A DNA stretch of 64,000 nucleotides from Hydrocarboniphaga daqingensis. GTDB lineage: Bacteria; Pseudomonadota; Gammaproteobacteria; Nevskiales; Nevskiaceae. The stretch spans positions 124,001 through 188,000 of the forward strand of contig NZ_FQWZ01000008.1 in the NCBI RefSeq assembly GCF_900129825.1, read 5' to 3'. The position numbers and the translations under genes were made by a program. Every line of letters starts with the position of its first letter. Positions within the stretch are counted from its first letter, which is position 1. Below the pieces are notes generated by a model. That model was given only the letters and a program-made list of their open reading frames with translations, made no database searches and was not told where the DNA came from. Below are positions 1-64,000 of the stretch, one piece after another.

Positions 1-251
1 TCAATCGGGACGGTCAGTTGTTCTTGAACATCGGCGACAAGCGCAGCGAGCCCTTGACCGACGATGAAGTGATCCAGCGGGCCGGCGCGATCGTGCGCAA
101 CAAGCCGCAGGAGATGTTCCTCGTCGAAGGTGATGCCAAGGTGCCTTACGAAGCGGTGGCGCGTGGCATGGCGCTGCTGCAGTCCGCTGGCGTGCAGAAG
201 ATTGGTTTCGTCACCACGCCCCCGAGCCCCGCTCAGCAGAAGAAGCGCTAA
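1..251 (+). CDS. tolR: TolR, C-terminal part (gene begins before the window)
   Basis: TolR is an ExbD-family inner-membrane subunit of the TolQ-TolR motor, which uses the proton gradient to drive TolA. Only the last 82 or so residues are present; the reading frame is open from base 3. They contain the periplasmic ExbD/TolR fold, with the segment VPYEAVARGMALLQSAGVQK ending close to the stop, typical of the family C-terminus. The membrane anchor and its conserved Asp lie upstream of base 1. tolA starts six bases after the stop, so the genes are co-transcribed. The identity rests on this short segment plus the tolA-tolB-pal context. Confidence 0.9.
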   Translation, partial: NRDGQLFLNIGDKRSEPLTDDEVIQRAGAIVRNKPQEMFLVEGDAKVPYEAVARGMALLQSAGVQKIGFVTTPPSPAQQKKR

Positions 252-257
252 ACGCGC

Positions 258-1223
258 ATGCCAGCGACCTCCCGCCACTTTGCGTTCGCGCTGGCCGCGC
301 ACGTCGTCCTGTTCTTTTTCATGATCGTGGGCGTCCAGTGCACCACGCCGATGCCGCCACCGACGCCGATCGCGGCGGTCATGGTCAACCCGTCGGCGCC
401 GCGTGCCCAGCCGACCCCGGCGCCGGCCGTGGTTGACGAGCAGAAGCGGCAAGATGATCTCGACGAGATCAAGGCCGAGCAGGCGCAGAAGCGCGAGGAC
501 GAGACTCGCAAAGTCGAGCAGAAGCGTCAGGAAGAAGCGCGCAAGGCCGAGCAGCGCCGCGAGGAACAGAAAAAGCAGCAGCTCGAGGAACAGCAGAAAG
601 CCGACGACGCCAAGAAGGCGGCCGACGCCGAGAAGAAAAAGCAGGCCGACCTGGCACTCCGCAAGGCAGCCGAAGAAGAGGCCAAGCAGAAAGCGGATGC
701 CGAGGCCAAGGCAAAGGCCGAAGCCGATGCCAAGGCAGCGGCTGTCGAAGCTGAGCGTAAACGCGCCGAAGAACAGGAGCGCGCCAAGGCTGAGCAGGAA
801 GCCAAGCGCAAGCAGGAAGAAGCGCGCAAGGCGGCAGAAGAAAAGAAGCGTCGCGAGGAAGCCCAGCGTCGAGCGCAGGAAGACCTCGCGCGTCAGGCGA
901 TGGCCGAAGAAGCGGCTCGGATCGAAGGCGAGCGCATCGCCGGCGTGCAGGCCACATGGGCGCAGCAACTGGCGGCTTACATGCGCCCTTACTGGACGCG
1001 CCCTGAAGGCTTGCCGGACAACATCCGCTGTCAGGTGGAAATCACCTTGTTAACCAGCGGCGCCGTCGCCGACGTCCGGGTGCTGCGCAGTTCCGGCAAC
1101 CCGGTGTTTGACGAGTCGGTGCTGCGCGCGGTGCGCAAGGCCAGTCCGCTACCGCTTCCGAGTGATCCGAAGGCCTTCGTCCGCATTCTGCAACCGACGT
1201 ACAGCCCCGCCAGTCTTCAGTGA
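258..1223 (+). CDS. tolA: TolA, inner-membrane-anchored periplasmic bridge protein
   Basis: TolA spans the periplasm and links the TolQR motor to Pal and TolB at the outer membrane during constriction. The 321-residue product has the three TolA parts: one N-terminal membrane helix (about residues 9-27), a Pro-rich linker, and a very long Ala/Glu/Lys/Gln/Arg-rich helix (about 60-220), followed by a globular TonB-C-like domain (about 225-321) containing VEITLLTSGAVADVRVLRSSG. The length is shorter than the E. coli protein (421), mostly in the helix. The stop overlaps the possible GTG start of tolB, so translation is probably coupled. Confidence 0.95.
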   Translation: MPATSRHFAFALAAHVVLFFFMIVGVQCTTPMPPPTPIAAVMVNPSAPRAQPTPAPAVVDEQKRQDDLDEIKAEQAQKREDETRKVEQKRQEEARKAEQRREEQKKQQLEEQQKADDAKKAADAEKKKQADLALRKAAEEEAKQKADAEAKAKAEADAKAAAVEAERKRAEEQERAKAEQEAKRKQEEARKAAEEKKRREEAQRRAQEDLARQAMAEEAARIEGERIAGVQATWAQQLAAYMRPYWTRPEGLPDNIRCQVEITLLTSGAVADVRVLRSSGNPVFDESVLRAVRKASPLPLPSDPKAFVRILQPTYSPASLQ

Positions 1224-1240
1224 GAAAGCCCGAGAAAGCC

Positions 1241-2533
1241 ATGATGCTCATTCAACGTGTTCTGTTGGCCGTACTGCTGATCGTGCCGATCGCTGCCCAA
1301 GCGCAGCTCCAATTCGACGTGCAGAGCAACCAGACCGGAGCGGTGCCGATCGCCATCGCACCGTTCTCGAGCAATGACGGCCTTCCCACCGATGTCGCCA
1401 GCGTCATCGATGCCGACTTGGTCCGCAGCGGCCTGTTCACGACGCTGCCGCGCGGTGACATGCTCGAGCGACCCGATGACCCCAGTCGCGTCGATTTCCG
1501 CAATTGGCGTGCGGTCGGCATGGATCATCTGGTCGTCGGCCGCCTCAGCCGGGATGCCGGCACCGATCGCGTCGCAGCCCGCTTTTACTTGCTCGACGTG
1601 TTGCGCGGGCAGCAGTTGATTGCCTATGACATGCCGGCAGTGGCGCCTGACCAACTGCGTTATGTCGCGCATCAGATCGCCGATTTGATCTTCGAGCGGC
1701 TGACCGGTATTCCGGGCGTGTTCAACACCAAGATCGCGTATGTAACGTCGTCCGGTATGGGGCCGACGCGCACTTATCAGCTGATCGTCGCCGACGCCGA
1801 TGGATATAACCCGCGGACGATCGCGAGCTCGAAGGACACGCTAATGTCGCCGTCGTGGTCCCCGGACCGCCGCAAGCTGGCTTATGTCGGCTATGAGCGC
1901 GGCCGGTCGGGTATCTACGTGCACGAGATCGCCACGGGCCAGGTCAAGAAGATCCTGTCCGAAAAGGGCATCAACGGCTCACCGGCCTGGTCGCCCGATG
2001 GCACCAAGCTTGCTGTGACGCTGTCGTTCGAGACCAACCCGGATATCTATCTGTACGACTTGCAAACCGGCCGTCGCCAGCGTCTGACCGACCACTACGG
2101 AATCGACACCGAGGCATCGTTTGCGCCCGACGGGCAATCGATCGTGTTCACGTCCGATCGCGGCGGTCAGCCGCAGATCTACCGCATGCCGGCGACCGGT
2201 GGCGAAGCACAGCGGCTGACATTCCAGGGCCGTCAGAACCTGGATGCCAGCTTCTCGCCCGACGGCAAGTTCCTCGCGCTAGTCAACCTTGACGAAGGAC
2301 GCTATCGTATTGGGCTATTGGATTTAGGCTCAGGCAACCTTCGTCTGCTCAGCGACGGCGGACTTGACGAGAGCCCCAGCTTTGCTCCCAACGGTGCCGT
2401 CATCATTTACGCCACTCAGGTGCGCGGCGGTGGTGCTGAGTTGGCGACGGTTACCACCGATGGTCGCGTCAAGCAGCGGTTACGCCAGCCGGGCGAGGTT
2501 CGAGAGCCTTCGTGGTCCCCGTTGTCGAAATAG
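1241..2533 (+). CDS. tolB: TolB, periplasmic beta-propeller of the Tol-Pal system
   Basis: TolB is a periplasmic protein that binds Pal and exchanges with TolA in the Tol-Pal cycle. I take the ATG at 1241, which gives a clean Sec signal peptide (MMLIQRVLLAVLLIVPIAAQA, cleaved near residue 21). A GTG at 1220 overlapping the tolA stop would add seven polar residues. The N-terminal alpha/beta domain covers about residues 25-160. It is followed by a six-bladed propeller of repeated SPDG/SWSPDR/FAPDG motifs, for example PAWSPDGTKLA and ASFSPDGKFLA. The product is about 430 residues, normal for TolB. Confidence 0.96.
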   Translation: MMLIQRVLLAVLLIVPIAAQAQLQFDVQSNQTGAVPIAIAPFSSNDGLPTDVASVIDADLVRSGLFTTLPRGDMLERPDDPSRVDFRNWRAVGMDHLVVGRLSRDAGTDRVAARFYLLDVLRGQQLIAYDMPAVAPDQLRYVAHQIADLIFERLTGIPGVFNTKIAYVTSSGMGPTRTYQLIVADADGYNPRTIASSKDTLMSPSWSPDRRKLAYVGYERGRSGIYVHEIATGQVKKILSEKGINGSPAWSPDGTKLAVTLSFETNPDIYLYDLQTGRRQRLTDHYGIDTEASFAPDGQSIVFTSDRGGQPQIYRMPATGGEAQRLTFQGRQNLDASFSPDGKFLALVNLDEGRYRIGLLDLGSGNLRLLSDGGLDESPSFAPNGAVIIYATQVRGGGAELATVTTDGRVKQRLRQPGEVREPSWSPLSK

Positions 2534-2598
2534 TCCGCTTTTAGACGTAGTACAGCACCTATTCTTTTTATTTCAGATCGATTTCAGGAGTTATTTCA

Positions 2599-3120
2599 AT
2601 GTTCAAGCAGATTCTGGTTACGTCCGTCGTTGCTGCCGCTCTCACCGTGTCGGGCTGCGCCAGCAAGGGCAAGAAGGCCGCTCCGCTGCCCCCGCCGACC
2701 AACAACAGCGGCATGTCCAACTACGGCGCATCCGATAGCAGCGTCACGGGCACCGGCCTGGGCGCCGGCGGCATCACGGCCGCTGATCTGGCCAACAAGA
2801 AGACCGTTTACTTCCAGTTCGACAGCAGCGACCTGACCTCCGAAGGTCGCGCCGTCGCGGCCGCTTGGGCGTCCTACCTGTCGGCGAACCCGAGCGTCCG
2901 TGTCCGTCTGGAAGGCAACGCTGACGAGCGCGGCACGCGCGAGTACAACGTCGGCCTCGGCGAGCACCGCGCCAATGCCGTGCAGGCTGCGCTGACCTCG
3001 GGCGGTGCCTCGGCCAGCCAGATCAGCGTCGTCAGCTACGGCGAAGAGCGTCCGGTCGCTGCCGGTCATGACGAAGCGGCTTACTCGCTGAACCGTCGCG
3101 TTGATATCGTCCAGCAGTAA
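2599..3120 (+). CDS. pal: Pal, peptidoglycan-associated outer-membrane lipoprotein
   Basis: Pal anchors the outer membrane to peptidoglycan at the division site. The 173-residue product starts with a lipoprotein signal ending in VSGC (Cys at residue 21), then a Gly/Ser/Pro-rich linker, then an OmpA-like domain (about 70-170). The peptidoglycan-binding signature is visible in NADERGTREYNVGLGEHRAN, whose Asp and Arg bind diaminopimelate in the family. A good ribosome site (CAGGAG) lies eight bases before the ATG. The gene follows tolB after 65 bases, which leaves room for an extra promoter. Confidence 0.96.
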   Translation: MFKQILVTSVVAAALTVSGCASKGKKAAPLPPPTNNSGMSNYGASDSSVTGTGLGAGGITAADLANKKTVYFQFDSSDLTSEGRAVAAAWASYLSANPSVRVRLEGNADERGTREYNVGLGEHRANAVQAALTSGGASASQISVVSYGEERPVAAGHDEAAYSLNRRVDIVQQ

Positions 3121-3160
3121 GCTGGGCGCCTTCAAAGTCGATTCCTGAAGGAGCGAACCG

Positions 3161-3979
3161 ATGATGTCTCACCGACTTTCTGCGCTGATGGCCATGTCGC
3201 TGCTGGCGCTTACTGGCTGCGCGGATTTTGGTGGGCCCATCAGTGGTTCCGGGCAGCCGGTGCTCTCACCTGAAGAGCGCCGGCTGCAGGATCTGGAAAA
3301 CAAGACGGCGCAGATGTCGCGCCGGCTCGAAGCGATGAGCGCCAGTGGGTCTGATCAGGACCTGATGCGACTTCGCGATGAAGTCCGCGAATTGCGCGGC
3401 ATTGTCGAGAAACTTCGTTACGACAGTGATCAGCGTGACCGCGGCACCAAGGAATACCTGCAAGATCTGAACAGCCGCCTGCAGCGTTTCGAAGGCGCCA
3501 TTCCCCCCGTGGTAGGTGCCTTCCCTGGAACGATTCCGGGTGCAACGCCGGGCACGATGGCGTCGGTACCGTCAGCGGCGCAGCGGCCCGCAGTGGCATC
3601 GCCAGAAGAGGAATCGGCATACCTGGCAACGTTCGACCTGCTGAAGAATGGCAAGTACGACGACGCCATCCGGGGTTTCAAATCAATGCTCGCTGAGTGG
3701 CCGCAGGGCCGCTATGCCGACAATGCCTGGTACTGGATGGGCGAGGCGAACTACGTCAAGCGTGACTACACGGCGGCGCTGAGCAGTTTTCAGTCACTGG
3801 TCGACCGCTTTCCGACCAGCCCGAAACTGGCGGATGGGCTCTACAAGGTCGGTCTTTGCCAGATCGAATTGAAGCGCTCCAGCGAAGCCAAGGCGACGTT
3901 GCAGCGTGTGACACGGGAATTCCCGACGTCCAATGCGGCTAATTTGTCGCGGCAAAAACTGGAACAAATCGGCGGTTGA
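3161..3979 (+). CDS. cpoB: CpoB (YbgF), TPR protein coordinating envelope constriction
   Basis: CpoB is the fifth gene of the tol-pal locus and links peptidoglycan synthesis to Tol-Pal during division. The 272-residue product has a coiled-coil trimerisation region (about 40-115), a Pro/Gly/Ala linker, and C-terminal tetratricopeptide repeats (about 150-270, including YADNAWYWMGEANYVKRDY). The signal sequence ends in LTGC with Cys at residue 20, so this copy looks like a lipoprotein rather than the soluble periplasmic E. coli form. queE follows after three bases. Confidence 0.92.
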   Translation: MMSHRLSALMAMSLLALTGCADFGGPISGSGQPVLSPEERRLQDLENKTAQMSRRLEAMSASGSDQDLMRLRDEVRELRGIVEKLRYDSDQRDRGTKEYLQDLNSRLQRFEGAIPPVVGAFPGTIPGATPGTMASVPSAAQRPAVASPEEESAYLATFDLLKNGKYDDAIRGFKSMLAEWPQGRYADNAWYWMGEANYVKRDYTAALSSFQSLVDRFPTSPKLADGLYKVGLCQIELKRSSEAKATLQRVTREFPTSNAANLSRQKLEQIGG

Positions 3980-3982
3980 TGC

Positions 3983-4663
3983 ATGACTTCGGCCGTTGCG
4001 CAGCCGGCGCCGGCGGCGCGAACGAGCCGGCTGAAAATCACCGAGATTTTTCTCTCGCTGCAGGGTGAGTCGTCGACGGCCGGATGGCCGACCGTTTTCG
4101 TCAGACTCACCGGTTGCCCGTTGCGCTGTGTCTACTGCGACACCGAGTACGCGTTCTACGGGGGGCAGTGGCGTGACTTAGAGGCGATCCTCGCAACAGT
4201 CGATAGCTATGGCGCACGCCACGTTTGTGTGACCGGTGGCGAGCCCTTGGCTCAAAAGACGTGCCTCGAGCTTATGACCCGGCTTTGCGACGCGGGCAAG
4301 CAGGTTTCGCTCGAAACCAGCGGTGCGCTTGACGTTACGGCCGTCGACCCACGAGTCATGCGGGTCATCGACATCAAGACGCCCGGCTCGGGTGAACAGT
4401 CGCGGAACCTGTGGAGCAACCTCGACCATCTGCGTCCGCACGACGAACTCAAGTTCGTGATTTGCAGCCGCGAAGACTATGACTGGTCGTGCAGCATGGT
4501 GGCCCAACATGAGCTGACGCAGCGCTGTTCGGTGCTGTTCTCGCCAAGCCATCGGCAGGTGACACCGCGCCAACTCGCTGACTGGATCGTTGAGGATCGG
4601 CTGCCGGTGCGCTTCCAAATGCAGTTGCACAAACAGTTGTGGGGCGAGGAGGCGGGGCGATGA
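3983..4663 (+). CDS. queE: QueE, 7-carboxy-7-deazaguanine synthase
   Basis: QueE is a radical-SAM enzyme that contracts the ring of 6-carboxytetrahydropterin to 7-carboxy-7-deazaguanine, a step in queuosine synthesis. The 226-residue product carries the CxxxCxxC cluster motif as CPLRCVYC (Cys 45, 49, 52) and a Gly-rich SAM-binding segment VTGGEP. The N-terminal SLQGES segment is typical of QueE. Its stop overlaps the queC start by four bases (ATGA), showing coupled translation of two consecutive pathway steps. Confidence 0.95.
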
Positions 4664-5337
4664 CGGTGGCGCGGCGCGCTGTTGTGTTGCTGTCCGGAGG
4701 CCTTGATTCGGCGACGGTGATGGCCATCGCGCGTAGCGAGGGTTATGAGCTGTATGCGATTTCGGTGGCCTACGGTCAGCGCCATATGGCCGAAATCAAG
4801 GCATCGGCCGACGTCGCGCGCAGTCTCGGCGCGCGCCGGCATCAAGTGATGCACGTCAATCTCAACGACGTCGGTGGTTCGGCGCTGACCGATACATCGA
4901 TCGACGTTCCGGAAACACCCAGCGAGGGAATTCCGGTCACCTACGTGCCTGCCCGAAACACCTTGTTTCTATCGCTAGCGCTGGGTTGGGCCGAAGTGGT
5001 CGGGGCCACCGATATCTTCATCGGCGTCAACGCAGTCGATTACTCGGGCTATCCCGACTGTCGCCCCGAGTTCGTTGCCGCATTCGAGCGGCTCGCCAAT
5101 GTCGCCACCCGGGTTGGTATCGAGGGTGGAGGGATTCAAATCCATACGCCGCTGATTGACTTGAGCAAGGCGGATATCGTGCGGATCGGGACGCAGCTCG
5201 GCGTCGACTATGCGCAAACGGTGTCCTGCTATCAGGCGGACGATCAGGGGCGAGCCTGCGGCCGTTGCGATTCGTGCCGACTGCGCCGCGCTGGCTTCGA
5301 AAGCGCCGGCATCACCGACCCGACACGTTACTATTAG
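4660..5337 (+). CDS. queC: QueC, 7-cyano-7-deazaguanine synthase
   Basis: QueC is an ATP-dependent enzyme that converts 7-carboxy-7-deazaguanine to preQ0. The 225-residue product has the PP-loop SGGLDS (residues 12-17) and the C-terminal zinc site with Cys 190, 200, 203 and 206 (CYQ...CGRCDSC). I take the ATG at 4660, which overlaps the queE stop and has AGGAGG about six bases upstream. An in-frame start at 4639 would sit inside queE and add seven Gly-rich residues. Substrate supply genes queD and queF are not in the window. Confidence 0.96.
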
Positions 5338-5401
5338 GTGCCGCCGACGCTGTCGGAAGTCGAGATGTGCCGATATCGCTGTTATCAGCATCGAAACACT
5401 A

Positions 5402-5430
5402 TTCAATGCCGCGTTGTCATCCAGTATGAT
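5402..5430 (+). promoter_or_regulatory. Probable sigma-70 promoter of tRNA-Lys
   Basis: TTCAAT (5402-5407) and TATGAT (5425-5430) are separated by 17 bases. The -10 is followed at once by the GC-rich stretch GCGCGCCCC, the kind of discriminator seen at stable-RNA promoters under stringent control. Initiation near 5437 would leave a leader of about 30 nt holding the small hairpin GACGGC/GCCGTC (5440-5458). The -35 match is weak (3 of 6). Confidence 0.5.
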
Positions 5431-5468
5431 GCGCGCCCCGACGGCTGCAATTGCCGTCGATCTGTTGC

Positions 5469-5544
5469 GGGTCGTTAGCTCAGTCGGTAGAGCAGTTGAC
5501 TTTTAATCAATTGGTCGATGGTTCGAATCCATCACGACCCACCA
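5469..5544 (+). tRNA. tRNA-Lys (anticodon TTT), CCA encoded
   Basis: The 76-nt sequence folds as a complete cloverleaf. The acceptor arms are GGGTCGT and ACGACCC, the D arm is GCTC...GAGC, the anticodon stem is GTTGA/TCAAT with loop CTTTTAA (anticodon TTT), and the T arm is GATGG-TTCGAAT-CCATC. It ends in discriminator A plus genomic CCA. The five-base variable loop TGGTC is normal for tRNA-Lys. Placement after queC in the tol-pal neighbourhood is common in gammaproteobacteria. Confidence 0.97.
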
Positions 5545-5551
5545 TCTTCTG

Positions 5552-5570
5552 AGGCAGCATCGCGCTGCCT
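5552..5570 (+). terminator. Hairpin directly after tRNA-Lys
   Basis: AGGCAGC (5552-5558) and GCTGCCT (5564-5570) form a seven-base stem around the loop ATCGC, eight bases after the tRNA CCA. No T-run follows, so it may act as a processing or Rho-assisted stop rather than a classical intrinsic terminator. Confidence 0.4.
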
Positions 5571-5987
5571 GTGAAGCGGTGGTGATTCCATCCGCGGGGC
5601 CCAAGCTCTGCACGCGTTCGCAATCACGTCTGCAGCGTGCGACCGCGATGTCCGCTGAATTCTGAGTATCACCGACTGCTAGTGCTGGCATTGCTCGCGG
5701 TGCGCCCTGCAGCGCGGCGCCCAACAAATGTCAAGCCGCTTCGATGCCTTCGGATGCGCTTCCAGCTGGTGGGTCCCTATGGTCGTCAACGACCGGGATG
5801 CAGCAGGCTGAGTTCTTTGCTCGGCGATCGTTGACGTTTAAGCGAGGCCGTCTGCGTCCGTGTCAGGGAACGGCGGCGTCGAAAGCTTTCGCAGCCGAGC
5901 AAGGCGGCCTGTACTGAAAGATCCCGGAGCGTCAGCCTAGCTCCGCGCACGCTGGCGCAAGGCGTGGCGATGGGACGTCAGCAAACG
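5571..5987. other. Non-coding stretch between tRNA-Lys and a candidate small gene
   Basis: I find no convincing gene here. Short frames (for example 5637-5834 on +) have no ribosome site, family resemblance or consistent codon use. The only structures seen are the small hairpin GGTCG-TCAA-CGACC (5781-5794) and the nine-base inverted repeat CGTCAACGA (5784-5792) / TCGTTGACG (5828-5836). Their function is unknown. No tRNA-derived direct repeat that would mark an attachment site was found. Confidence 0.5.
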
Positions 5988-6188
5988 TTAGCCGAGGCGC
6001 CGGCGGACCGCTGGTTTGGTCGTCGCACCGGACGACGCCGTGTTGCCGGAGCGCGGCAGTGCCACGACCTTAGTGTTGTTTCCCGGATCGCTGACTTGAT
6101 CCAGTTCAAGCTCGGCAACGCTGCTGTATTGGCCAGCCGAAGCCCAACTCGCGAACAGGTTGGACAAACCTGGAAATAAGCGTTTCAT
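5988..6188 (-). CDS. Candidate small protein of 66 residues, unknown function
   Basis: An ATG at 6188 is preceded by CGGGAG with a spacing of seven to eight bases, a good ribosome site. Further upstream, TTGGGA and TAGATT, 18 bases apart, could act as a promoter. The product begins MKRLFPGLSNLFASWASAGQ, continues with an acidic middle (SVAELELDQVSDPGNN) and ends basic (AVRRRLG). There is no clear signal peptide, membrane helix or known domain. Third-position GC is lower near the start than in neighbouring genes. It may be a real orphan small gene or a chance frame; I lean only slightly to real. Confidence 0.35.
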   Translation of the reverse strand: MKRLFPGLSNLFASWASAGQYSSVAELELDQVSDPGNNTKVVALPRSGNTASSGATTKPAVRRRLG

Positions 6189-6611
6189 GATCAAACTCCC
6201 GATAGGGGTACCGCTGCACAGGGCTCACCCGAGGCTGCGATAGGGGTCAATCTAGTCGCAGCATTGCTGAATTCCCAATCACCACTTGTGATCCAGAGCA
6301 TCATGCTGACTTATTTAATAGTCAGTTATGTGAACGGTGGCTTTATGCTGCGCCGCACAATCAAAAGACTGCTGATATTGCTGAACTAATTCAATGCTGC
6401 GGCCGGTGCCGGCGCATGTTGGTCCAGCCTGGCCGGTTCCGGGCCGTACCCACGGCGTAAGAAACAAGCGCGAGTAGATTCCCACTTCGCTTTTCCGCTT
6501 GAGAAGATTGGCGCTGCCCCGTAGAGTCACAAGCTCAGTCGGGGCGTCCTGCCACCGTCCGGGTGGCCTGGCGACAGGAGCCCGCTGTTTCGTCACTCGC
6601 TCTAATACTCG
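6189..6611. other. Relatively AT-rich intergenic region upstream of trpA
   Basis: This stretch has no gene that I can support. It holds two copies of CGATAGGGGT (6200-6209, 6238-6247), the 15-base palindrome ATCACCACTTGTGAT (6278-6292), and the palindromic 20-mer with arms CTGACT/AGTCAG around an AT-rich centre (6306-6325). These look like possible protein-binding sites for the flanking divergent transcription units. The last 200 bases before trpA are GC-rich; I see neither a trp leader peptide nor a clear attenuator. Confidence 0.45.
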
Positions 6612-7430
6612 ATGAGTCGAATCGCTTCCTGCCTCGCCGCCGTTAAATCTCAGGGCCGCAAGGCGCTCATTCCGTACATCACGGCCGGCGATCCTCATCC
6701 TCGCGACACCGTCTCGCTGATGCGGGCACTGGTTGACGGCGGCGCCGATATCATCGAGCTGGGTGTGCCGTTCTCGGACCCAATGGCCGACGGCCCCGTC
6801 ATCCAGCTCGCCTGCGAGCGCGCCTTGGTTCACGGCACGAGCCTCCGGCAGATACTGGGAATGGTGCGCGAGTTCCGGGAGTCCGACACCAAAACGCCGA
6901 TTGTTCTGATGGGCTATCTCAATCCGATCGAACACATCGGCGTTGCCGCGTTCGCCGATGAGGCGCGGTCGTCCGGGGTCGACGGCGTGCTGATCGTCGA
7001 TTTGGCTATTGAAGAGGCCGCCGACTTCTCCAGCCCGCTGCGCGCGGCGGGCATTGATCTGATCTTTTTGCTGGCGCCGACCAGTCCGCCAGAGCGTATT
7101 CAGGCGGTGGCTGCCCAAGCGAGCGGCTATTTGTATTATGTTTCGGTGAAAGGTGTGACGGGTTCGTCAAAGTTGGACGTCAGCGACGTCGAGACGAAGT
7201 TGCAGCAGATCCGGCGCTACACCGATTTGCCGTTGGCCGTGGGCTTCGGTATTCGCGACGCGGAATCGGCCGCCTTGGTTGCCCGTGTTGCCGACGGTGT
7301 CATCGTGGGCAGTGCGCTGGTCACCGAAATCGATAAACACCAGGCGCAGCCGGAAGTGCTGCCTGGATTGCTCAGGGAAAAGCTCGGCGCAATGCGTCAG
7401 GCAATGGATAACGAGGGAAGACTGTCATGA
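6612..7430 (+). CDS. trpA: TrpA, tryptophan synthase alpha chain
   Basis: TrpA cleaves indole-3-glycerol phosphate to indole and glyceraldehyde phosphate and passes indole to TrpB. The 272-residue TIM barrel has both catalytic acids in canonical places: Glu49 in IIEL and Asp60 in PFSDPMAD. The phosphate-binding GFGIRD and GSALV segments lie near the C-terminus. trpB, its usual immediate neighbour, is not in the window. The stop overlaps accD by four bases, so trpA is the first gene of a trpA-accD-folC-dedD-recJ unit. Confidence 0.96.
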
Positions 7431-8296
7431 GCTGGCTCGACAAGATCGCGGGTTCGCAGCTGTTGACCTATGGCGTGCGCAAGCACAACGTGCCCGAAGG
7501 GCTGTGGGTCAAATGCGATGGCTGCGGCTCGGTGTTGTACCGCGCCGAGTTGGAACGCACGCTGGAAGTCTGCCCCAAGTGCAGCGCCCATCGTCCGATT
7601 CCGGCCCGAGCCCGGCTCAATCAGTTGCTCGACGCCGAGGGGCGCGAGGAAATCGCCAAGCACCTTGCGCCCGCCGATCCGCTCAAGTTCAAGGACTCGC
7701 GCAAGTACACCGATCGCATCAAGGAAGCGCAGGCCGACACCGACGAGAAAGACGCGCTGGTGGTGATGCGGGGCCGCATCATGGAGTTGCCGGTCGTCGT
7801 GTCGGTGTTCGAGTTCGGCTTCATGGGCGGCTCGATGGGCTCCGTCGTCGGCGAGAAGTTCGTCCACGGCGCCAATGCCGCCTTCGAAGCGGGCCTTCCG
7901 TACGTGTGTTTTTCTGCATCGGGCGGCGCGCGCATGCAGGAGTCGCTGTTTTCGCTGATGCAGATGGCCAAAACCTCGGCAGCACTGGCGCGCCTGTCGG
8001 ACCGCGGGCTGCCGTTCATCTCGGTGCTGACGCATCCAACAATGGGCGGTGTTTCGGCGAGCCTGGCGATGCTGGGCGACGTCATCATCGCCGAACCGCG
8101 GGCGCTGATCGGCTTCGCCGGACCGCGTGTGATCGAGCAGACCGTGCGGCAGAAGCTGCCTGAAGGCTTCCAGCGGGCGGAGTTCCTTCTGGAGCACGGC
8201 GCGATCGATATGATCGTGGACCGTCGCGAACTGCGAGAGAAGATCCACCGCTTGCTGGCGATGATGACCCATTGGGCGCCGTCGCCGAAGGCTTGA
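7427..8296 (+). CDS. accD: AccD, acetyl-CoA carboxylase carboxyltransferase beta subunit
   Basis: AccD, with AccA, transfers the carboxyl group from biotin to acetyl-CoA, giving malonyl-CoA for fatty acid synthesis. The 289-residue product has the four-cysteine zinc ribbon (Cys 30, 33, 49, 52 in CDGC...CPKC) and the crotonase-like core with [10 protein letters not shown], which binds acyl-CoA. It overlaps trpA by four bases and is followed closely by folC, the usual accD-folC pair. Confidence 0.97.
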
Positions 8297-8307
8297 TTCA
8301 GGTCGCG

Positions 8308-9606
8308 ATGCCGTCCCGGATGGCGCCCCCGGCAACGGCGCCTTCCGCTGATGCCGGTCTGGATGCCTGGCTCGACTACCAACAGCAACTGCATGCCCGG
8401 CCGATCGAGCTGGGCCTTGATAGGGTGCGTGCGGTCGCCGAGCGCCTCGGTCTGCTCGAACGCTGCCCGCTGACACTGACGATCGCCGGAACCAACGGCA
8501 AGGGTTCCAGCAGCACGCTAGCGGCGCTGATTTACCAACACGCTGGTTACCACGTCGGGCTGTACCGCTCGCCTCATCTGCTGCGCTACAACGAGCGCAT
8601 ATCGATTGATGGCGCCGATGTCGGCGACGACCGGATCGTGGCGGCGTTTGTCGCTATCGAGCATGCCCGCCGTGATGTTCCACTGACTTACTTCGAATTC
8701 GGCACACTCGCGGCCCTGTGGTGCTTCAGGCAGGCGCGGGTCGACGTCCAAGTGCTCGAAGTGGGACTAGGCGGGCGACTGGACGCGGTCAACATCATCG
8801 ATGCCGACGCTGCGGTCGTAACCAATATCGGGCTGGACCATCAGGACTGGCTGGGTGAGGGCCGCGAGGCGATCGGTCGCGAGAAAGCAGGCGTGTTTCG
8901 TGCGGGCCGGCCTGCGATCGTGGTCGATCCAGCGCCACCTGCCAGCTTGATCCAAACAGCGCGCGACCTTGGCGCGCTGCTGTATTGCGTCGGCTCTGAC
9001 TACGACTTCCGCCCCGTCGGATTGGATCGGTGGCAATGGTCGTCGTCATCGCGTCTGTATCCGGACCTGCCGTTGCCGGCGCTGCCGGGGCCTGCACAGT
9101 TGCGAAACGCGGCCGGCGTCATCGCCGCGGTCGAGTCGCTCCAACCGCATCGTCCGGTTCCCGATTCGGCGTTCCATAGCGCGCTGCCAGCGCTGCAGTT
9201 GGCGGGGCGTTTCGACCGGCGTGGCCGCTGGTGGTTTGATGTCGCGCATAACGCGGAGGCGGCGGCAGCACTCGCCGAGACGCTGCAGAGTCAGATCGGC
9301 CAAGACCGACCATGGCTGGTACTCGGAATGTTGTCCGACAAGCCGGTGGAGGCGGTTGCGGCGGCGCTGGTCAGCTCGGTTAGCGGCGTCAGCTTCGTGA
9401 GCTTGCCAGGCCCCCGCGGCTTGCCGGGTGCCAGCTTGCAGGCGCGCGCGGCGTCGACAGGGCTGGTCGGCACCGCATTCGACACGATCGAAGCGGCCCT
9501 CGACGAGGCCAGTGCTGGCCATCCAAGCCGGCCCGTTCTGGTGACGGGCTCGTTTTTGACGGTTGAAGTGGCGCTGCGGTACCTGCACCAGAGCGGCCGC
9601 TTATGA
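8308..9606 (+). CDS. folC: FolC, dihydrofolate synthase / folylpolyglutamate synthase
   Basis: FolC is a Mur-ligase-like enzyme that joins glutamate to dihydropteroate and extends the polyglutamate tail of folates. The ATP-binding loop GTNGKGSSS is at about residues 61-69 and the conserved HLLRYNERI segment follows. The C-terminal Mur-ligase domain includes FDVAHN. I use the ATG at 8308, 11 bases after the accD stop; an in-frame frame extension inside accD (8272) is less likely, and ATG 8320 is an alternative. The product is about 432 residues. dedD overlaps or abuts the end. Confidence 0.94.
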   Translation: MPSRMAPPATAPSADAGLDAWLDYQQQLHARPIELGLDRVRAVAERLGLLERCPLTLTIAGTNGKGSSSTLAALIYQHAGYHVGLYRSPHLLRYNERISIDGADVGDDRIVAAFVAIEHARRDVPLTYFEFGTLAALWCFRQARVDVQVLEVGLGGRLDAVNIIDADAAVVTNIGLDHQDWLGEGREAIGREKAGVFRAGRPAIVVDPAPPASLIQTARDLGALLYCVGSDYDFRPVGLDRWQWSSSSRLYPDLPLPALPGPAQLRNAAGVIAAVESLQPHRPVPDSAFHSALPALQLAGRFDRRGRWWFDVAHNAEAAAALAETLQSQIGQDRPWLVLGMLSDKPVEAVAAALVSSVSGVSFVSLPGPRGLPGASLQARAASTGLVGTAFDTIEAALDEASAGHPSRPVLVTGSFLTVEVALRYLHQSGRL

Positions 9607-10433
9607 GCGAGGTGTTGCTGCGCCGCTTAATTGGCGCGCTGGTCTTGCTGTTCAGCGTGTTCGTGCTCAGTTTGCTGCTGCCTCCGCCCTCGGGTCCAAA
9701 GCCCGCTGAGCCAGGAATGCAGCGGGTCGAGTTGTCGGTCGACGACCGCATCCCGGACTTGAACGCGACCGACCGCATCGACGCGTCGCAGCCGGTGGCC
9801 ATAGAGGGCGATCCTGACGTGGCAGCGCCGGCTGCCGCGGTGGCCGAGATCGGTCGCCAGCCCGACGCGGAAAAGCCTCGATTGAAGCTGGACACGCGCT
9901 TGGCCTCCGATCGCGACGATGCGGCTCCGCCAGCTGAAACCCCGCCAATGCCGGCCAAGCCGGTGTCAAAGCCCCAACTCAAGTCCGAAGTGCAGCTGGA
10001 CAAGCCGGTGCAGGCGCTTAAGGCGCCGGCTAAACCGGAGTCGCAATCCAGTTCGACAGCCTCGCCCAAGCCCAATGCGCGGCGTTCACCCGAAACGATG
10101 GCCGAATCACCGTTGAATTCGCCACCAAGCAATGGCGCCAAGCCAGCGGCCAAACCAGAACCGAAAGCCGCATTGGCCAAGCCGCCGGCCGGTGGAACGG
10201 GGCAGTGGCTGGTCCAGGCCGGTAGTTACGCCGATATCGCCAATGCGCGCGAGGTGGAAGCCAAGCTCAAGCTGATCGGCTTGACCGCGACCTTGTCGCT
10301 GGTCGAGTCGCCGGGCGGCGTTCGCTATCGGGTACGCAGTGGTCCCTATTTGACCCGCGACGCCGCCGACGGCGCACGTCAGCGCATGCAGCAGAACGGC
10401 ATCGCCGCCACCATCGTTGCCGATGGGCGTTGA
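9603..10433 (+). CDS. dedD: DedD-like SPOR-domain membrane protein
   Basis: DedD-type proteins bind denuded septal peptidoglycan through a SPOR domain and assist constriction. The 276-residue product has one N-terminal membrane helix (about 8-27), a long low-complexity Pro/Ala/Lys/Glu periplasmic linker (about 30-195), and a C-terminal SPOR domain (about 198-276) starting WLVQAGSYADIANA. Position after accD-folC matches the E. coli gene order. The next gene is recJ rather than the usual cvpA. Its start lies inside dedD, 11 bases before the dedD stop is complete. Confidence 0.9.
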   Translation: MSEVLLRRLIGALVLLFSVFVLSLLLPPPSGPKPAEPGMQRVELSVDDRIPDLNATDRIDASQPVAIEGDPDVAAPAAAVAEIGRQPDAEKPRLKLDTRLASDRDDAAPPAETPPMPAKPVSKPQLKSEVQLDKPVQALKAPAKPESQSSSTASPKPNARRSPETMAESPLNSPPSNGAKPAAKPEPKAALAKPPAGGTGQWLVQAGSYADIANAREVEAKLKLIGLTATLSLVESPGGVRYRVRSGPYLTRDAADGARQRMQQNGIAATIVADGR

Positions 10434-12150
10434 GCGGCGACCCATACGCCGGCGTACCGTGCCGGATCACCGGCTGCCGCCCGCGCTACATCCAGTGCTG
10501 CAGCGGGTCTACGCCGCACGTGGATTGGTCGATCCGGATGACATCGGTGTCGATCTAAGCCAAATGCTGCCACCCGAGTCGCTGCTGGGTCTGGCGCGCG
10601 CCGTCGAAATAGTCGCCGATGCGATCGGCCAGCAACACAAGATCGTCATCGCCGGCGACTACGACGCCGACGGCGCGACCGGTGTCGCGCTCGGCGTTCT
10701 AGGCTTGCGCGCCCTGGGTGCCGCCGCGGTCGACTATGTCGTGCCGCATCGGGTCACCATGGGCTACGGCTTGTCGCCGGCGCTGGCGCGCACTGTGCAT
10801 GCGATGCAGGCGCGGGTGCTGATCACTGTCGATAACGGCATTGCCAGTGTCAGTGGTGTCGCGGAGGCTCGTGCGCTGGGCATGCAGGTCGTCGTCACTG
10901 ACCATCATTTGCCGGGCCCCGTACTGCCGGAGGCGGATGCGCTGATCAATCCGAACCAGCCGGGCTGTGGGTTCCCAAGCAAGTCGCTGGCGGGCGTCGG
11001 CGTGATGTTCTACTTGTTGGCGGCGTTGCGCGCTTACTTGCGGGATCGCGGTGCTTTCGTATCGCGCCCCGCGCCGAGGCTTGCCGATTGGCTCGATCTG
11101 GTGGCGCTAGGCACCGTCGCCGACGTCGCACGGCTAGACCGTAACAACCGCATTCTGGTCGCACAGGGTCTTGCGCGGCTGCGCAGCGGCCGGGCGAGAC
11201 CTGGCTTGCTGGCGATGCTCGCCAGTGCCGGTCGCTCCGCTGATACGCTGACCTCGACCGATCTGGGCTTCGTTCTGGGCCCGCGCATCAACGCGGCCGG
11301 ACGTCTGGCCGACGCGCGTATCGGTATTGAATGTCTACTGGCCGACGACCCGCTGCGCGCCGCCGAGCTGGCGGCCACGCTGGAGCAGATCAATCGGGAG
11401 CGCCGCGATATACAGCAGGGTATGACCGAGGCTGCGATCACGATCGCGGAACGCCTCGACCCGGATCAGCGCCACGGTGTTTGCGTATTCGATCCTGACT
11501 GGCACGAGGGCGTTGTGGGTCCTGTTGCATCACGGCTCAAGGAACGGCTGCATCGGCCGGTCATCGCATTTGCACCATCACAGCAAGCCACGGTGCTGAA
11601 GGGGTCGGCGCGCTCGGTACCCGGCCTCAACATCCGTGATGTGATCGCCGCTGTCGACGCCGCTCACCCGGGTCTGGTCGAGCGTTTCGGCGGGCATGCG
11701 ATGGCGGCCGGCCTGAGCCTGCATAAGAGCGCGTACCCCGTGTTTCGCGAGGCGTTCAATCAGCACTGTGCCGCCGCCATGGACCCGCAACTGCGGCAGG
11801 GCTGGCTCGACAGTGACGGACCATTGCACGCGGCCGAGCTTGATCTGGATACGGCGCTGTCGCTGGAGCGGGGCGGCCCTTGGGGCGCCGGTTTTGGCGA
11901 GCCTCGTTTTGATAATCGCTTCGAGGTCCTCGACGCGCGGATCGTCGGTGGCGACGGCAGCCACGCCAAGTATCGACTGAGACTGGCCGGCAGCGGCGGT
12001 CCTGAACTGAACGCCATCCACTTTGGAGGCGCAGATCGGCTCTGCCGACGGGGGCAGTTGCATGCCTTGTATGGCCTCGGCATCAATCGCTTTCGCGACC
12101 GTGAAAGCTTGGATCTGCGGATCGATTACCTGGACGCGATCAGCACCTGA
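10423..12150 (+). CDS. recJ: RecJ, single-stranded-DNA 5'-3' exonuclease
   Basis: RecJ degrades single-stranded DNA 5' to 3' in the RecF recombination pathway and in mismatch and excision repair. The roughly 575-residue product matches the E. coli length (577). Motif I, DYDADGATG (Asp 79, 81, 83), the DHH motif in VVTDHHLPG, and the C-terminal DHHA1 glycine motif FGGHAMAAG are all present. I choose the ATG at 10423, overlapping dedD by 11 bases; a TTG six bases earlier is possible. The gene converges on the downstream sensor gene with an 18-base gap. Confidence 0.95.
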   Translation: MGVERRPIRRRTVPDHRLPPALHPVLQRVYAARGLVDPDDIGVDLSQMLPPESLLGLARAVEIVADAIGQQHKIVIAGDYDADGATGVALGVLGLRALGAAAVDYVVPHRVTMGYGLSPALARTVHAMQARVLITVDNGIASVSGVAEARALGMQVVVTDHHLPGPVLPEADALINPNQPGCGFPSKSLAGVGVMFYLLAALRAYLRDRGAFVSRPAPRLADWLDLVALGTVADVARLDRNNRILVAQGLARLRSGRARPGLLAMLASAGRSADTLTSTDLGFVLGPRINAAGRLADARIGIECLLADDPLRAAELAATLEQINRERRDIQQGMTEAAITIAERLDPDQRHGVCVFDPDWHEGVVGPVASRLKERLHRPVIAFAPSQQATVLKGSARSVPGLNIRDVIAAVDAAHPGLVERFGGHAMAAGLSLHKSAYPVFREAFNQHCAAAMDPQLRQGWLDSDGPLHAAELDLDTALSLERGGPWGAGFGEPRFDNRFEVLDARIVGGDGSHAKYRLRLAGSGGPELNAIHFGGADRLCRRGQLHALYGLGINRFRDRESLDLRIDYLDAIST

Positions 12151-12168
12151 GGCTGCGCGGCCAGGCGG

Positions 12169-15100
12169 TCAGCCGCCCGGTGCGTAGAACACCACGGGCG
12201 ACGGCTTGGCGATCGCAAGACCCAGCAGATAATCAGCGCCGAGCCGTCTCCAAGCGTCGAGCGTGCCGGCATCGCCCAGGTTCGTCACGATGACGCGCTT
12301 GCGCAGCGTGCGCGCCAGACGCACGAGCGATTCGGCAAGCAACTGTTCCACGGGGTCGGTGCCAAGGCTGCGGAACTGCAGGGCGTCGATCTTGACGAAG
12401 TCGATGCTCAAGCGCCGTATCAACGCGATGTCGGACGCGTTTCGACCGCCGAAATGATCAACGGTGATCCGGACACCAAGCGACCGCATCGCCTCGCAGA
12501 GGATTTGCGCTTGGTTCGGGTATTCCGATATCGCGTCCTCGCGCAACTCGAAGCACAGCTTGCGCGCCGGTACGTCGGGATGCCGCTGGAACTGCTCGGC
12601 CAGAAATTCCACCAGTGAATGGTCGGCCAGCGTGCCAGACGACAGGCTGATGGAGCAGAACGACAGACGCTCAACGGTGTCCGGGGATCGAGCCAGGTAC
12701 TCCAGCGTGTTGCGGATCACCCACCGATCCATCTCCGGCACCAGGTGATGACGCTCGGCAACCGGCTGGAATGCGTTCGGAGACGCCCAAAAACCTTCTT
12801 CGTCTTCCAGTGCGAGCAAGATGTCGAACACATGGCCTTCAAGCTGATGCGTCTGTGCTGGCATCGCCCACTGCGTCGTCAAGTGAAACAGACTCTGCTC
12901 CAGGCCGGCGCGGATCCGCCGGACCCACAGAGAATCGTCGACGCTGCGCTCCGCACGATCGAGGCTGCTTTCATAGATCGTGACCGAGTTGCGGCCGGCA
13001 CGTTTGGCTGCAGCGCAGGCATCCTCGGCGCGCCTGATCAAGTCGACGGGGCCATGTGTGTCGTCGGTGATCGCCGTCAGACCGATGCTGACCGTGACGC
13101 TGATCGGCTTGGATTCCCAGTAGATCCTTGAATTGCCCAGCAATTCGCGCAACGCCTCGGCGAACACCCGTCCGCGTTCCTCATCGAAATTGTTCAGCAG
13201 CACGCCGAACTGATCGGCACCCATGCGGAATACTTCGCCAGCGCCACCGACCCGCGATACGATCGACTCGCCCAGGCGCGTCAACACTTCGTCGCCGGCC
13301 TGCTGGCCAGCCGTATCGTTGACCCGTTTGAGATGGTCGACATCGATGACCAGCAGCACATGCGGGCGTGCCGTCAGCCGCACATTGTCGATCAACGCAC
13401 GCAGCGCACGATCGCAGGCGATGCGGTTGGGCAATCCCGTCACGCTGTCGATGCTGCGCCGGTCGGGCAACAGGTTGTCGCCTTCGGCCAGTTTGGTGAT
13501 CGGCCGAAACACGACAATCGCCCCAATCACGCGATTGAGCCGGGTGCGGATCGGTGTCACGGACACGTACAGCTCGACGTCACGCTGCGACTCGGTCTGC
13601 AGATAGACACCGCCGTGGTATTCGAGGCGAGTGCCGCGCTGGATGGCCAACTCGGCCAGATTGGGTAACGCCGCGTCGGCCGCAACATCGTCGCGCGTCG
13701 TCAGTACTTTGAACACATCGTTGAATACGCGACCGCGGGCTGTGCGCGTATTGACGCCGACCAGTTGCTCGGCAACCGGATTGATGTCTTCGACGATGCC
13801 GCGCTCGTTGGTCATGATCACGCCATCGGCGACGGCCTGCAGCGCCAGTGTCGCGCGCTCCTGTGCCTTGGCGAGCGCTTCTTGCGCGGTACGACGTTCG
13901 TCGGACTCGACCACGAGCTGCGAGTTGGTCGCGATCGTCCGCTCCATCATTTCGCGCAGTTGGCGGACGCGTTCGTTGTGCCAGTGCGACAGGATGCCGA
14001 TCTCGTTGTCTGCATTTTCATCGAACTGGACGTGCAGCGAATCTTCAGCGGTATCCGCATGGGCCAGGTCGTTGGTCATGCGCCGCAGCGGACGCAGCAC
14101 CAACCAGTTGATGGTCAAGTAGATCAGCAGCACTGCGACCAGCGCGGCGCCGCCGACGACGAGCAAGGTCTGGCTGAAGAAATAATGCACACCGTTGAAA
14201 CCCTCGCGCTCCGAGGTCACCCGCGCCAGTCTCCAGAACGTCTGCGGCAACTCGATCAGCGTGACGAACGCGGGCTCGTGCATCACGGCATCATCGTTGA
14301 CGCGCAGCAGCAGCGGTTTGTCTCCGGCCGCATCGCGCCGCGTTGACTGGTTCCAGATCGACGCGAGCGCCAGCTCGGATTCCTGGCGTGAAAAGTCTCG
14401 CGTGCCTTCCTTGAGCGCGGACACCGTGGCGGCGTCATACGCCGCGGACTGCACCGACGCGCTGATGAAGGCTTCGTCTTGCTGATGGAGGGTCAGCGCC
14501 AGCGGGTTGAAGGCCGGCATCTGCTGCGCCAGTTCGACCAGATTCGACGGCGCTTTGCTGCCGAACTGGCGTGCTGCGTTGTCGGAGATGCCCAGCAGGC
14601 GGGCGTTGCTGCCGATCAACAGGCTGTAGCCAGTGCTGCCGGCGGTGAACCGGGCGAATAGCTCGTTGAGCCGAATCACGGACAAGCTGACCGTGACAGC
14701 GCCGATGAAGCCGCGACCATCGTGGAGCGGCAACGTGCATGACACGACTTCCTGACGCGTCAGTGCTTCGCGATAGACCGGCGTCCAATAGCAGCGATTG
14801 GCTGCCGCGTAGCGCGCGGGAGTGAACCAGCTTTCTTCGTAGTAGGGCGCTGTGCGGGCATCGTTGTAGTCACTGCGCGGGTTGAATACGCCGGCAGCAT
14901 CGCGCTGCAACAGCGTGCTGGCGCGGTCGAGGGCAGGGTCGAGCATCTTGGGCAGCGGCCAGATGCCGACAGCGACGATCAAGTTGCTGACCGCACTACG
15001 CTCGACCAGTACTGGCGCGACGGCAGCGAACTGCGCGCGAGCGGCCGGCGTTACCTGTACGGCAAGTGTCGCAAGCGTATTGGATAGCTCCTGCACTTGA

Positions 15101-15339
15101 TCCGACAGTCCAGTCAGGCGGTCCGCGATACGCTGTGCGCTTTCGCGCTCGTAGCGGAAGCTGTCCGCCATCAACTCGGCGCGCACCAGGTAGTCGCCCG
15201 CCAGCCACGTTGAAATACCGAGCACCATCAGGCCGGCCGTGAGCAACAGGGCGAGCTTAAACTGCAGCCCCTGGCGCCAATGAAGCGGCCGCACTCGCGC
15301 GGGCGCTCGCATCGGGATGCTGGGTCGGGCGTTGCTCAT
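12169..15339 (-). CDS. Membrane sensor with Cache, HAMP, PAS and degenerate GGDEF and EAL domains
   Basis: This 1056-residue protein has a membrane helix at about 26-46, a large periplasmic Cache-like sensor (50-390), a second helix (393-415), HAMP (416-465), a PAS domain (about 495-615), GGDEF (about 625-795) and EAL (about 800-1045). The GGDEF active site reads GADQF (707-711) instead of GG[D/E]EF. In the EAL domain the EAL motif position reads FDILLAL, and the DDFG loop reads DHFG (961-964). Catalysis is therefore unlikely in both domains, and the protein more likely senses c-di-GMP or works as a regulatory scaffold. It lies 121 bases downstream of sufS on the same strand. Confidence 0.88.
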   Translation of the reverse strand: MSNARPSIPMRAPARVRPLHWRQGLQFKLALLLTAGLMVLGISTWLAGDYLVRAELMADSFRYERESAQRIADRLTGLSDQVQELSNTLATLAVQVTPAARAQFAAVAPVLVERSAVSNLIVAVGIWPLPKMLDPALDRASTLLQRDAAGVFNPRSDYNDARTAPYYEESWFTPARYAAANRCYWTPVYREALTRQEVVSCTLPLHDGRGFIGAVTVSLSVIRLNELFARFTAGSTGYSLLIGSNARLLGISDNAARQFGSKAPSNLVELAQQMPAFNPLALTLHQQDEAFISASVQSAAYDAATVSALKEGTRDFSRQESELALASIWNQSTRRDAAGDKPLLLRVNDDAVMHEPAFVTLIELPQTFWRLARVTSEREGFNGVHYFFSQTLLVVGGAALVAVLLIYLTINWLVLRPLRRMTNDLAHADTAEDSLHVQFDENADNEIGILSHWHNERVRQLREMMERTIATNSQLVVESDERRTAQEALAKAQERATLALQAVADGVIMTNERGIVEDINPVAEQLVGVNTRTARGRVFNDVFKVLTTRDDVAADAALPNLAELAIQRGTRLEYHGGVYLQTESQRDVELYVSVTPIRTRLNRVIGAIVVFRPITKLAEGDNLLPDRRSIDSVTGLPNRIACDRALRALIDNVRLTARPHVLLVIDVDHLKRVNDTAGQQAGDEVLTRLGESIVSRVGGAGEVFRMGADQFGVLLNNFDEERGRVFAEALRELLGNSRIYWESKPISVTVSIGLTAITDDTHGPVDLIRRAEDACAAAKRAGRNSVTIYESSLDRAERSVDDSLWVRRIRAGLEQSLFHLTTQWAMPAQTHQLEGHVFDILLALEDEEGFWASPNAFQPVAERHHLVPEMDRWVIRNTLEYLARSPDTVERLSFCSISLSSGTLADHSLVEFLAEQFQRHPDVPARKLCFELREDAISEYPNQAQILCEAMRSLGVRITVDHFGGRNASDIALIRRLSIDFVKIDALQFRSLGTDPVEQLLAESLVRLARTLRKRVIVTNLGDAGTLDAWRRLGADYLLGLAIAKPSPVVFYAPGG

Positions 15340-15460
15340 AGGGCACTATGTCTCGGTCACCATCCCCTTATCGGCATGGTTCCCGGAATAATTACACAGG
15401 CACGGGCGTTTTTCGCATCGATTGCGTCAAAACGATGTCCAAGCCCCCACGAACCTGAAT

Positions 15461-16699
15461 CTAGCGCAGCAGGCGGCACGCCTTTCGCAGCGCGGTGGCC
15501 AGCTGATCGATGTCGTCCCGGCCGTTGTAGACGGCCAGCGAGGCGCGAATCGTCGCGGGCACGCCAAAGCGATGCATCAGCGGCATCGTGCAATGGTGGC
15601 CGGTGCGTACCGCCACGCCATCCTGGTCGAGAATGGCTCCGACATCATGCGGATGGGCTTGGTCGATCACGAACGACAAGATGCCGGCCTTGTGCCGCGC
15701 GGTTCCGATCATCCGCAAACCGTCGATTTGGGCGAGCGCTGCGGTGCCGTACTCGAGCAGCTCGTGCTCGTGCGCAGCGATCGCATCCAAGCCGACTTGT
15801 TCGATCCAGTCCAGCGACGCGGCAAAGCCGATCGCGCCGCTGATGTCCGGCGTGCCCGCTTCGAACTTGTAGGGCACTTCATTCCACGTGCTGTGTTCGA
15901 AGGACACGGTGCGGATCATGTCGCCGCCGCCGAGCCAGGGAATCATCGATTCATAATGCTCGCTGCGTGCCCACAGAAAGCCGCAGCCGGTCGGGCCGAA
16001 CGTCTTGTGCGCCGAGCCACAGTAGAAATCCGCGCCAAGTGTCGACAGGTCGACACGGCTGTGCGCGATCGCCTGCGCGCCGTCGACCAGCACCGGGATG
16101 CCGTGCGCCTTGGCGGCGGCGATCATGTCGGCGATCGGGTTGATCGTGCCCAAGGAGTTCGACACTTGAACCACCGAAATCAGCTTGGTACGCGGGCTGA
16201 TCAGCCCGCGCCAGGCATCGAGGTCCAGGCTGCCGTCATCCAGCACCGGAGCCGCAACGACTTTGGCGCCCACTAGCTGCCATGGCACGATGTTGGAGTG
16301 GTGCTCCATGCCGGTGATCAGAACTTCGTCACCCGGTGACAGCCTCGGCAGCAGAAAGCACCGCGCCACGATGTTGATGCTCTCGGTGGTGCCGCGGGTG
16401 AACACGATCTGTTCGCGCTGCGTGCTGAAGAAGGCCGCAATGCGGTCTCGTGCGCCTTCGTACCGGCTGGTAGCGCGTGCCGCCAGCTCGTGAACCGCGC
16501 GGTGGACGTTGGCGTTGGCGTGACGATAGTAGTCGTCCAGCGCGTGCAGCACCGCCAGCGGCTTTTGCGTGGTCGCCGCGTTGTCCAGGTAGGCCAGGCG
16601 CTTGCCGTGGATCGGCTCGGCGAGGATCGGAAACTGGGCGCGGATCGTGTCCAGGTCCAGCGTCGGCGCCGCGATCGGCGCAGGTCCCAAGTCGTTCAT
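15461..16699 (-). CDS. sufS: SufS, cysteine desulfurase of the SUF system
   Basis: SufS is a PLP enzyme that takes sulfur from cysteine as a persulfide for Fe-S cluster assembly. The PLP lysine is K232 in GSAHKTFGPTG and the catalytic cysteine is C370 in RTGHHCTMPLM, the arrangement of class II desulfurases. I place the start at the ATG 16699, which overlaps the sufD stop by four bases. Longer readings run through sufD in another frame. The 412-residue length is normal. No sufE gene lies beside it in this window. Confidence 0.96.
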   Translation of the reverse strand: MNDLGPAPIAAPTLDLDTIRAQFPILAEPIHGKRLAYLDNAATTQKPLAVLHALDDYYRHANANVHRAVHELAARATSRYEGARDRIAAFFSTQREQIVFTRGTTESINIVARCFLLPRLSPGDEVLITGMEHHSNIVPWQLVGAKVVAAPVLDDGSLDLDAWRGLISPRTKLISVVQVSNSLGTINPIADMIAAAKAHGIPVLVDGAQAIAHSRVDLSTLGADFYCGSAHKTFGPTGCGFLWARSEHYESMIPWLGGGDMIRTVSFEHSTWNEVPYKFEAGTPDISGAIGFAASLDWIEQVGLDAIAAHEHELLEYGTAALAQIDGLRMIGTARHKAGILSFVIDQAHPHDVGAILDQDGVAVRTGHHCTMPLMHRFGVPATIRASLAVYNGRDDIDQLATALRKACRLLR

Positions 16700-17895
16700 G
16701 CGATCAGTCCTTCCATCAAGCCCTCGTAAGCCGCCGAGCCGGGCAGGCGCGAGGCGAGGCGGCGCTCCATTTCCTGGCGTGCCGCATCGTCGATGACATG
16801 GGCCAGCACATCGTGTGCGAAGGCGAACAGCAGCAGATTGCGCGCGGTATCGGCATCCAGACCCCGCGAGCGCAGGTAATAGATCGCCATGTCGTCGAGC
16901 TGCCCGCAGGTCGCGCCGTGCGCGCACTTGACGTCGTCGGCGTAGATCTCGAGCTCTGGTTTTGCATTGATCTCGGCGCCCGGCGATAGCAGCAGCGACG
17001 CGAGGTTTTGCTCGGAATCGGTTTTTTGCGCTGCTTTCTCGACCACGATGCGCCCGTTGAACACCGCATGCGCGCGCCCGCCGACCAACCCGCGATAGAT
17101 TTCGCGGCTGGTGGTATGCGGCGCCTGATGCAGGATCCGGGTATGCGTATCGACATGGCTGCGGCCGCTGGGCGCGAACACGCCATGAACCTGGGCCTGC
17201 GCGCCGGGTTCGGCCAGCTGAACGTTCAGATCGTGCCGAACCAGGGCGCCGCCCAAGTCGAGGCCGACGTATTCGACGCGCGCATCGCGGGCGACGCGTA
17301 TCTGCGTTCGACTCAGGTCCGTCGCGGACGTCCCGATGTCTTGTATCCGCAGCAAGCGAAGATGCGCATTGGCGCCGATCTCGACTTCAAGCACGCTGGT
17401 GGTCAGCGTCGCGGAGTCGTCGCCCCGTGTATCGATCAGCAGCGTCGCCTCGCTGCCGGCTTCCAGCACGACGCGATGGCGGAGGTGGCTCATCGTGCGG
17501 CCACTGTCCAACGTCAGCAGGTGCAGCGGAGCGGATTGCTGGCCGCGTCCCACGTGAAGATTCAAGCCGTCGCGGCACAAAGCGGCATTGAGCGCGGTGA
17601 TGCCGTCGTCGGCCAGCGTAGCCTGCGGCGCTTGAACCGCGCCTTCGATCCGTTCGCCATTGCAGAACACCAGCCGCTGCCAGCCTGCAAGGGCCGCCGG
17701 CGTCGTGATCGACACGCTGGCATCGGCCGCGTAGTCGGCATCGTTCAGCGCGCTGAGGTCGGTGTAGCGCCAGTCTTCTTCGCTGACGCGCGGAAAGCCG
17801 TGCTGTTCGAAGTGCCGCCAAACGGCGTCACGCTGCGCGCGCAGAGCCTCCGGCAGCTGCTGCCAAACCTGAAGATAGGCCAGGGAAGCGCTCAT
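16696..17895 (-). CDS. sufD: SufD, Fe-S scaffold subunit
   Basis: SufD pairs with SufB and SufC in the SufBC2D scaffold that builds Fe-S clusters. The 399-residue product has the N-terminal helical part (EEDWRYTDLSAL), a central beta-helix rich in alternating hydrophobic residues, and the C-terminal signature CAHGATCGQLDDMAIYYLRSRG. It overlaps sufC and sufS by four bases each, so the three are translated as one chain. Confidence 0.95.
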   Translation of the reverse strand: MSASLAYLQVWQQLPEALRAQRDAVWRHFEQHGFPRVSEEDWRYTDLSALNDADYAADASVSITTPAALAGWQRLVFCNGERIEGAVQAPQATLADDGITALNAALCRDGLNLHVGRGQQSAPLHLLTLDSGRTMSHLRHRVVLEAGSEATLLIDTRGDDSATLTTSVLEVEIGANAHLRLLRIQDIGTSATDLSRTQIRVARDARVEYVGLDLGGALVRHDLNVQLAEPGAQAQVHGVFAPSGRSHVDTHTRILHQAPHTTSREIYRGLVGGRAHAVFNGRIVVEKAAQKTDSEQNLASLLLSPGAEINAKPELEIYADDVKCAHGATCGQLDDMAIYYLRSRGLDADTARNLLLFAFAHDVLAHVIDDAARQEMERRLASRLPGSAAYEGLMEGLIA

Positions 17896-18635
17896 GCCGC
17901 GTCCAGCCAGCCGTAGCCGCGTTCTTCGAGTTCGAGCGCAAAGTCGGGGCCGCCGCTTTTGACGATGCGGCCGCGAGCGAGCACGTGAACGAAGTCGGGT
18001 TTGACGTAGTCGAGCAGCCGCTGATAGTGCGTCACCAGGACGACCGAACGCTCGGGGGAGCGCATCGCATTAATGCCGTCCGACACCATCTTCAACGCAT
18101 CGATGTCGAGGCCGGAGTCGGTTTCATCGAGCACCATCAGCTTGGGCTGCAGCACCAGCATCTGCAGAATTTCGTTGCGCTTCTTCTCGCCGCCGGAAAA
18201 GCCTTCGTTGACGCCACGCTGCAGCATGGCCGGCTCGATACCGACCTTCTTGATCTGCTGGCGGACGAACGCCAGGAAGTCGGTGGCCTCGATTTCGGAT
18301 TCGCCGCGGCGCTTGCGCTGTGCATTGAGCGCGGCCTTCAGGAAGTACATGTTGGAAACGCCCGGAATCTCGACCGGGTACTGGAATCCAAGGAAAACGC
18401 CCGCCGCTGCGCGCGCCTCCGTTTCGAGTTCCAGCAGATTCTGCCCGTCGAACGTGACCGAGCCTTCGGTGCATTCATAGCCTTCACGCCCGGCCAGGAT
18501 GTGTCCCAGCGTCGACTTGCCGGCGCCGTTGGGGCCCATGATCGCGTGGACCTCGCCCGGGTTCACGGTCAGGCTCAAGCCCTTGAGGATTTCCTTGTCG
18601 CCGACTTTGGCGTGCAGGTTGTCGATCGTCAGCAT
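17892..18635 (-). CDS. sufC: SufC, ABC-type ATPase of the SUF scaffold
   Basis: SufC is the cytosolic ATPase that drives conformational change of SufB-SufD. The 247-residue product has Walker A GPNGAGKSTLG, the ABC signature SGGEKKR and Walker B LMVLDETDSGLD. The start ATG follows directly on the stop of the tautomerase-like gene with no intervening base, and its end overlaps sufD by four bases. Confidence 0.97.
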   Translation of the reverse strand: MLTIDNLHAKVGDKEILKGLSLTVNPGEVHAIMGPNGAGKSTLGHILAGREGYECTEGSVTFDGQNLLELETEARAAAGVFLGFQYPVEIPGVSNMYFLKAALNAQRKRRGESEIEATDFLAFVRQQIKKVGIEPAMLQRGVNEGFSGGEKKRNEILQMLVLQPKLMVLDETDSGLDIDALKMVSDGINAMRSPERSVVLVTHYQRLLDYVKPDFVHVLARGRIVKSGGPDFALELEERGYGWLDAA

Positions 18636-18836
18636 TTAGTTCTTGCTCGGTAGCTTGTCGGCCTGCAGCACACCGCCGCTGGCCCAGTTGGTTTTGGCGA
18701 CGTCGTCGATGACGACGGTCACGCTGTCGCTGTTGCACAGGCAGATGCGCGACAGCTCGCGCGTCAGTGCCGCAGCCAGTTCACGTTTTTGTTCAAGGCT
18801 GCGGCCTTCGAGCATCTCGACCCGGATGATCGGCAT
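18636..18836 (-). CDS. 4-oxalocrotonate tautomerase-like small protein within the suf operon
   Basis: The 66-residue product begins MPIIRVEMLEGRS, like 4-oxalocrotonate tautomerases, whose catalytic base is the N-terminal proline exposed after removal of Met. Counting from that proline, Arg11 is kept, but the family Arg39 position reads Thr (SDSVTVVI) and the Phe50 position reads Trp (TNWASGG). This suggests an altered substrate or reaction. It sits between sufB (37-base gap) and sufC (zero gap), so it must be made together with the Fe-S machinery. A role in that process is unknown; no Cys pair suitable as a sulfur carrier is seen. Confidence 0.85.
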   Translation of the reverse strand: MPIIRVEMLEGRSLEQKRELAAALTRELSRICLCNSDSVTVVIDDVAKTNWASGGVLQADKLPSKN

Positions 18837-18873
18837 CGTCAGCTTCTCGGCCGGCGGAGGAGCGGCGAACGCG

Positions 18874-20322
<1,449 letters not shown>

Positions 20323-20355
20323 GAGGGTTGCCGTTGGGTGCTGGGAGCGCGGCGG

Positions 20356-20865
20356 TCAGTCCGCCGCAGGGCGGGTGGCCGGGATGGGGGCGTCGCTGTT
20401 GCGCTTGGCCTTACGCGGATGGAACGTGATTGGATTCTCCGCCGGCATCGTGCCGGCGCGGCGCATCGGTGCTGCGATCTGCGCCAGCGTCACTGCGGCC
20501 AGCGCCTGGCGGATGGCCTCGTTGATTAAGCGCCAGTTGGCACGCGTGCCGCAGCTGCTTTCGATGCTGCAGTCACCGGCGTGGATCGAGCAGCTGGTGA
20601 CGGCGATCGGGCCTTCGACCGCGTCGACGACGTCGGCCACCGTGATCGATTCGGGTGAGCGCATCAGCCGGTAGCCGCCTTGTGCGCCGCGCGTGGCTTC
20701 GATCAACCGGGCCTTGGCCAGCATCTTGAGCAGCTTGGACACGGTGGCGGCCGGCAGGTGCGAGCGATCGGCCAGCTCTTGCGCACTGTGCAGCTGCGCC
20801 GGCTCAGCCGCGATCGCGGTCATGACGACCGTCGCGTAGTCCGTGAGCTTGGCGAGCTTGAGCAT
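20356..20865 (-). CDS. Rrf2-family regulator of the SUF operon (SufR/IscR-like)
   Basis: The 169-residue product has an N-terminal winged helix (about 1-75, with SAQELADRSHLPAATVSKLLKML cut here to its core idea of helix-turn-helix) and three cysteines at 92, 99 and 105 (CSIHAGDC...SSC) that can bind a Fe-S cluster, as in IscR and the gammaproteobacterial SUF regulators. Being first in the suf operon, it probably represses its own operon when holo. A palindromic site overlies the predicted transcription start. The C-terminal 35 residues are polar and likely disordered. Confidence 0.9.
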   Translation of the reverse strand: MLKLAKLTDYATVVMTAIAAEPAQLHSAQELADRSHLPAATVSKLLKMLAKARLIEATRGAQGGYRLMRSPESITVADVVDAVEGPIAVTSCSIHAGDCSIESSCGTRANWRLINEAIRQALAAVTLAQIAAPMRRAGTMPAENPITFHPRKAKRNSDAPIPATRPAAD

Positions 20866-20881
20866 CGGAATCCATACAGGA

Positions 20882-20900
20882 CCAAATTGGTACGATTTGG
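20882..20900 (-). promoter_or_regulatory. Palindromic operator candidate of the suf operon
   Basis: CCAAAT (20882-20887) and ATTTGG (20895-20900) form a perfect inverted repeat with a seven-base spacer. The inner ACCAA-A-TTGGT (20881-20891) is a second, shorter palindrome. The site starts directly downstream of the predicted -10 and covers the transcription start, the expected position for repression by the Rrf2 regulator encoded by the first gene. The CC...GG half-site layout resembles IscR class-2 sites. Confidence 0.55.
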
Positions 20901-20929
20901 ATTTTAGGCGCTGATGCTGCCCCCTACAA
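20901..20929 (-). promoter_or_regulatory. Predicted sigma-70 promoter of the suf operon
   Basis: Read on the minus strand, TTGTAG (20929-20924) and TAAAAT (20906-20901) are 17 bases apart. Transcription would begin near 20894 and give a leader of about 30 nt before the regulator ATG at 20865. The -10 is strong (5 of 6); the -35 is weak. Confidence 0.55.
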
Positions 20930-20946
20930 GCCCACAGCGACGATCG

Positions 20947-22284
20947 TCAGGATTCGGGAAGCAGCGCTTGCGGTGTGCGCGGCTGCGACAGCAGATCGAA
21001 CAACACGCGCCAGCGTGACCATAGTGGCTCGTCAGGGCCCGCATTGCGGTCGACGTAGTCCTTAATGACGGTTTTGCCGTGCGAGTAATTGATGATGTAC
21101 GCGCCGTACTGATCGAAGAACTTGAGGCGCTGCCGCGCCCGCTCGGGCGTCGCCAGCGCGTATTGCTGTAACCACTCGACCGTCTCGTCGGCGTTGAGCT
21201 GGCCGTCGCGGTAGCGCCGCGCGGCTTCCAGCGTGGCCGGCCCGGCCAGCGTCGCGGCCTGGATTACGGCGTCGTAGGTGTCGACTTCGAGCGGGTCCAG
21301 GCCCGCCAGTTCGAACAGCTGCCGTTCCAATGCCACCCGTTCGGCGGCTGGGAACGCCAGCGTTACGCCGAAATCAGCGGTGCCCTCGGCGATGAAGGAC
21401 TGCGGCGAGTTCAGCGGATACACGGTGAATTCCTTCCAGCCTCGGCCGTTCACCAACTGATCTTCGAGCAGCACGTTGTAGACGTGATGGCCGGGATAGC
21501 CTTCGTGCGAGGCCAGCTCGATGGCGCGCGCCACCGTCAGCGGTTGGTCGGTGTTGATCTCGATGCGGCTGACGTACTGCCCCTGGTACCAGTTGTAAGC
21601 GCTCCACGGCTTGTCGCGAACCAGCGACAGCTCAAAGCGTTCCCCTTCGGGCAGCTTGAAGAACTTCAGCGTGCTGGCCCGGGCCGCCTCGATCGCCGCG
21701 CGCATGACCGGCTCGATGCGGTCCGCTGGGATCGCGAACTGCTGTAGGTAGCGGTTGTAGCGGTCCGACACGCTGCCGTCGCCGGGCGGCAGCAGGCGGT
21801 CCAGCGTGTCGAGCATCGGCTTGAAGTCTTCGCGGCCGTAGAACGGCGCCGATATGTCGTACAGCGCCAGTGACTCGTCATCGAAGCTGGGCTGCCAGCC
21901 TTCGAGCATCCGCGCACGCGCCTCGACGGCGCCGAGCTGGTTGCGCAGAAAGCGCTTGCGTAGCTCCCACAGTTCCGGGGGAACGGTGGGATCGACCGGC
22001 GCGGTTTCGATGTCCTTGACCAACCGGGCGTTGAGATTGCGGATCGCCAGCGGCGAGCGCTTTTCGAGCTTTTCCTGCTCGCGCCAACGTGCCGGGCCGT
22101 AGTAGGCGTCGACGTAGTTCGGGTCCAATTCGCCGAGCGCGAGCACCTGGCGGACATAGCCTTCGGCGATCTTGTCCATGCTCAATTGTGGCGGCGGAAT
22201 CGCCTTGCGGGGGCCTGAGATGCTGCAGGCGGTCAGGGTTGCAACGCAGATCGCGGCGGTCAGTGCGATGAGCCGATGATTCAA
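20947..22284 (-). CDS. DUF885-family lipoprotein, putative metalloprotease
   Basis: The product belongs to the DUF885 family, which resembles zinc metallopeptidases. The motif HEGYPGHH (His260, Glu261, His266/267) is the family signature. I choose a TTG start at 22284, which has CGGAG seven bases upstream and yields a clean lipoprotein signal MNHRLIALTAAICVATLTAC with Cys at residue 20. Longer frames add 45 Cys/Arg-rich residues with no signal. The expected length is 445. Cell location is then the periplasmic face of a membrane. Substrate is unknown. Confidence 0.82.
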   Translation of the reverse strand: MNHRLIALTAAICVATLTACSISGPRKAIPPPQLSMDKIAEGYVRQVLALGELDPNYVDAYYGPARWREQEKLEKRSPLAIRNLNARLVKDIETAPVDPTVPPELWELRKRFLRNQLGAVEARARMLEGWQPSFDDESLALYDISAPFYGREDFKPMLDTLDRLLPPGDGSVSDRYNRYLQQFAIPADRIEPVMRAAIEAARASTLKFFKLPEGERFELSLVRDKPWSAYNWYQGQYVSRIEINTDQPLTVARAIELASHEGYPGHHVYNVLLEDQLVNGRGWKEFTVYPLNSPQSFIAEGTADFGVTLAFPAAERVALERQLFELAGLDPLEVDTYDAVIQAATLAGPATLEAARRYRDGQLNADETVEWLQQYALATPERARQRLKFFDQYGAYIINYSHGKTVIKDYVDRNAGPDEPLWSRWRVLFDLLSQPRTPQALLPES

Positions 22285-22335
22285 CGAAAGTCTCCGGAAG
22301 TCGATGCGCGAGTGTAGAGCGCGCGCCAGCCAACA

Positions 22336-22353
22336 GGGCGGCTTTCGCCGCCC
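22336..22353 (-). terminator. Stem-loop after acnA
   Basis: On the minus strand GGGCGGC-GAAA-GCCGCCC forms a perfect seven-base stem capped by a GAAA tetraloop, 26 bases after the acnA stop, followed by TGTT. The T-tract is short, so termination may be partial and the DUF885 gene may be read through. Confidence 0.55.
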
Positions 22354-22378
22354 CGTTTCTCTATCAAAACGAAGCTGA

Positions 22379-25042
22379 TTACGCGGCGGCCATCTGCCGC
22401 AGCATGTATTGCAGCACACCGCCGTGAGCGTAGTAGTCCCACTCCTTTGGCGTGTTGATGCGGACGCGGACCTTGAATTGCACGACGTGGCCGTCGGCCT
22501 TACGGGCGATGACGTCCAGTTCGCTGGCGCCTGGCCTCAGGTCGCCGAAGTCGAACACTTCGGTACCGTCCAGCCCCAGGCTCTGCGTGTTCTGGCCGTC
22601 GACGAAGTTCAGCGGCAGCACGCCCATGCCGACCAGATTGGAGCGGTGGATGCGCTCGAAGCTTTCGGAAATCACGGCGCGGACGCCGAGCAGCAGCGTG
22701 CCCTTGGCGGCCCAGTCGCGCGATGAACCGGTGCCGTATTCCTTGCCGGCCAGCACCACCAGCGGCACACCGTTGGCCTTGTACTTCATCGCCACGTCGT
22801 AAATCGGCTCGACCGGGCCGATCCCGCCGTTGATGTGCCGCGACACGCCGCCTTCGACGCCCGGCGTCATCGCGTTCTTGATCCGCGTATTGGCGAAGGT
22901 GCCGCGCATCATGATCTCGTGGTTGCCGCGGCGGCTGCCGAAGCTGTTGAAGTCAGCCTTGGCGACGCCGTGTTGTTCCAGGAACTTGCCGGCCGGGCCG
23001 TCCTTCTTGATGTCGCCGGCCGGGCTGATGTGGTCGGTGGTGATCGAGTCGCCGAGCACTGCCAGCACACGGGCATTGCGGATGGGCTGGATGCCGGGCG
23101 GCGTCATCGTCATGCCGTCGAAGTACGGCGGATTGGCGATGTAGGTCGAGCGGCTGTCCCAGGGATAGGTTTCGGACCGCGCGACCTGGATGCCCTGCCA
23201 GCGCGCGTCGCCCTTGAGCACGTCGGCGTAGCTGGCCTTGAACAGATCGGCAGTAACAGCCTGCGCCACGACGTCGGAGATTTCCTTGTTCGACGGCCAG
23301 ATGTCCTTGAGGTAGACGTCGCGGCCGTCAGCGGCGCGGCCGATCGGCTCGGCGCTCAGGTCCAGGTCGGTGGTGCCGGCGATCGCGTAGGCGACCACCA
23401 GCGGCGGCGAGGCGAGATAGTTCATCCGCACGTCTTGGTGGACGCGGCCTTCAAAGTTGCGATTGCCCGACAGCACGGCTGACACGCTCAGCGTGTGGTC
23501 CTGGATCGCCTTGCCGATCGGCTCGTTCAGCGGGCCGGAGTTGCCGATACAGGTGGTGCAGCCGTAGGCGACGACGTGAAACCCGAGGTATTCCAGGTCG
23601 TCGATCAAGCCGGCCTTGCTCAAGTATTCGGTAACGGCCTTGGACCCCGGCGCCAATGAGGTCTTGACCCAGGGCTGGGTCTTCAAGCCGAGTGCGCGCG
23701 CCTTGCGGGCGAGCAGGCCGGCGCCGATCAGTACGCTCGGATTGGACGTATTGGTGCAGGAGGTGATCGCCGCGATGACGACGGCGCCGTCCTTCAGCGC
23801 GTACGTCTGACCGTTGTCGGTCACGGTCGCTGGGCCCTTGCTGGGGCGCTGCTTCTGCTCGGCTTCGAAGGCCTTGCGGAAGTTGGCTTTGACGTCGGTC
23901 AGCAGCACGCGGTCCTGCGGGCGCTTGGGTCCGGCCATCGACGGCTGGATCGTCGCCAGGTCCAGATGCAGCACGTCGGTGTACTCGGCTTCAGGCGCCT
24001 CGGGCGTCCACCACATGCCTTGGGCCTTGGCATAGGCCTCGACGACGGCGATCTGTTGCTCGCTGCGGCCGGTCAGTCGCAGGTAGTTGAGCGTCTCGTT
24101 ATCGATCGGAAAGATGCCGCAGGTGGCGCCGTATTCGGGCGCCATGTTGCCGATCGTGTTGCGGTCGCTGGCCGACAGATTCGCCAGACCCGGGCCGAAG
24201 AATTCCACGAACTTTTCGACGACGCCGCGCTTGCGCAGCATCTCAGTGACGGTCAGCACCAGATCGGTCGCGGTGGCGCCCTCGGCCAGCCGGCCCGTGA
24301 CGCGCACGCCGATCACTTCCGGCATCAGCATCGACGAAGGCTGGCCGAGCATCGCGGCCTCGGCTTCGATGCCGCCGACGCCCCAGCCGAGCACGCCGAT
24401 GCCGTTGACCATCGTCGTATGGCTGTCGGTGCCAAAGCAGCTGTCCGGGTACAGCAGGCCCTCGCTGTTTTCGAACACGACCCGCGCCAGGTACTCGATA
24501 TTGACCTGGTGCACGATGCCGGTGTCGGGCGGCACGGCCTTGAAGTTCTTCAGCGCTTCCTGGCCCCAGCGCAGGAACGTGTAACGCTCCTCGTTGCGCT
24601 GGAATTCGATCTTGGCATTCAGGTCCAGCGCGGCCTTGCTGCCGTAGTGGTCGATCATCACCGAGTGGTCGATCACCAGTTCAACCGGGCATAGCGGGTT
24701 GACCTTGGCCATGTCGCCGCCGAGGTTCTTCATCGCGTCGCGCATCGCCGCCAGGTCGACGACGCAAGGCACGCCAGTGAAGTCCTGCAGCACCACGCGC
24801 GCCGGCGTGAAGTCGATGTCCTTGGCCGGCAAGCGGCGCAGGTCGGCGCCAGCGAAGGCTTCGATGTCGGCGCGGGTGATGTTCAACCCGTCTTCGTGCC
24901 GCATCAGGTTTTCGAGCAGGATCTTGTACGAGTACGGCAGTCGGTCGATGCGGAACTGCGGTTCCAGCGCCTTGAGGCTGACATAACGGTAGGACTTGGG
25001 TCCTACGTCCAGCGTGGCTCGGGCCTTGAAGCTATCCGTCAT
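22379..25042 (-). CDS. acnA: AcnA, aconitate hydratase (AcnA/IRP1 type)
   Basis: AcnA interconverts citrate and isocitrate in the TCA cycle; in E. coli it is the stable, stress-induced form. The 887-residue product has the cluster ligands in [13 protein letters not shown] and in [13 protein letters not shown], and the C-terminal swivel domain contains [16 protein letters not shown]. The start [18 protein letters not shown] is typical. It is transcribed in the same direction as acnB and separated from it by a 228-base gap holding the acnB terminator. Confidence 0.97.
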
Positions 25043-25179
25043 GGTGATGATCTCCGTTGTGGCGGCCAGGACCTGCGGCAGAGCAAGTCGCGGTGGCTGG
25101 TTGAATGGGGAGCGCGTCCTGCGGTTTCCAGACGATCGGCCGTCAGTATCGCTGATGGCAGCTGACGGCGCGCCGACAC

Positions 25180-25210
25180 AAAAAAAGCCCGCCGGCTTGC
25201 GCGGGCGGGC
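25180..25210 (-). terminator. Rho-independent terminator of acnB
   Basis: On the minus strand GCCCGCC (25210-25204) and GGCGGGC (25193-25187) form a stem followed by seven T residues (25186-25180). It lies about 60 bases after the acnB stop, so acnA needs its own promoter in 25043-25179. Confidence 0.85.
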
Positions 25211-25270
25211 TTGTGGATCGTCACCGACGCACCGTTGCAGGTTCGCCGGCGAGATCGACCATCACGATGC

Positions 25271-27865
25271 TCAGGCCACCGTCACCGAATTGGCCGCGTC
25301 GACGTACTCGTCGATCTGGTTGAAGTTCAGATACTGATAGATCTGATCCGAACCCTTGGTGACGATGCCCATCTCGGCCAGATACTCGGCCGGCGTCGGC
25401 AGCTTGCCCATCTTCGAGGCGATCGCCGCGAGTTCCGCCGAGCCCAGGAACACGTTGGTGTTCTTGCCGAGGCGGTTGGGGAAGTTGCGGGTCGACGTGG
25501 AGATGGCCGTTGCGCCTTCCTTCATCTGCGCCTGGTTGCCCATGCACAGGCTGCAGCCCGGCATTTCGGTGCGCGCACCGGCCGTGCCGAAGGTGTTGTA
25601 CACGCCTTCCTGCGTGAGCTTGGCGGCATCCATCTTCGTCGGCGGCGCGACCCACAGGCGGACCGGGATGTCCTTCTTGCCTTCGAGCAGCTTGCCGGCG
25701 GCACGGAAGTGGCCGATGTTGGTCATGCACGAGCCAATGAAGGCTTCGTCGATCTTGGTGCCGGCGACTTCGGACAGGAACTTGGCGTCATCCGGGTCGT
25801 TCGGGCAACAGACGATCGGCTCCTTGATGTCGGCCAGATCGATCTCGATCACGGCGGCGTATTCCGCATCGGCGTCGCCTTCCAACAGGCTCGGCTTGGC
25901 CAGCCACTCTTCCATCTTGTTGATGCGGCGTTCCAGCGTGCGCGCGTCCTGATAGCCCTGGGCGATCATGTTCTTCATCAACACGACGTTGGACTTCATG
26001 TACTCGATGATCGGCGCCTGATTGAGCTTGATCGTGCAGCCGGCGGCGGACCGTTCGGCCGAGGCGTCGGACAGCTCGAACGCCTGCTCGACCTTCAGGT
26101 CCGGCAAGCCTTCGATTTCGAGGATGCGGCCGGAGAAGATGTTCTTCTTGCCCTGCTTGGCGACCGTCAGCAGACCGGCCTTGATCGCGTACAGCGGGAT
26201 CGCGTGCACCAGGTCACGCAGCGTGACGCCCGGCTGCATCGTGCCCTTGAAGCGCACCAGCACCGATTCCGGCATGTCCAGCGGCATCACGCCGGTGGCG
26301 GCGCCGAAGGCAACCAGGCCGGAGCCGGCCGGGAACGAGATGCCGATCGGGAAGCGCGTGTGCGAGTCGCCGCCGGTGCCGACCGTGTCGGGCAGCAGCA
26401 GGCGGTTGAGCCAGGAGTGGATCACGCCATCGCCGGGGCGCAGCGAGACGCCGCCGCGGTTGCTGATGAACGCCGGCAGTTCGCGATGCGTCTTGACGTC
26501 GACCGACTTCGGATAGGCCGCCGTATGGCAGAACGACTGCATGACCAAGTCGGCCGAGAAGCCGAGGCAAGCGAGGTCCTTGAGCTCGTCGCGCGTCATC
26601 GGACCGGTGGTGTCCTGTGAGCCGATCGTGGTCATCTTCGGTTCGCAGTAGGTGCCGGGGCGGATGCCCTTGCCTTCCGGCAGGCCGCAGGCGCGACCGA
26701 CCATCTTCTGCGCCAGCGTATAGCCCTTGCCCGAATCCTTCGGCGTGGCCGGTAGACGGAACAGGGTGGAGGCCGGCAGGCCGAGGAATTCGCGGGCCTT
26801 GGCGGTCAGCGAGCGGCCGATGATCAGATTGATGCGGCCACCGGCGCGCACTTCATCGAGAAGCACCTGGCTCTTGAGTTCGAAGGTCGCGGCGACGGCG
26901 CCGTTCTTCTCGATTTTGCCGTCGTAGGGGTAGATGTCGATCACGTCGCCCATCTCGAACTTCGAGACGTCGACTTCGATCGGCAGCGAGCCGGAATCTT
27001 CCTGGGTGTTGAAGAAGATCGGCGCGATCTTGCCGCCGAGCGTAACGCCGCCGAAGCGCTTGTTCGGCACGAACGGGATGTCTTCGCCGGTCGCCCAGAT
27101 CACCGAGTTGGTCGCCGACTTGCGCGAGGAACCGGTGCCGACCACATCGCCAACATAAGCAACCAGATGGCCCTTCTTCTTCAGGTCATCGATGAACTGG
27201 ATCGGGCCGCGCTTGCCGTCTTCTTCCGGCTTGAACGCCGCGTCCGGGCGCGTGTTCTTCAGCATCGCCAGGTAGTGCATGGGGATGTCCGGGCGGCTCC
27301 ACGCGTCCGGTGCCGGCGACAGATCGTCGGTGTTGGTTTCGCCCGGCACCTTGAACACGGTGACGGTGATCTTCTTGGCCACTTCCGGGCGGCTGGTGAA
27401 CCACTCGGCCTCGGACCAGGACTGCATCACGTCCTTGGCGTTGGCGTTGCCGGCCTTGGCCAACTCGGCCACGTCGTGGAAGAAGTCGAACATCAGCAGC
27501 GTCTTCTTCAGCGCCGCTGCGGCGATCGAGCCGACCTCGGCGTCGCCGAGCAGGTCGATCAGCGGCTTGACGTTGTAACCGCCGACCATCGTGCCGAGCA
27601 GTTCGGTCGCCTTGGCGCGCGAGATCAGACCGCAGGCCAGCTCGCCGTCGGCAACGGCGGTCAGGAACGAGGCCTTGACCTTGGCCGCATCGTCGACACC
27701 CGGCGGCACGCGGAACGTCAGCAGGTCGACGAGGAAGGCCTCTTCGCCAGCAGGCGGATTCTTGATCAGCTCGATCAGCTCAGCGGTCTGCTGGGCGGAC
27801 AGCGGCAGCGGCGGAATTCCGAGTGCAGCGCGCTCGGCAGCGTGTTGGCGATAGGCTTGCAGCAT
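25271..27865 (-). CDS. acnB: AcnB, bifunctional aconitate hydratase 2 / 2-methylisocitrate dehydratase
   Basis: AcnB is the main TCA-cycle aconitase and also handles 2-methylisocitrate. I place the start at the ATG 27865 ([20 protein letters not shown]), which gives 864 residues against 865 in E. coli. The upstream frame to 27988 reads through non-homologous sequence. The N-terminal HEAT-like domain includes [23 protein letters not shown]. Cluster cysteines are visible in [14 protein letters not shown] and in [11 protein letters not shown] perfect intrinsic terminator follows. Confidence 0.97.
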
Positions 27866-28054
27866 GTGGTGTCGGTCCGGTGGGGGAGGAGCGGTGAGGT
27901 ACGGCGGGCACGAACACCGCGCGACCATGGCCAATAGCCAGCCTTGGGTCCGCTCGGGGTATGCACCTAGCCCGTTATGATAATTCAATCATCGGACCAA
28001 CATCACCCGACCTTGGTCGTGGCACGGGCCGAAACCCTGCCAGACCCGCCGGCC

Positions 28055-29341
28055 TCAGGCCGCGATCGTGGACCCTGCCTGGCCGCTCGGCGTGATCCGC
28101 GCGTCTTTGACGGCGTTGGCGCGGGTTTCGGTGATCTCGAACAAATAGCCTTCGATTTCGATCTGCCGGCCGGGCTGCGGAATCTGTTCGAGCCGCTCCA
28201 TGACAAGCCCGTTGACCGTCTTGGGGCCGTCGAGTGGCAACTTCCAGCCCAGATGGCGGTTCAGGCTGCGCAGCGTCACCGAGCCGCTAACGCGATAGCT
28301 GCCGTCGGCGTCGGGATGGAAGCTCTTGACCCGAAGGCCAGGGTCGGTCGTGAATTCGCCGACGACTTCTTCGAGGATGTCGTCGAGCGTGACCAAGCCC
28401 CGGATATCGCCGTATTCATCGACGACGAAGCCCATGCGCCGGCGCTGGTTCTGGAAGTTCAGCAATTGCTGATTCAGCGGTGTGCCTTCCGGGATGTAGT
28501 AGGGCTCGCGCACATAGTCCATCAAGGTGTCGAGGTTCAGGCGGTTCTCGGCGGCCAGCCGCATCAAGCGCCGCAAATGAACCACGCCCAACAGATGGTC
28601 GATCGACCCGCGGTACACCGGCAGGCGCGTGTGCTGGGATTCGATGATCTGGTGGCGCACCTCGTCCCAGGGTTCGGACACGTCGACACCGACGATATCG
28701 TTGCGCGGCACCATGATGTCCTCGACCGTACTGTGTTCTAGGTCGAGGATCGATAGCAGCATTTTCTGGTGCCGCTGCGGGATCATCGCGCCGGCCTCGG
28801 CGACCACGGTCCGCAGTTCCTCGGCCGACAGGGAGTGCTGCGCCGCATCCTCTGGCGATACCCCGAACAGGCGCAGGATCCGGTTGCCGACGATGTTCAC
28901 GAGGTCGACCAGCCAGCCGATCGCCCGTAGCAGCGGCCAATACAAGAACGCGGCCGGCAACGCGATCCGCTCAGGGTGCAGCGCGCCGAGTGTTTTGGGC
29001 ATCGACTCGGCGAAGATGAAGATCAGCAGCGCCGTGCCCACCGTGGCCGTCAGCACCGCGGTTTCGGTGTCGCCGGTCAGCCGCAGCGCGATGCCGACCA
29101 GCAGCATCGGAACCAGCGCTTGGACGATGTTGTTCAGTAGCAGAATCAGGCCGATCAAGCGGTCCGGGCGGCGCAGCAAGTCTTGCGCCATGCGGGCACC
29201 GCGCTGGCCTTGCTGGGCGCGGTGTCGCAAGCGGTAGCGGTTGAGCGTCATCAACCCGGTTTCGGAGCCGGAGAAGAAACCCGACAGCACCAGGCAGACG
29301 ACAAGCGCAACCAGCAGTACGGCGAGGGGAATATCGTTCAA
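28055..29341 (-). CDS. CorB/YfjD-like membrane protein (CNNM, tandem CBS, CorC_HlyC domains)
   Basis: The 428-residue product has an N-terminal DUF21/CNNM membrane domain (about 1-190) with the conserved FFSGSETGLMTLNRYRLRH, two CBS domains (about 205-330) and a C-terminal CorC_HlyC domain (about 345-425). Relatives are linked to magnesium efflux. E. coli has yfjD beside ypjD and ffh, the arrangement seen here, with ypjD-like upstream on the same strand. I see no second gene in between. The exact ion is inferred from the family. Confidence 0.9.
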   Translation of the reverse strand: MNDIPLAVLLVALVVCLVLSGFFSGSETGLMTLNRYRLRHRAQQGQRGARMAQDLLRRPDRLIGLILLLNNIVQALVPMLLVGIALRLTGDTETAVLTATVGTALLIFIFAESMPKTLGALHPERIALPAAFLYWPLLRAIGWLVDLVNIVGNRILRLFGVSPEDAAQHSLSAEELRTVVAEAGAMIPQRHQKMLLSILDLEHSTVEDIMVPRNDIVGVDVSEPWDEVRHQIIESQHTRLPVYRGSIDHLLGVVHLRRLMRLAAENRLNLDTLMDYVREPYYIPEGTPLNQQLLNFQNQRRRMGFVVDEYGDIRGLVTLDDILEEVVGEFTTDPGLRVKSFHPDADGSYRVSGSVTLRSLNRHLGWKLPLDGPKTVNGLVMERLEQIPQPGRQIEIEGYLFEITETRANAVKDARITPSGQAGSTIAA

Positions 29342-29410
29342 GCGTCAGGCAGTCGGCCGGGGTAGGGGCTTGTTACTGAATCGGCTTTGACGCTGTCAAC
29401 CGCGCGAGCT

Positions 29411-30211
29411 TTAAGAACCCGGCCAAGCCCAATGTTTTTGAAGGACTTGTTCAAGAATAATCTTGGTGCCGAAGTAAGCCAGAATCAGGATTCCGTAGCC
29501 CGAGAGCGCCCAACGGATCGCAATGCGTCCGCGCCAGCCATAGCGCCAGCGGCCCCACAGCAGCACGCCGAACACGATCCAGGCAATGATCGACAGCACG
29601 GTCTTGTGGGCCAGGTGCTGTGCCATCCAGTCCTCGACGAACCACAGGCCCGTCAGCAACGTCAGCGACAGCAGGCCAAAGCCAACCGCGACCATCTGGA
29701 ACAGCAGACGCTCCATCAGTTGCAGTGGCGGTAGATGGGAACTGCGGGAGGCCAGCGCGTGGCGGCGCAGCAGACGCTCTTGTATGGCCAGCGCAGCGGC
29801 CTGGACGGCCGCCAGCGTCAGCACGCCCGCCGCCAGCAACGAGATCAGGATATGCAGGCTCACCTGCCAGCTCAGCGGCTCGACCGCGCTGCGCGGCGAG
29901 GGCAACACGGCGGCGGCGGCAGCCAACATGCCCGCCAGCGGATAGATCAGCACGCCGTTGACGGCCACCGGCTCGCGGAAACTGAAAACCCACAGCAGCA
30001 GCGCCGATTGCCATGCGAACAGGGACAGCGCCTCGCTGACGCCGATATGCAGCGCACCGTCCAAAAACAGCTCGATCGACAGCGCGCCAGCATGGCTGGT
30101 CAAGGCCAGCGCCGCGGCCACCGTCAGCAGGCGCTGCCGGCGCCACGCCAACACGGCGGACGTCGCGTACAGGGCGCAGGCGAGGACGGTCAGGACGGAG
30201 GGTGACGGCAT
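29411..30211 (-). CDS. ypjD: YpjD-like inner-membrane protein, cytochrome c assembly (CcsA/HemX-like) family
   Basis: The product is about 266 residues with eight hydrophobic segments and matches the YpjD group of the cytochrome c assembly superfamily. I favour the ATG 30211 (MPSPSVLTVLACALYATSAV), which aligns with the E. coli start; an ATG ten codons earlier (30241) is possible. Histidines in HIGVSEALSLFAW, VSLHILISLLAAG and LAHKTVLSIIAW lie at membrane borders, as in heme-handling relatives. It is followed after 69 bases by the CorB-like gene and faces an MBL gene and ffh. Confidence 0.85.
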   Translation of the reverse strand: MPSPSVLTVLACALYATSAVLAWRRQRLLTVAAALALTSHAGALSIELFLDGALHIGVSEALSLFAWQSALLLWVFSFREPVAVNGVLIYPLAGMLAAAAAVLPSPRSAVEPLSWQVSLHILISLLAAGVLTLAAVQAAALAIQERLLRRHALASRSSHLPPLQLMERLLFQMVAVGFGLLSLTLLTGLWFVEDWMAQHLAHKTVLSIIAWIVFGVLLWGRWRYGWRGRIAIRWALSGYGILILAYFGTKIILEQVLQKHWAWPGS

Positions 30212-30325
30212 CAGATCAGAATACCGGTTTTTGATCGTCATTCGAGCCGGATTGGCGATGCGCGGCCCGGCGCGGGCCTGCTAGCATCCACACCTCTCAA
30301 TTGCCCGGCCCGAACCCGGAGTTCA

Positions 30326-31093
30326 ATGCGCATCAAGGTGCTGGGCTGCAGCGGCGGTGTGGGTCCTGGCCTGCGCACCACCAGCCTACTAATCGACGAC
30401 AGCATCCTGATCGACGCCGGAACCGGCGTCGGCGACTTGTCGCTTGCCCAGATGAGTGCCGTCACCGATTTGTACCTGACGCACTCGCATTTGGATCACA
30501 TCTGTGGCCTGGCGTTCATGGCCGACAACTTATTCGACCTGATCGAGCATCCGATCCGGGTCCACGCCAGCGCGCAGACGCTGGTGGCGCTGCGCAAGCA
30601 CATCTTCAACTGGATCATCTGGCCTGATTTCAGCCAGTTGCCGGACCCGGACCGGCCGATCATGCAGTTTCTGGAACTTGCGCCGCTTTCGCCGCAGTCG
30701 ACTCCCGGTGGTCTGACGGTGACCGCGTTCCCGGTTCATCACACGGTGCCGGCCGTCGGCTACAGCGTCGCGGGCCCCGGTGGGGTCTTTGCGTTCAGCG
30801 GCGACACGGATGCCTGCGACGATCTATGGACGTCGCTGAACGATCTGCCCCGCTTGGACCGCCTGATGATCGAAATCGCGTTTCCGAACGAGCAGGCCGA
30901 GTTGGGTATCGCATCGCGTCACTTCACGCCGGAACGGCTCGCAGCGCAATTGGCCCGGCTCCGCCACCGTCCGCAGCTGCTGCTGACCCATCACAAACCG
31001 GGTTATGAAGCGGTGATCGAAGCGCAATGCCGCCAAGCACTGGCGCACTGGGACTACCATCATCTGCGCCGCGGGGACGTCATCGATCTGTAG
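30326..31093 (+). CDS. MBL-fold hydrolase similar to class II cyclic-nucleotide phosphodiesterases
   Basis: The 255-residue product has the metal motif HSHLDH (His53, His55, Asp57, His58) followed by ICGLAFMADN, the hallmark of class II cAMP phosphodiesterases. Further ligands are VHHTVPAVGYS, SGDTD and LLTHHKPG. No signal peptide is seen, so it is likely cytosolic, while several relatives are periplasmic. The substrate could be cAMP or another phosphodiester and is not proven. It sits 84 bases upstream of ffh. Confidence 0.75.
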   Translation: MRIKVLGCSGGVGPGLRTTSLLIDDSILIDAGTGVGDLSLAQMSAVTDLYLTHSHLDHICGLAFMADNLFDLIEHPIRVHASAQTLVALRKHIFNWIIWPDFSQLPDPDRPIMQFLELAPLSPQSTPGGLTVTAFPVHHTVPAVGYSVAGPGGVFAFSGDTDACDDLWTSLNDLPRLDRLMIEIAFPNEQAELGIASRHFTPERLAAQLARLRHRPQLLLTHHKPGYEAVIEAQCRQALAHWDYHHLRRGDVIDL

Positions 31094-31177
31094 CCCTCGT
31101 CGCGTCGCGCGCGGTGAGGGTGGCCCTCGCCGTCGCGTACACTGCCGCCATCTACTGAAGCCGAGTTAGCAGCCCAC

Positions 31178-32542
31178 GTGTTCGAAAATCTGACCTCCCG
31201 CCTGACCCGCGTGCTCGATTCGATCCGCGGCCAAGGCCGCTTGACCGAAGAGCAGATCGCTGCCGCCGCCCGCGAATTGCGCATGGCGCTGCTGGAAGCC
31301 GACGTTGCGCTGCCGGTGATCAAGGACTTCATCGACAAGGTCAAAGAGCGGGCACTGGGTGCCGAGATCACCCAGTCGTTGACCCCCGGTCAGGCATTTC
31401 TACGCGTCGTCCAGTCCGAGCTGACGGCGACGCTCGGCGGTACCGCCGAGCCTTTGAATCTGCGTGCTCAGCCGCCGGCCGTGATCCTGATGGCCGGCTT
31501 GCAGGGGTCGGGCAAGACCACCACCACCGCCAAGCTGGCGCGTCGTCTGAAGCACGACGAAAAGAAGAACGTGATCGTCGTTTCCTGCGACGTGTACCGA
31601 CCGGCCGCCATCGAGCAGCTGCGGATCGTCGCGACGGCCGTCGGCGTCGACGTGTTTCCGTCCAGCGTCGGCCAGTCGCCCGTCGACATTGCCACCGCGG
31701 CACTGGCGCACGCCCGGCTGCAGTACGCCGACGTGCTGATCGTCGATACGGCCGGCCGTACGACGGTCGACCAGGACATGATGGCCGAGATCGCGCAGCT
31801 GCACGCCGCGCTCAACCCGGTCGAAACCCTGTTCGTCGTCGACTCGATGACCGGCCAGGATGCGGCCAAGACCGCACGCGCATTCGCCGATGCGCTGCCG
31901 CTGACCGGCGTCATTCTGACCAAGATCGACGGCGACTCTCGCGGCGGCGCTGCACTGTCGGTGCGCCAGGTCACCGGTCGACCGATCAAGTTCCTCGGCG
32001 TCGGCGAGAAGTCCGACAAGCTCGAAGTCTTCCACCCCGACCGCATCGCCAACCGCATCATCGGTCAGGGCGACATGCTGTCGCTGATCGAGGAAACCGC
32101 TAAGAAGGTCGACGCTGAAAAAGCCGCCAAACTCGCCAACAAGCTCAAGAGCAAGAAGAGCTTCGACCTGGAAGACTTCCGCGAGCAGATGCAGCAGGTT
32201 CAGAACATGGGCAGCATGGAATCGCTGATCGAGAAGCTGCCCGGCGGCGCCCAGATTCAGGCGCAGATGAAGAACGTCAACACCGCCAAGGAAATGGGCA
32301 AGGTCATCGCGATCATCAACTCGATGACGCCACAGGAACGAAAGTTCCCCGACCTGATCAAGGCCTCGCGCAAGCGCCGCATCGCGGCCGGCAGCGGCGT
32401 TCAGGTGCAGGACGTCAACAAGCTGATGCGCCAGTTTGAGACCACGCGCGACATGATGAAAAAAGTCATGAGCGGCGGCATGGCCAAGATGATGCGCAGT
32501 CTGGCGGGTCGGATGCCGCCGGGCATGATGCCGCGGCGGTAG
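31178..32542 (+). CDS. ffh: Ffh, signal recognition particle GTPase
   Basis: Ffh binds 4.5S RNA and the signal sequences of nascent membrane proteins. The 454-residue product has the N domain (about 1-90), the G domain with GLQGSGKTTTTAKLA, DTAGRT and TKIDGD, and a Met-rich M domain whose end reads MMKKVMSGGMAKMMRSLAGR. The start is GTG at 31178, giving MFENLTSRL. No better ATG is in frame. Confidence 0.97.
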   Translation: MFENLTSRLTRVLDSIRGQGRLTEEQIAAAARELRMALLEADVALPVIKDFIDKVKERALGAEITQSLTPGQAFLRVVQSELTATLGGTAEPLNLRAQPPAVILMAGLQGSGKTTTTAKLARRLKHDEKKNVIVVSCDVYRPAAIEQLRIVATAVGVDVFPSSVGQSPVDIATAALAHARLQYADVLIVDTAGRTTVDQDMMAEIAQLHAALNPVETLFVVDSMTGQDAAKTARAFADALPLTGVILTKIDGDSRGGAALSVRQVTGRPIKFLGVGEKSDKLEVFHPDRIANRIIGQGDMLSLIEETAKKVDAEKAAKLANKLKSKKSFDLEDFREQMQQVQNMGSMESLIEKLPGGAQIQAQMKNVNTAKEMGKVIAIINSMTPQERKFPDLIKASRKRRIAAGSGVQVQDVNKLMRQFETTRDMMKKVMSGGMAKMMRSLAGRMPPGMMPRR

Positions 32543-32555
32543 CCGCGCGGCTGCC

Positions 32556-33086
32556 ATGATGAGAGCCCGCACCCGGCTGGCTTTTGTGTTGGCGGCCTGC
32601 ATCGTCGGCAGCGCCGAAGCGGCGGCACCGTTCGTCGTCGGCATCGGCGACAAGGCACCCGAGGCAGCGGGCATCGTGCTGCAAGGGCCGCCCGGGACCA
32701 AGCTCAGCAGCTTGCGCGGCAAGATCGTGTTGGTGGATTTCTGGGCTTCTTATTGCGGGCCCTGCCTGCAGTCCATGCCGGAACTCAATGCGATGCGCGC
32801 CGAACTGTTCCGCGAAGGCTATGCCGGGCAGTTCGAGATCCTCTCGGTGGCCACCGACAGCGAGGTCGAAAAAGCGCGGCGATTCCTGCAGCGCGTGCAG
32901 GTCGATTTCCCGGTGGTGGCCGACCAAATCGGCATCGCGATCCAGACCTATAAATTGTGGCGCCTGCCGGCGACTTATCTGGTCGATCGCCGCGGCCACG
33001 TCAGCATGATCTACGCCGGCTACGGCCCGGGCTACACCGCCGACGTCAAGCAGCGCGTACTGGCCTTGCTCAAGCAGCCCTCGTGA
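32556..33086 (+). CDS. TlpA/ResA-like periplasmic thioredoxin
   Basis: The 176-residue product has a Sec signal (about 1-23, ending SAEA), a thioredoxin fold, and the active site WASYCGPC (Cys67, Cys70), with the cis-proline in RLPATYLV. Such proteins reduce or exchange disulfides in the periplasm, often in cytochrome c maturation; the nearby YpjD-like gene fits this but does not prove it. The start ATG lies 13 bases after the ffh stop. Confidence 0.88.
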   Translation: MMRARTRLAFVLAACIVGSAEAAAPFVVGIGDKAPEAAGIVLQGPPGTKLSSLRGKIVLVDFWASYCGPCLQSMPELNAMRAELFREGYAGQFEILSVATDSEVEKARRFLQRVQVDFPVVADQIGIAIQTYKLWRLPATYLVDRRGHVSMIYAGYGPGYTADVKQRVLALLKQPS

Positions 33087-33136
33087 TCGCGGGTGGTCTG
33101 ACGCAGCTGGTCCGGACACGGGTTTGTGTCATTAGC

Positions 33137-33164
33137 TTCACATTTGCGGATTAGTCGCTACAAT
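33137..33164 (+). promoter_or_regulatory. Sigma-70 promoter of the rpsP operon
   Basis: TTCACA (33137-33142, 5 of 6) and TACAAT (33159-33164, 5 of 6) lie 16 bases apart and are followed by the GC-rich ACGCGCCC. Initiation near 33171 gives a leader of about 55 nt before rpsP. Confidence 0.7.
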
Positions 33165-33224
33165 ACGCGCCCTTTGACGGCCCGGACCGGGTTGTCGGCA
33201 TGGTTTACAGAGGCTGGATTGACG

Positions 33225-33482
33225 ATGGTAAAGATTCGTTTGGCTCGCGGCGGCGCCAAGAAGCGCCCGTTCTACCACGTGGTGGCGACCGAGAGCCGTA
33301 GCTCGCGCGACGGCCGTTTCATCGAACGCCTCGGCTACTACAACCCGAGCGCCCGCGGCGGCGAACAGAAGCTGGTGCTGGATACGGCCCGCGTCGACTA
33401 CTGGACCCAGAACGGCGCCCAGGTGTCCGAGCGCGTTGCCTATCTGGTCAAGACGGCTCCGGCCGCGACGCCGGCAGCCTAA
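33225..33482 (+). CDS. rpsP: Ribosomal protein bS16
   Basis: bS16 is a small-subunit protein needed for 30S assembly. The ATG at 33225 gives [20 protein letters not shown], the universal start, and a length of 85 residues. The longer open frame upstream crosses the promoter. rimM follows after 11 bases, beginning the standard rpsP-rimM-trmD-rplS operon. Confidence 0.98.
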
Positions 33483-33493
33483 GGTCTGATGCC

Positions 33494-34009
33494 GTGCGGC
33501 GGCTGGTGCTGGGCCGCATCGCCGGCGTCTACGGTGTTCGGGGTTGGGTCAAGCTGCGTTCATCGACCCGACCGATCGAAAACCTGCTGGATTACCCGCG
33601 CTGGTGGTTGGTGCATCAGGGGCGGGAAATCGAGACGACCCTGATCGAAGGCCGTAACCATGGTGACGGCTTGGTGGCCCAGATCGGCGATGCCAATGGC
33701 AAGCTGATCGACGACCGAGACGTTGCGGCCAGCCTGATCGGTGCCGAGATTCACGTGGCACGCGACGAATTGCCCGAGCCGGAAGAAGGCCAGTACTACT
33801 GGTTCGATCTGATCGGTCTGGCCGTTGTCAACGAGGAAGGGGTCGACTTGGGCCGGGTCGACAGCTTGACCAGCAACGGCGCACAGGACGTGCTCGTCAT
33901 CAAGCAGGGAGAGGTCGAAAGGCTGATTCCGTTCGTCAAGGGGCCGATCATCAAGTCGGTGTCGCTCGACGAGCAGCGAATCGTCGCCGACTGGCAGCCG
34001 GATTACTGA
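33494..34009 (+). CDS. rimM: RimM, 16S rRNA processing / 30S maturation factor
   Basis: RimM assists assembly of the 30S head by binding uS19. The 171-residue product has the N-terminal RimM domain with LGRIAGVYGVRGWVKL and a C-terminal PRC-barrel with EEGQYYWFDLIGLAV and RLIPFVKGPIIKSV. The start is GTG at 33494, with AAGG nine bases before. The stop overlaps the trmD ATG (TGATG). Confidence 0.96.
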   Translation: MRRLVLGRIAGVYGVRGWVKLRSSTRPIENLLDYPRWWLVHQGREIETTLIEGRNHGDGLVAQIGDANGKLIDDRDVAASLIGAEIHVARDELPEPEEGQYYWFDLIGLAVVNEEGVDLGRVDSLTSNGAQDVLVIKQGEVERLIPFVKGPIIKSVSLDEQRIVADWQPDY

Positions 34010-34761
34010 TGAAGATTGAAGTGCTGACGCTGTTCCCCGAGTTGGTGGAACAGGTCGGAGCCTTCGGCATGCCGAGGGTAGCGGTAGAGCGGGGTGCGTT
34101 GCAGTTGAGCGGTCGGCAACTGCGCGATTTCAGCGGAAACCGCTGGCGTCGCGTCGATGAACGCACCTACGGCGGTGGGCCGGGCATGGTGCTGCAGGCC
34201 GAGCCGCTGGCGCAGGCGATCGAGGCAGCGAGAGTTGCCGTCGGACCTGCCAAGGTGGTGTTGATGTCGCCGCAGGGCGAGCGCTACGACCAGGCTTGGG
34301 CGGAGCGCCTGAGTCGCGAGCCCGCGTTGATTCTGGTTTGCGGTCGCTACGAAGGCATCGACGAGCGGGTAATGCCGCAGGTTGATGTGGAGTTGTCGGT
34401 AGGCGACTACGTGCTCAGCGGTGGGGAACTGGCCGCCATGCTCGTGGTCGACAGCATCGCGAGATTGCTGCCGGGTGTGTTGGGAGACGAGCAGTCTGCC
34501 GCGAGTGATTCGTTTTCGGACGGCTTGCTCGACCACCCGCACTATTCGCGGCCGGAAGTCTGGCGTGACCAAGCGGTGCCCGAGATTTTGATGAGCGGTG
34601 ACCACGCGGCGATTCGTCGCTGGCGCCGGAAGCAAGGGCTGGAGCGGACGCTGTTGCGTCGCCCGGACCTACTGGATTCACTGAAGTTGGATGCGGAACA
34701 GATCAAACTGCTCCGTGAAATCATTACTGAGCAGTTGCACGAGCAGGAAGGCAGAACATGA
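34009..34761 (+). CDS. trmD: TrmD, tRNA (guanine-37-N1)-methyltransferase
   Basis: TrmD methylates G37 next to the anticodon and prevents frameshifting. The 250-residue product is a SPOUT methyltransferase with the trefoil-knot segments [12 protein letters not shown] and [13 protein letters not shown], and the N-terminal TLFPELVEQ. It overlaps rimM by one base and rplS by four. Confidence 0.97.
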
Positions 34762-35117
34762 GCATGAGCATGAGCAAGATCATCCAGGCGATCGACGCCG
34801 AGCAGATGAGCAAGGTCGTTCCGGCGTTCAACCCGGGCGACACGATCGAAGTCAAGGTCAAGGTCAAGGAAGGCGACCGCGAGCGTCTGCAGGCGTTCGA
34901 AGGCGTCGTGATCGCCAAGCGCTCGCGCGGCCTGAACTCGGCCTTCACGGTCCGTAAGATCAGCCATGGCGAAGGCGTCGAGCGCGTGTTCCAGACCTAC
35001 AGCCCGCAGGTCGCCGAAATCACCGTCAAGCGCCGCGGCGACGTGGTTCGCTCCAAGCTGTACTATCTGCGTAACCTGCAGGGTCGCGCTGCCCGCATCA
35101 AGGAAAAGCTGGGCTAG
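34758..35117 (+). CDS. rplS: Ribosomal protein bL19
   Basis: bL19 lies at the interface of the ribosomal subunits. The 119-residue product contains [20 protein letters not shown] and RVQ-type contacts through [18 protein letters not shown]. Three in-frame ATGs lie in the repeated ATGAGC (giving MSMSMSK). The first is chosen because AGGAAGG is six bases upstream and it overlaps the trmD stop. A terminator follows. Confidence 0.97.
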
Positions 35118-35168
35118 TCCACGGCGGGCGGCGATATTGCCGCTCGCTGTTGGCCCCGTTGTTCTGAA

Positions 35169-35198
35169 GCCCGCCCGGCTTGCCGGTGCGGGCTTTTT
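35169..35198 (+). terminator. Rho-independent terminator of the rpsP operon
   Basis: GCCCGC-CCGGC-TT-GCCGG-(T)-GCGGGC (35169-35193) forms an 11-pair stem with one bulged T, followed by a run of five T (35194-35198). It is 51 bases after the rplS stop. Confidence 0.88.
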
Positions 35199-35234
35199 GC
35201 GTGTTTGCGGTGTTCATCCAGCCTGGTGCCCCCT

Positions 35235-35262
35235 CTTGAATGACTTCGCCGGGGCCCCATTC
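35235..35262 (+). promoter_or_regulatory. Heat-shock (sigma-32) promoter of htpG
   Basis: CTTGAA (35235-35240), 14 bases, then CCCCATTC (35255-35262). This matches the sigma-32 consensus CTTGAA-N13-15-CCCCATNT at every fixed position except the last. No sigma-70 -10 is evident in the same gap. Initiation would fall near 35268, about 33 bases before the htpG ATG. Confidence 0.8.
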
Positions 35263-35300
35263 AGGCTGCACCCTTATCGTTGACGGAGAAACGACCCCCC

Positions 35301-37166
35301 ATGACCGCCGAACGCCACGAATTCCAGGCTGAGACGCGCTCCCTGCTGCGCCTGATGATCCACTCGATGTACTCGAACAAGGAAATCTTCTTGCGCGAGT
35401 TGATCAGCAATGCCAGCGATGCCTGCGACAAGCTGCGCTTCATCGCCACGCAGAATCCGGAGCTGATCGGCGACGCGGAGCTGGCGGTCGAGCTGGTGGC
35501 CGACAAGTTCACCAATACGCTGACGATTCGCGATAACGGCATCGGCATGTCGCGAGAGGATGTGGTCGACAACCTCGGCACGATCGCGCGTTCCGGTACC
35601 AAGAAGTTCATGGAATCGCTGTCGGGCGATCAAGCGCGGGATACGCAGCTGATCGGCCAGTTCGGCGTCGGCTTTTACTCGGCGTTCATCGTCGCCGACA
35701 AGGTCACCGTCAACACGCGGCGTTATGACGCGGCCGAGGCCGTGGTCTGGGAGTCCACCGGCGAGGGCGATTACACGATCGGCGTTGGCGACAAGGCCGC
35801 GCGTGGCACCGAAGTCGTGCTGCATCTGCGCGACGATGAAAAGGAGTTTCTCGAAGAGCCGCGGCTGTCGGAGATCGTCCGCAAGTACTCCGACCATATC
35901 GGCTTGCCGATCAAGCTGATCCGCAAGGAGGGCGAGCCCGAGACGATTAATCAGGCGCGCGCGCTGTGGACGCGGCCCAAGTCCGAAATCAGTGACGAGG
36001 ACTACACCAGTTTCTACGAGCATCTGAGTCACGACTACGAGGCGCCGCTGGCCTGGACGCACCAGAAGGTCGAAGGCAACCTCGAATACACGTCGCTGCT
36101 GTACATCCCCAAGCGCGCGCCGTTCGATATGTGGGATCGTGAGCAGCAGCGCGGTGTGAAGTTGTACGTCAAGCGCGTCTTCATCATGGACCGCGCGGCC
36201 GAGCTGCTGCCGCCTTACCTGCGCTTCGTGCGTGGCTTGGTCGATACGGCCGACCTGCCGCTGAACGTGTCGCGCGAAATCCTGCAAGGCAACCGCACCG
36301 TCGACAAGATTCGCGCCGCGCTGGTCAAGCGCGTGCTCGACCTGCTCGACGACTTGGCAGCCAACAAGCCCGATGACTTCAAGACCTTCTGGAGCCAGTT
36401 CGGCAAGGTGCTCAAGGAAGGTATCGTCGAAGATCACGCCAATCGTGATCGCATCGCCAAGCTGCTGCGCTTTGCCAGCACCACGGCGCCGGATACGGCC
36501 AGCGTATCCCTGGACGAGTATCTGGGCCGCATGCCCGAAGCGCAGGAAAAGATCCTGTATCTGACCGGTGAGAGCCTCAGCGCACTGCGCAACAGCCCGC
36601 ATCTGGAAGGCTTCCGGAAGGCCGGCTTCGAAGTGTTGCTGTTGTCGGACCGAATCGACGAATGGGTCGTCGGCCACCTGACCGAGTATCAGGGCAAGAA
36701 GCTGGAATCGGCCGCGCGCGGTGATGCGGCGGCTGCCGGCAAGATCGAAACCTTCGACAAGGCCAAGCACGAACTCGAATTCAAGGACGTGCTCGATCGT
36801 CTGCCCAAGGCGCTGAACGAGCGCGTCGCCAGTGCCCGCGTTTCGGCGCGACTGACCGAGTCGCCGTCGTGCTTGGTGGCACCGGAGCACGGCCTTTCGC
36901 GCCAGTTGATCGAAATCCTCAAGCAGAGCGGCGAGGGCGCGCCCGACATCAAGCCGATCCTCGAACTCAATCCCGAACATCCGCTGGTGGGGCGACTGAA
37001 GGATGCGGGTAGCGACGAGGCGGCCTTCGTCGATCTGGCGGAGATTTTGTACGGCCAGGCGGTGCTGGCCGAGGGCGGGCAGCTGGAAGACCCGGCCGGC
37101 TTCGTCAAGCGGCTGAACAAGCTGATCCTCGGCCAGACCGGCACCAGCAAGATCCTGCTCGGCTGA
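35301..37166 (+). CDS. htpG: HtpG, Hsp90-family chaperone
   Basis: HtpG is the bacterial Hsp90, an ATP-dependent cytosolic chaperone. The 621-residue product has the GHKL ATPase domain with ELISNASDACDKLRF, DNGIGM and GQFGVGFYSAF, the middle domain with NVSREILQGN, and the C-terminal dimerisation domain. I use ATG 35301 (MTAERHEFQAETRSLLRLM); a TTG at 35280 would add seven residues. The promoter just upstream is of the heat-shock type. Confidence 0.97.
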   Translation: MTAERHEFQAETRSLLRLMIHSMYSNKEIFLRELISNASDACDKLRFIATQNPELIGDAELAVELVADKFTNTLTIRDNGIGMSREDVVDNLGTIARSGTKKFMESLSGDQARDTQLIGQFGVGFYSAFIVADKVTVNTRRYDAAEAVVWESTGEGDYTIGVGDKAARGTEVVLHLRDDEKEFLEEPRLSEIVRKYSDHIGLPIKLIRKEGEPETINQARALWTRPKSEISDEDYTSFYEHLSHDYEAPLAWTHQKVEGNLEYTSLLYIPKRAPFDMWDREQQRGVKLYVKRVFIMDRAAELLPPYLRFVRGLVDTADLPLNVSREILQGNRTVDKIRAALVKRVLDLLDDLAANKPDDFKTFWSQFGKVLKEGIVEDHANRDRIAKLLRFASTTAPDTASVSLDEYLGRMPEAQEKILYLTGESLSALRNSPHLEGFRKAGFEVLLLSDRIDEWVVGHLTEYQGKKLESAARGDAAAAGKIETFDKAKHELEFKDVLDRLPKALNERVASARVSARLTESPSCLVAPEHGLSRQLIEILKQSGEGAPDIKPILELNPEHPLVGRLKDAGSDEAAFVDLAEILYGQAVLAEGGQLEDPAGFVKRLNKLILGQTGTSKILLG

Positions 37167-37179
37167 CCGATCGCAGATT

Positions 37180-37211
37180 CCGGGCGGCGGCTCGTCAGAG
37201 CCGCTTCCCGG
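37180..37211. terminator. Strong hairpin between convergent htpG and NlpC/P60 genes
   Basis: CCGGG-CG-GCGGCTC-GTCA-GAGCCGC-TT-CCCGG forms a 12-pair stem with a symmetric two-by-two internal loop. It lies 13 bases after the htpG stop and 10 bases after the end of the opposite gene, so it may stop both transcripts. There is no T-run on either side. Confidence 0.5.
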
Positions 37212-37220
37212 CACGCGCCG

Positions 37221-37694
37221 CTACGGGATCACGCGGACGACGTCGACGAAACGCTTGGTCCACGACGGATCGTCGACGCGGGCAACCATCACCTTGCGGC
37301 CGTTCACCGGCGCATGCACGGCTTTGCCTTCGCCCAGATAGATCGCAACGTGGTCGACGCCCCGTCCGCGGCCAAACCGATAGAACAGCAGATCGCCCGG
37401 TTGCGCCTGCTTCAGTGGTACGGTCTTGCCGAACGCGTGCTGCTCCGACGTCGAACGTGGCAGTCCGACGCCGGACTGTCCATAGACATAGCGGGCCAAG
37501 CCACTGCAATCGAAGCCATCCGGAGTCGTACCACCGTAGCGGTACGGACGCCCGACCTGACCGAGTGCCTCCAGCACGATCTCGCGACGTGTCTCGCTGA
37601 TCTCGTTGGGCAGCGGTCGATGGCCAAAATTGGCGCAACCGCCGAGCAGGCCCAGCGTCAACAGCAAAGCGATCAGGAGGGCGCGGTGAAGCAA
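37221..37694 (-). CDS. NlpC/P60-family lipoprotein, putative peptidoglycan endopeptidase
   Basis: The product carries the NlpC/P60 catalytic set: Cys63 in FDCSGL, His115 in GVDHVAIYLG and His127 in VHAPVNG. Such enzymes cut the D-Glu-mDAP bond in cell-wall peptides. I choose a TTG start at 37694, four bases after the GST stop, because it gives a compact lipoprotein signal ending LLGGC (Cys20). Alternative GTG starts up to 37781 would put about 29 Arg/Ser-rich residues ahead of the signal and would overlap the GST gene. Expected length is 157. Confidence 0.8.
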   Translation of the reverse strand: MLHRALLIALLLTLGLLGGCANFGHRPLPNEISETRREIVLEALGQVGRPYRYGGTTPDGFDCSGLARYVYGQSGVGLPRSTSEQHAFGKTVPLKQAQPGDLLFYRFGRGRGVDHVAIYLGEGKAVHAPVNGRKVMVARVDDPSWTKRFVDVVRVIP

Positions 37695-37698
37695 GGCG

Positions 37699-38310
37699 CT
37701 AAACCACCGGCGGCTGGCTTCGGACCATCGCCGCGCGCTGGGCGAACGCGGTATACCACGAGGCCAACGGCTCACGGCCACGGCGCCATTCGATGTACGG
37801 CATGCGCAGATCGAGATAACCCAGCGCCACGCCGATCGTGATCTCGACGATGCTCGGCGCCTCGGGTTCGAAGTCGGCCGTTTCCTGGTTGAGCAAATCG
37901 AGCGCGCGCTCGATCAGCGCAGCCTGGCGATCCAGGAACACCGTGTACACGATGCTTTCAGGGCGACGCTTTTCCATCACCGTGGCCACGGCGGCATCGA
38001 TGATGCCGTCGGCGATCTTCTCGCGCCGCAGTGCCGCCCAGCGCTTGCTGCCGCGCGGCAGCGCGGTCACACCACGGCCGCGTGTCAGCAGGTACTCGAC
38101 GATCAAGCCCGAATCGGGCAACGCTTCGCCGCGTTCGGTTACCAACACGGGGATTTTCGACAGCGGATTGATGCTGAGCAGTTCGGGTGGAGAACCGTGT
38201 GGGTCGACCTGGATCTCATCGATCAGGTCGGTAAGCCCCAGTTCGGCAGCGACAACGCGGACCTTGCGTGCATAGGGAGACGTAGGGCTGCTGTACAGCT
38301 TCATCTTCAT
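37699..38310 (-). CDS. Glutathione S-transferase family protein
   Basis: The 203-residue product has the canonical GST layout. The N-terminal thioredoxin-like domain contains LYSSPTSPYARKVRVVAAEL, NPLSKIPVL with the cis-Pro, and EALPDSGLIVEYL with the Glu/Asp-Ser glutathione site. An all-helical C-terminal domain follows (about 90-203). The start MKMKLYSSPTSP at 38310 is usual for the group. The NlpC/P60 gene follows immediately. The substrate is unknown. Confidence 0.85.
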   Translation of the reverse strand: MKMKLYSSPTSPYARKVRVVAAELGLTDLIDEIQVDPHGSPPELLSINPLSKIPVLVTERGEALPDSGLIVEYLLTRGRGVTALPRGSKRWAALRREKIADGIIDAAVATVMEKRRPESIVYTVFLDRQAALIERALDLLNQETADFEPEAPSIVEITIGVALGYLDLRMPYIEWRRGREPLASWYTAFAQRAAMVRSQPPVV

Positions 38311-38436
38311 TGATGGATCTTCGGGAGCCGCGCTGCACGGCGCAAACCCGAAGGCTGCCGGTCGCGCCGTCTTTTGACAAGACTTGCCTAAATTAAAAGC
38401 GCTCGCACCTGACGCCTGAACCGTGCCCCCAAACGA

Positions 38437-38461
38437 AGAACCCCGGCCAAGGCCGGGGTTC
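38437..38461 (-). terminator. Terminator of trxB
   Basis: GAACCCCGGCC and GGCCGGGGTTC form an 11-base perfect inverted repeat around AA (38438-38461). On the minus strand it is followed by TTCGTTTGG. It is 22 bases beyond the trxB stop and separates trxB from the GST gene. Confidence 0.7.
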
Positions 38462-38482
38462 TGAGGCTGCTGGATCGTCGCT

Positions 38483-39541
<1,059 letters not shown>

Positions 39542-39602
39542 CTATGGACCCCGGCGATGCCGGGCTAAGTAAATTCGATGATGCGGTGAATAGGAGTGCG
39601 CT

Positions 39603-40739
39603 ATGAATCGGCTGACCCTTGGGTTGCTGGCCGGCCTTGTTGTGCTGCTGGTGCAAGGTGGTTCCATCGCGGCCGAATTACAAGGCCTGCCGACCCTGAT
39701 GCTCCCGCCCGGATTCAAGGCCGAGGTCTGGGTCGACGGCGTCGACAATGCGCGTGCGATGGCCTACGGCGACAAGGGCACGCTGTTCGTCGGCAGCCGC
39801 AAAGCGGGCAAGGTGTACGCGCTGAGCGACACCAACGGTGACGGACGGCCCGACCGCGTCCGCGTCATCGCAGAAGGCTTGAACATGCCCAGCGGCATCG
39901 CGTTTCGCGACGGTGATCTCTACGTCGCCGAAGTGCAGCGCATCTTCAAGCTGGTCGGCATCGAGTCTCGTCTCGACGCACCGCCATCGCCAACCCGCGT
40001 CCGTGACGACCTTCCGACCGAAACCCACCACGGCTGGCGCTTCATCGACTTCGGCCCGGACGGCAAGCTGTACGTCGCCATTGGCGCACCCTGCAACGTC
40101 TGCCCGCTGGCCCGGTTCGAGCGCGACGGCCGCACGCTGCGCTACGGCTCGATCACGCGCATGGACGCCGACGGCCGCAACTGGGAGGTCGTCGCCGACG
40201 GCGTGCGCAACTCAGTCGGCTTCACCTGGCATCCGCAGACGCAGAAGCTGTGGTTTACCGACAACGGCCGCGACATGCTCGGCGACGACACGCCAAGCTG
40301 CGAACTGAACGTGCTCGACCGCAGCGGCGAGGATTTCGGCTTCCCGTACTGCCATGCCGGCAGCGTGGCCGACCCCGAATTCGGTGCGCAGGGTCGCTGC
40401 TCGTCGGCCAAGGCGCCGGCGGCGCTGTTGGGGCCGCATGTGGCGCCGCTGGGGCTGGCGTTCTATACCGGCACGCAGTTTCCGGCCGAGTACCGCGGCA
40501 ATCTGTTCATCGCCGAGCACGGCTCCTGGAACCGCTCTGAAAAGATCGGTTACCGGATCCAGCGTGTCCGGATCGACGCCAGCGGGCAGGTGATCGACCA
40601 GCAGCCGTTTGCCGAAGGCTGGCTTGCCGGATCTCAGGTCAGTGGCCGTCCCGCTGATGTGCTGGTGGCACCGGACGGTGCTTTGCTGGTCGCCGATGAC
40701 CTTGGTGGCAGGATCTGGCGCATCCGCTACGCGCCGTAG
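39603..40739 (+). CDS. Sorbosone dehydrogenase-like PQQ-type beta-propeller protein (periplasmic)
   Basis: The 378-residue product has a signal peptide (about 1-24) and belongs to the soluble glucose/sorbosone dehydrogenase propeller family. Visible family segments are LPPGFKAEVWVDGVDNARAM, ETHHGWRFIDFGPDGKLYVA, DGVRNSVGFTWHP, FTDNGRDML and FIAEHGSWNRS. PQQ binding and the sugar substrate are inferred from the family. The pair of cysteines in CNVC is not a heme site (no following His). The gene is divergent from trxB and has its own ribosome site (AGGAG). Confidence 0.82.
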   Translation: MNRLTLGLLAGLVVLLVQGGSIAAELQGLPTLMLPPGFKAEVWVDGVDNARAMAYGDKGTLFVGSRKAGKVYALSDTNGDGRPDRVRVIAEGLNMPSGIAFRDGDLYVAEVQRIFKLVGIESRLDAPPSPTRVRDDLPTETHHGWRFIDFGPDGKLYVAIGAPCNVCPLARFERDGRTLRYGSITRMDADGRNWEVVADGVRNSVGFTWHPQTQKLWFTDNGRDMLGDDTPSCELNVLDRSGEDFGFPYCHAGSVADPEFGAQGRCSSAKAPAALLGPHVAPLGLAFYTGTQFPAEYRGNLFIAEHGSWNRSEKIGYRIQRVRIDASGQVIDQQPFAEGWLAGSQVSGRPADVLVAPDGALLVADDLGGRIWRIRYAP

Positions 40740-40793
40740 CGGCGCGCGGCGAGGAGAGGCCGGCCAGCGCGCGGCCCCAAAACAGCGCGCGCA

Positions 40794-40822
40794 TTGAAAG
40801 CGGGGGGCGCGACCTCGATAAT
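40794..40822 (+). promoter_or_regulatory. Sigma-70 promoter of alaC-hom-thrC, inside an inverted repeat
   Basis: TTGAAA (40794-40799, 5 of 6) and GATAAT (40817-40822, 5 of 6) are exactly 17 bases apart. Start would be near 40829 and the leader about 55 nt long. The promoter lies in the loop of the ten-base inverted repeat GAGGAGAGGC (40751-40760) / GCCTCTCCTC (40854-40863). Confidence 0.7.
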
Positions 40823-40883
40823 GTCCGCCCCTCGCGGCCGCCGGCCGCGTCGAGCCTCTCCTCCCACCACCTAAGCGAGTGTC

Positions 40884-42152
40884 GTGAAAGCCAACTTTCC
40901 GCGCATCCAGCGCCTGCCGCCCTATGTCTTCAACATCGTTGGTGACCTCAAGGCCGCAGCCCGAGCTCGTGGCGAGGACATCATCGACTTCAGCATGGGC
41001 AACCCCGACCAGCCGACGCCGAAGCACATCGTCGACAAGCTGGTGGAGGCCTCTGTGCGCGGCACCGACAGCGACTACGTTCGCCCCGAGTTGATCGACG
41101 AGGACGGCACGCACACGCACCGCTACTCGCTGTCCAAGGGCGTGCCGCGCCTGCGGCGTGCGATGTCGCGCTGGTACAAGAACCGCTACGACGTCGACGT
41201 CGACCCCAACTCCGAAGTGATCGCCACGATCGGATCCAAGGAAGGCCTGGCGCATCTGGCGTTTGCGACGCTGGGTCAGGGCGACGTGGTGCTGGTGCCC
41301 AATCCGGCGTATCCGATCCATCCCTATGGCGTCGTGCTGGCGGGCGCTGATGTCCGCCACGTCAAGATGACGCCGGATGTCGACTTCTTCGAAGAGCTGC
41401 AGCGCGCCATCAAGGAAAGCTGGCCGGCGCCGAAGATGCTGATCCTGAACTTCCCGGCGAACCCAACGACCGAATGCGTCGATCTGGCGTTCTTCGAGAA
41501 AGCCGTTGCGATCTGCCGCGAGCATCAAATGTGGCTGGTGCACGACTTGGCCTACGCCGACATCGTGTTCGACGGCTATCAAGCGCCGAGCGTGCTGCAG
41601 GTGCCGGGTGCCAAGGACCTCGCCGTCGAGTTCTTCACGCTGTCGAAGAGCTACAACATGCCGGGCTGGCGCGTCGGCTTCATGTGCGGCAACCCGACGC
41701 TGGTTGCCGCGCTCGCGCGGATCAAGAGCTACCTCGACTACGGCATGTTCACGCCGATCCAGGTGGCGGCGATTGCGGCGCTCGAAGGCCCGCAGGACTG
41801 TGTCGCCGAGATTGCCGAGATGTATCGCAAGCGCCGCGATGCCTTGTGCGAAGGCCTGTGCTCGATCGGCTGGAATGTCACCAAGCCCAAGGCGACGATG
41901 TTCGTCTGGGCCAAGATTCCCGAGCCGTTTGCCGCGATGGGCTCGATCGAATTCGCCAAGCTGCTGCTGGCCGAGGCCAAGGTGGCGGTGTCGCCCGGCG
42001 CCGGCTTCGGCGACTACGGCGACGACCATGTGCGCTTTGCGTTGATCGAGAACGAACACCGCACGCGTCAGGCAATTCGCGGTATCAAGAAGCTGCTGCA
42101 GAAAGGTGCTGCGGCGATCAGCCCGCCGGCACCGAAGGCAGGTGTGGCATGA
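40884..42152 (+). CDS. alaC: AlaC-type alanine transaminase
   Basis: The 422-residue PLP enzyme is a class I aminotransferase of the AlaC/YfdZ group, which makes alanine from pyruvate and glutamate. It starts at GTG ([19 protein letters not shown]) and has the PLP lysine in [15 protein letters not shown], plus [11 protein letters not shown] and NFPANPT. It overlaps hom by four bases, so threonine-pathway genes are co-expressed with it. The broader amino-group substrate range cannot be set from sequence. Confidence 0.92.
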
Positions 42153-43459
42153 CGACCGCGCCGCTGCGTGTCGGCCTGCTCGGCCTGGGCACGGTCGGGC
42201 AGGGCGTGATCCGCGTGCTGCGCACCAACGCCGACGAGATCACGCGTCGCGTCGGCCGCGCCGTCGTCGTCACGCATGCGTCGGCGCGCGACCCGCACCG
42301 GGCACGCGACGTGTCGCTGGACGGCATCCAGATCGTCGCCGACCCGATACGGATCGCCGCCGAAGCCGATGTCGATGTCGTCGTCGAAGCCATCGGCGGC
42401 CTGTCGCCGGCCAAGGAACTGGTGCTGGCTGCGCTGCGTCGCGGCAAGCCGGTGGTGACCGCCAACAAGGCGCTGCTTGCGCTGCAAGGCAATGAAATCT
42501 TCGAGGCTGCACAGGCCAGCGGCGTGATGATCGCGTTCGAAGCCAGCGTCGCCGGCGGCATTCCGGCGATCAAGGCAATCCGCGAAGGCTTGGCCGGCAA
42601 TCGCATCGAAGCCTTGGCCGGCATCATCAACGGCACCTGCAACTACATCCTGACGCAGATGAGCGAGAAGGGGCAGGCGTTCGCCGATGCGCTGGCCGAC
42701 GCGCAGCGGCTCGGCTATGCCGAAGCCGATCCGACGTTCGATGTCGAGGGCATCGACGCCGCACACAAGCTGACGATCTTGGCCAGCATCGCGTTCGGCA
42801 TGCCGCTTTCGTTCGATAAGGTGTCGGTCGAAGGCATCACCAAGGTGACGCCGCAGGACATTCGCATCGCGCAAGCGCTCGGTTACCGGATCAAGCATCT
42901 GGGTATCGCCAAGCGAACCGACGCCGGCGTGGAGTTGCGGGCGCACGCCACGCTGGTGCCTGAGGACCGTCTGTTGGCCAAGGTCGACGGCGTGCTCAAC
43001 ACCGTGCTGCTGCAGGGCAATGCCGTCGGCCAGATCGGCCTGTACGGCCGGGGCGCCGGTGGCGACGCCACGGCATCGGCTGTCGTTGCGGACCTGGTCG
43101 ACGTGGCGCGTGCGCTGGGTTCCGACGCGCGCCACCATGTGCCGTCGCTGGCGTTCCAGCCTTCGGCCGTTCGCGAACTGAACGTGTTGCCACTGGCCGA
43201 CGTGGTCAGCTCGCACTATCTGCGCATCACGGTCGCCGATGAGCCGGGTGTGCTCAAGGCCATCACGTCGATCCTGGCCGAGTTGGACATCAGCATCGAA
43301 GCGATCCTGCAGAAGGAGCCGCAAGGCGGCGCCGACGCCAGCGTCGCGGTCATCACGTCAGTGATTCCGGAGCGGCGCTTCAACGAAGCGGTGGCGCGCG
43401 TGCGCCAGCTGCCGTTCGTGCGCCACGACATCTCACGGTTTCGTGTCGAGCATTTCTAA
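42149..43459 (+). CDS. hom: Homoserine dehydrogenase (with ACT domain)
   Basis: Hom reduces aspartate semialdehyde to homoserine. The 436-residue product has the NAD(P) motif [12 protein letters not shown] near the start, the catalytic domain with [10 protein letters not shown] and [11 protein letters not shown], and a C-terminal ACT domain (about 355-430, [20 protein letters not shown]) that normally binds threonine for feedback inhibition. ATG 42149 overlaps the alaC stop (ATGA). A longer open frame from 41474 is only an overlap with alaC. No aspartokinase domain is fused. Confidence 0.96.
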
Positions 43460-43534
43460 TCTGCATGACCCAAGCCGGGCGGCATGTCGCTCCCGGCAAC
43501 CGATTACACGCCGTCATCCACTGGTTCTGATTCC

Positions 43535-44656
43535 ATGACCCGCTATACCGGCCTTGTCGACCACTACCGTTCCCGCTTGCCGCTGACGCCGAATCACTGC
43601 GCGATCAGCCTGGGCGAAGGTCGCACGCCGCTGATCCGCATCTACAACACCGAGCGCGAGATCGGTTTCGAAGGCGAGCTGTACGTCAAGTTCGAAGGCC
43701 TGAATCCGACCGGCTCGTTCAAAGACCGCGGCATGACGCTGGCGGTGACGCAAGCCGTACACGAAGGCGCTCGCGCCATCATCTGCGCGTCCACCGGCAA
43801 CACCTCGGCCGCAGCTGCTGCCTACGCTGCGCGCGCCAGCATCACGGCGTTCGTGCTGATTCCCGAAGGCAAGATCGCGCTAGGCAAGTTGGCTCAGGCG
43901 ATCGTGCACGGCGCGGTCGTCGTGCAGATCCGCGGCAACTTCGACGATGGCATGCGCCTGGTCAAGGAAGTCGCCGAAACGGCGCCGGTGGCCATCGTCA
44001 ACTCGATCAACCCGTTCCGTTTGCAGGGCCAGAAGACGGCGGCATTCGAAATCGTCGAAGCGCTTGGCCGCGCGCCGGACTACCACTGCATTCCGGTCGG
44101 CAACGCCGGCAACATCAGCGCGCACTGGCTCGGCTATGCCGAGGTCAGCAACTTCCCGACGACGATCAACCGGCTCGCGCCGGAGTTGCAGCACTACTCG
44201 CGCGAAACGCTGACCGACACGCGTCCCAAGATGGTCGGCTATCAGGCTGCCGGCAGCGCGCCGTTCATGCGCGGCGCCGCCGTGCGCAATCCCGAAACGG
44301 TCGCCACCGCGATCCGTATCGGCGACCCGCAGTCCTGGGACCTCGCATGGGCCGTTCAGCAGGAATCGGGCGGCTGGTTCGACGAATGCACCGACGAGGA
44401 CATCCTGCGCACGCAGCGCCGCTTGGCCGAGCTCGACGGCGTGTTCTGCGAGCCGGCATCGGCTGCCTCGCTGTGCGGTGCGATCCGTGACATCAAGAGC
44501 GGCAAAATCGCGCCGGGCTCGAAGGTGGTTTGCACCCTGACCGGCTTTGGTCTCAAGGACCCCGACATCATCGTCAAGGGCGGACTCAGCGGCGTGGTCG
44601 AAGTCGACGCCGAGCGTTCCGCCGTCGAGAAGGCGCTGCTCGATCGCCTGTCCTGA
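43535..44656 (+). CDS. thrC: Threonine synthase
   Basis: ThrC converts O-phosphohomoserine to threonine with PLP. The PLP lysine is in NPTGSFKDRGM. Other family segments are CASTGNTSAAAAAYAARA and PVGNAGNISAHW. I favour ATG 43535 (MTRYTGLVDHYRSRLPLT, 373 residues), which fits the short Thermus-like ThrC class; ATG 43484 would add 17 Ser/Thr-rich residues. Neither has a strong ribosome site. It follows hom by 75 bases or, with the longer start, 24. Confidence 0.95.
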   Translation: MTRYTGLVDHYRSRLPLTPNHCAISLGEGRTPLIRIYNTEREIGFEGELYVKFEGLNPTGSFKDRGMTLAVTQAVHEGARAIICASTGNTSAAAAAYAARASITAFVLIPEGKIALGKLAQAIVHGAVVVQIRGNFDDGMRLVKEVAETAPVAIVNSINPFRLQGQKTAAFEIVEALGRAPDYHCIPVGNAGNISAHWLGYAEVSNFPTTINRLAPELQHYSRETLTDTRPKMVGYQAAGSAPFMRGAAVRNPETVATAIRIGDPQSWDLAWAVQQESGGWFDECTDEDILRTQRRLAELDGVFCEPASAASLCGAIRDIKSGKIAPGSKVVCTLTGFGLKDPDIIVKGGLSGVVEVDAERSAVEKALLDRLS

Positions 44657-44774
44657 GCAAGCCAGCGGCATCGCCGATCACCGCTTGCCGATCGGGTGGT
44701 ACGCATAGCCCCATGCCAACGATGGCGGGTGCGGCAATGCTAAAATGTCAGTCTCGTTGCGAGCCGGGCGCGTC

Positions 44775-45302
44775 ATGATCTGGGTGGATTACTGCATCGT
44801 GGGCGTACTGGCGGTCTCGACCTTGATCGGCGTCATCCGCGGCTTCGCGCGCGAAACCCTGGGCTTGCTGACATGGGTGCTGGCGATCTGGCTCTCCGCT
44901 GCATTCGCCCCGGTCGTTGCCGATTCGCTGGCGGACTATCTCAGCGCACCGTCGGTGCGCTCGATCGCAGCTCATGTGTTGTTGTTCTTCGGTGGGTTGC
45001 TCGTCGGCGGCATCGCGACGGCGCTGCTGGTGCGCCGCCTGCGCGAAAGCGTGCTGTCATCGACCGATCGCACGCTCGGCGCCGGCTTTGGTTTGATGCG
45101 CGGCGCCGTGCTGGTTGCGATGTTTGTACTCGTGGCGCAGGGAACCGCGGTGCGGCAAGACCCGTGGTGGCGTCAGTCGCTGTTGCTGAATCGCTTCGAG
45201 TGGCTCGCCGATGCAATCGGCATCGTCGTGCCGTCGCGCTGGCTCGATCGCTTGCAACGGCAGGGCGACGATGCCGACAACGCGGTCGAAGCGTCGTATT
45301 AG
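44775..45302 (+). CDS. cvpA: CvpA-family membrane protein
   Basis: The 175-residue product has four hydrophobic helices and the CvpA signature near the start (MIWVDYCIVGVLAVSTLIGVIRGFARE). CvpA is needed for colicin V export in E. coli and affects envelope function elsewhere. I use the ATG 44775; an in-frame start at 44745 has no better ribosome site and lies over the -10-like TAAAAT (44741-44746). purF follows after 44 bases, the usual partner. The normal upstream partner dedD is about 34 kb away in this genome. Confidence 0.9.
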   Translation: MIWVDYCIVGVLAVSTLIGVIRGFARETLGLLTWVLAIWLSAAFAPVVADSLADYLSAPSVRSIAAHVLLFFGGLLVGGIATALLVRRLRESVLSSTDRTLGAGFGLMRGAVLVAMFVLVAQGTAVRQDPWWRQSLLLNRFEWLADAIGIVVPSRWLDRLQRQGDDADNAVEASY

Positions 45303-45346
45303 TGGGTCTGTTTTTAACCGTCGTCTGATTCGCTTCCGAGGTCACC

Positions 45347-46867
45347 ATGTGCGGCATTGTCGGCATCTACTCGCATCAAAGCGCCAATCAGGAACTCTAT
45401 GACGCGCTGACGATGCTGCAGCATCGCGGTCAGGACGCGGCCGGCATCATCACCAATGAAGGCCATCGTCTGCACTTGCGCAAGGACAATGGTCTGGTGC
45501 GCGACGTGTTCAACAAGGACGAGCACATGGCGCGGCTGCGCGGCCCGATCGGTATCGGCCACGTCCGCTATCCGACGGCCGGCGCTAGCAGCTCGGCCGA
45601 AGCCCAGCCGTTCTATACCAACATGCCGTTCGGCATTTCCCTGTCGCACAACGGCAACCTGACCAATGCCGAAGAGCTTAAGCAGGAACTGTTTGCCGAA
45701 GACCGTCGGCATCTGAACACCGAGTCCGACTCGGAAGTGCTGCTCAACGTGTTCGCGCACGAGCTGCAGATTCAGAGCAAGCTCAAGTTGATGCCTGACG
45801 ACATCTTCGCTGCGGTATCAGGCGTGCATCGTCGCTGCCGCGGGGCTTACGCGGTCGTGGCGATGATCAGCGGTTACGGTTTGGTCGGCTTCCGCGATCC
45901 GTTCGGTATCCGCCCGGTCTGCTATGGCTGGCGTGACTCGCCGAGCGGCAAGGAATACATGATCGCATCGGAGTCGGTCGCGCTCGACGCGCTTGGCTAC
46001 GAGTTCCTCGACGACATCGCACCGGGTGAGGCGATCTACGTCGACATGGAAGGCAAGCTGCATCGCCGTCAATGCGCGGTCAATCCAGTGTTGTCGCCTT
46101 GCATCTTCGAGTACGTGTACCTGGCGCGGCCCGACTCGGTGATGGACGACATCTACGTTTATAAAGCGCGTCTGCGCATGGGAATCAAGCTCGCCGAGAA
46201 GATTCTGCGCGAGTGGCCCGAGCACGATATCGACGTCGTGATTCCGATTCCGGACACCTCGCGCGTCGCCGGGGCCGAAGTCGCAGCGCGATTGGGCGTC
46301 CACTACCGTGAAGGCTTCATCAAGAATCGCTACATCGGCCGCACCTTCATCATGCCGGGGCAGGCGCAGCGCAAGAAAGGCGTGCGCCAGAAGCTCAATC
46401 CGGTCGATGTCGAGTTTCGCGGCAAGAATGTGTTGCTGGTCGACGATTCGATCGTGCGCGGCACCACCAGTCAGGAAATCATCCAGATGGCGCGAGATGC
46501 CGGCGCGCGCAAGGTGTATTTCGCGTCGGCGGCTCCGCCGGTGCGCTACCCGAACGTCTACGGGATCGACATGCCGACGGCCTCGGAGTTGGTGGCACAT
46601 GGCCGCACGCACCTGGAACTGCAGACGCTGCTCGGTGCCGACCGGCTGATCTTCCAGGACTTGAACGACCTGATCGACGCCGTGCGCCACAAGCATTCGA
46701 GCATTCAGCGCTTCGACTGCTCGGTGTTCACTGGCGAATACATCACCCAAGACATCAGCCCGGAATACTTGAATCAGCTCGAGCTATTCCGGTCCGATGC
46801 GGCCAAGGCCAAGCGTGACGTGGCCTCGCAGTCGGTCATCGAGCTGGACAACGCGGCGGCGCGCTGA
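45347..46867 (+). CDS. purF: PurF, amidophosphoribosyltransferase
   Basis: PurF makes 5-phosphoribosylamine from PRPP and glutamine, the first step of purine synthesis. After removal of Met, Cys is the N-terminal nucleophile ([11 protein letters not shown]). The glutaminase domain continues with [11 protein letters not shown] and the PRPP loop is [17 protein letters not shown]. The 506-residue length is normal. Confidence 0.97.
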
Positions 46868-46933
46868 CCGCCAGCCGCGCATTGCCTGCCGCGGCGCGCG
46901 GTTCTACACTGCCGCCCAGCGCCGATTTGTATT

Positions 46934-46981
46934 CCTGCTTGCGGGCGCTTAATAAATGTCGCTAAACGGGTTGCAAGCAGG
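46934..46981 (+). promoter_or_regulatory. Nine-base inverted repeat in the purF-metZ spacer
   Basis: CCTGCTTGC (46934-46942) and GCAAGCAGG (46973-46981) are perfect inverted arms around 30 bases. The loop is AT-richer than its surroundings and includes AATAAATG. It lies 46 bases before the metZ start and could be an operator or mRNA structure controlling metZ. It is not a T-tailed terminator and does not match the SAM or SAH riboswitches I know. Confidence 0.35.
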
Positions 46982-47027
46982 CTCGTTTGGCGTCGCGCGG
47001 TATAGGTAGCAACGGTTGCCCGACACC

Positions 47028-48233
47028 ATGAGCCACGATCCTTCGCTGGACCTTCCCGACGCCGAATACGGCTTTGCCACGCTGGGCATTCGTCACGCCG
47101 AGCTGCGTAGCGCCGAGCGTGAACATTCGCCGTCGATGTATCTGACGTCGAGCTTTACGTTCGGCAGCGCCGCCGAAGCGGCGGCGATTTTCTCAGGCGC
47201 GCAAGCCGGCAACATCTACGGCCGCTTTACCAACCCGACCGTGCAGGCCTTCGAGCAGCGCTTGGCGCGACTCGAAGGCGGCGAAAGCTGCGTCGCCACG
47301 GCCAGCGGCATGGCGGCGATCCTGACGCTGGTGCTGACGGTCATGAAGGCCGGCGATCACCTGCTGGTGTCCAACGGCCTGTTCGGTTCGACGATCAATC
47401 TGTTCAACAACTACATCGCCAAACTCGGCATCGAGGTCGGCTACGCCGACCTGACCGACATTGAATCCTGGCGCCGTGGTTTGCAGCCGAATACGCGGCT
47501 GCTGTTCATCGAAACGCCGTCCAATCCACTGACCGAGATTGCCGATATCGCAGCGCTGGCGGAACTCGCTCACGCGCACGGGGCTCAGCTCGCGGTCGAC
47601 AACTGCTTTCTGACGCCGGTCTTCCAACAGCCGCTGAAGCTGGGGGCCGACTACATCATTCATTCGGCGACCAAGTTCATCGACGGACAAGGCCGTTGCC
47701 TCGGTGGTGCGATCGTCGGCGACGCGCAGCGTGTCGGCAAAGACGTGTTCGCGTTCATGCGCACGGCCGGGCCGTGCCTATCGCCGTTCAACGCCTGGGT
47801 TTTTTTGAAGGGCTTGGAAACCTTGGCGGTGCGGATGAGGGCGCACGAGCACAACGCGATGCAGATCGCGCAGTGGCTGCAGCAGCAGCCGCAGGTTGCC
47901 CGCGTTCACTATCCCGGCTTGCCAACGCATCCGCAGCATGAGCTGGCGTTGCGCCAGCAGCGCGGCTTCGGCGCGATCGTGTCGTTCGATGTGCACGGCG
48001 GTCGCGAGGCAGCGTGGAAGCTGATCGACGGCACGCGCCTGTGCTCGATCACGGCCAACCTCGGCGATACCCGTACGACGATCACGCATCCGGCGACCAC
48101 AACGCATGGCCGCATCACGGCCGAGGCGCGTGCCAAGGCCGGCATCGGCGAAAGCCTGGTGCGCTTGTCGATCGGGCTTGAAGATGCGGTTGATCTGATC
48201 AATGACTTGCAGCGCGCAATGCGCTCGCTCTGA
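47028..48233 (+). CDS. metZ: MetZ, O-succinylhomoserine sulfhydrylase
   Basis: MetZ makes homocysteine from O-succinylhomoserine and sulfide. It is a Cys/Met-metabolism PLP enzyme with the PLP lysine in HSATKFIDGQGRCLGG, plus GNIYGRFTNPT and ATASGMAAI. I take the ATG 47028 (401 residues); a TTG at 47016 is less likely. cvpA-purF-metZ is the Pseudomonas order. Assignment to MetZ rather than MetB or MetY is by motif and context. Confidence 0.93.
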   Translation: MSHDPSLDLPDAEYGFATLGIRHAELRSAEREHSPSMYLTSSFTFGSAAEAAAIFSGAQAGNIYGRFTNPTVQAFEQRLARLEGGESCVATASGMAAILTLVLTVMKAGDHLLVSNGLFGSTINLFNNYIAKLGIEVGYADLTDIESWRRGLQPNTRLLFIETPSNPLTEIADIAALAELAHAHGAQLAVDNCFLTPVFQQPLKLGADYIIHSATKFIDGQGRCLGGAIVGDAQRVGKDVFAFMRTAGPCLSPFNAWVFLKGLETLAVRMRAHEHNAMQIAQWLQQQPQVARVHYPGLPTHPQHELALRQQRGFGAIVSFDVHGGREAAWKLIDGTRLCSITANLGDTRTTITHPATTTHGRITAEARAKAGIGESLVRLSIGLEDAVDLINDLQRAMRSL

Positions 48234-48244
48234 GGACCTGCAAA

Positions 48245-48628
48245 ATGCTGGATCGTATCTGTCTGATCTTTGTCGTCGCCTGGTTTTTGTTTGGCGGTGC
48301 AGGGCACTTCATCAGCGCGGATTTCTTCATTGGCATTGTGCCGCCGTACATTCCGCGCCCCGAGTGGGTGGTCGCCGTCAGTGGTGTTTTCGAGCTGCTC
48401 GGCGCCGCCGGTTTGCTATATCGGCCGACGCGACGCGCAGCGGCCGTTGGTCTGTTTCTGCTGACGCTGGCGGTAACGCCGGCGAATGTCTACATGTGGC
48501 AAAACCCGCAGCTTTTCCCGCTGTTTCCGCCAGTTCTTCTCGGCGTTCGTCTGCTGGTGCAAGTGGTGTTGCTCGCCGCTATTGCACGCTTGGCATGGTC
48601 ATCACGTCAGATGCGCTCGCTCGCCTGA
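48245..48628 (+). CDS. DoxX-like small membrane protein
   Basis: The 127-residue product has four predicted membrane helices (about 5-25, 42-62, 68-88, 95-117) and the DoxX-type FVVAWFLFGGAGHFISADFF and VSGVFELLGAAGLLYRP. The start is 11 bases after the metZ stop, so it is probably read with metZ. DoxX proteins are redox-associated, but the role here is unknown. Confidence 0.8.
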   Translation: MLDRICLIFVVAWFLFGGAGHFISADFFIGIVPPYIPRPEWVVAVSGVFELLGAAGLLYRPTRRAAAVGLFLLTLAVTPANVYMWQNPQLFPLFPPVLLGVRLLVQVVLLAAIARLAWSSRQMRSLA

Positions 48629-48636
48629 ATCGTATC

Positions 48637-48656
48637 CGCTCGCTTTTGCGCGAGCG
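48637..48656 (+). terminator. Hairpin after the DoxX-like gene
   Basis: CGCTCGC (48637-48643) and GCGAGCG (48650-48656) form a seven-base stem with loop TTTTGC, just after the stop at 48628. No T-run follows. Confidence 0.4.
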
Positions 48657-48775
48657 ATGATGTCGTGTACAAGGGAGCACGCCGCCGCGTGCCCGTGTAA
48701 GCTTGCGCACCGCAACGCATGCGGCACGAATTGCAGCACCGATCGAAACACCTTTTACGTAATAGGAGATTCAGC

Positions 48776-49069
48776 ATGGCCACCAAGCAAGGCGAAGGCG
48801 CCGCGACCCCGAAAGCCGCTCCCCGCGGCGGTATTTCGCAGACGGTCAAGCCCGACGCCGCACTGGCCGAGATCGTGGGCGCTGACCCGATCACGCGCGC
48901 CGATCTGACCAAGAAGGTCTGGGACTACATCAAGAAGCACGACCTGCAGGACGCCAAGAACCGTCGTGCGATCAATGCCGACGCCAAGCTCAAGCCGGTG
49001 TTCGGTGGCAAGGACCAAGTGACGATGTTCGAGATGACCAAGCTGGTCAACGAACACGTCAGCAAGTAA
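48776..49069 (+). CDS. SWIB/MDM2-domain protein
   Basis: The 97-residue product consists of a short basic/Ala-rich N-terminus and a SWIB domain (about 25-97) with ALAEIVGADPITRADLTKKV and KVWDYIKKHDLQDAKNRR. This domain is best known from chromatin remodelling and from MDM2, and also occurs in bacteria, where it is linked to DNA compaction in Chlamydia by fusion to topoisomerase. The ATG at 48776 has AGGAG seven bases before it and is preferred to the longer frame. The role in this organism is unknown. Confidence 0.88.
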   Translation: MATKQGEGAATPKAAPRGGISQTVKPDAALAEIVGADPITRADLTKKVWDYIKKHDLQDAKNRRAINADAKLKPVFGGKDQVTMFEMTKLVNEHVSK

Positions 49070-49133
49070 GCCTCGCGCCGTACGCTTCGAAAGACGCTGT
49101 AAACCGCATTACGCGCATCGTCTTCGTCGCGAT

Positions 49134-49934
49134 ATGTTCCTGCAGCCGGCGACCGCTCTGAGCGCCATCGACCGGCTGCAGCAGGTGCTGCAGTTGCAAG
49201 ACCCAGCCGATAAATGCGCTGCGGTTGCTTCGCTCGTCATCGACGACGACTCTTTCATTCATCAACCGCGTCAGCGTGTTGCGCCGGGCCGCCCGGAACG
49301 ACTGCAGCTGGTGCGTCCGCGTGACGTACCGATGCGCGGGCTGGGCACGGCAGAAGGGCGCGCTGCGCTCGTTCACGCGGTTGCCCACATCGAATTCAAC
49401 GCGATCAATCTGGCACTCGACGCCTGTCTGAGTTTTGCCGGCATGCCGGCGTCGTACTACGACGACTGGCTCAGCGTGGCACGCGATGAGGCACGACACT
49501 TTGCAATGCTCGCGTCACGCTTGCGCGAGATGGGCCACGACTACGGCGATTTCCCGGCGCACAACGGCCTGTGGGAACAAGCCGAGAAAACCGCAGATGA
49601 CGTCATGGTGCGGATGGCACTCGTGCCGCGCGTGCTGGAAGCGCGTGGCCTGGACGTGACGCCAGGCATGATCGCGCGCCTGCAAGAGGTCAAGGATCAC
49701 GCCACCGCCGCGGTGCTGCGCGTGATTCTCGACGAAGAAGTGCGCCATGTGGCGATCGGCACCCAGTGGTTTCGCTGGTGCTGCGAGCAGCGCGGCCTGG
49801 ACCCGACACCCACCTTTCTGCGCCTGCTGGACGACAGTCAGACCCGGATACGGGCGCCGCTGAACTGGCCGGCGCGTCGCGCGGCGGGGTTCGATCCCGA
49901 TGAGATGCCGGCCGAGCTGATCGCCGGTCACTAG
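49134..49934 (+). CDS. DUF455 family ferritin-like protein
   Basis: The 266-residue product has a ferritin-like four-helix pattern with conserved acidic/His ligands in HIEFNAINLALD, ARDEARHFAMLA and LDEEVRHVAIGTQW. This suggests a di-iron site similar to MiaE or related oxygenases. The DUF455 family is otherwise uncharacterised. It is 64 bases after the SWIB gene and convergent with lpxH. Confidence 0.82.
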   Translation: MFLQPATALSAIDRLQQVLQLQDPADKCAAVASLVIDDDSFIHQPRQRVAPGRPERLQLVRPRDVPMRGLGTAEGRAALVHAVAHIEFNAINLALDACLSFAGMPASYYDDWLSVARDEARHFAMLASRLREMGHDYGDFPAHNGLWEQAEKTADDVMVRMALVPRVLEARGLDVTPGMIARLQEVKDHATAAVLRVILDEEVRHVAIGTQWFRWCCEQRGLDPTPTFLRLLDDSQTRIRAPLNWPARRAAGFDPDEMPAELIAGH

Positions 49935-49981
49935 TGCTGCCGTGATGGATTGTCGCGTGGCACTCAGGCGCGCCGGCGAGT

Positions 49982-50707
49982 TCAGTCGGTCAAGCGCAGC
50001 GTTTTTATCGAATCGCGATCGATTACGAGCACTTCGCAGCGATCATCGTGCCAGTCCGGCAGTACGATGCGTAATCCCGGTCGGCCATCGATCTCAAGGC
50101 GATGCTGAGCCGGCCGATGCGTGTGGCCGTGAATCATTTGCGTGACGCCGGCGCTGCGCAGCGCCGCGATCACGGCGCTGGGATTGACGTCCATGATCGC
50201 GCTGCTTTTGCCGGCCTTGGCTTGCTGACTTCCGCGGCGTAAACCACCGGCGATTTGCTCGCGCCAGCGACGCGGCAAATGCGTGAACGCGGTTTGCACG
50301 ACAGGACGATGCGCAAACCAACGCCAGCGCTGATAGCCGACATCGTCGGTGCACCACAGGTCACCGTGCGACAGCAGCCAGGATCGGCCTTCGATCCGGG
50401 CGACGCTGGGGTCGGGCAGCAGGTGCACGCCGCTCTCACGCTCAAAGCGTTCACCCAGCAGAAAATCTCGATTGCCCCGCATCGCGTACAGCGCCACGCC
50501 GCTGCGCGCCAGGCGCGCCAGCGCCGCGATTTCATCGGCATAGACGTCCAGGCCGATGTCATCACCAACCCAGTACTCGAACAGGTCACCGAGCAAGTAC
50601 ACCGCTTGGGCGTTGCGTGCCGGCCCATCGAGCAAGGCCTTGAACTGCTCGCGCAGCGGTGAGGGCTGCGCAGGCAGATGCAGGTCCGACAGCAGCAGCG
50701 TGCTCAT
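49982..50707 (-). CDS. lpxH: LpxH, UDP-2,3-diacylglucosamine diphosphatase
   Basis: LpxH makes lipid X from UDP-2,3-diacylglucosamine in lipid A synthesis. The calcineurin-like metal motifs are LSDLHL, GDLFEYW, GNRDFLLG, SHGDLWCTDD and HGHTHRPAQH. The 241-residue length matches the family. It is last of the dusA-ppiA-ppiB-lpxH set, 40 bases after ppiB. Confidence 0.96.
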   Translation of the reverse strand: MSTLLLSDLHLPAQPSPLREQFKALLDGPARNAQAVYLLGDLFEYWVGDDIGLDVYADEIAALARLARSGVALYAMRGNRDFLLGERFERESGVHLLPDPSVARIEGRSWLLSHGDLWCTDDVGYQRWRWFAHRPVVQTAFTHLPRRWREQIAGGLRRGSQQAKAGKSSAIMDVNPSAVIAALRSAGVTQMIHGHTHRPAQHRLEIDGRPGLRIVLPDWHDDRCEVLVIDRDSIKTLRLTD

Positions 50708-50747
50708 GCTCGCGATCGCGGTCGGGCCTGCGCCTGCAAGTCGGACC

Positions 50748-51260
50748 TCAGATCAGCGTGGCCGACGTGATGATGATCTGGGTCACCGGCACGTCGCGGC
50801 CAAACGGACGGGCCGAGCCGGTCGGTGTGTTGGCGATCTGATCGACGACGTCGAGCCCTTCGGTCACGGCGCCGAACACCGCATAGCCCCAGCCGTCCTG
50901 TCCCGGATAGTCGAGAAAGTCGTTGTCGCCATGATTGATGAAGAACTGGCTCGACGCGGAGTGCGGCTCGCCGGTGCGCGCCATCGCGATCGTGCCGCGC
51001 TTGTTCTTCAAGCCGTTCTTGGCTTCGTTCTGGATCGGCGCGCGCGTGCGCTTCTGGTTGTATTCGGCGTCATAGCCGCCGCCCTGGATCATGAAGCCCT
51101 TGATCACGCGGTGGAACACCAGGCCGTCGTAGTGGCCGGCCTTTACGTATTCGACGAAGTTGGCGACGGTCTTGGGTGCCTTCTCGGCGTCCAGCGACAG
51201 CGTGATGTTGCCGGCGGAGGTGCTCAGCAGCACGCGAACGGGGGTGGCGGTGTCGGTCAT
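50748..51260 (-). CDS. ppiB: Cytosolic cyclophilin-type peptidyl-prolyl isomerase
   Basis: The 170-residue product has the cyclophilin catalytic region FHRVIKGFMIQGGGYD, SQFFINHGDNDFLDY and GYAVFGAVTEGLDVVD, without signal sequence. It accelerates proline isomerisation during folding in the cytosol. Gaps of about 40 bases separate it from ppiA upstream and lpxH downstream, suggesting one operon. Confidence 0.94.
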   Translation of the reverse strand: MTDTATPVRVLLSTSAGNITLSLDAEKAPKTVANFVEYVKAGHYDGLVFHRVIKGFMIQGGGYDAEYNQKRTRAPIQNEAKNGLKNKRGTIAMARTGEPHSASSQFFINHGDNDFLDYPGQDGWGYAVFGAVTEGLDVVDQIANTPTGSARPFGRDVPVTQIIITSATLI

Positions 51261-51300
51261 CGTATAGCTCAGGTTGGGTTGTTGAATGCGGCGGCGCGCG

Positions 51301-51939
51301 TCAGCGCATCACGGCGGACAGTTGCGTGGCTTTCATGATCACCACCGGCTGCTGCGGTACATCGGTCGGAAACGGACCGCCGCGACCGGTCGGAATCGCG
51401 GCGATCTTGTCGACGACGTCCATGCCGCTGACGACGCGCCCGAACACCGTGTAGCCCCAGCCGTCGGGGTTGGGCGAATCGAGCATGCCGTTGTCGACCA
51501 GGTTGATATAGAACTCGCTGGTGCCGGAGTGAGGGCGCGCATCACGTGCCAGTGCGATCGATCCGCGCAGGTTCTTCAAGCCGTTGTCGGCTTCATTGGG
51601 CGTGCCGGGGCCGGCCTCGCGATGCTCGAAGCGCGTGTCGTAGCCACCGGCCTGCGCCATGAAGCCGGCAATCACGCGATGAAAGATCAGCCCGTCGTAG
51701 AAACCGCGATTAACGTAGCCGATGAAGTTCGCCACCGTCTTCGGTGCGCGGACGGGGTCGAGCTCGACGACGATGTCGCCTTGTGTGGTGCGCAGTTGCA
51801 CGCGCGGCAAGGCGGCGGCCGGCGCGGTGGTGGCCGGGACGGCTGTCGTCGGGGCGTTGGCCGCATCGACGCGCAACGTGATCGACGACAGCAGCAGTGC
51901 GGACAGCAGCAGATTGCGGATCATGGCGGGGGCGTTCAT
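51301..51939 (-). CDS. Secreted cyclophilin-type peptidyl-prolyl isomerase (PpiA-like)
   Basis: The 212-residue form starts MNAPAMIRNLLLSALLLSSI and has a Sec signal (cleavage near VDA-AN). The cyclophilin domain follows from about residue 47, including FHRVIAGFMAQAGGYD and TSEFYINLVDNGMLDS. I prefer the ATG 51939; an ATG at 51978 overlaps the dusA stop (TAATG) and would give a longer N-terminal region; 51924 is also possible. It acts in the periplasm. Confidence 0.88.
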   Translation of the reverse strand: MNAPAMIRNLLLSALLLSSITLRVDAANAPTTAVPATTAPAAALPRVQLRTTQGDIVVELDPVRAPKTVANFIGYVNRGFYDGLIFHRVIAGFMAQAGGYDTRFEHREAGPGTPNEADNGLKNLRGSIALARDARPHSGTSEFYINLVDNGMLDSPNPDGWGYTVFGRVVSGMDVVDKIAAIPTGRGGPFPTDVPQQPVVIMKATQLSAVMR

Positions 51940-51977
51940 TGCGAGCCGGGCAGCGATGCCCGGCTGAGGGGAGCGCA

Positions 51978-53054
51978 TTATGCCGCGACCGACGTGGACT
52001 CGGCGCTGCCCGCGACCGGGATCGCGTCGAGCAACACGTCGATGCCGGCACCGGGTGCATGGGCCCGCTCCGACAGCAGGCGACGAAATTGCCGGCCGCC
52101 GGGCTGACCCCGATACAAGCCCAGCAGATGCCGCGTGATGTGCTTCAGCGGCGTGCCCGAGGCCAGCTGGCGTTCCACATACGGGCGATAGGCCTGCAGC
52201 ACCGCTTCACGGCTCGGCAGTTGCAGCGCGGCGTCGTCGCATTCTGTTGCGGCTGCGTCACCGGCCGCCGCGCGCGCGGTGTGCGTGAACAGCGCCGCGT
52301 CCATCGCCGCCAGTGAATACGGGTTCTCGTAGGCTTCGCGACCGATCATCACACCGTCGACCTGCAACAAGTGTTGCCGACATTGCTCGACGCTGCGGAT
52401 GCCGCCATTGATGACCACGGTCAGCTGGGGAAATTCTTGCTTGAGCCGGTACACATGCTCATAGGTCAGCGGTGGGATTTCGCGGTTTTCGCGAGGCGAC
52501 AAGCCCTGCAGCCAGGCCTTGCGCGCGTGCACGATGAACACCGTGCAGCCGGCAGCGGCCACCGTTTCGACGAAGTGCTTCATGAACGCGTAGTCCTCGC
52601 AGTCGTCGACGCCGATGCGGTGCTTGACCGTCACCGGCAGATCGGTGGCGCGGCGCATCGCTGCGACCGACGCGGCGACGCGCTGCGGATCTCGCATCAG
52701 GCAGGCGCCGAAGCTGCCTTCCTGCACCCGGTCCGACGGGCAGCCGCAGTTCAGATTCACTTCGTCGTATTGCCAGGTCGCGGCCAGCTCGGCGCAGCGC
52801 GCCAGCGCCTCCGGGTCTGAGCCGCCGAGCTGCAGCGCCAGCGGATGCTCGCTGGCGTCGTAGCGCAGGTGCCGCGCCACGTCGCCGTGCAGCAGTGCGC
52901 CGGTCGTCACCATCTCGGTGTACAGCAAGGCGTTGGGCGCCAGCAGTCTATGAAAGCTCCGGCAATGCGTGTCCGTCCAATCCATCATCGGGGCGACGCA
53001 CAAGCGGTGCAGGGCAGGGGCGGCGGGCGGTGGCGCCGCGTTGGGAGTTGTCAT
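51978..53054 (-). CDS. dusA: DusA, tRNA-dihydrouridine(20/20a) synthase
   Basis: DusA reduces uridines 20 and 20a of tRNA with FMN. The product (358 residues from ATG 53054) has the FMN barrel with VAPMMDWTDTHCRSF, LGGSDPEALA, and the catalytic cysteine in NLNCGCPSDRVQEGSFGACLM. The DusA subgroup is shown by LTYEHVYRLKQEFP and INGGIRSVEQ. A GTG five codons earlier is not needed. The C-terminal 25 residues are extra and low-complexity. Confidence 0.93.
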   Translation of the reverse strand: MTTPNAAPPPAAPALHRLCVAPMMDWTDTHCRSFHRLLAPNALLYTEMVTTGALLHGDVARHLRYDASEHPLALQLGGSDPEALARCAELAATWQYDEVNLNCGCPSDRVQEGSFGACLMRDPQRVAASVAAMRRATDLPVTVKHRIGVDDCEDYAFMKHFVETVAAAGCTVFIVHARKAWLQGLSPRENREIPPLTYEHVYRLKQEFPQLTVVINGGIRSVEQCRQHLLQVDGVMIGREAYENPYSLAAMDAALFTHTARAAAGDAAATECDDAALQLPSREAVLQAYRPYVERQLASGTPLKHITRHLLGLYRGQPGGRQFRRLLSERAHAPGAGIDVLLDAIPVAGSAESTSVAA

Positions 53055-53214
53055 CGAGATACACACCACGGAAGCAGGCGGATCGCTCCGCCCCGGTCGG
53101 TTCGGCGCTCAGTGTCGCATAGCGCCGGTGCCGGCCCTATGGCCGCGCCTACGGCGCAACACGCGTTCAGCTCGATCCCCGATAATCCGGGCAGACCCTC
53201 CGGAGCGTTATTCG

Positions 53215-53784
53215 ATGATCAAAGGCAGCCAGACCCGTACCGCCGACCACGCAGTCGAGCCGTTGTTCGTCGACCGCTGGTCGCCCCGCGCGATGTCGGG
53301 TGAGGCGATCGAGCCCGCGCAGCTGATGCGCTTGTTCGAGGCCGCACGCTGGGCGCCGTCCGCAATGAATGCGCAGCCCTGGCGTTTGCTGTATGCGCGC
53401 CGCGATACCCAGCAGTGGCCGCTGTTCTTTGACCTGCTGGTGCCGGCCAACCAGCTGTGGGTGTCTCAGGCTGCTGCGCTGGTGCTGATCGTGTCCGACA
53501 AGGCGCAGGGCACCCACAGCTTCGACACCGGCGCGGCGTGGCAGAACCTCGCACTGCAGGGCATGGCGCAGGGCTTGGTCGTGCACGGCATGGCCGGTTT
53601 CGACTACGCGGCCGCTGCGACCCGCTTGCAGATTCCCGAAGGCTTCAAGGTCGAGGCGATGGTCGCGATCGGCAAGCCGGGGCCGCTGAGCGCACTGCCG
53701 GAAAAGCTGCAGTCACGCGAATCGCCGAGCCCGCGGCGTCCGCTGTCCGAGACGATCTGCGAAGGCGTATTCACGTTCCAGTAG
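53215..53784 (+). CDS. Nitroreductase family protein
   Basis: The product of 189 residues is a small FMN-type nitroreductase. Segments are VDRWSPRAMSGEAIE (FMN-phosphate Arg-Ser), ARWAPSAMNAQPWRLLYA, GAAWQNLALQGMAQGLVVH and AMVAIGKPG. I use the ATG 53215 with GGAG nine bases upstream; the longer open frame overlaps dusA on the other strand. It likely reduces nitro, quinone or other electrophilic compounds with NAD(P)H. It is convergent with the alkylsulfatase-type gene. Confidence 0.88.
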   Translation: MIKGSQTRTADHAVEPLFVDRWSPRAMSGEAIEPAQLMRLFEAARWAPSAMNAQPWRLLYARRDTQQWPLFFDLLVPANQLWVSQAAALVLIVSDKAQGTHSFDTGAAWQNLALQGMAQGLVVHGMAGFDYAAAATRLQIPEGFKVEAMVAIGKPGPLSALPEKLQSRESPSPRRPLSETICEGVFTFQ

Positions 53785-53814
53785 TGTCGTCGGCACTGCG
53801 CGGCGGCTGCATAC

Positions 53815-55533
53815 TCATTGCGGCTCGAACAGCTGCATAAAGCGGACGAAGTCGAGCTTGCTGCCGCGCTCCATGTCGAAGTCTCTGGCGATCGCCATGG
53901 CCGGGCTGCGCAGCCCGGCCAGTGTTTCCTTGAACACCTGCGTCGGCACGCGCACTTGCAGCGCCACGTCGTCGGCAATGCCCGCCTGCAGTTCGCTGAC
54001 GCCGCGCCGCACGGTATAGGTGTAGCGCGCATCGGGGTCGGTGAAGATCAGGCCGACGCGGATCACTTGGTCGAGCGTGTCTTCGGCGTGCAGGTTCACC
54101 GCCATGCCGTCGAAGAACACACGCAGTGGCATGCCGGCCAGCATCGCGGCGCTCGGCTTGCCTTCGCGTCGCGGCACGCTGAAGTCGCCGGCCAAGGTAT
54201 GCGCGCTGGTGTAGTACCAGTCGCGCGCGGGTGGGTTGGTTTCGGCGTCGGCCAGCGCACGCAGCGCGGCGATCCGCGCATCACGCGCGGCAGCGTGCTG
54301 CGGCGCCACGCGCAGTGCATAGCCGCTCAGTTGTAGCGCCCACTGCCAGTCTTTTGCCTCGATGGCGGCTGTGATCTGCCGGTCGACCGCCTCGAGCCCG
54401 CCTGCGAGCGCGACGATCCGCTGTGCTTGCGCATCGGGCGGCAGCGGTTGCAGCTCGGCCGGGTCGCCGCTGTACCACCCGAGATTGCCGGCAAAGATCG
54501 ACTTGGCGCTCCACGACGGCTTGCCATAGAACGGCTGCAAGTACGGCGATGCCGCCAGATGTGGCGGCAGTTGCAGCTGCTGGGCGATCTCATCCGGCAG
54601 CAGGCCACGGTTCATCAAGCGCAGCGTCTGGTCGTGAACGTAGCGGATCGCGTCGCGGTAGTCGGTCAGCACGCTGGCGATCGGGTCGGCGCCGCTCAAG
54701 GGTCGTGAATGGCTCGGCACCAGGTAGCGCGGCTGCAGCGCGCGCATCGCATCCAGCGAAGCCGCCCAGCGCTTCGGATCGCGATACCGCGTGCCGCGGA
54801 TCGTGTACAGGTTTGGAAATGCCTTGTAGAAGTTGTCGCCGCACAGCAACACGCCGCGCTGCGGCAGCCATACCAGAATCTGGTCATCCGTTTCGCCGGG
54901 CGCGTGGCGCAGTTGCAAGTCGATGCCGGCGATCCGCAGGTCGAGTTGTTCGCCGAACGTCTGGGTCGGGCGCACCGTATCGAGCGTGGACTCGGCGTCC
55001 AAGTTCAGAAAGCCGCCGATGCCGATGTTGACGCGCTCGCCTTGCGGCAGCTTGGTGCCGTACATGTGCAGCGAGCGCTGCGTGATGACCGGCTGCAACT
55101 CGCTGGCGAGTTGGTCCATGTGGGCGCCGACGTCATCGTGGGCGATCACCGCAACGCCCGGCCCGGCGAACTCGGCGGCGCCACCGATATGGTCGGGGTG
55201 AGAGTGCGTGTAGATCACGGCCTTGATCGGCTTGCGGCTGATCGCGGCGAACTCGGCATGCACCTGTGCGGCGGCCTGACGGGATTCCATCGTGTCGACG
55301 ATCACCAGGCCGTCGTCGCCTTCCAGCAGGATCGAATTGGCGATGCCGTAGCCGATCGCGACCCAGACGCCATCGGTGACCTTGATCACCTCGCGGCGAA
55401 ACTCGGCGCTGTGTTCGGTCAGCGCCTCTGGGCTCGGTGCATCGACCGCCGCTGCCGGCGCTGCACCGCGCTCGCAAGCGGCAAGCATCACACACAGGCT
55501 GGCCGTCAGCGTGGCTGTCAGCATCGACTTCAT
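53815..55533 (-). CDS. MBL-fold alkylsulfatase-type lipoprotein (SdsA/YjcS-like)
   Basis: The 572-residue product starts with a lipoprotein signal ending VMLAAC (Cys20), then an MBL domain with HSHPDH (His110, His112, Asp114, His115) and GDNFYKAFPNLYTIRGT. The alkylsulfatase dimerisation region is clear (SIFAGNLGWYSGDPAELQPLPP), and a C-terminal SCP2-like segment follows (about 455-570). The metal-site residue that is Glu in SdsA (AEN) reads Asp (GDN). Type III alkylsulfatases cleave primary or secondary alkyl sulfate esters. The start overlaps the upstream GST stop (ATGA) with GGAG seven bases before. It is last in the eight-gene block. Confidence 0.82.
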   Translation of the reverse strand: MKSMLTATLTASLCVMLAACERGAAPAAAVDAPSPEALTEHSAEFRREVIKVTDGVWVAIGYGIANSILLEGDDGLVIVDTMESRQAAAQVHAEFAAISRKPIKAVIYTHSHPDHIGGAAEFAGPGVAVIAHDDVGAHMDQLASELQPVITQRSLHMYGTKLPQGERVNIGIGGFLNLDAESTLDTVRPTQTFGEQLDLRIAGIDLQLRHAPGETDDQILVWLPQRGVLLCGDNFYKAFPNLYTIRGTRYRDPKRWAASLDAMRALQPRYLVPSHSRPLSGADPIASVLTDYRDAIRYVHDQTLRLMNRGLLPDEIAQQLQLPPHLAASPYLQPFYGKPSWSAKSIFAGNLGWYSGDPAELQPLPPDAQAQRIVALAGGLEAVDRQITAAIEAKDWQWALQLSGYALRVAPQHAAARDARIAALRALADAETNPPARDWYYTSAHTLAGDFSVPRREGKPSAAMLAGMPLRVFFDGMAVNLHAEDTLDQVIRVGLIFTDPDARYTYTVRRGVSELQAGIADDVALQVRVPTQVFKETLAGLRSPAMAIARDFDMERGSKLDFVRFMQLFEPQ

Positions 55534-56717
55534 CGAGTATCTCCGTCAGACGGGGCACGCGTCTTGGGTGCATGCCAATGGGTGCCGGTAAAGAAGCGGC
55601 GCAGTCGTTCGGCTGCGCCGTATCGGCGCGGTCTGCAGACCGGCGGCGTTACGTCGTCATACAAGCCGGACGCGATCGTACCGTCGGCGAGCAATACATC
55701 GAGCGCGCCGGCCTGCTGCAAGCGTGCGTCGACGAGCGCGCGCACGGCCTCGGGTAGCGCGGTGCGGTGCTGCTGCAGCCGTTCGCGGCACCAGACGCGG
55801 TACTGCACGACCGGCAAGCGTCGATACAACGTGCCTTGAATCTCGACGTCGAATCGACGCCGCCCGTCGCGCCACGCGCGCGCATTGGCCAGCAGATAGG
55901 GCAGGTAGCCGCTGCCGACGTCATCCAGCAACGGACCCCAGCCGTCGGGTAGCGTACCGGGCGCGCACCAAGAGCCGAGCCGGGCGTCGTCGTAACGCGC
56001 GTTCCACATGCGAGCGACCCAGGCCAGCACGGCCGGAGCGCGCTGCTGCATGATCAGGCTCGGCGTCGGGTCGAGGCTAAAGTGGCGGAACATCGACGCA
56101 AAAAAGCCGAAGTCGGCCAAGCTCGGACGCCCGCCCAGCAGATAGTCCTGCTGCTCGAACAGCGCATGAAGGCGGTCCAGTGTATTCAGGTAGATCGACT
56201 CGACGTGCGCCCGCGTCGAGGCCGTCACCCCATCGCCATCGACGTAGATCCGCCGCTGGCGGCGACGCACCATCGCGGCGATCAGCGGGGCCGGCAGCGG
56301 ATGCCGCGATAGAAAGGTCTCGGCGAAACGCCGCGACAGCGCATGCGAATCGCTGGCGTAGCTCCAGCGATAATGCAGCGCCGGGCGCCACAGCCACTCG
56401 TCAGCGTAGTCTTCGAGCAAGCGGCTGAAGAACGCCTGGTACGCATCCTCCGGTATCACGCTGCCTTGCGGATGGCGCGCTTCGAACCAGTCGATCATCG
56501 GCGTCGTGTCGGCCAGCCATTGACCTTGCGGCGTGCGGATCGCCGGGACCTTCATCAAGCCGGTGTTCGGCAGCACATCGCGCATCAACTCGCCGCTCCA
56601 CTGCGCTTCGATCTCGACGTGCGCGATCCGCTTGTAGCGCAGGTATGCCTGCATCTTGCCGCTGAAGTACGAGATCCAGAACAGGTACAGCGTATACGGT
56701 TGCTCGGGCTGGCTCAT
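55530..56717 (-). CDS. Long GST-like protein, copy 1
   Basis: The 395-residue product is nearly twice the length of a usual GST. An N-terminal thioredoxin-like domain (about 7-85, with YFSGKMQAYLRYKRI and MKVPAIRTP) is followed by a helical GST C-terminal-like region (about 95-260, with HYRWSY and LGGRPSLADFGFFA) and a 110-residue extension with GSGYLPYLLANA. The equivalent of the usual glutathione-contact segment reads LADTTPMIDW. It is paralogous to the next gene upstream, with overlapping start/stop (ATGA). Function unknown; GST activity is inferred from the fold. Confidence 0.75.
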   Translation of the reverse strand: MSQPEQPYTLYLFWISYFSGKMQAYLRYKRIAHVEIEAQWSGELMRDVLPNTGLMKVPAIRTPQGQWLADTTPMIDWFEARHPQGSVIPEDAYQAFFSRLLEDYADEWLWRPALHYRWSYASDSHALSRRFAETFLSRHPLPAPLIAAMVRRRQRRIYVDGDGVTASTRAHVESIYLNTLDRLHALFEQQDYLLGGRPSLADFGFFASMFRHFSLDPTPSLIMQQRAPAVLAWVARMWNARYDDARLGSWCAPGTLPDGWGPLLDDVGSGYLPYLLANARAWRDGRRRFDVEIQGTLYRRLPVVQYRVWCRERLQQHRTALPEAVRALVDARLQQAGALDVLLADGTIASGLYDDVTPPVCRPRRYGAAERLRRFFTGTHWHAPKTRAPSDGDTR

Positions 56718-57853
56718 GCGTCGGTGACGACCAGGCGATTGTGCTCGCGACCCAGTCGATGGCGCGGATGGATGTCGAGCGCGCTGCGGTCGCCAAGTGC
56801 GTGCAGCAGGTCGTCGACCGCTGCGCGCGGTACGGTCGGCAGCCCGGCGCAATAGTCGAGCGGGCGCTGCAGCATCCATTGAGCGTATGGGAAGATCGCG
56901 CGCTCGGCTTCGATATCGCCGAGCCGAAACCGATGCCGGCCGATCACGCGCGGGATACGCCGTCCAGGGTGATCGTCGATCCACTGATCGAGCCGGCTGA
57001 CGGTGTCACGCAGGATCGGCAGATAGTCGGTGAACAGGTCACGCAGCACCGGCATCAGCGTTTCCGGGATCGCATCGTTCGCGACGTAGTCACCGATCGG
57101 CGGGGTGCTGGTGTTCATCCGCTGCACCCAGGCGTAGACCTGCGGAGCACGCTGCCGCATCAGCGCCAGCGGGTAGAAGTCGCGACCCAGATGTGCGTAC
57201 AGCGGCCCGATCAGTCCGAAATCGCCGATGCCGGCGCGCTCGCCCAGCAGATAGCGGTGTGCGCTGAAGTGGGCGTTGAGTTGGTCGAGCAGGCGCTCGT
57301 AGCGCGCTTCGATCTCGGGGATCGTCTCATTCGTAATGCCCAGCATCGGCAGCGCGCCAGCGAACGGACGGCAAGCGCGGCGCCCGAAGAACCGACGCAG
57401 CCAGCGCGGCGCATGGGGTGACAGCAGTAAGCCGAAGTGTTCGAGTACATCGTCGATGTGCTCGCGTTCGTGCCAGAAGCTCCAGCGGTAGTGCATACCC
57501 GGCATCAGCATCCATTCGTCGCCGAGAATCTCCAGCAGCAGCGCAGCCAGATGCTGGCGCGGCGTGTCCGGATAGACCGACCGCTGCGGATAGCGCGACT
57601 CCAGCGCATCGATGATCACCGTGCTGTCCTGAATGAACTCGCCATCTCGCGTCTCGATCACCGGGATGTACTTGACCCCGGTACGCGGCACGATCACGCG
57701 GCGGAACACGTTCAGCGTCGACAGTGTTTCGCGATACGCGATGCCCTTGTAGCGCAGATAGCTGCGTACCTTGCCGCTGTAGTAGGAGTGCGGCAGCGCG
57801 TACAACGTGATGTCGGGCGTAATGTCGGGCGCGACCTCGGCGGCGCGGCTCAT
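56714..57853 (-). CDS. Long GST-like protein, copy 2
   Basis: The 379-residue product shares its layout with copy 1: YYSGKVRSYLRYKGI (24-38), VKYIPVIETRDGEFIQDSTV with the cis-Pro and Gln/Asp-Ser, MHYRWSF, LLGERAGIGDFGLIGPLYAHL, and a C-terminal extension containing FTDYLPILRDT. The two genes likely arose by tandem duplication and then diverged well beyond the signature segments. Start is ATG 57853, four bases after the SDR stop. Confidence 0.75.
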   Translation of the reverse strand: MSRAAEVAPDITPDITLYALPHSYYSGKVRSYLRYKGIAYRETLSTLNVFRRVIVPRTGVKYIPVIETRDGEFIQDSTVIIDALESRYPQRSVYPDTPRQHLAALLLEILGDEWMLMPGMHYRWSFWHEREHIDDVLEHFGLLLSPHAPRWLRRFFGRRACRPFAGALPMLGITNETIPEIEARYERLLDQLNAHFSAHRYLLGERAGIGDFGLIGPLYAHLGRDFYPLALMRQRAPQVYAWVQRMNTSTPPIGDYVANDAIPETLMPVLRDLFTDYLPILRDTVSRLDQWIDDHPGRRIPRVIGRHRFRLGDIEAERAIFPYAQWMLQRPLDYCAGLPTVPRAAVDDLLHALGDRSALDIHPRHRLGREHNRLVVTDA

Positions 57854-57857
57854 CGGC

Positions 57858-58661
57858 TCAACCCCGAATCATGCGCGCCAGCAGGCCGGGCACGATCCGA
57901 TGCATCAGCGCGGCCATCCGCGCTTCCCGGCCGGGATACACGAGAGCCTGATTGCGTTCGATGGCGCGCAGCGTGCAGCGCGCCACTTCGTCCGGCATCA
58001 GCGTCGACCGGGCGAAGTCGCGGTCGACGCGGGCCCGGGAGCGCGGCGTATCGAGCGCGCCCACGAGCTTGACCTTGGACTGGATCGGTGTGCGCACGAA
58101 GCCAGGGCACACGGTGCTGACGCCGATCTGGTAGCGGTGCAGGTCGGCGCGTAGGGATTCGCTCAAGCCGACGACGGCGAATTTGCTGGCACTGTAGGTG
58201 GCCATGCCGCCGACGCCGACGAAGCCCGACACTGAGGCCATGTTGACGATGTGCCCGCCGCCGCCGCGCTGGATCATCAGCGGCACGAATGCGCGGATGC
58301 CGTGAACCACACCCATCACGTTGATCTCGTGCAGCCTTCGCCAATCGTCGGGCTCGACTTCCCAACACAAGCCGCCCATCACCACGCCGGCGTTGTTGAT
58401 CAGAATGTCGACCGGCTGATTATTCTGCTGCATCTGTGCGGCCAGCGCTTGCATCGCGGAGTCGTCGGCCACGTCGGCCGCATGAACCTGTGCCTGCGCG
58501 CCCAGTGCCGAGCAGCGCGCTTGCACAGCAGCCAGGCGCTCGGTATCGCGTCCGCACAGCACGACGCTGGCACCCGCGTGCGCCAATGCCACGGCGATCG
58601 ACTCGCCGATTCCGCTGCTGGCGCCGGTGATCACGGCCCGCTTTCCTTGAATGCGACTCAC
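57858..58661 (-). CDS. Short-chain dehydrogenase/reductase
   Basis: The 267-residue product is a classical SDR with the nucleotide motif TGASSGIG (12-19), NNAG, catalytic Ser143, and YxxxK at Tyr156/Lys160 (YSASKFAVVG). The GRD at 37-39 leaves cofactor preference open. It starts at GTG 58661 with AGGAG nine bases upstream. It lies between the DUF3604 lipoprotein (45-base gap) and the GST pair (four-base gap), so it should act with them, probably as an alcohol/ketone oxidoreductase. Confidence 0.88.
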   Translation of the reverse strand: MSRIQGKRAVITGASSGIGESIAVALAHAGASVVLCGRDTERLAAVQARCSALGAQAQVHAADVADDSAMQALAAQMQQNNQPVDILINNAGVVMGGLCWEVEPDDWRRLHEINVMGVVHGIRAFVPLMIQRGGGGHIVNMASVSGFVGVGGMATYSASKFAVVGLSESLRADLHRYQIGVSTVCPGFVRTPIQSKVKLVGALDTPRSRARVDRDFARSTLMPDEVARCTLRAIERNQALVYPGREARMAALMHRIVPGLLARMIRG

Positions 58662-58706
58662 GTCGTGCTGCTCCTGATGGTGTCTTGATGGGATGGCTCG
58701 ACGCGG

Positions 58707-60980
58707 TCAGCGCGTGGCACTGGCGTCGTACCAGATCGGCGAGGCCCAAGCGCGCTCTTCGATCGTGTTGAATGTGCGCGTGCCGCGAAAACGCCCCGGC
58801 TCGCCGCTGACCGCGCAGCAGCCTTCGAAGCCGCGCAGTCCGCTGTCGGCGGCGAATTCGCCGTTGGCCGGGTCGATCCGGCTGCAGTCGACCGGCTGGC
58901 TCTGGCACAGCCGCTCACTCCACCTGCAACTTGGGATTTCGACCGCACGGGCGTAGTAGAACGCATCGCGGGACGACGCGAAGTCGGAGTCGCTCCAGAC
59001 CGCGCACAGCTGCTCGGGATGGCGGCCGACCGCGAGGCTGCAATCGCGCGTCGACGGCAGTTGCACCGGCTCGCTGGTGCGCGCGATGCCGCTGAACACC
59101 TGCACCTTGGGCTGACGCGCCGCATCGATATAGCCCTTGACCAGATCGAGCCGCTGCAGCGGCGCGCCGGGATTGCGGCCACCGGCATCCTGCATCGCCC
59201 ACACCGCGATCTGCGGTGCGGTGCGGCCCGGTGGCGCGGGCGGCAAGGCGCCGCCCATGCGTGCACCTCGCAGGCCTTGGTCGATCAAGTCGTCGCCGCG
59301 CGCGAGGCGCTGGCAGATGTCGCCCGGCAGCGGGTCCCAGCTGGCAAAGCTGCGGATGCGCATCCGTGGTCCGGAGGTCGCAAACGTTTCGCCGCGATGC
59401 ACCGCATTCCAGATATCGCCGCGCGTGTTCTGTTCGGCCCAGACACCGGCCAGTCCGCCTGGGTTGAACGCCCGCGCACGATCCAGAAACTGGCGATTGC
59501 TGCAGGCGGCTGGATCGTGCGGGTCTTCGCGTGCGTTGTCGCAGCTCCACAGGCCGAGCTGGTCGCTGGGTTCGTCATCGAGTACGCCGCCGTGGCCGCC
59601 CCAGCCGACTTCGTCGACATATCCCGCGACGCCGTTGTGCGTGTCCGACGAGCCGATGAAGCCCATCTGGTACGGATTGATGCCGCCGAGTTCCTGCTTG
59701 ACGCGCAAGCCTTCCGCCAGCGCGTTGCGGACCATGTCGAGCGGCGCCGTGCAGTTGACGCTAGGGCCGGAGCCGCCATTAGGGCCGACGGTCTGGCACG
59801 GTGCCACGGCGTAGGTCGGCTGCTGGCGCAAGCCGCAAAATGGCGGATCGCGGCCCGGATCGCCGCTGCAATAGCGCGCGCAAACGGGCGGGTCGGTCGG
59901 CAGCCCGGTGCAAACGCTCTTGGCCAGTTCGAACGTGCACGCGTCTTCCTCGCCTTGCAGATACGGGCCTTCCAGGCCGGCGGCGCATTCTGAGTTGCCC
60001 TTGTGCTGGTGGATTTCGATCGAGCGATCCATGTCGGCGCGCAGCTGCGCGTCGCTGCGCGTCAGCGTCAGGCCGTCGCGGCCGACGGGCAGACCGGTCT
60101 GAGGGTCCGGCGGCAGAAACATGCGCCCGTCGGACAGATTGGCGCTGTGCGGGATCGTCAGCGCGCGGCAGCCATCGGCCTCGACGCAGTGGTCGCGCAA
60201 ATGGTCGAACAGCCGCCACTCATCGTTGGTGTTGTTGTCGATCAGCAGGTCGGTGATCTGCTCCGACCCGAACACGTCGGCGGGCAGCGCATCGCCGAGA
60301 AACAGCACGTTACGATGCAGCATCTGGCCGGTTTTCTGCGACGTGTACTCGTAGCCGTGCAGCGTCGTGAATGTGCAGGGCTGGTTTTCTTCGTCGGTGA
60401 TGCGGATCTGGTTCTGCCAGGCGATACGCGGCAGCGGCAACACGGTCAGGCCGGTCAGCAACACTTGCGTGGCGAACGGCGTATCGCCATTGACCAGCGC
60501 GTTGATGTTGCGCCGGGTGTTCTGGCCGATCAGATTGCAGGCCGGATTGACGCCCGATGGCAGCGCGCCACCGGCCTCGCAGATCGTCGAGAACTCGCCC
60601 AGGTATTCGGCATGGTCGGTGACAGCCGTGAAGTCGAGCGGACGGTCGAGCTGGATCTGGCGCGTCGCGGTATTCGGATCGGCATCGCCTGAAGGCAGGC
60701 CCGCGACCTCGCCCTTGGCGAACCGATACGCTTCACGCGGACCGTTGATCGAGTTGAAGAAGTAGGCGTCGAACGAGTCGCTGGTATGGATATGCAAGTC
60801 GCCGAAGTACGCGTTCTTATGCCCAGCGACGCGATTGCTGCAGCCGCCGTCGGGGAGCGGTGTCGGCGCGACTGCCTCAATCGGCGCCGTCGGCGAATTG
60901 GCAGCGCCGCAAGCCGACAGCGCCAGCGCGATCGCCGTCGTCATCGTCATTGATCTGAGCAGAGCAGGGGTCTGGATCAT
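58707..60980 (-). CDS. DUF3604 lipoprotein with PHP-like metal motifs
   Basis: The 757-residue product carries a lipoprotein signal ending ALSAC (Cys24) and belongs to the DUF3604 family, which resembles PHP-fold metal-dependent phosphoesterases. Metal motifs are GDLHIHT (His63, His65), VTDHAEY (Asp122-His123) and GSSDTHNGV further on. I count 25 cysteines, 24 besides the lipobox, suggesting many disulfides in the periplasm. ATG 60980 with GGGAG ten bases before is preferred over TTG 60989. It is five bases after the HupE-like gene. Substrate unknown. Confidence 0.85.
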   Translation of the reverse strand: MIQTPALLRSMTMTTAIALALSACGAANSPTAPIEAVAPTPLPDGGCSNRVAGHKNAYFGDLHIHTSDSFDAYFFNSINGPREAYRFAKGEVAGLPSGDADPNTATRQIQLDRPLDFTAVTDHAEYLGEFSTICEAGGALPSGVNPACNLIGQNTRRNINALVNGDTPFATQVLLTGLTVLPLPRIAWQNQIRITDEENQPCTFTTLHGYEYTSQKTGQMLHRNVLFLGDALPADVFGSEQITDLLIDNNTNDEWRLFDHLRDHCVEADGCRALTIPHSANLSDGRMFLPPDPQTGLPVGRDGLTLTRSDAQLRADMDRSIEIHQHKGNSECAAGLEGPYLQGEEDACTFELAKSVCTGLPTDPPVCARYCSGDPGRDPPFCGLRQQPTYAVAPCQTVGPNGGSGPSVNCTAPLDMVRNALAEGLRVKQELGGINPYQMGFIGSSDTHNGVAGYVDEVGWGGHGGVLDDEPSDQLGLWSCDNAREDPHDPAACSNRQFLDRARAFNPGGLAGVWAEQNTRGDIWNAVHRGETFATSGPRMRIRSFASWDPLPGDICQRLARGDDLIDQGLRGARMGGALPPAPPGRTAPQIAVWAMQDAGGRNPGAPLQRLDLVKGYIDAARQPKVQVFSGIARTSEPVQLPSTRDCSLAVGRHPEQLCAVWSDSDFASSRDAFYYARAVEIPSCRWSERLCQSQPVDCSRIDPANGEFAADSGLRGFEGCCAVSGEPGRFRGTRTFNTIEERAWASPIWYDASATR

Positions 60981-60985
60981 CACCG

Positions 60986-62026
60986 TCAAGCTCCCAAAAT
61001 CAGCGTGAGTCTTTGCAGGAACCAGGCAGCCGACAGGGCGCCGATCATCGTCAGCGGCAGGCGTCGCAGCAGGGGCGGCGGCGATGCGTGGCGCAGCAAG
61101 CGCAACGCGATCAGCGCCGAGGCTGCAAACAGCAGCTGTCCGATCTCGACGCCAACGTTAAACAGCAGCAGCGCCCACAGCTGCGCCCCGTCCGGCAGGC
61201 CGGTTTGCTGCAAGCCGCCGGCAAAACCCAGCCCGTGCAGCAGCCCGAATACGAACGCGATCAGCCACGGTTGGCGCTGACTCAGGGTGGTAAGCGGCAG
61301 CGCGCCACGTGACAGCTCCACGGCCAGCAGCAAGATCGACGCGGCGATCAGTGCTTCGACGCTGGCCGATGGCAGTGACAGACCAGCGAGCACGGCCAGC
61401 GCCATCGTCAGGCTGTGCGCCAGCGTGAAGGCAGTGATCGTGGCCAGCAGCGGCCGTAGCGGCACTGCGCCATCGGTGGGTGCGCGAGCACGAACCAACA
61501 GCAGCAAGCACAGCACGAACAGCAGATGATCCCAGCCGCCCAGTACGTGCTCAATGCCGATCGGCAGATAAGCGCCCAGCGTGGTCGTCGGTGATGCGAC
61601 GCCGGGGTCGCCGATGTCGATGCGGGCATGGTCGCGGTTGACCGCGTAATCGACGCGTGTGCCATCGGCGCGCCGCAGCGATACCAGCCCGTCAGGTACC
61701 AGCGCGCTGAATCCGTTGATCTTCAGGGCGCGCCCGCTGAGTCCACCGCTGCATTGCAGTGCAAGGCTCTGCAACAGACTGTCGCCTTGGGCGTCGATAC
61801 GCGCGCCGGGAAGGGGCTGACACGCGGGCTCGATGTCGAGCTCGATCGCGGCGACATCGCCGCTGCGGAACTGCGGCAGCTTCAGCCGTAGTTCGACACG
61901 TCCATCGGCGTGTTCGTCGATGCCGGCGAAGAACGGCCGGATCTCATGACCGTGGGCGGGGCTCGCGACGGCCATCAGCAAGGTGGCGATCAAGCCGGTG
62001 ACGCCGCGCATCGGGCGCGACGTCAT
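60986..62026 (-). CDS. HupE/UreJ-like membrane protein with N-terminal periplasmic domain
   Basis: The 346-residue product has a signal sequence (cleavage near HG-HE at 26), a soluble beta-rich region (27-150), and seven or so membrane helices (152-345). Conserved histidines typical of the family are His160 (GIEH), His167 (GGWDHLLF), His204 (FTLAHS) and His264 (FGLLHGLGFA). HupE/UreJ proteins are linked to nickel uptake, but this long secreted variant is of unknown role. The start overlaps the PpiC stop by four bases. It is located in the inner membrane. Confidence 0.82.
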   Translation of the reverse strand: MTSRPMRGVTGLIATLLMAVASPAHGHEIRPFFAGIDEHADGRVELRLKLPQFRSGDVAAIELDIEPACQPLPGARIDAQGDSLLQSLALQCSGGLSGRALKINGFSALVPDGLVSLRRADGTRVDYAVNRDHARIDIGDPGVASPTTTLGAYLPIGIEHVLGGWDHLLFVLCLLLLVRARAPTDGAVPLRPLLATITAFTLAHSLTMALAVLAGLSLPSASVEALIAASILLLAVELSRGALPLTTLSQRQPWLIAFVFGLLHGLGFAGGLQQTGLPDGAQLWALLLFNVGVEIGQLLFAASALIALRLLRHASPPPLLRRLPLTMIGALSAAWFLQRLTLILGA

Positions 62027-62874
62027 GACGCGTCGCCGGCTTGATAGACCACGTCGTAGCGCGCGCGTAGTGCGTCGAGTGCGCGACGGTTGGCTTGTTC
62101 GCGACGCGCTTGACGGCAGTCGATCAACACTTGGCGACGCACAGTGTCCAGACTCGCAGGGCGCCACGGCTGGCGTTCGATGACGCGCACGCGATGCAAG
62201 CCCAGCGCGCTGGTGATCGGCGTCGACCAAGCGCCGATCGGCTGCTCAGAAACGACTTTTGCAAAGGCCGAACCGAAGTGTCGCTGCAGATCGGCCTGGC
62301 TTTGCCGTAACCAGCGCGTGCCGCCCGGTAGCGGGTCACTGAGTGCATCCAGATCCGGTGCGTCGTGCAGCAGCGCCACGTTCAGTGCCGCAAGCCGCTG
62401 CTCGACGCTGATGCCGGCTGGTTGCGCGCGGCTGATGAAAACCTGCTCGAACGACATCCTGGCCGGTTCACCGTAGCGTTCCGCGTGCTGGTCCAGCCAC
62501 TGCTGCAGGTCAGCTTCGGTGGGTTCGTCGATGGGGTGCGTGTCTTCAAGCAGAAAGCGCAGCTTCTGCTGCAGTTCGCGGCGCACGATGGGGTCGGACT
62601 CATGCAGCCGCAGCGCCAGCGCCTCGCGTACCAGCACCTCGTCGTCGATCCAGCGCTGCGCCAGTGCATCGAGTTCGGTGGCGTCGGGCAGACGTCCGCT
62701 GGCTTCGCGGAAGCGCTGTTCCAGTTCCAGCCGCTGCGCGGCCGGCACGACGATCCGCGTCGCCGCCGTGGCACCGGGTGTACGCGGCCATAGCGCTTGC
62801 ACGCCGAGCAGCAGCGCGCCCAGCAGTAGAAACTGCGGTAGCGGATCGGACAGCCAGCGGCGCAGCCGGGTCAT
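62023..62874 (-). CDS. PpiC-type peptidyl-prolyl isomerase, membrane-anchored
   Basis: The 283-residue product has one N-terminal membrane helix (about 13-30), a SurA-like helical N-domain (about 40-125) and a parvulin-like domain (about 130-245, including FEQVFISRAQPAG and GAWSTPITSALGLHRVRV). It probably folds periplasmic or outer-membrane clients, perhaps products of this operon. It starts 12 bases after the sulfatase and overlaps the HupE-like gene by four bases. Confidence 0.82.
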   Translation of the reverse strand: MTRLRRWLSDPLPQFLLLGALLLGVQALWPRTPGATAATRIVVPAAQRLELEQRFREASGRLPDATELDALAQRWIDDEVLVREALALRLHESDPIVRRELQQKLRFLLEDTHPIDEPTEADLQQWLDQHAERYGEPARMSFEQVFISRAQPAGISVEQRLAALNVALLHDAPDLDALSDPLPGGTRWLRQSQADLQRHFGSAFAKVVSEQPIGAWSTPITSALGLHRVRVIERQPWRPASLDTVRRQVLIDCRQARREQANRRALDALRARYDVVYQAGDAS

Positions 62875-62886
62875 CGCGCGCGTCGA

Positions 62887-64000
62887 CTACAGCTGGAACA
62901 TCAGCGTCGGTCCCGGATGCTCGCGGCCATCGTCGAAGCCGATCTCATCCTCGATCAGCGCATTGATCTTGGCATTCAGCGCCAGGATCAGCTCGCGATG
63001 TGCTTCGGGCTCGTGCGCGAGATTGGTGATCTCGTCCGGGTCGGTCTGCGTGTCGTACAGCTCCAACTCGTTATGCGCCAGCAGCGTCTGCCAGTCCTTC
63101 GGTACGTGGTGCTGGTCGGGCCGGAAGTAGCGCGCGAACTTGTAGCGGCCGTCGTGTACGCCGCGGAACAGGCCGGGATGGTCGAGCCGCGGCGATAGCC
63201 GCCCTTGCGCAAGGTTGGCTTTGATCAGCGACAGCCATGTCGCGTCTTCGCCGCGCTTGAAGATCGCCGCTGCGGCTTCCGGGTCGACGTAGAGCATCGT
63301 GTTGTAGTCATACAGCAGGCCTTTGTCGTCGCGTGCTGTGCGCGCCTTGGCATCGGCAAGCGCCGGCGTCAGATCGACGCCTTTCAGCGCGGGGTAGCGC
63401 GCCTGGCGCTGTGCATCGTCGACGCCGGCCACGCTCAGCAAGGTCGGCAGCAAGTCGATCGGTCCGGCCAGTGCTTGTGTCTGAATGCCGCTGCGATAGG
63501 CCGGGTGGCGCACGATCAACGGCACGCGCACGTTTTCCTTGTACATGGTCGGGCCTTTCTGACGCAGCCCGTGCGCACCGAGCATGTCGCCATGGTCGGC
63601 GGTGTAGACGATCACCGTGTTGTCGTCCAAGCCCAGCTTCTGCAGCGTGTCGAGCACGGTCATCGCATGCGCGTCGACGTCGCGGATACAGTTGTAGTAA
63701 TAGCTCTGGTAGCGCCGCCAGCGGCGCTCGTCATCGCGGTCGATGCGGCCGTACAACGCGTTGCAGAACTCGACGTACGAGCGCTGCGCCCAGGGCTTGG
63801 TGGTCAGATCGTCGGCGTAATAGCTGCGCGGCAGCGGAAGATCCCAGTCGGTCTTGTAGACCCCTTCGGCCGGCGGCGGTGCCAGTGGCGACAGAAAGTC
63901 GCGGTGGAGTCGCGTGCGCGTTTGCTGGAGGTCGACATCGTCGAAGAACACGATGTCGTGGGGGTTGACGAAGTTGACCGCCAGCAGCCACGGTTGGTCG
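62887..64000 (-). CDS. Sulfatase (type I), C-terminal part; gene begins beyond the window
   Basis: The partial product is at least 371 residues and belongs to the formylglycine-dependent sulfatase/alkaline-phosphatase superfamily. Visible segments are VNFVNPHD, DNTVIVYTADHGDMLGAHGLRQKGPTMYKENVRVPLIVRHP with its key YTADHGD, GPIDLLPTLLSVAGV and the C-terminal LYDTQTDPDEITNLA. The frame is open to base 64000 with no start. The active-site Cys/Ser is expected upstream of the window, so formylglycine maturation cannot be judged. It is first (or early) in the eight-gene block. Confidence 0.85.
   Translation of the reverse strand, partial: DQPWLLAVNFVNPHDIVFFDDVDLQQTRTRLHRDFLSPLAPPPAEGVYKTDWDLPLPRSYYADDLTTKPWAQRSYVEFCNALYGRIDRDDERRWRRYQSYYYNCIRDVDAHAMTVLDTLQKLGLDDNTVIVYTADHGDMLGAHGLRQKGPTMYKENVRVPLIVRHPAYRSGIQTQALAGPIDLLPTLLSVAGVDDAQRQARYPALKGVDLTPALADAKARTARDDKGLLYDYNTMLYVDPEAAAAIFKRGEDATWLSLIKANLAQGRLSPRLDHPGLFRGVHDGRYKFARYFRPDQHHVPKDWQTLLAHNELELYDTQTDPDEITNLAHEPEAHRELILALNAKINALIEDEIGFDDGREHPGPTLMFQL

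Follow-up and report, generated by a model that had tools for sequence, protein, structure and literature searches.

What compound, and what chemistry, would be served by a gene unit of Hydrocarboniphaga daqingensis that holds sulfatases of unrelated classes together with glutathione S-transferases (GSTs)? The window, as we call the whole stretch of 64,000 nucleotides analysed here, ends within such a unit, and we characterized its genes, their partners in other genomes and the readings that may explain them.

Organization of the eleven-gene unit

A preliminary description had placed an eight-gene block at this end of the window. The block is real and lies entirely on the minus strand, but it is incomplete: the window edge cuts a unit of eleven genes, since MBL2, DsbA2 and DsbA1 follow past the window end, which is also why MBL2 and the two DsbA-like proteins were absent from that account. 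The full unit comprises two DsbA-like proteins (one divergent), MBL2, an S1 sulfatase, a PpiC-type isomerase, a HupE-like protein, a DUF3604 lipoprotein, a short-chain dehydrogenase/reductase (SDR), two long GSTs and an S3 alkylsulfatase. Within the window, Pfam returns the same domain order as described before, namely Sulfatase, Rotamase_2, HupE_UreJ_2, DUF3604, adh_short, two GSTs and Alkyl_sulf_dimr/Lactamase_B. The spacings reported with it (12 bases, ATGA overlap, 5, 45, 4, ATGA and ATGA) fit the open reading frame coordinates, several starts of which were checked; the 5-base spacing between HupE and DUF3604 presumes the DUF3604 ATG at 60980, and a TTG at 60989 would give an overlap instead. 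In window-equivalent positions, MBL2 (64720-65766) stands 51 bp from the S1 sulfatase, DsbA2 (65763-66407) overlaps MBL2 by 4 bp, and DsbA1 (66404-67156) overlaps DsbA2 by 4 bp. Beyond DsbA1, a DUF1329 gene lies across a 180-bp divergent intergenic region.

Judging from this spacing, the eleven genes are probably read as a single transcript. The preliminary description had singled out the 45-bp gap between DUF3604 and the SDR (58662..58706) as the place where a separate promoter and terminator might divide the unit, and a pattern scan found neither a promoter-like nor a terminator-like site there; the promoter part of this result is weak and says little, because the scan returned zero promoter-like sites anywhere in the region. 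Elsewhere on the minus strand there are seven terminator-like sites, every one within a gene (scan total 10 vs 5.0, sd 2.6, in shuffles).

Hydrolases of the sulfatase families

The S3 (SdsA1/Pisa1-type) alkylsulfatase, a lipoprotein of 572 aa (53815..55533, minus strand; lipobox LAAC), combines an MBL domain with PF14863 and PF14864, both exceeding their cut-offs. It carries the HxHxDH motif as HSHPDH and the sulfate-binding loop pattern (GDNFYKAFPNLYTIRGTRYR), for which its authors (PMC5066984) report 7 false positives in about 2000 sequences, and both features are found in 7/7 cassette alkylsulfatases tested (that of the window plus those of 6 genomes, which are represented by 12 rows). Its PDB matches include PSdsA, sec-alkylsulfatase and SdsA1, none with an E value above 5.7e-58, and residues 45-511 are aligned to SdsA1 (2cfu, E 5.7e-58). 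It thus shares with SdsA1 and Pisa1 the MBL, dimerisation and C-terminal domains, the zinc motif and the sulfate loop, whereas it is shorter (572 aa vs 633-668 in the PDB chains) and, unlike them, is a lipoprotein whose gene shares its operon with GSTs and sulfatases of other classes. The S3 assignment is supported by these sequence features, and alkyl sulfate hydrolysis is the predicted activity.

The S1 (formylglycine-type) sulfatase, cut by the window end (62887..64000, minus strand), is a Tat-type lipoprotein with a full length of 593 aa (window-equivalent 62887-64668), a twin-arginine SRREFA and a lipobox LGGC. The full protein carries PF00884 (140 bits) and SGSH_C. Its core C-S-P-S-R retains the Cys and Arg, and a PS00149-type signature is present as GYYTAYKGKWH, with a match in 11/11 rows. 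The published S1 catalytic signatures are exactly matched in neither form (Cys/Arg pattern exact in 0/11 rows), the departure seen by eye being a T at the first position, and the Ca-binding-1 and additional (P...H) signatures likewise have exact matches in 0/11 rows each; as PF00884 is well above its cut-off and these latter signatures are unmatched, the S1 class rests solely on the domain and core residues. PF03781 (FGE-like) exceeds its cut-off at three genes of the genome, which are candidate FGEs.

MBL2 presents HxHxDH as HLHSDH and finds as its best PDB match the arylsulfatase 8gyg (E 6.4e-25), with PNGM-1 behind (1.5e-19); in NCBIfam it is RNase Z-like, with scores below cut-offs. With its HxHxDH motif, RNase Z-likeness and 8gyg match it may be related to the SulfAtlas S4 arylsulfatase AtsA of Pseudoalteromonas carrageenovora, from which it differs by a hydrophobic N-terminus. 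Two unrelated sulfatase classes (S1, S3) in one unit are therefore supported at sequence level, and a third, S4-like class is suggested for MBL2, whose sulfatase activity is a prediction. Lipobox, Tat or hydrophobic N-termini are present on the four hydrolases and on none of the GSTs or DsbA proteins. Separately, a lipoprotein at L005 8722-10140 is assigned to no family by Pfam.

SDR, long GSTs and DsbA-like proteins

The SDR (57858..58661, PF00106 at 194 bits) adjoins GST1 (56714..57853, 379 aa, PF13417 and GST_C_2) and GST2 (55530..56717, 395 aa including an additional region at the C-terminus, PF13417 and GST_C, called on the longer ORF 55530-56984), all on the minus strand. GST1 and GST2 share 33% identity over 356 columns. 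The isoprene isoHIJ and styrene styI/J modules likewise have an SDR adjoining two GSTs, and GST2 is nearest to StyI by fold (model pLDDT 89.8, top Foldseek match 9qd3) and to IsoI in NCBIfam, where the scores of 30.8 and 25.7 bits fall far short of the equivalog cut-off of 300. In contrast to the IsoI/StyI-type module, some 150 residues lie outside the Pfam GST domains, and the iso/sty clusters have a monooxygenase, a CoA-transferase and an aldehyde dehydrogenase, whereas Pfam detects none of these among the eleven genes. DsbA1 hits no Pfam family, not even with the threshold relaxed to E 1, and has no PDB match; since it nevertheless aligns with DsbA2 (27% identity over 194 columns, E 6e-07), we call it a divergent DsbA-like protein. 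A plasmid origin was also considered and was rejected within the plasmid collection searched, which gave 4 weak matches to GST2, none covering >80% of the query.

DUF3604 and its constant partners

The DUF3604 lipoprotein (58707..60980 from the ATG, TTG 60989 possible, minus strand; PF12228 at 410 bits, lipobox LSAC) is the most novel part of the operon: its metal motifs are PHP-like, and its sequence leads to no solved relative. Metal motifs such as DLHxHT, TDH, H and DxH mark the PHP superfamily. The DUF3604 alignment displays GDLHxHT..S.DA, [TS][DE]H, IPH and [ST]D[TN]H across its 10 rows (two rows partial; motif II is TEH in 3), and a pattern scan of the window protein recovers the PHP motifs as well. 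Comparison by hhalign gave a probability of 71 over 49 columns with a PHP-like protein of the same genome, itself below the PF02811 cut-off (22.2 vs 26.4 bits), and 0.1 and 1.6% with two proteins over that cut-off. Among solved structures, a sequence search yielded no convincing relative (best E 0.52). The DUF3604 model is poor (pLDDT 55); with it, Foldseek returned 0 matches at E <= 0.001, VIA-align returned rows mostly to the C-terminal beta domain (best Z 7.4, all <8), and neither tool lists a protein named as PHP among its 50 displayed rows.

Upstream of it are the HupE/UreJ_2 family membrane protein (60986..62026, 346 aa, minus strand; PF13795 at 145 bits, four hydrophobic stretches) and the PpiC-type (Rotamase_2) peptidyl-prolyl isomerase (62023..62874, minus strand; PF13145 at 46.5 bits), whose N-terminus looks hydrophobic by eye but falls below the threshold of the N-terminal signal/hydrophobicity scan. 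These two had been read as a secretion/folding module, but locus counts make them look like partners of DUF3604 instead. PpiC accompanies DUF3604 at 26/28 loci of the order and 16/20 of the phylum (controls 1/20), and HupE at 22/28 and 16/20 (controls 0/20); HupE is absent at four order loci that retain PpiC and DUF3604, and the cassette of genomes G014 and G020 lacks it. The 28 order loci (set A) were picked by similarity to the window DUF3604, with two from G049 and three from G057; 19 genomes supplied the 20 phylum loci, three of which are truncated at contig ends; and the controls lie at chosen, non-random offsets in the same or related genomes. The SDR count is not used as evidence, because 3/20 controls show it as background. 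DUF3604, PpiC and HupE form a phylum-wide unit, and at the profile threshold used none of the 20 phylum loci (0/20) carries sulfatases, GSTs, MBL2 or DsbA proteins, the profiles being built from relatives of the window proteins and prone to miss remote members.

Recurrence and modularity of the cassette

The two sulfatases are joined with the SDR and GSTs as first described, and this combination is not confined to the H. daqingensis strain: the cassette recurs across four genera, with all eleven genes in the same order in one other genome, ten in two, and partial versions in five more. In its own genus it occurs in 1/4 genomes. Cassette alkylsulfatases from the four genera form one group in the tree (95/92 branch support), apart from 16 homologues located elsewhere; the tree takes in 24/32 places at >=49% identity, its 16 non-cassette members coming from a total of 24 non-cassette places, and leaves out places near 30%. 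The S1 and GST2 orthologues each occur in 7/85 genomes and share 5 (hypergeometric p 1.3e-5, uncorrected for kinship). In named genomes, the GST2 scan covers the best 80 of 487 matches. One genome has the sulfatases, SDR and GST1 without DUF3604, PpiC, HupE and GST2, and in Perlucidibaca DUF3604, MBL, DsbA and GSTs are retained while the two sulfatases (S1, S3) and the SDR are missing, so the parts are separable. The cassette is a modular, conserved gene cluster.

Proposed function and alternative readings

We give about an even chance to the reading that the eleven genes form an operon for the catabolism of a sulfate ester of hydrophobic or amphipathic character. Genes of the DUF1302/DUF1329 families adjoin the operon (Pfam); published work ties these families to growth on monoterpenes and Tween20 and describes outer-membrane and periplasmic proteins. 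The families are those of AmeAB (Castellaniella) and PP_0765/PP_0766 (Pseudomonas putida), although here, unlike there, they flank sulfatases. The alkylsulfatase family and these neighbours suggest a hydrophobic compound, and the alkyl or steroid-like substrate proposed earlier is a guess. In the sequence of steps that we envisage, the outer-membrane DUF1302/DUF1329 proteins would import the compound, the lipid- or membrane-anchored periplasmic S1, S3 and S4-like MBL proteins would strip sulfate, and DUF3604, as a PHP-like metal-dependent hydrolase, would cleave a further ester, with PpiC perhaps assisting its folding and the HupE-like protein providing metal. In the cytoplasm, the SDR, the two long GSTs and the DsbA-like proteins (perhaps kappa-GST-type) may process the freed alcohol or epoxide-type product along the lines of the isoprene and styrene glutathione routes (IsoHIJ/StyI-like), and an AraC-type protein would regulate the operon.

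A unit with two GSTs and two DsbA-like proteins, where a complete catabolic route was not recognised among the genes examined, could also serve detoxification: sulfated xenobiotics of electrophilic or surfactant-like nature would lose their sulfate outside the cell and be coupled to glutathione within it, feeding no carbon metabolism. One published DUF1302/DUF1329 cluster forms part of a monoterpene efflux system. We consider this unlikely, as several hydrolase types seem excessive for the purpose and an SDR adjoining GSTs fits glutathione-adduct metabolism (PMC10057887). Decidedly less probable is that phosphate or phosphonate esters are the main substrates of the hydrolases, with the members of the sulfatase families being promiscuous phosphodiesterases that serve DUF3604 as a PHP-type phosphoesterase: the PHP-like motifs, the S1 signatures that go unmatched, the phosphonate monoester hydrolases among the S1 PDB matches and the RNase Z-likeness of MBL2 would all agree with it, whereas the rarely false sulfate-loop pattern of the S3 protein and the arylsulfatase as nearest solved relative of MBL2 argue for sulfate.

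The adjoining DUF1302/DUF1329 genes, given the envelope location of the published cases, might also fit a pathway of tailoring or export by which a sulfated lipid of the envelope is made or modified. Its chances are slim, since none of the operon genes is assigned by Pfam to a sulfotransferase, glycosyltransferase or acyltransferase family, and sulfatases and GSTs are mostly degradative. Separable modules and the patchy distribution would be expected of a mosaic whose genes were acquired separately and share no pathway, which we regard as very improbable given that gene order is kept across genera, the cassette alkylsulfatases cluster in the tree, and partners recur in shuffled yet overlapping sets.

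The pairing of S1 and S3, with a probable S4, suggests one or more substrates beyond the reach of any single sulfatase. In the literature searched, DUF3604 is almost absent, its name occurring in one of 5.39 million papers, which to judge by the title deals with Chlamydia mutagenesis; our search returned no mention of PF12228, PF13795 or HupE_UreJ_2, nor any record joining HupE, UreJ, peptidyl-prolyl and sulfatase, or alkylsulfatase, glutathione S-transferase, gene cluster and arylsulfatase. DUF3604 now gains two constant partners phylum-wide and, in one order, a biochemical context of sulfate esters and glutathione, so that its function becomes testable in a cultured strain. A bolder and rather doubtful extension is that DUF3604 represents a new class of periplasmic PHP-type metallohydrolase, conserved throughout the phylum together with a dedicated PpiC chaperone and a HupE-type metal channel, and in this lineage joined to long GSTs and to sulfatases of three convergent classes in one desulfation machine. 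Human GSTT2 displaces sulfate from 1-menaphthyl sulfate, and by analogy allylic or benzylic sulfates might lose their sulfate to the action of the long GSTs themselves.

An eleven-gene operon combining two sulfatase classes

The eight genes that the preliminary description had placed at 53815-64000, all on the minus strand, were recovered as such, and ORF coordinates together with Pfam and family searches supported the families and spacings claimed for them (S1 formylglycine-type sulfatase, PpiC, HupE, DUF3604, SDR, two long GSTs and an S3 alkylsulfatase). This block is sound as observed but incomplete, since three further co-directional genes lie beyond the window edge. The window spans 124001-188000 of contig 11 in a 3.79-Mb genome. 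Reading past the edge completes the S1 sulfatase (593 aa) and adds, moving upstream, the metallo-beta-lactamase-fold protein MBL2 (348 aa, 51-bp gap to the S1 sulfatase), DsbA2 (214 aa, PF01323, 4-bp overlap with MBL2) and the divergent DsbA-like DsbA1 (250 aa, 4-bp overlap with DsbA2), which is 27% identical to DsbA2 and matched no family in a Pfam search. The resulting eleven-gene unit, here termed the cassette, is a conserved, modular operon. A pattern scan of the 45-bp DUF3604-SDR gap revealed neither promoter-like nor terminator-like sites; scanning the whole region returned zero promoter-like sites, so the promoter position is not locatable by these scans.

Beyond DsbA1, a 180-bp divergent region precedes DUF1329, an uncharacterised lipoprotein (L005 8722-10140, no match in a Pfam search), an AraC-type regulator and a DUF1302 protein. 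At 8 of the 16 non-cassette loci, relatives of this lipoprotein sit beside the S3 alkylsulfatase. At the opposite end, a plus-strand gene at window 52969-53784, nitroreductase-like on reading, converges on the alkylsulfatase, and a plus-strand terminator-like hairpin (53898-53921) lies just past it, within the alkylsulfatase 3' end. Two neighbouring genes at window 50748-51978 read as cyclophilin-type isomerase-like.

The proposed presence of two sulfatase classes in one unit also held. The S3 alkylsulfatase scored above the PF14863, PF14864 and PF00753 cut-offs, matched PSdsA, sec-alkylsulfatase and SdsA1 in the PDB, and contains both HxHxDH and the S3 sulfate-loop pattern, the latter as defined in section 11 of the SulfAtlas paper (PMC5066984). 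Alignments place D-N in this protein, as in sec-alkylsulfatase, whereas SdsA1 has E-N. The S1 sulfatase carries the C-S-P-S-R core and matches a PS00149-type signature; both published S1 catalytic signatures (one residue off, by eye) and the Ca-binding-1 and P...H signatures were unmatched. It is one of eight PF00884 matches in the genome, which also holds FGE-like genes.

A third sulfatase class is probably present in the operon. MBL2 contains HxHxDH, and its top solved relative is 8gyg, named 'Arysulfatase' (E 6.4e-25), ahead of PNGM-1 and RNase Z; in NCBIfam, RNase Z is nearest, with scores below cut-offs. Because the SulfAtlas paper (PMC5066984) puts family S4 beside RNase Z, MBL2 is plausibly an S4-type sulfatase, judging from its sequence.

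Predicted localisation and substrate

Sequence-based prediction placed lipoboxes on the DUF3604 protein, S3 and S1, the last also with a twin-arginine motif. The N-terminus of MBL2 was scored as hydrophobic, and HupE has four hydrophobic stretches. The same scan detected no lipobox, twin arginine or hydrophobic stretch in the GSTs and DsbA proteins, the PpiC N-terminus stayed under its threshold, and the hydrophobic stretch flagged in the SDR is, by reading, its dinucleotide-binding start. Since DUF1302/DUF1329 homologues are linked with growth on monoterpenes (PMC6394551) and Tween20 (PMC10866462), these neighbours point to hydrophobic substrates. Our best reading, which we regard as about an even call, is that the operon catabolises a hydrophobic sulfate ester, a compound that we infer.

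The glutathione enzymes may add to this chemistry. GST1 and GST2 share 33% identity. In Foldseek, the best match of the GST2 model (pLDDT 89.8) was StyI of Gordonia, at 18% identity and a TM of 0.72 by target length; LigF and LigE were further listed matches, and about 150 C-terminal residues lie outside the Pfam GST domains. Its nearest NCBIfam family is IsoI, at a score far under cut-off. StyI makes a glutathione adduct from styrene oxide (PMC8552685); in the isoprene route, IsoI and IsoH carry out the conjugation and oxidation of epoxyisoprene (PMC10057887). The cassette SDR adjoining two GSTs resembles this isoprene/styrene logic, although the cassette is not assigned to the IsoI/StyI-type modules. 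A bolder reading, in which the long GSTs would themselves displace sulfate from allylic or benzylic sulfates, draws on 1-menaphthyl sulfate being given as a GSTT2 substrate in PMC10452860.

Distribution and descent of the cassette

DUF3604 matches (E <= 1e-20) occur in 33 of the 85 order genomes, and around the 28 loci fetched we found profile matches to PpiC (26), HupE (22), MBL2 (18), GST2 (15), GST1 (14), DsbA2 (12), S3 (6) and S1 (5); among this set, control loci gave PpiC only, once. Outside the window, the complete eleven-gene order was present at one of these 28 loci (G038). Two genomes (G014, G020) have ten of eleven genes, without HupE; an adjacent GST1 is absent from both G058 and G059, which also lack HupE and S1, respectively. 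From a contig end, G023 reads DUF3604-SDR-GST1-GST2-S3, and in G046 the S1 sulfatase adjoins DUF3604-SDR, with S3 absent there. G026, where no DUF3604 was found at E 1e-20, runs DsbA1-DsbA2-S1-SDR-GST1-S3-MBL2; an extra PF00884 sulfatase gene (L220 14553-16265) lies beside it.

Orthologues of S1 (at least 65% identity; two more at 39-43%) and of GST2 (at least 68%) each occur in 7/85 order genomes, and together in five (hypergeometric p 1.3e-5, kinship uncorrected). At these thresholds, the three other genomes of the window's genus have neither. Among the best 80 of 487 GST2 matches, all six loci in named genomes at 68% or above carry the cassette, whole or partial, and two Myxococcales/Myxococcota loci at 56-59% have no cassette. 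The S3 protein turns up more often, at 32 places with at least 49% identity. In a midpoint-rooted tree of 24 of these, the eight cassette copies, from four genera, fall on one side of a branch (support 95/92), apart from 16 others, five of them from genus g9, which also holds a cassette copy. Within the stretches read, 11 of these 16 loci show at least one cassette-neighbourhood family besides SDR, most often the Pfam-less lipoprotein (8 of 16), and five have none; three of the 11 (L223, L231, L236) have several. From the tree grouping and neighbour survey, the cassette therefore looks like a single, patchily distributed evolutionary unit.

Variants also occur elsewhere. Perlucidibaca aquatica (L135) has one run, AraC-DsbA-MBL2-PpiC-like-HupE-DUF3604-GST1-GST2, with PpiC under the Pfam cut-off and no match to S1, S3 or SDR; a Moraxellaceae MAG (L132) gave the identical tblastn match set plus a DUF3604 match. 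At three Comamonadaceae loci (L113, L120, L124) an S3-type alkylsulfatase immediately precedes a long GST, a separate joining of both families.

A PpiC-HupE-DUF3604 module

The DUF3604 family (E <= 1e-30) is found in 26 of the 398 phylum genomes. At 20 loci from 19 of these, HupE and PpiC each occurred in 16 (14 each on the same strand within 8 kb), against 0/20 and 1/20 (weak, 30 bits) in control loci; sulfatases, GSTs, MBL2 and DsbA proteins occurred in 0/20 at the profile threshold used. The second DUF3604 of the window genome (contig 9; L007, G000:C9:58000-77000) likewise adjoins PpiC and HupE, and cassette GST and sulfatase profiles had no match in that stretch. HupE is not indispensable: four order loci (L047-L050) have PpiC but no HupE, and two on short contigs (L052, L058) have neither.

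Searching the DUF3604 sequence against solved structures gave nothing convincing (best E 0.52), and its predicted structure model was poor and uninformative. A ten-row alignment (the window protein plus nine, two partial) revealed GDLHxHTxxSxDA, [TS][DE]H, IPH and [ST]D[TN]H, which we take to be PHP-type metal motifs. A profile of 31 DUF3604 proteins matched a PHP-like protein of the same genome (71% probability, 49 columns); for two other PHP-family proteins the probabilities were 0.1 and 1.6%. As the matched protein itself scores below the PF02811 cut-off (22.2 vs 26.4 bits), this profile match lends modest support to a possible kinship with the PHP family. DUF3604 genes are clustered, two or three per locus, at L064, L091 and L156.
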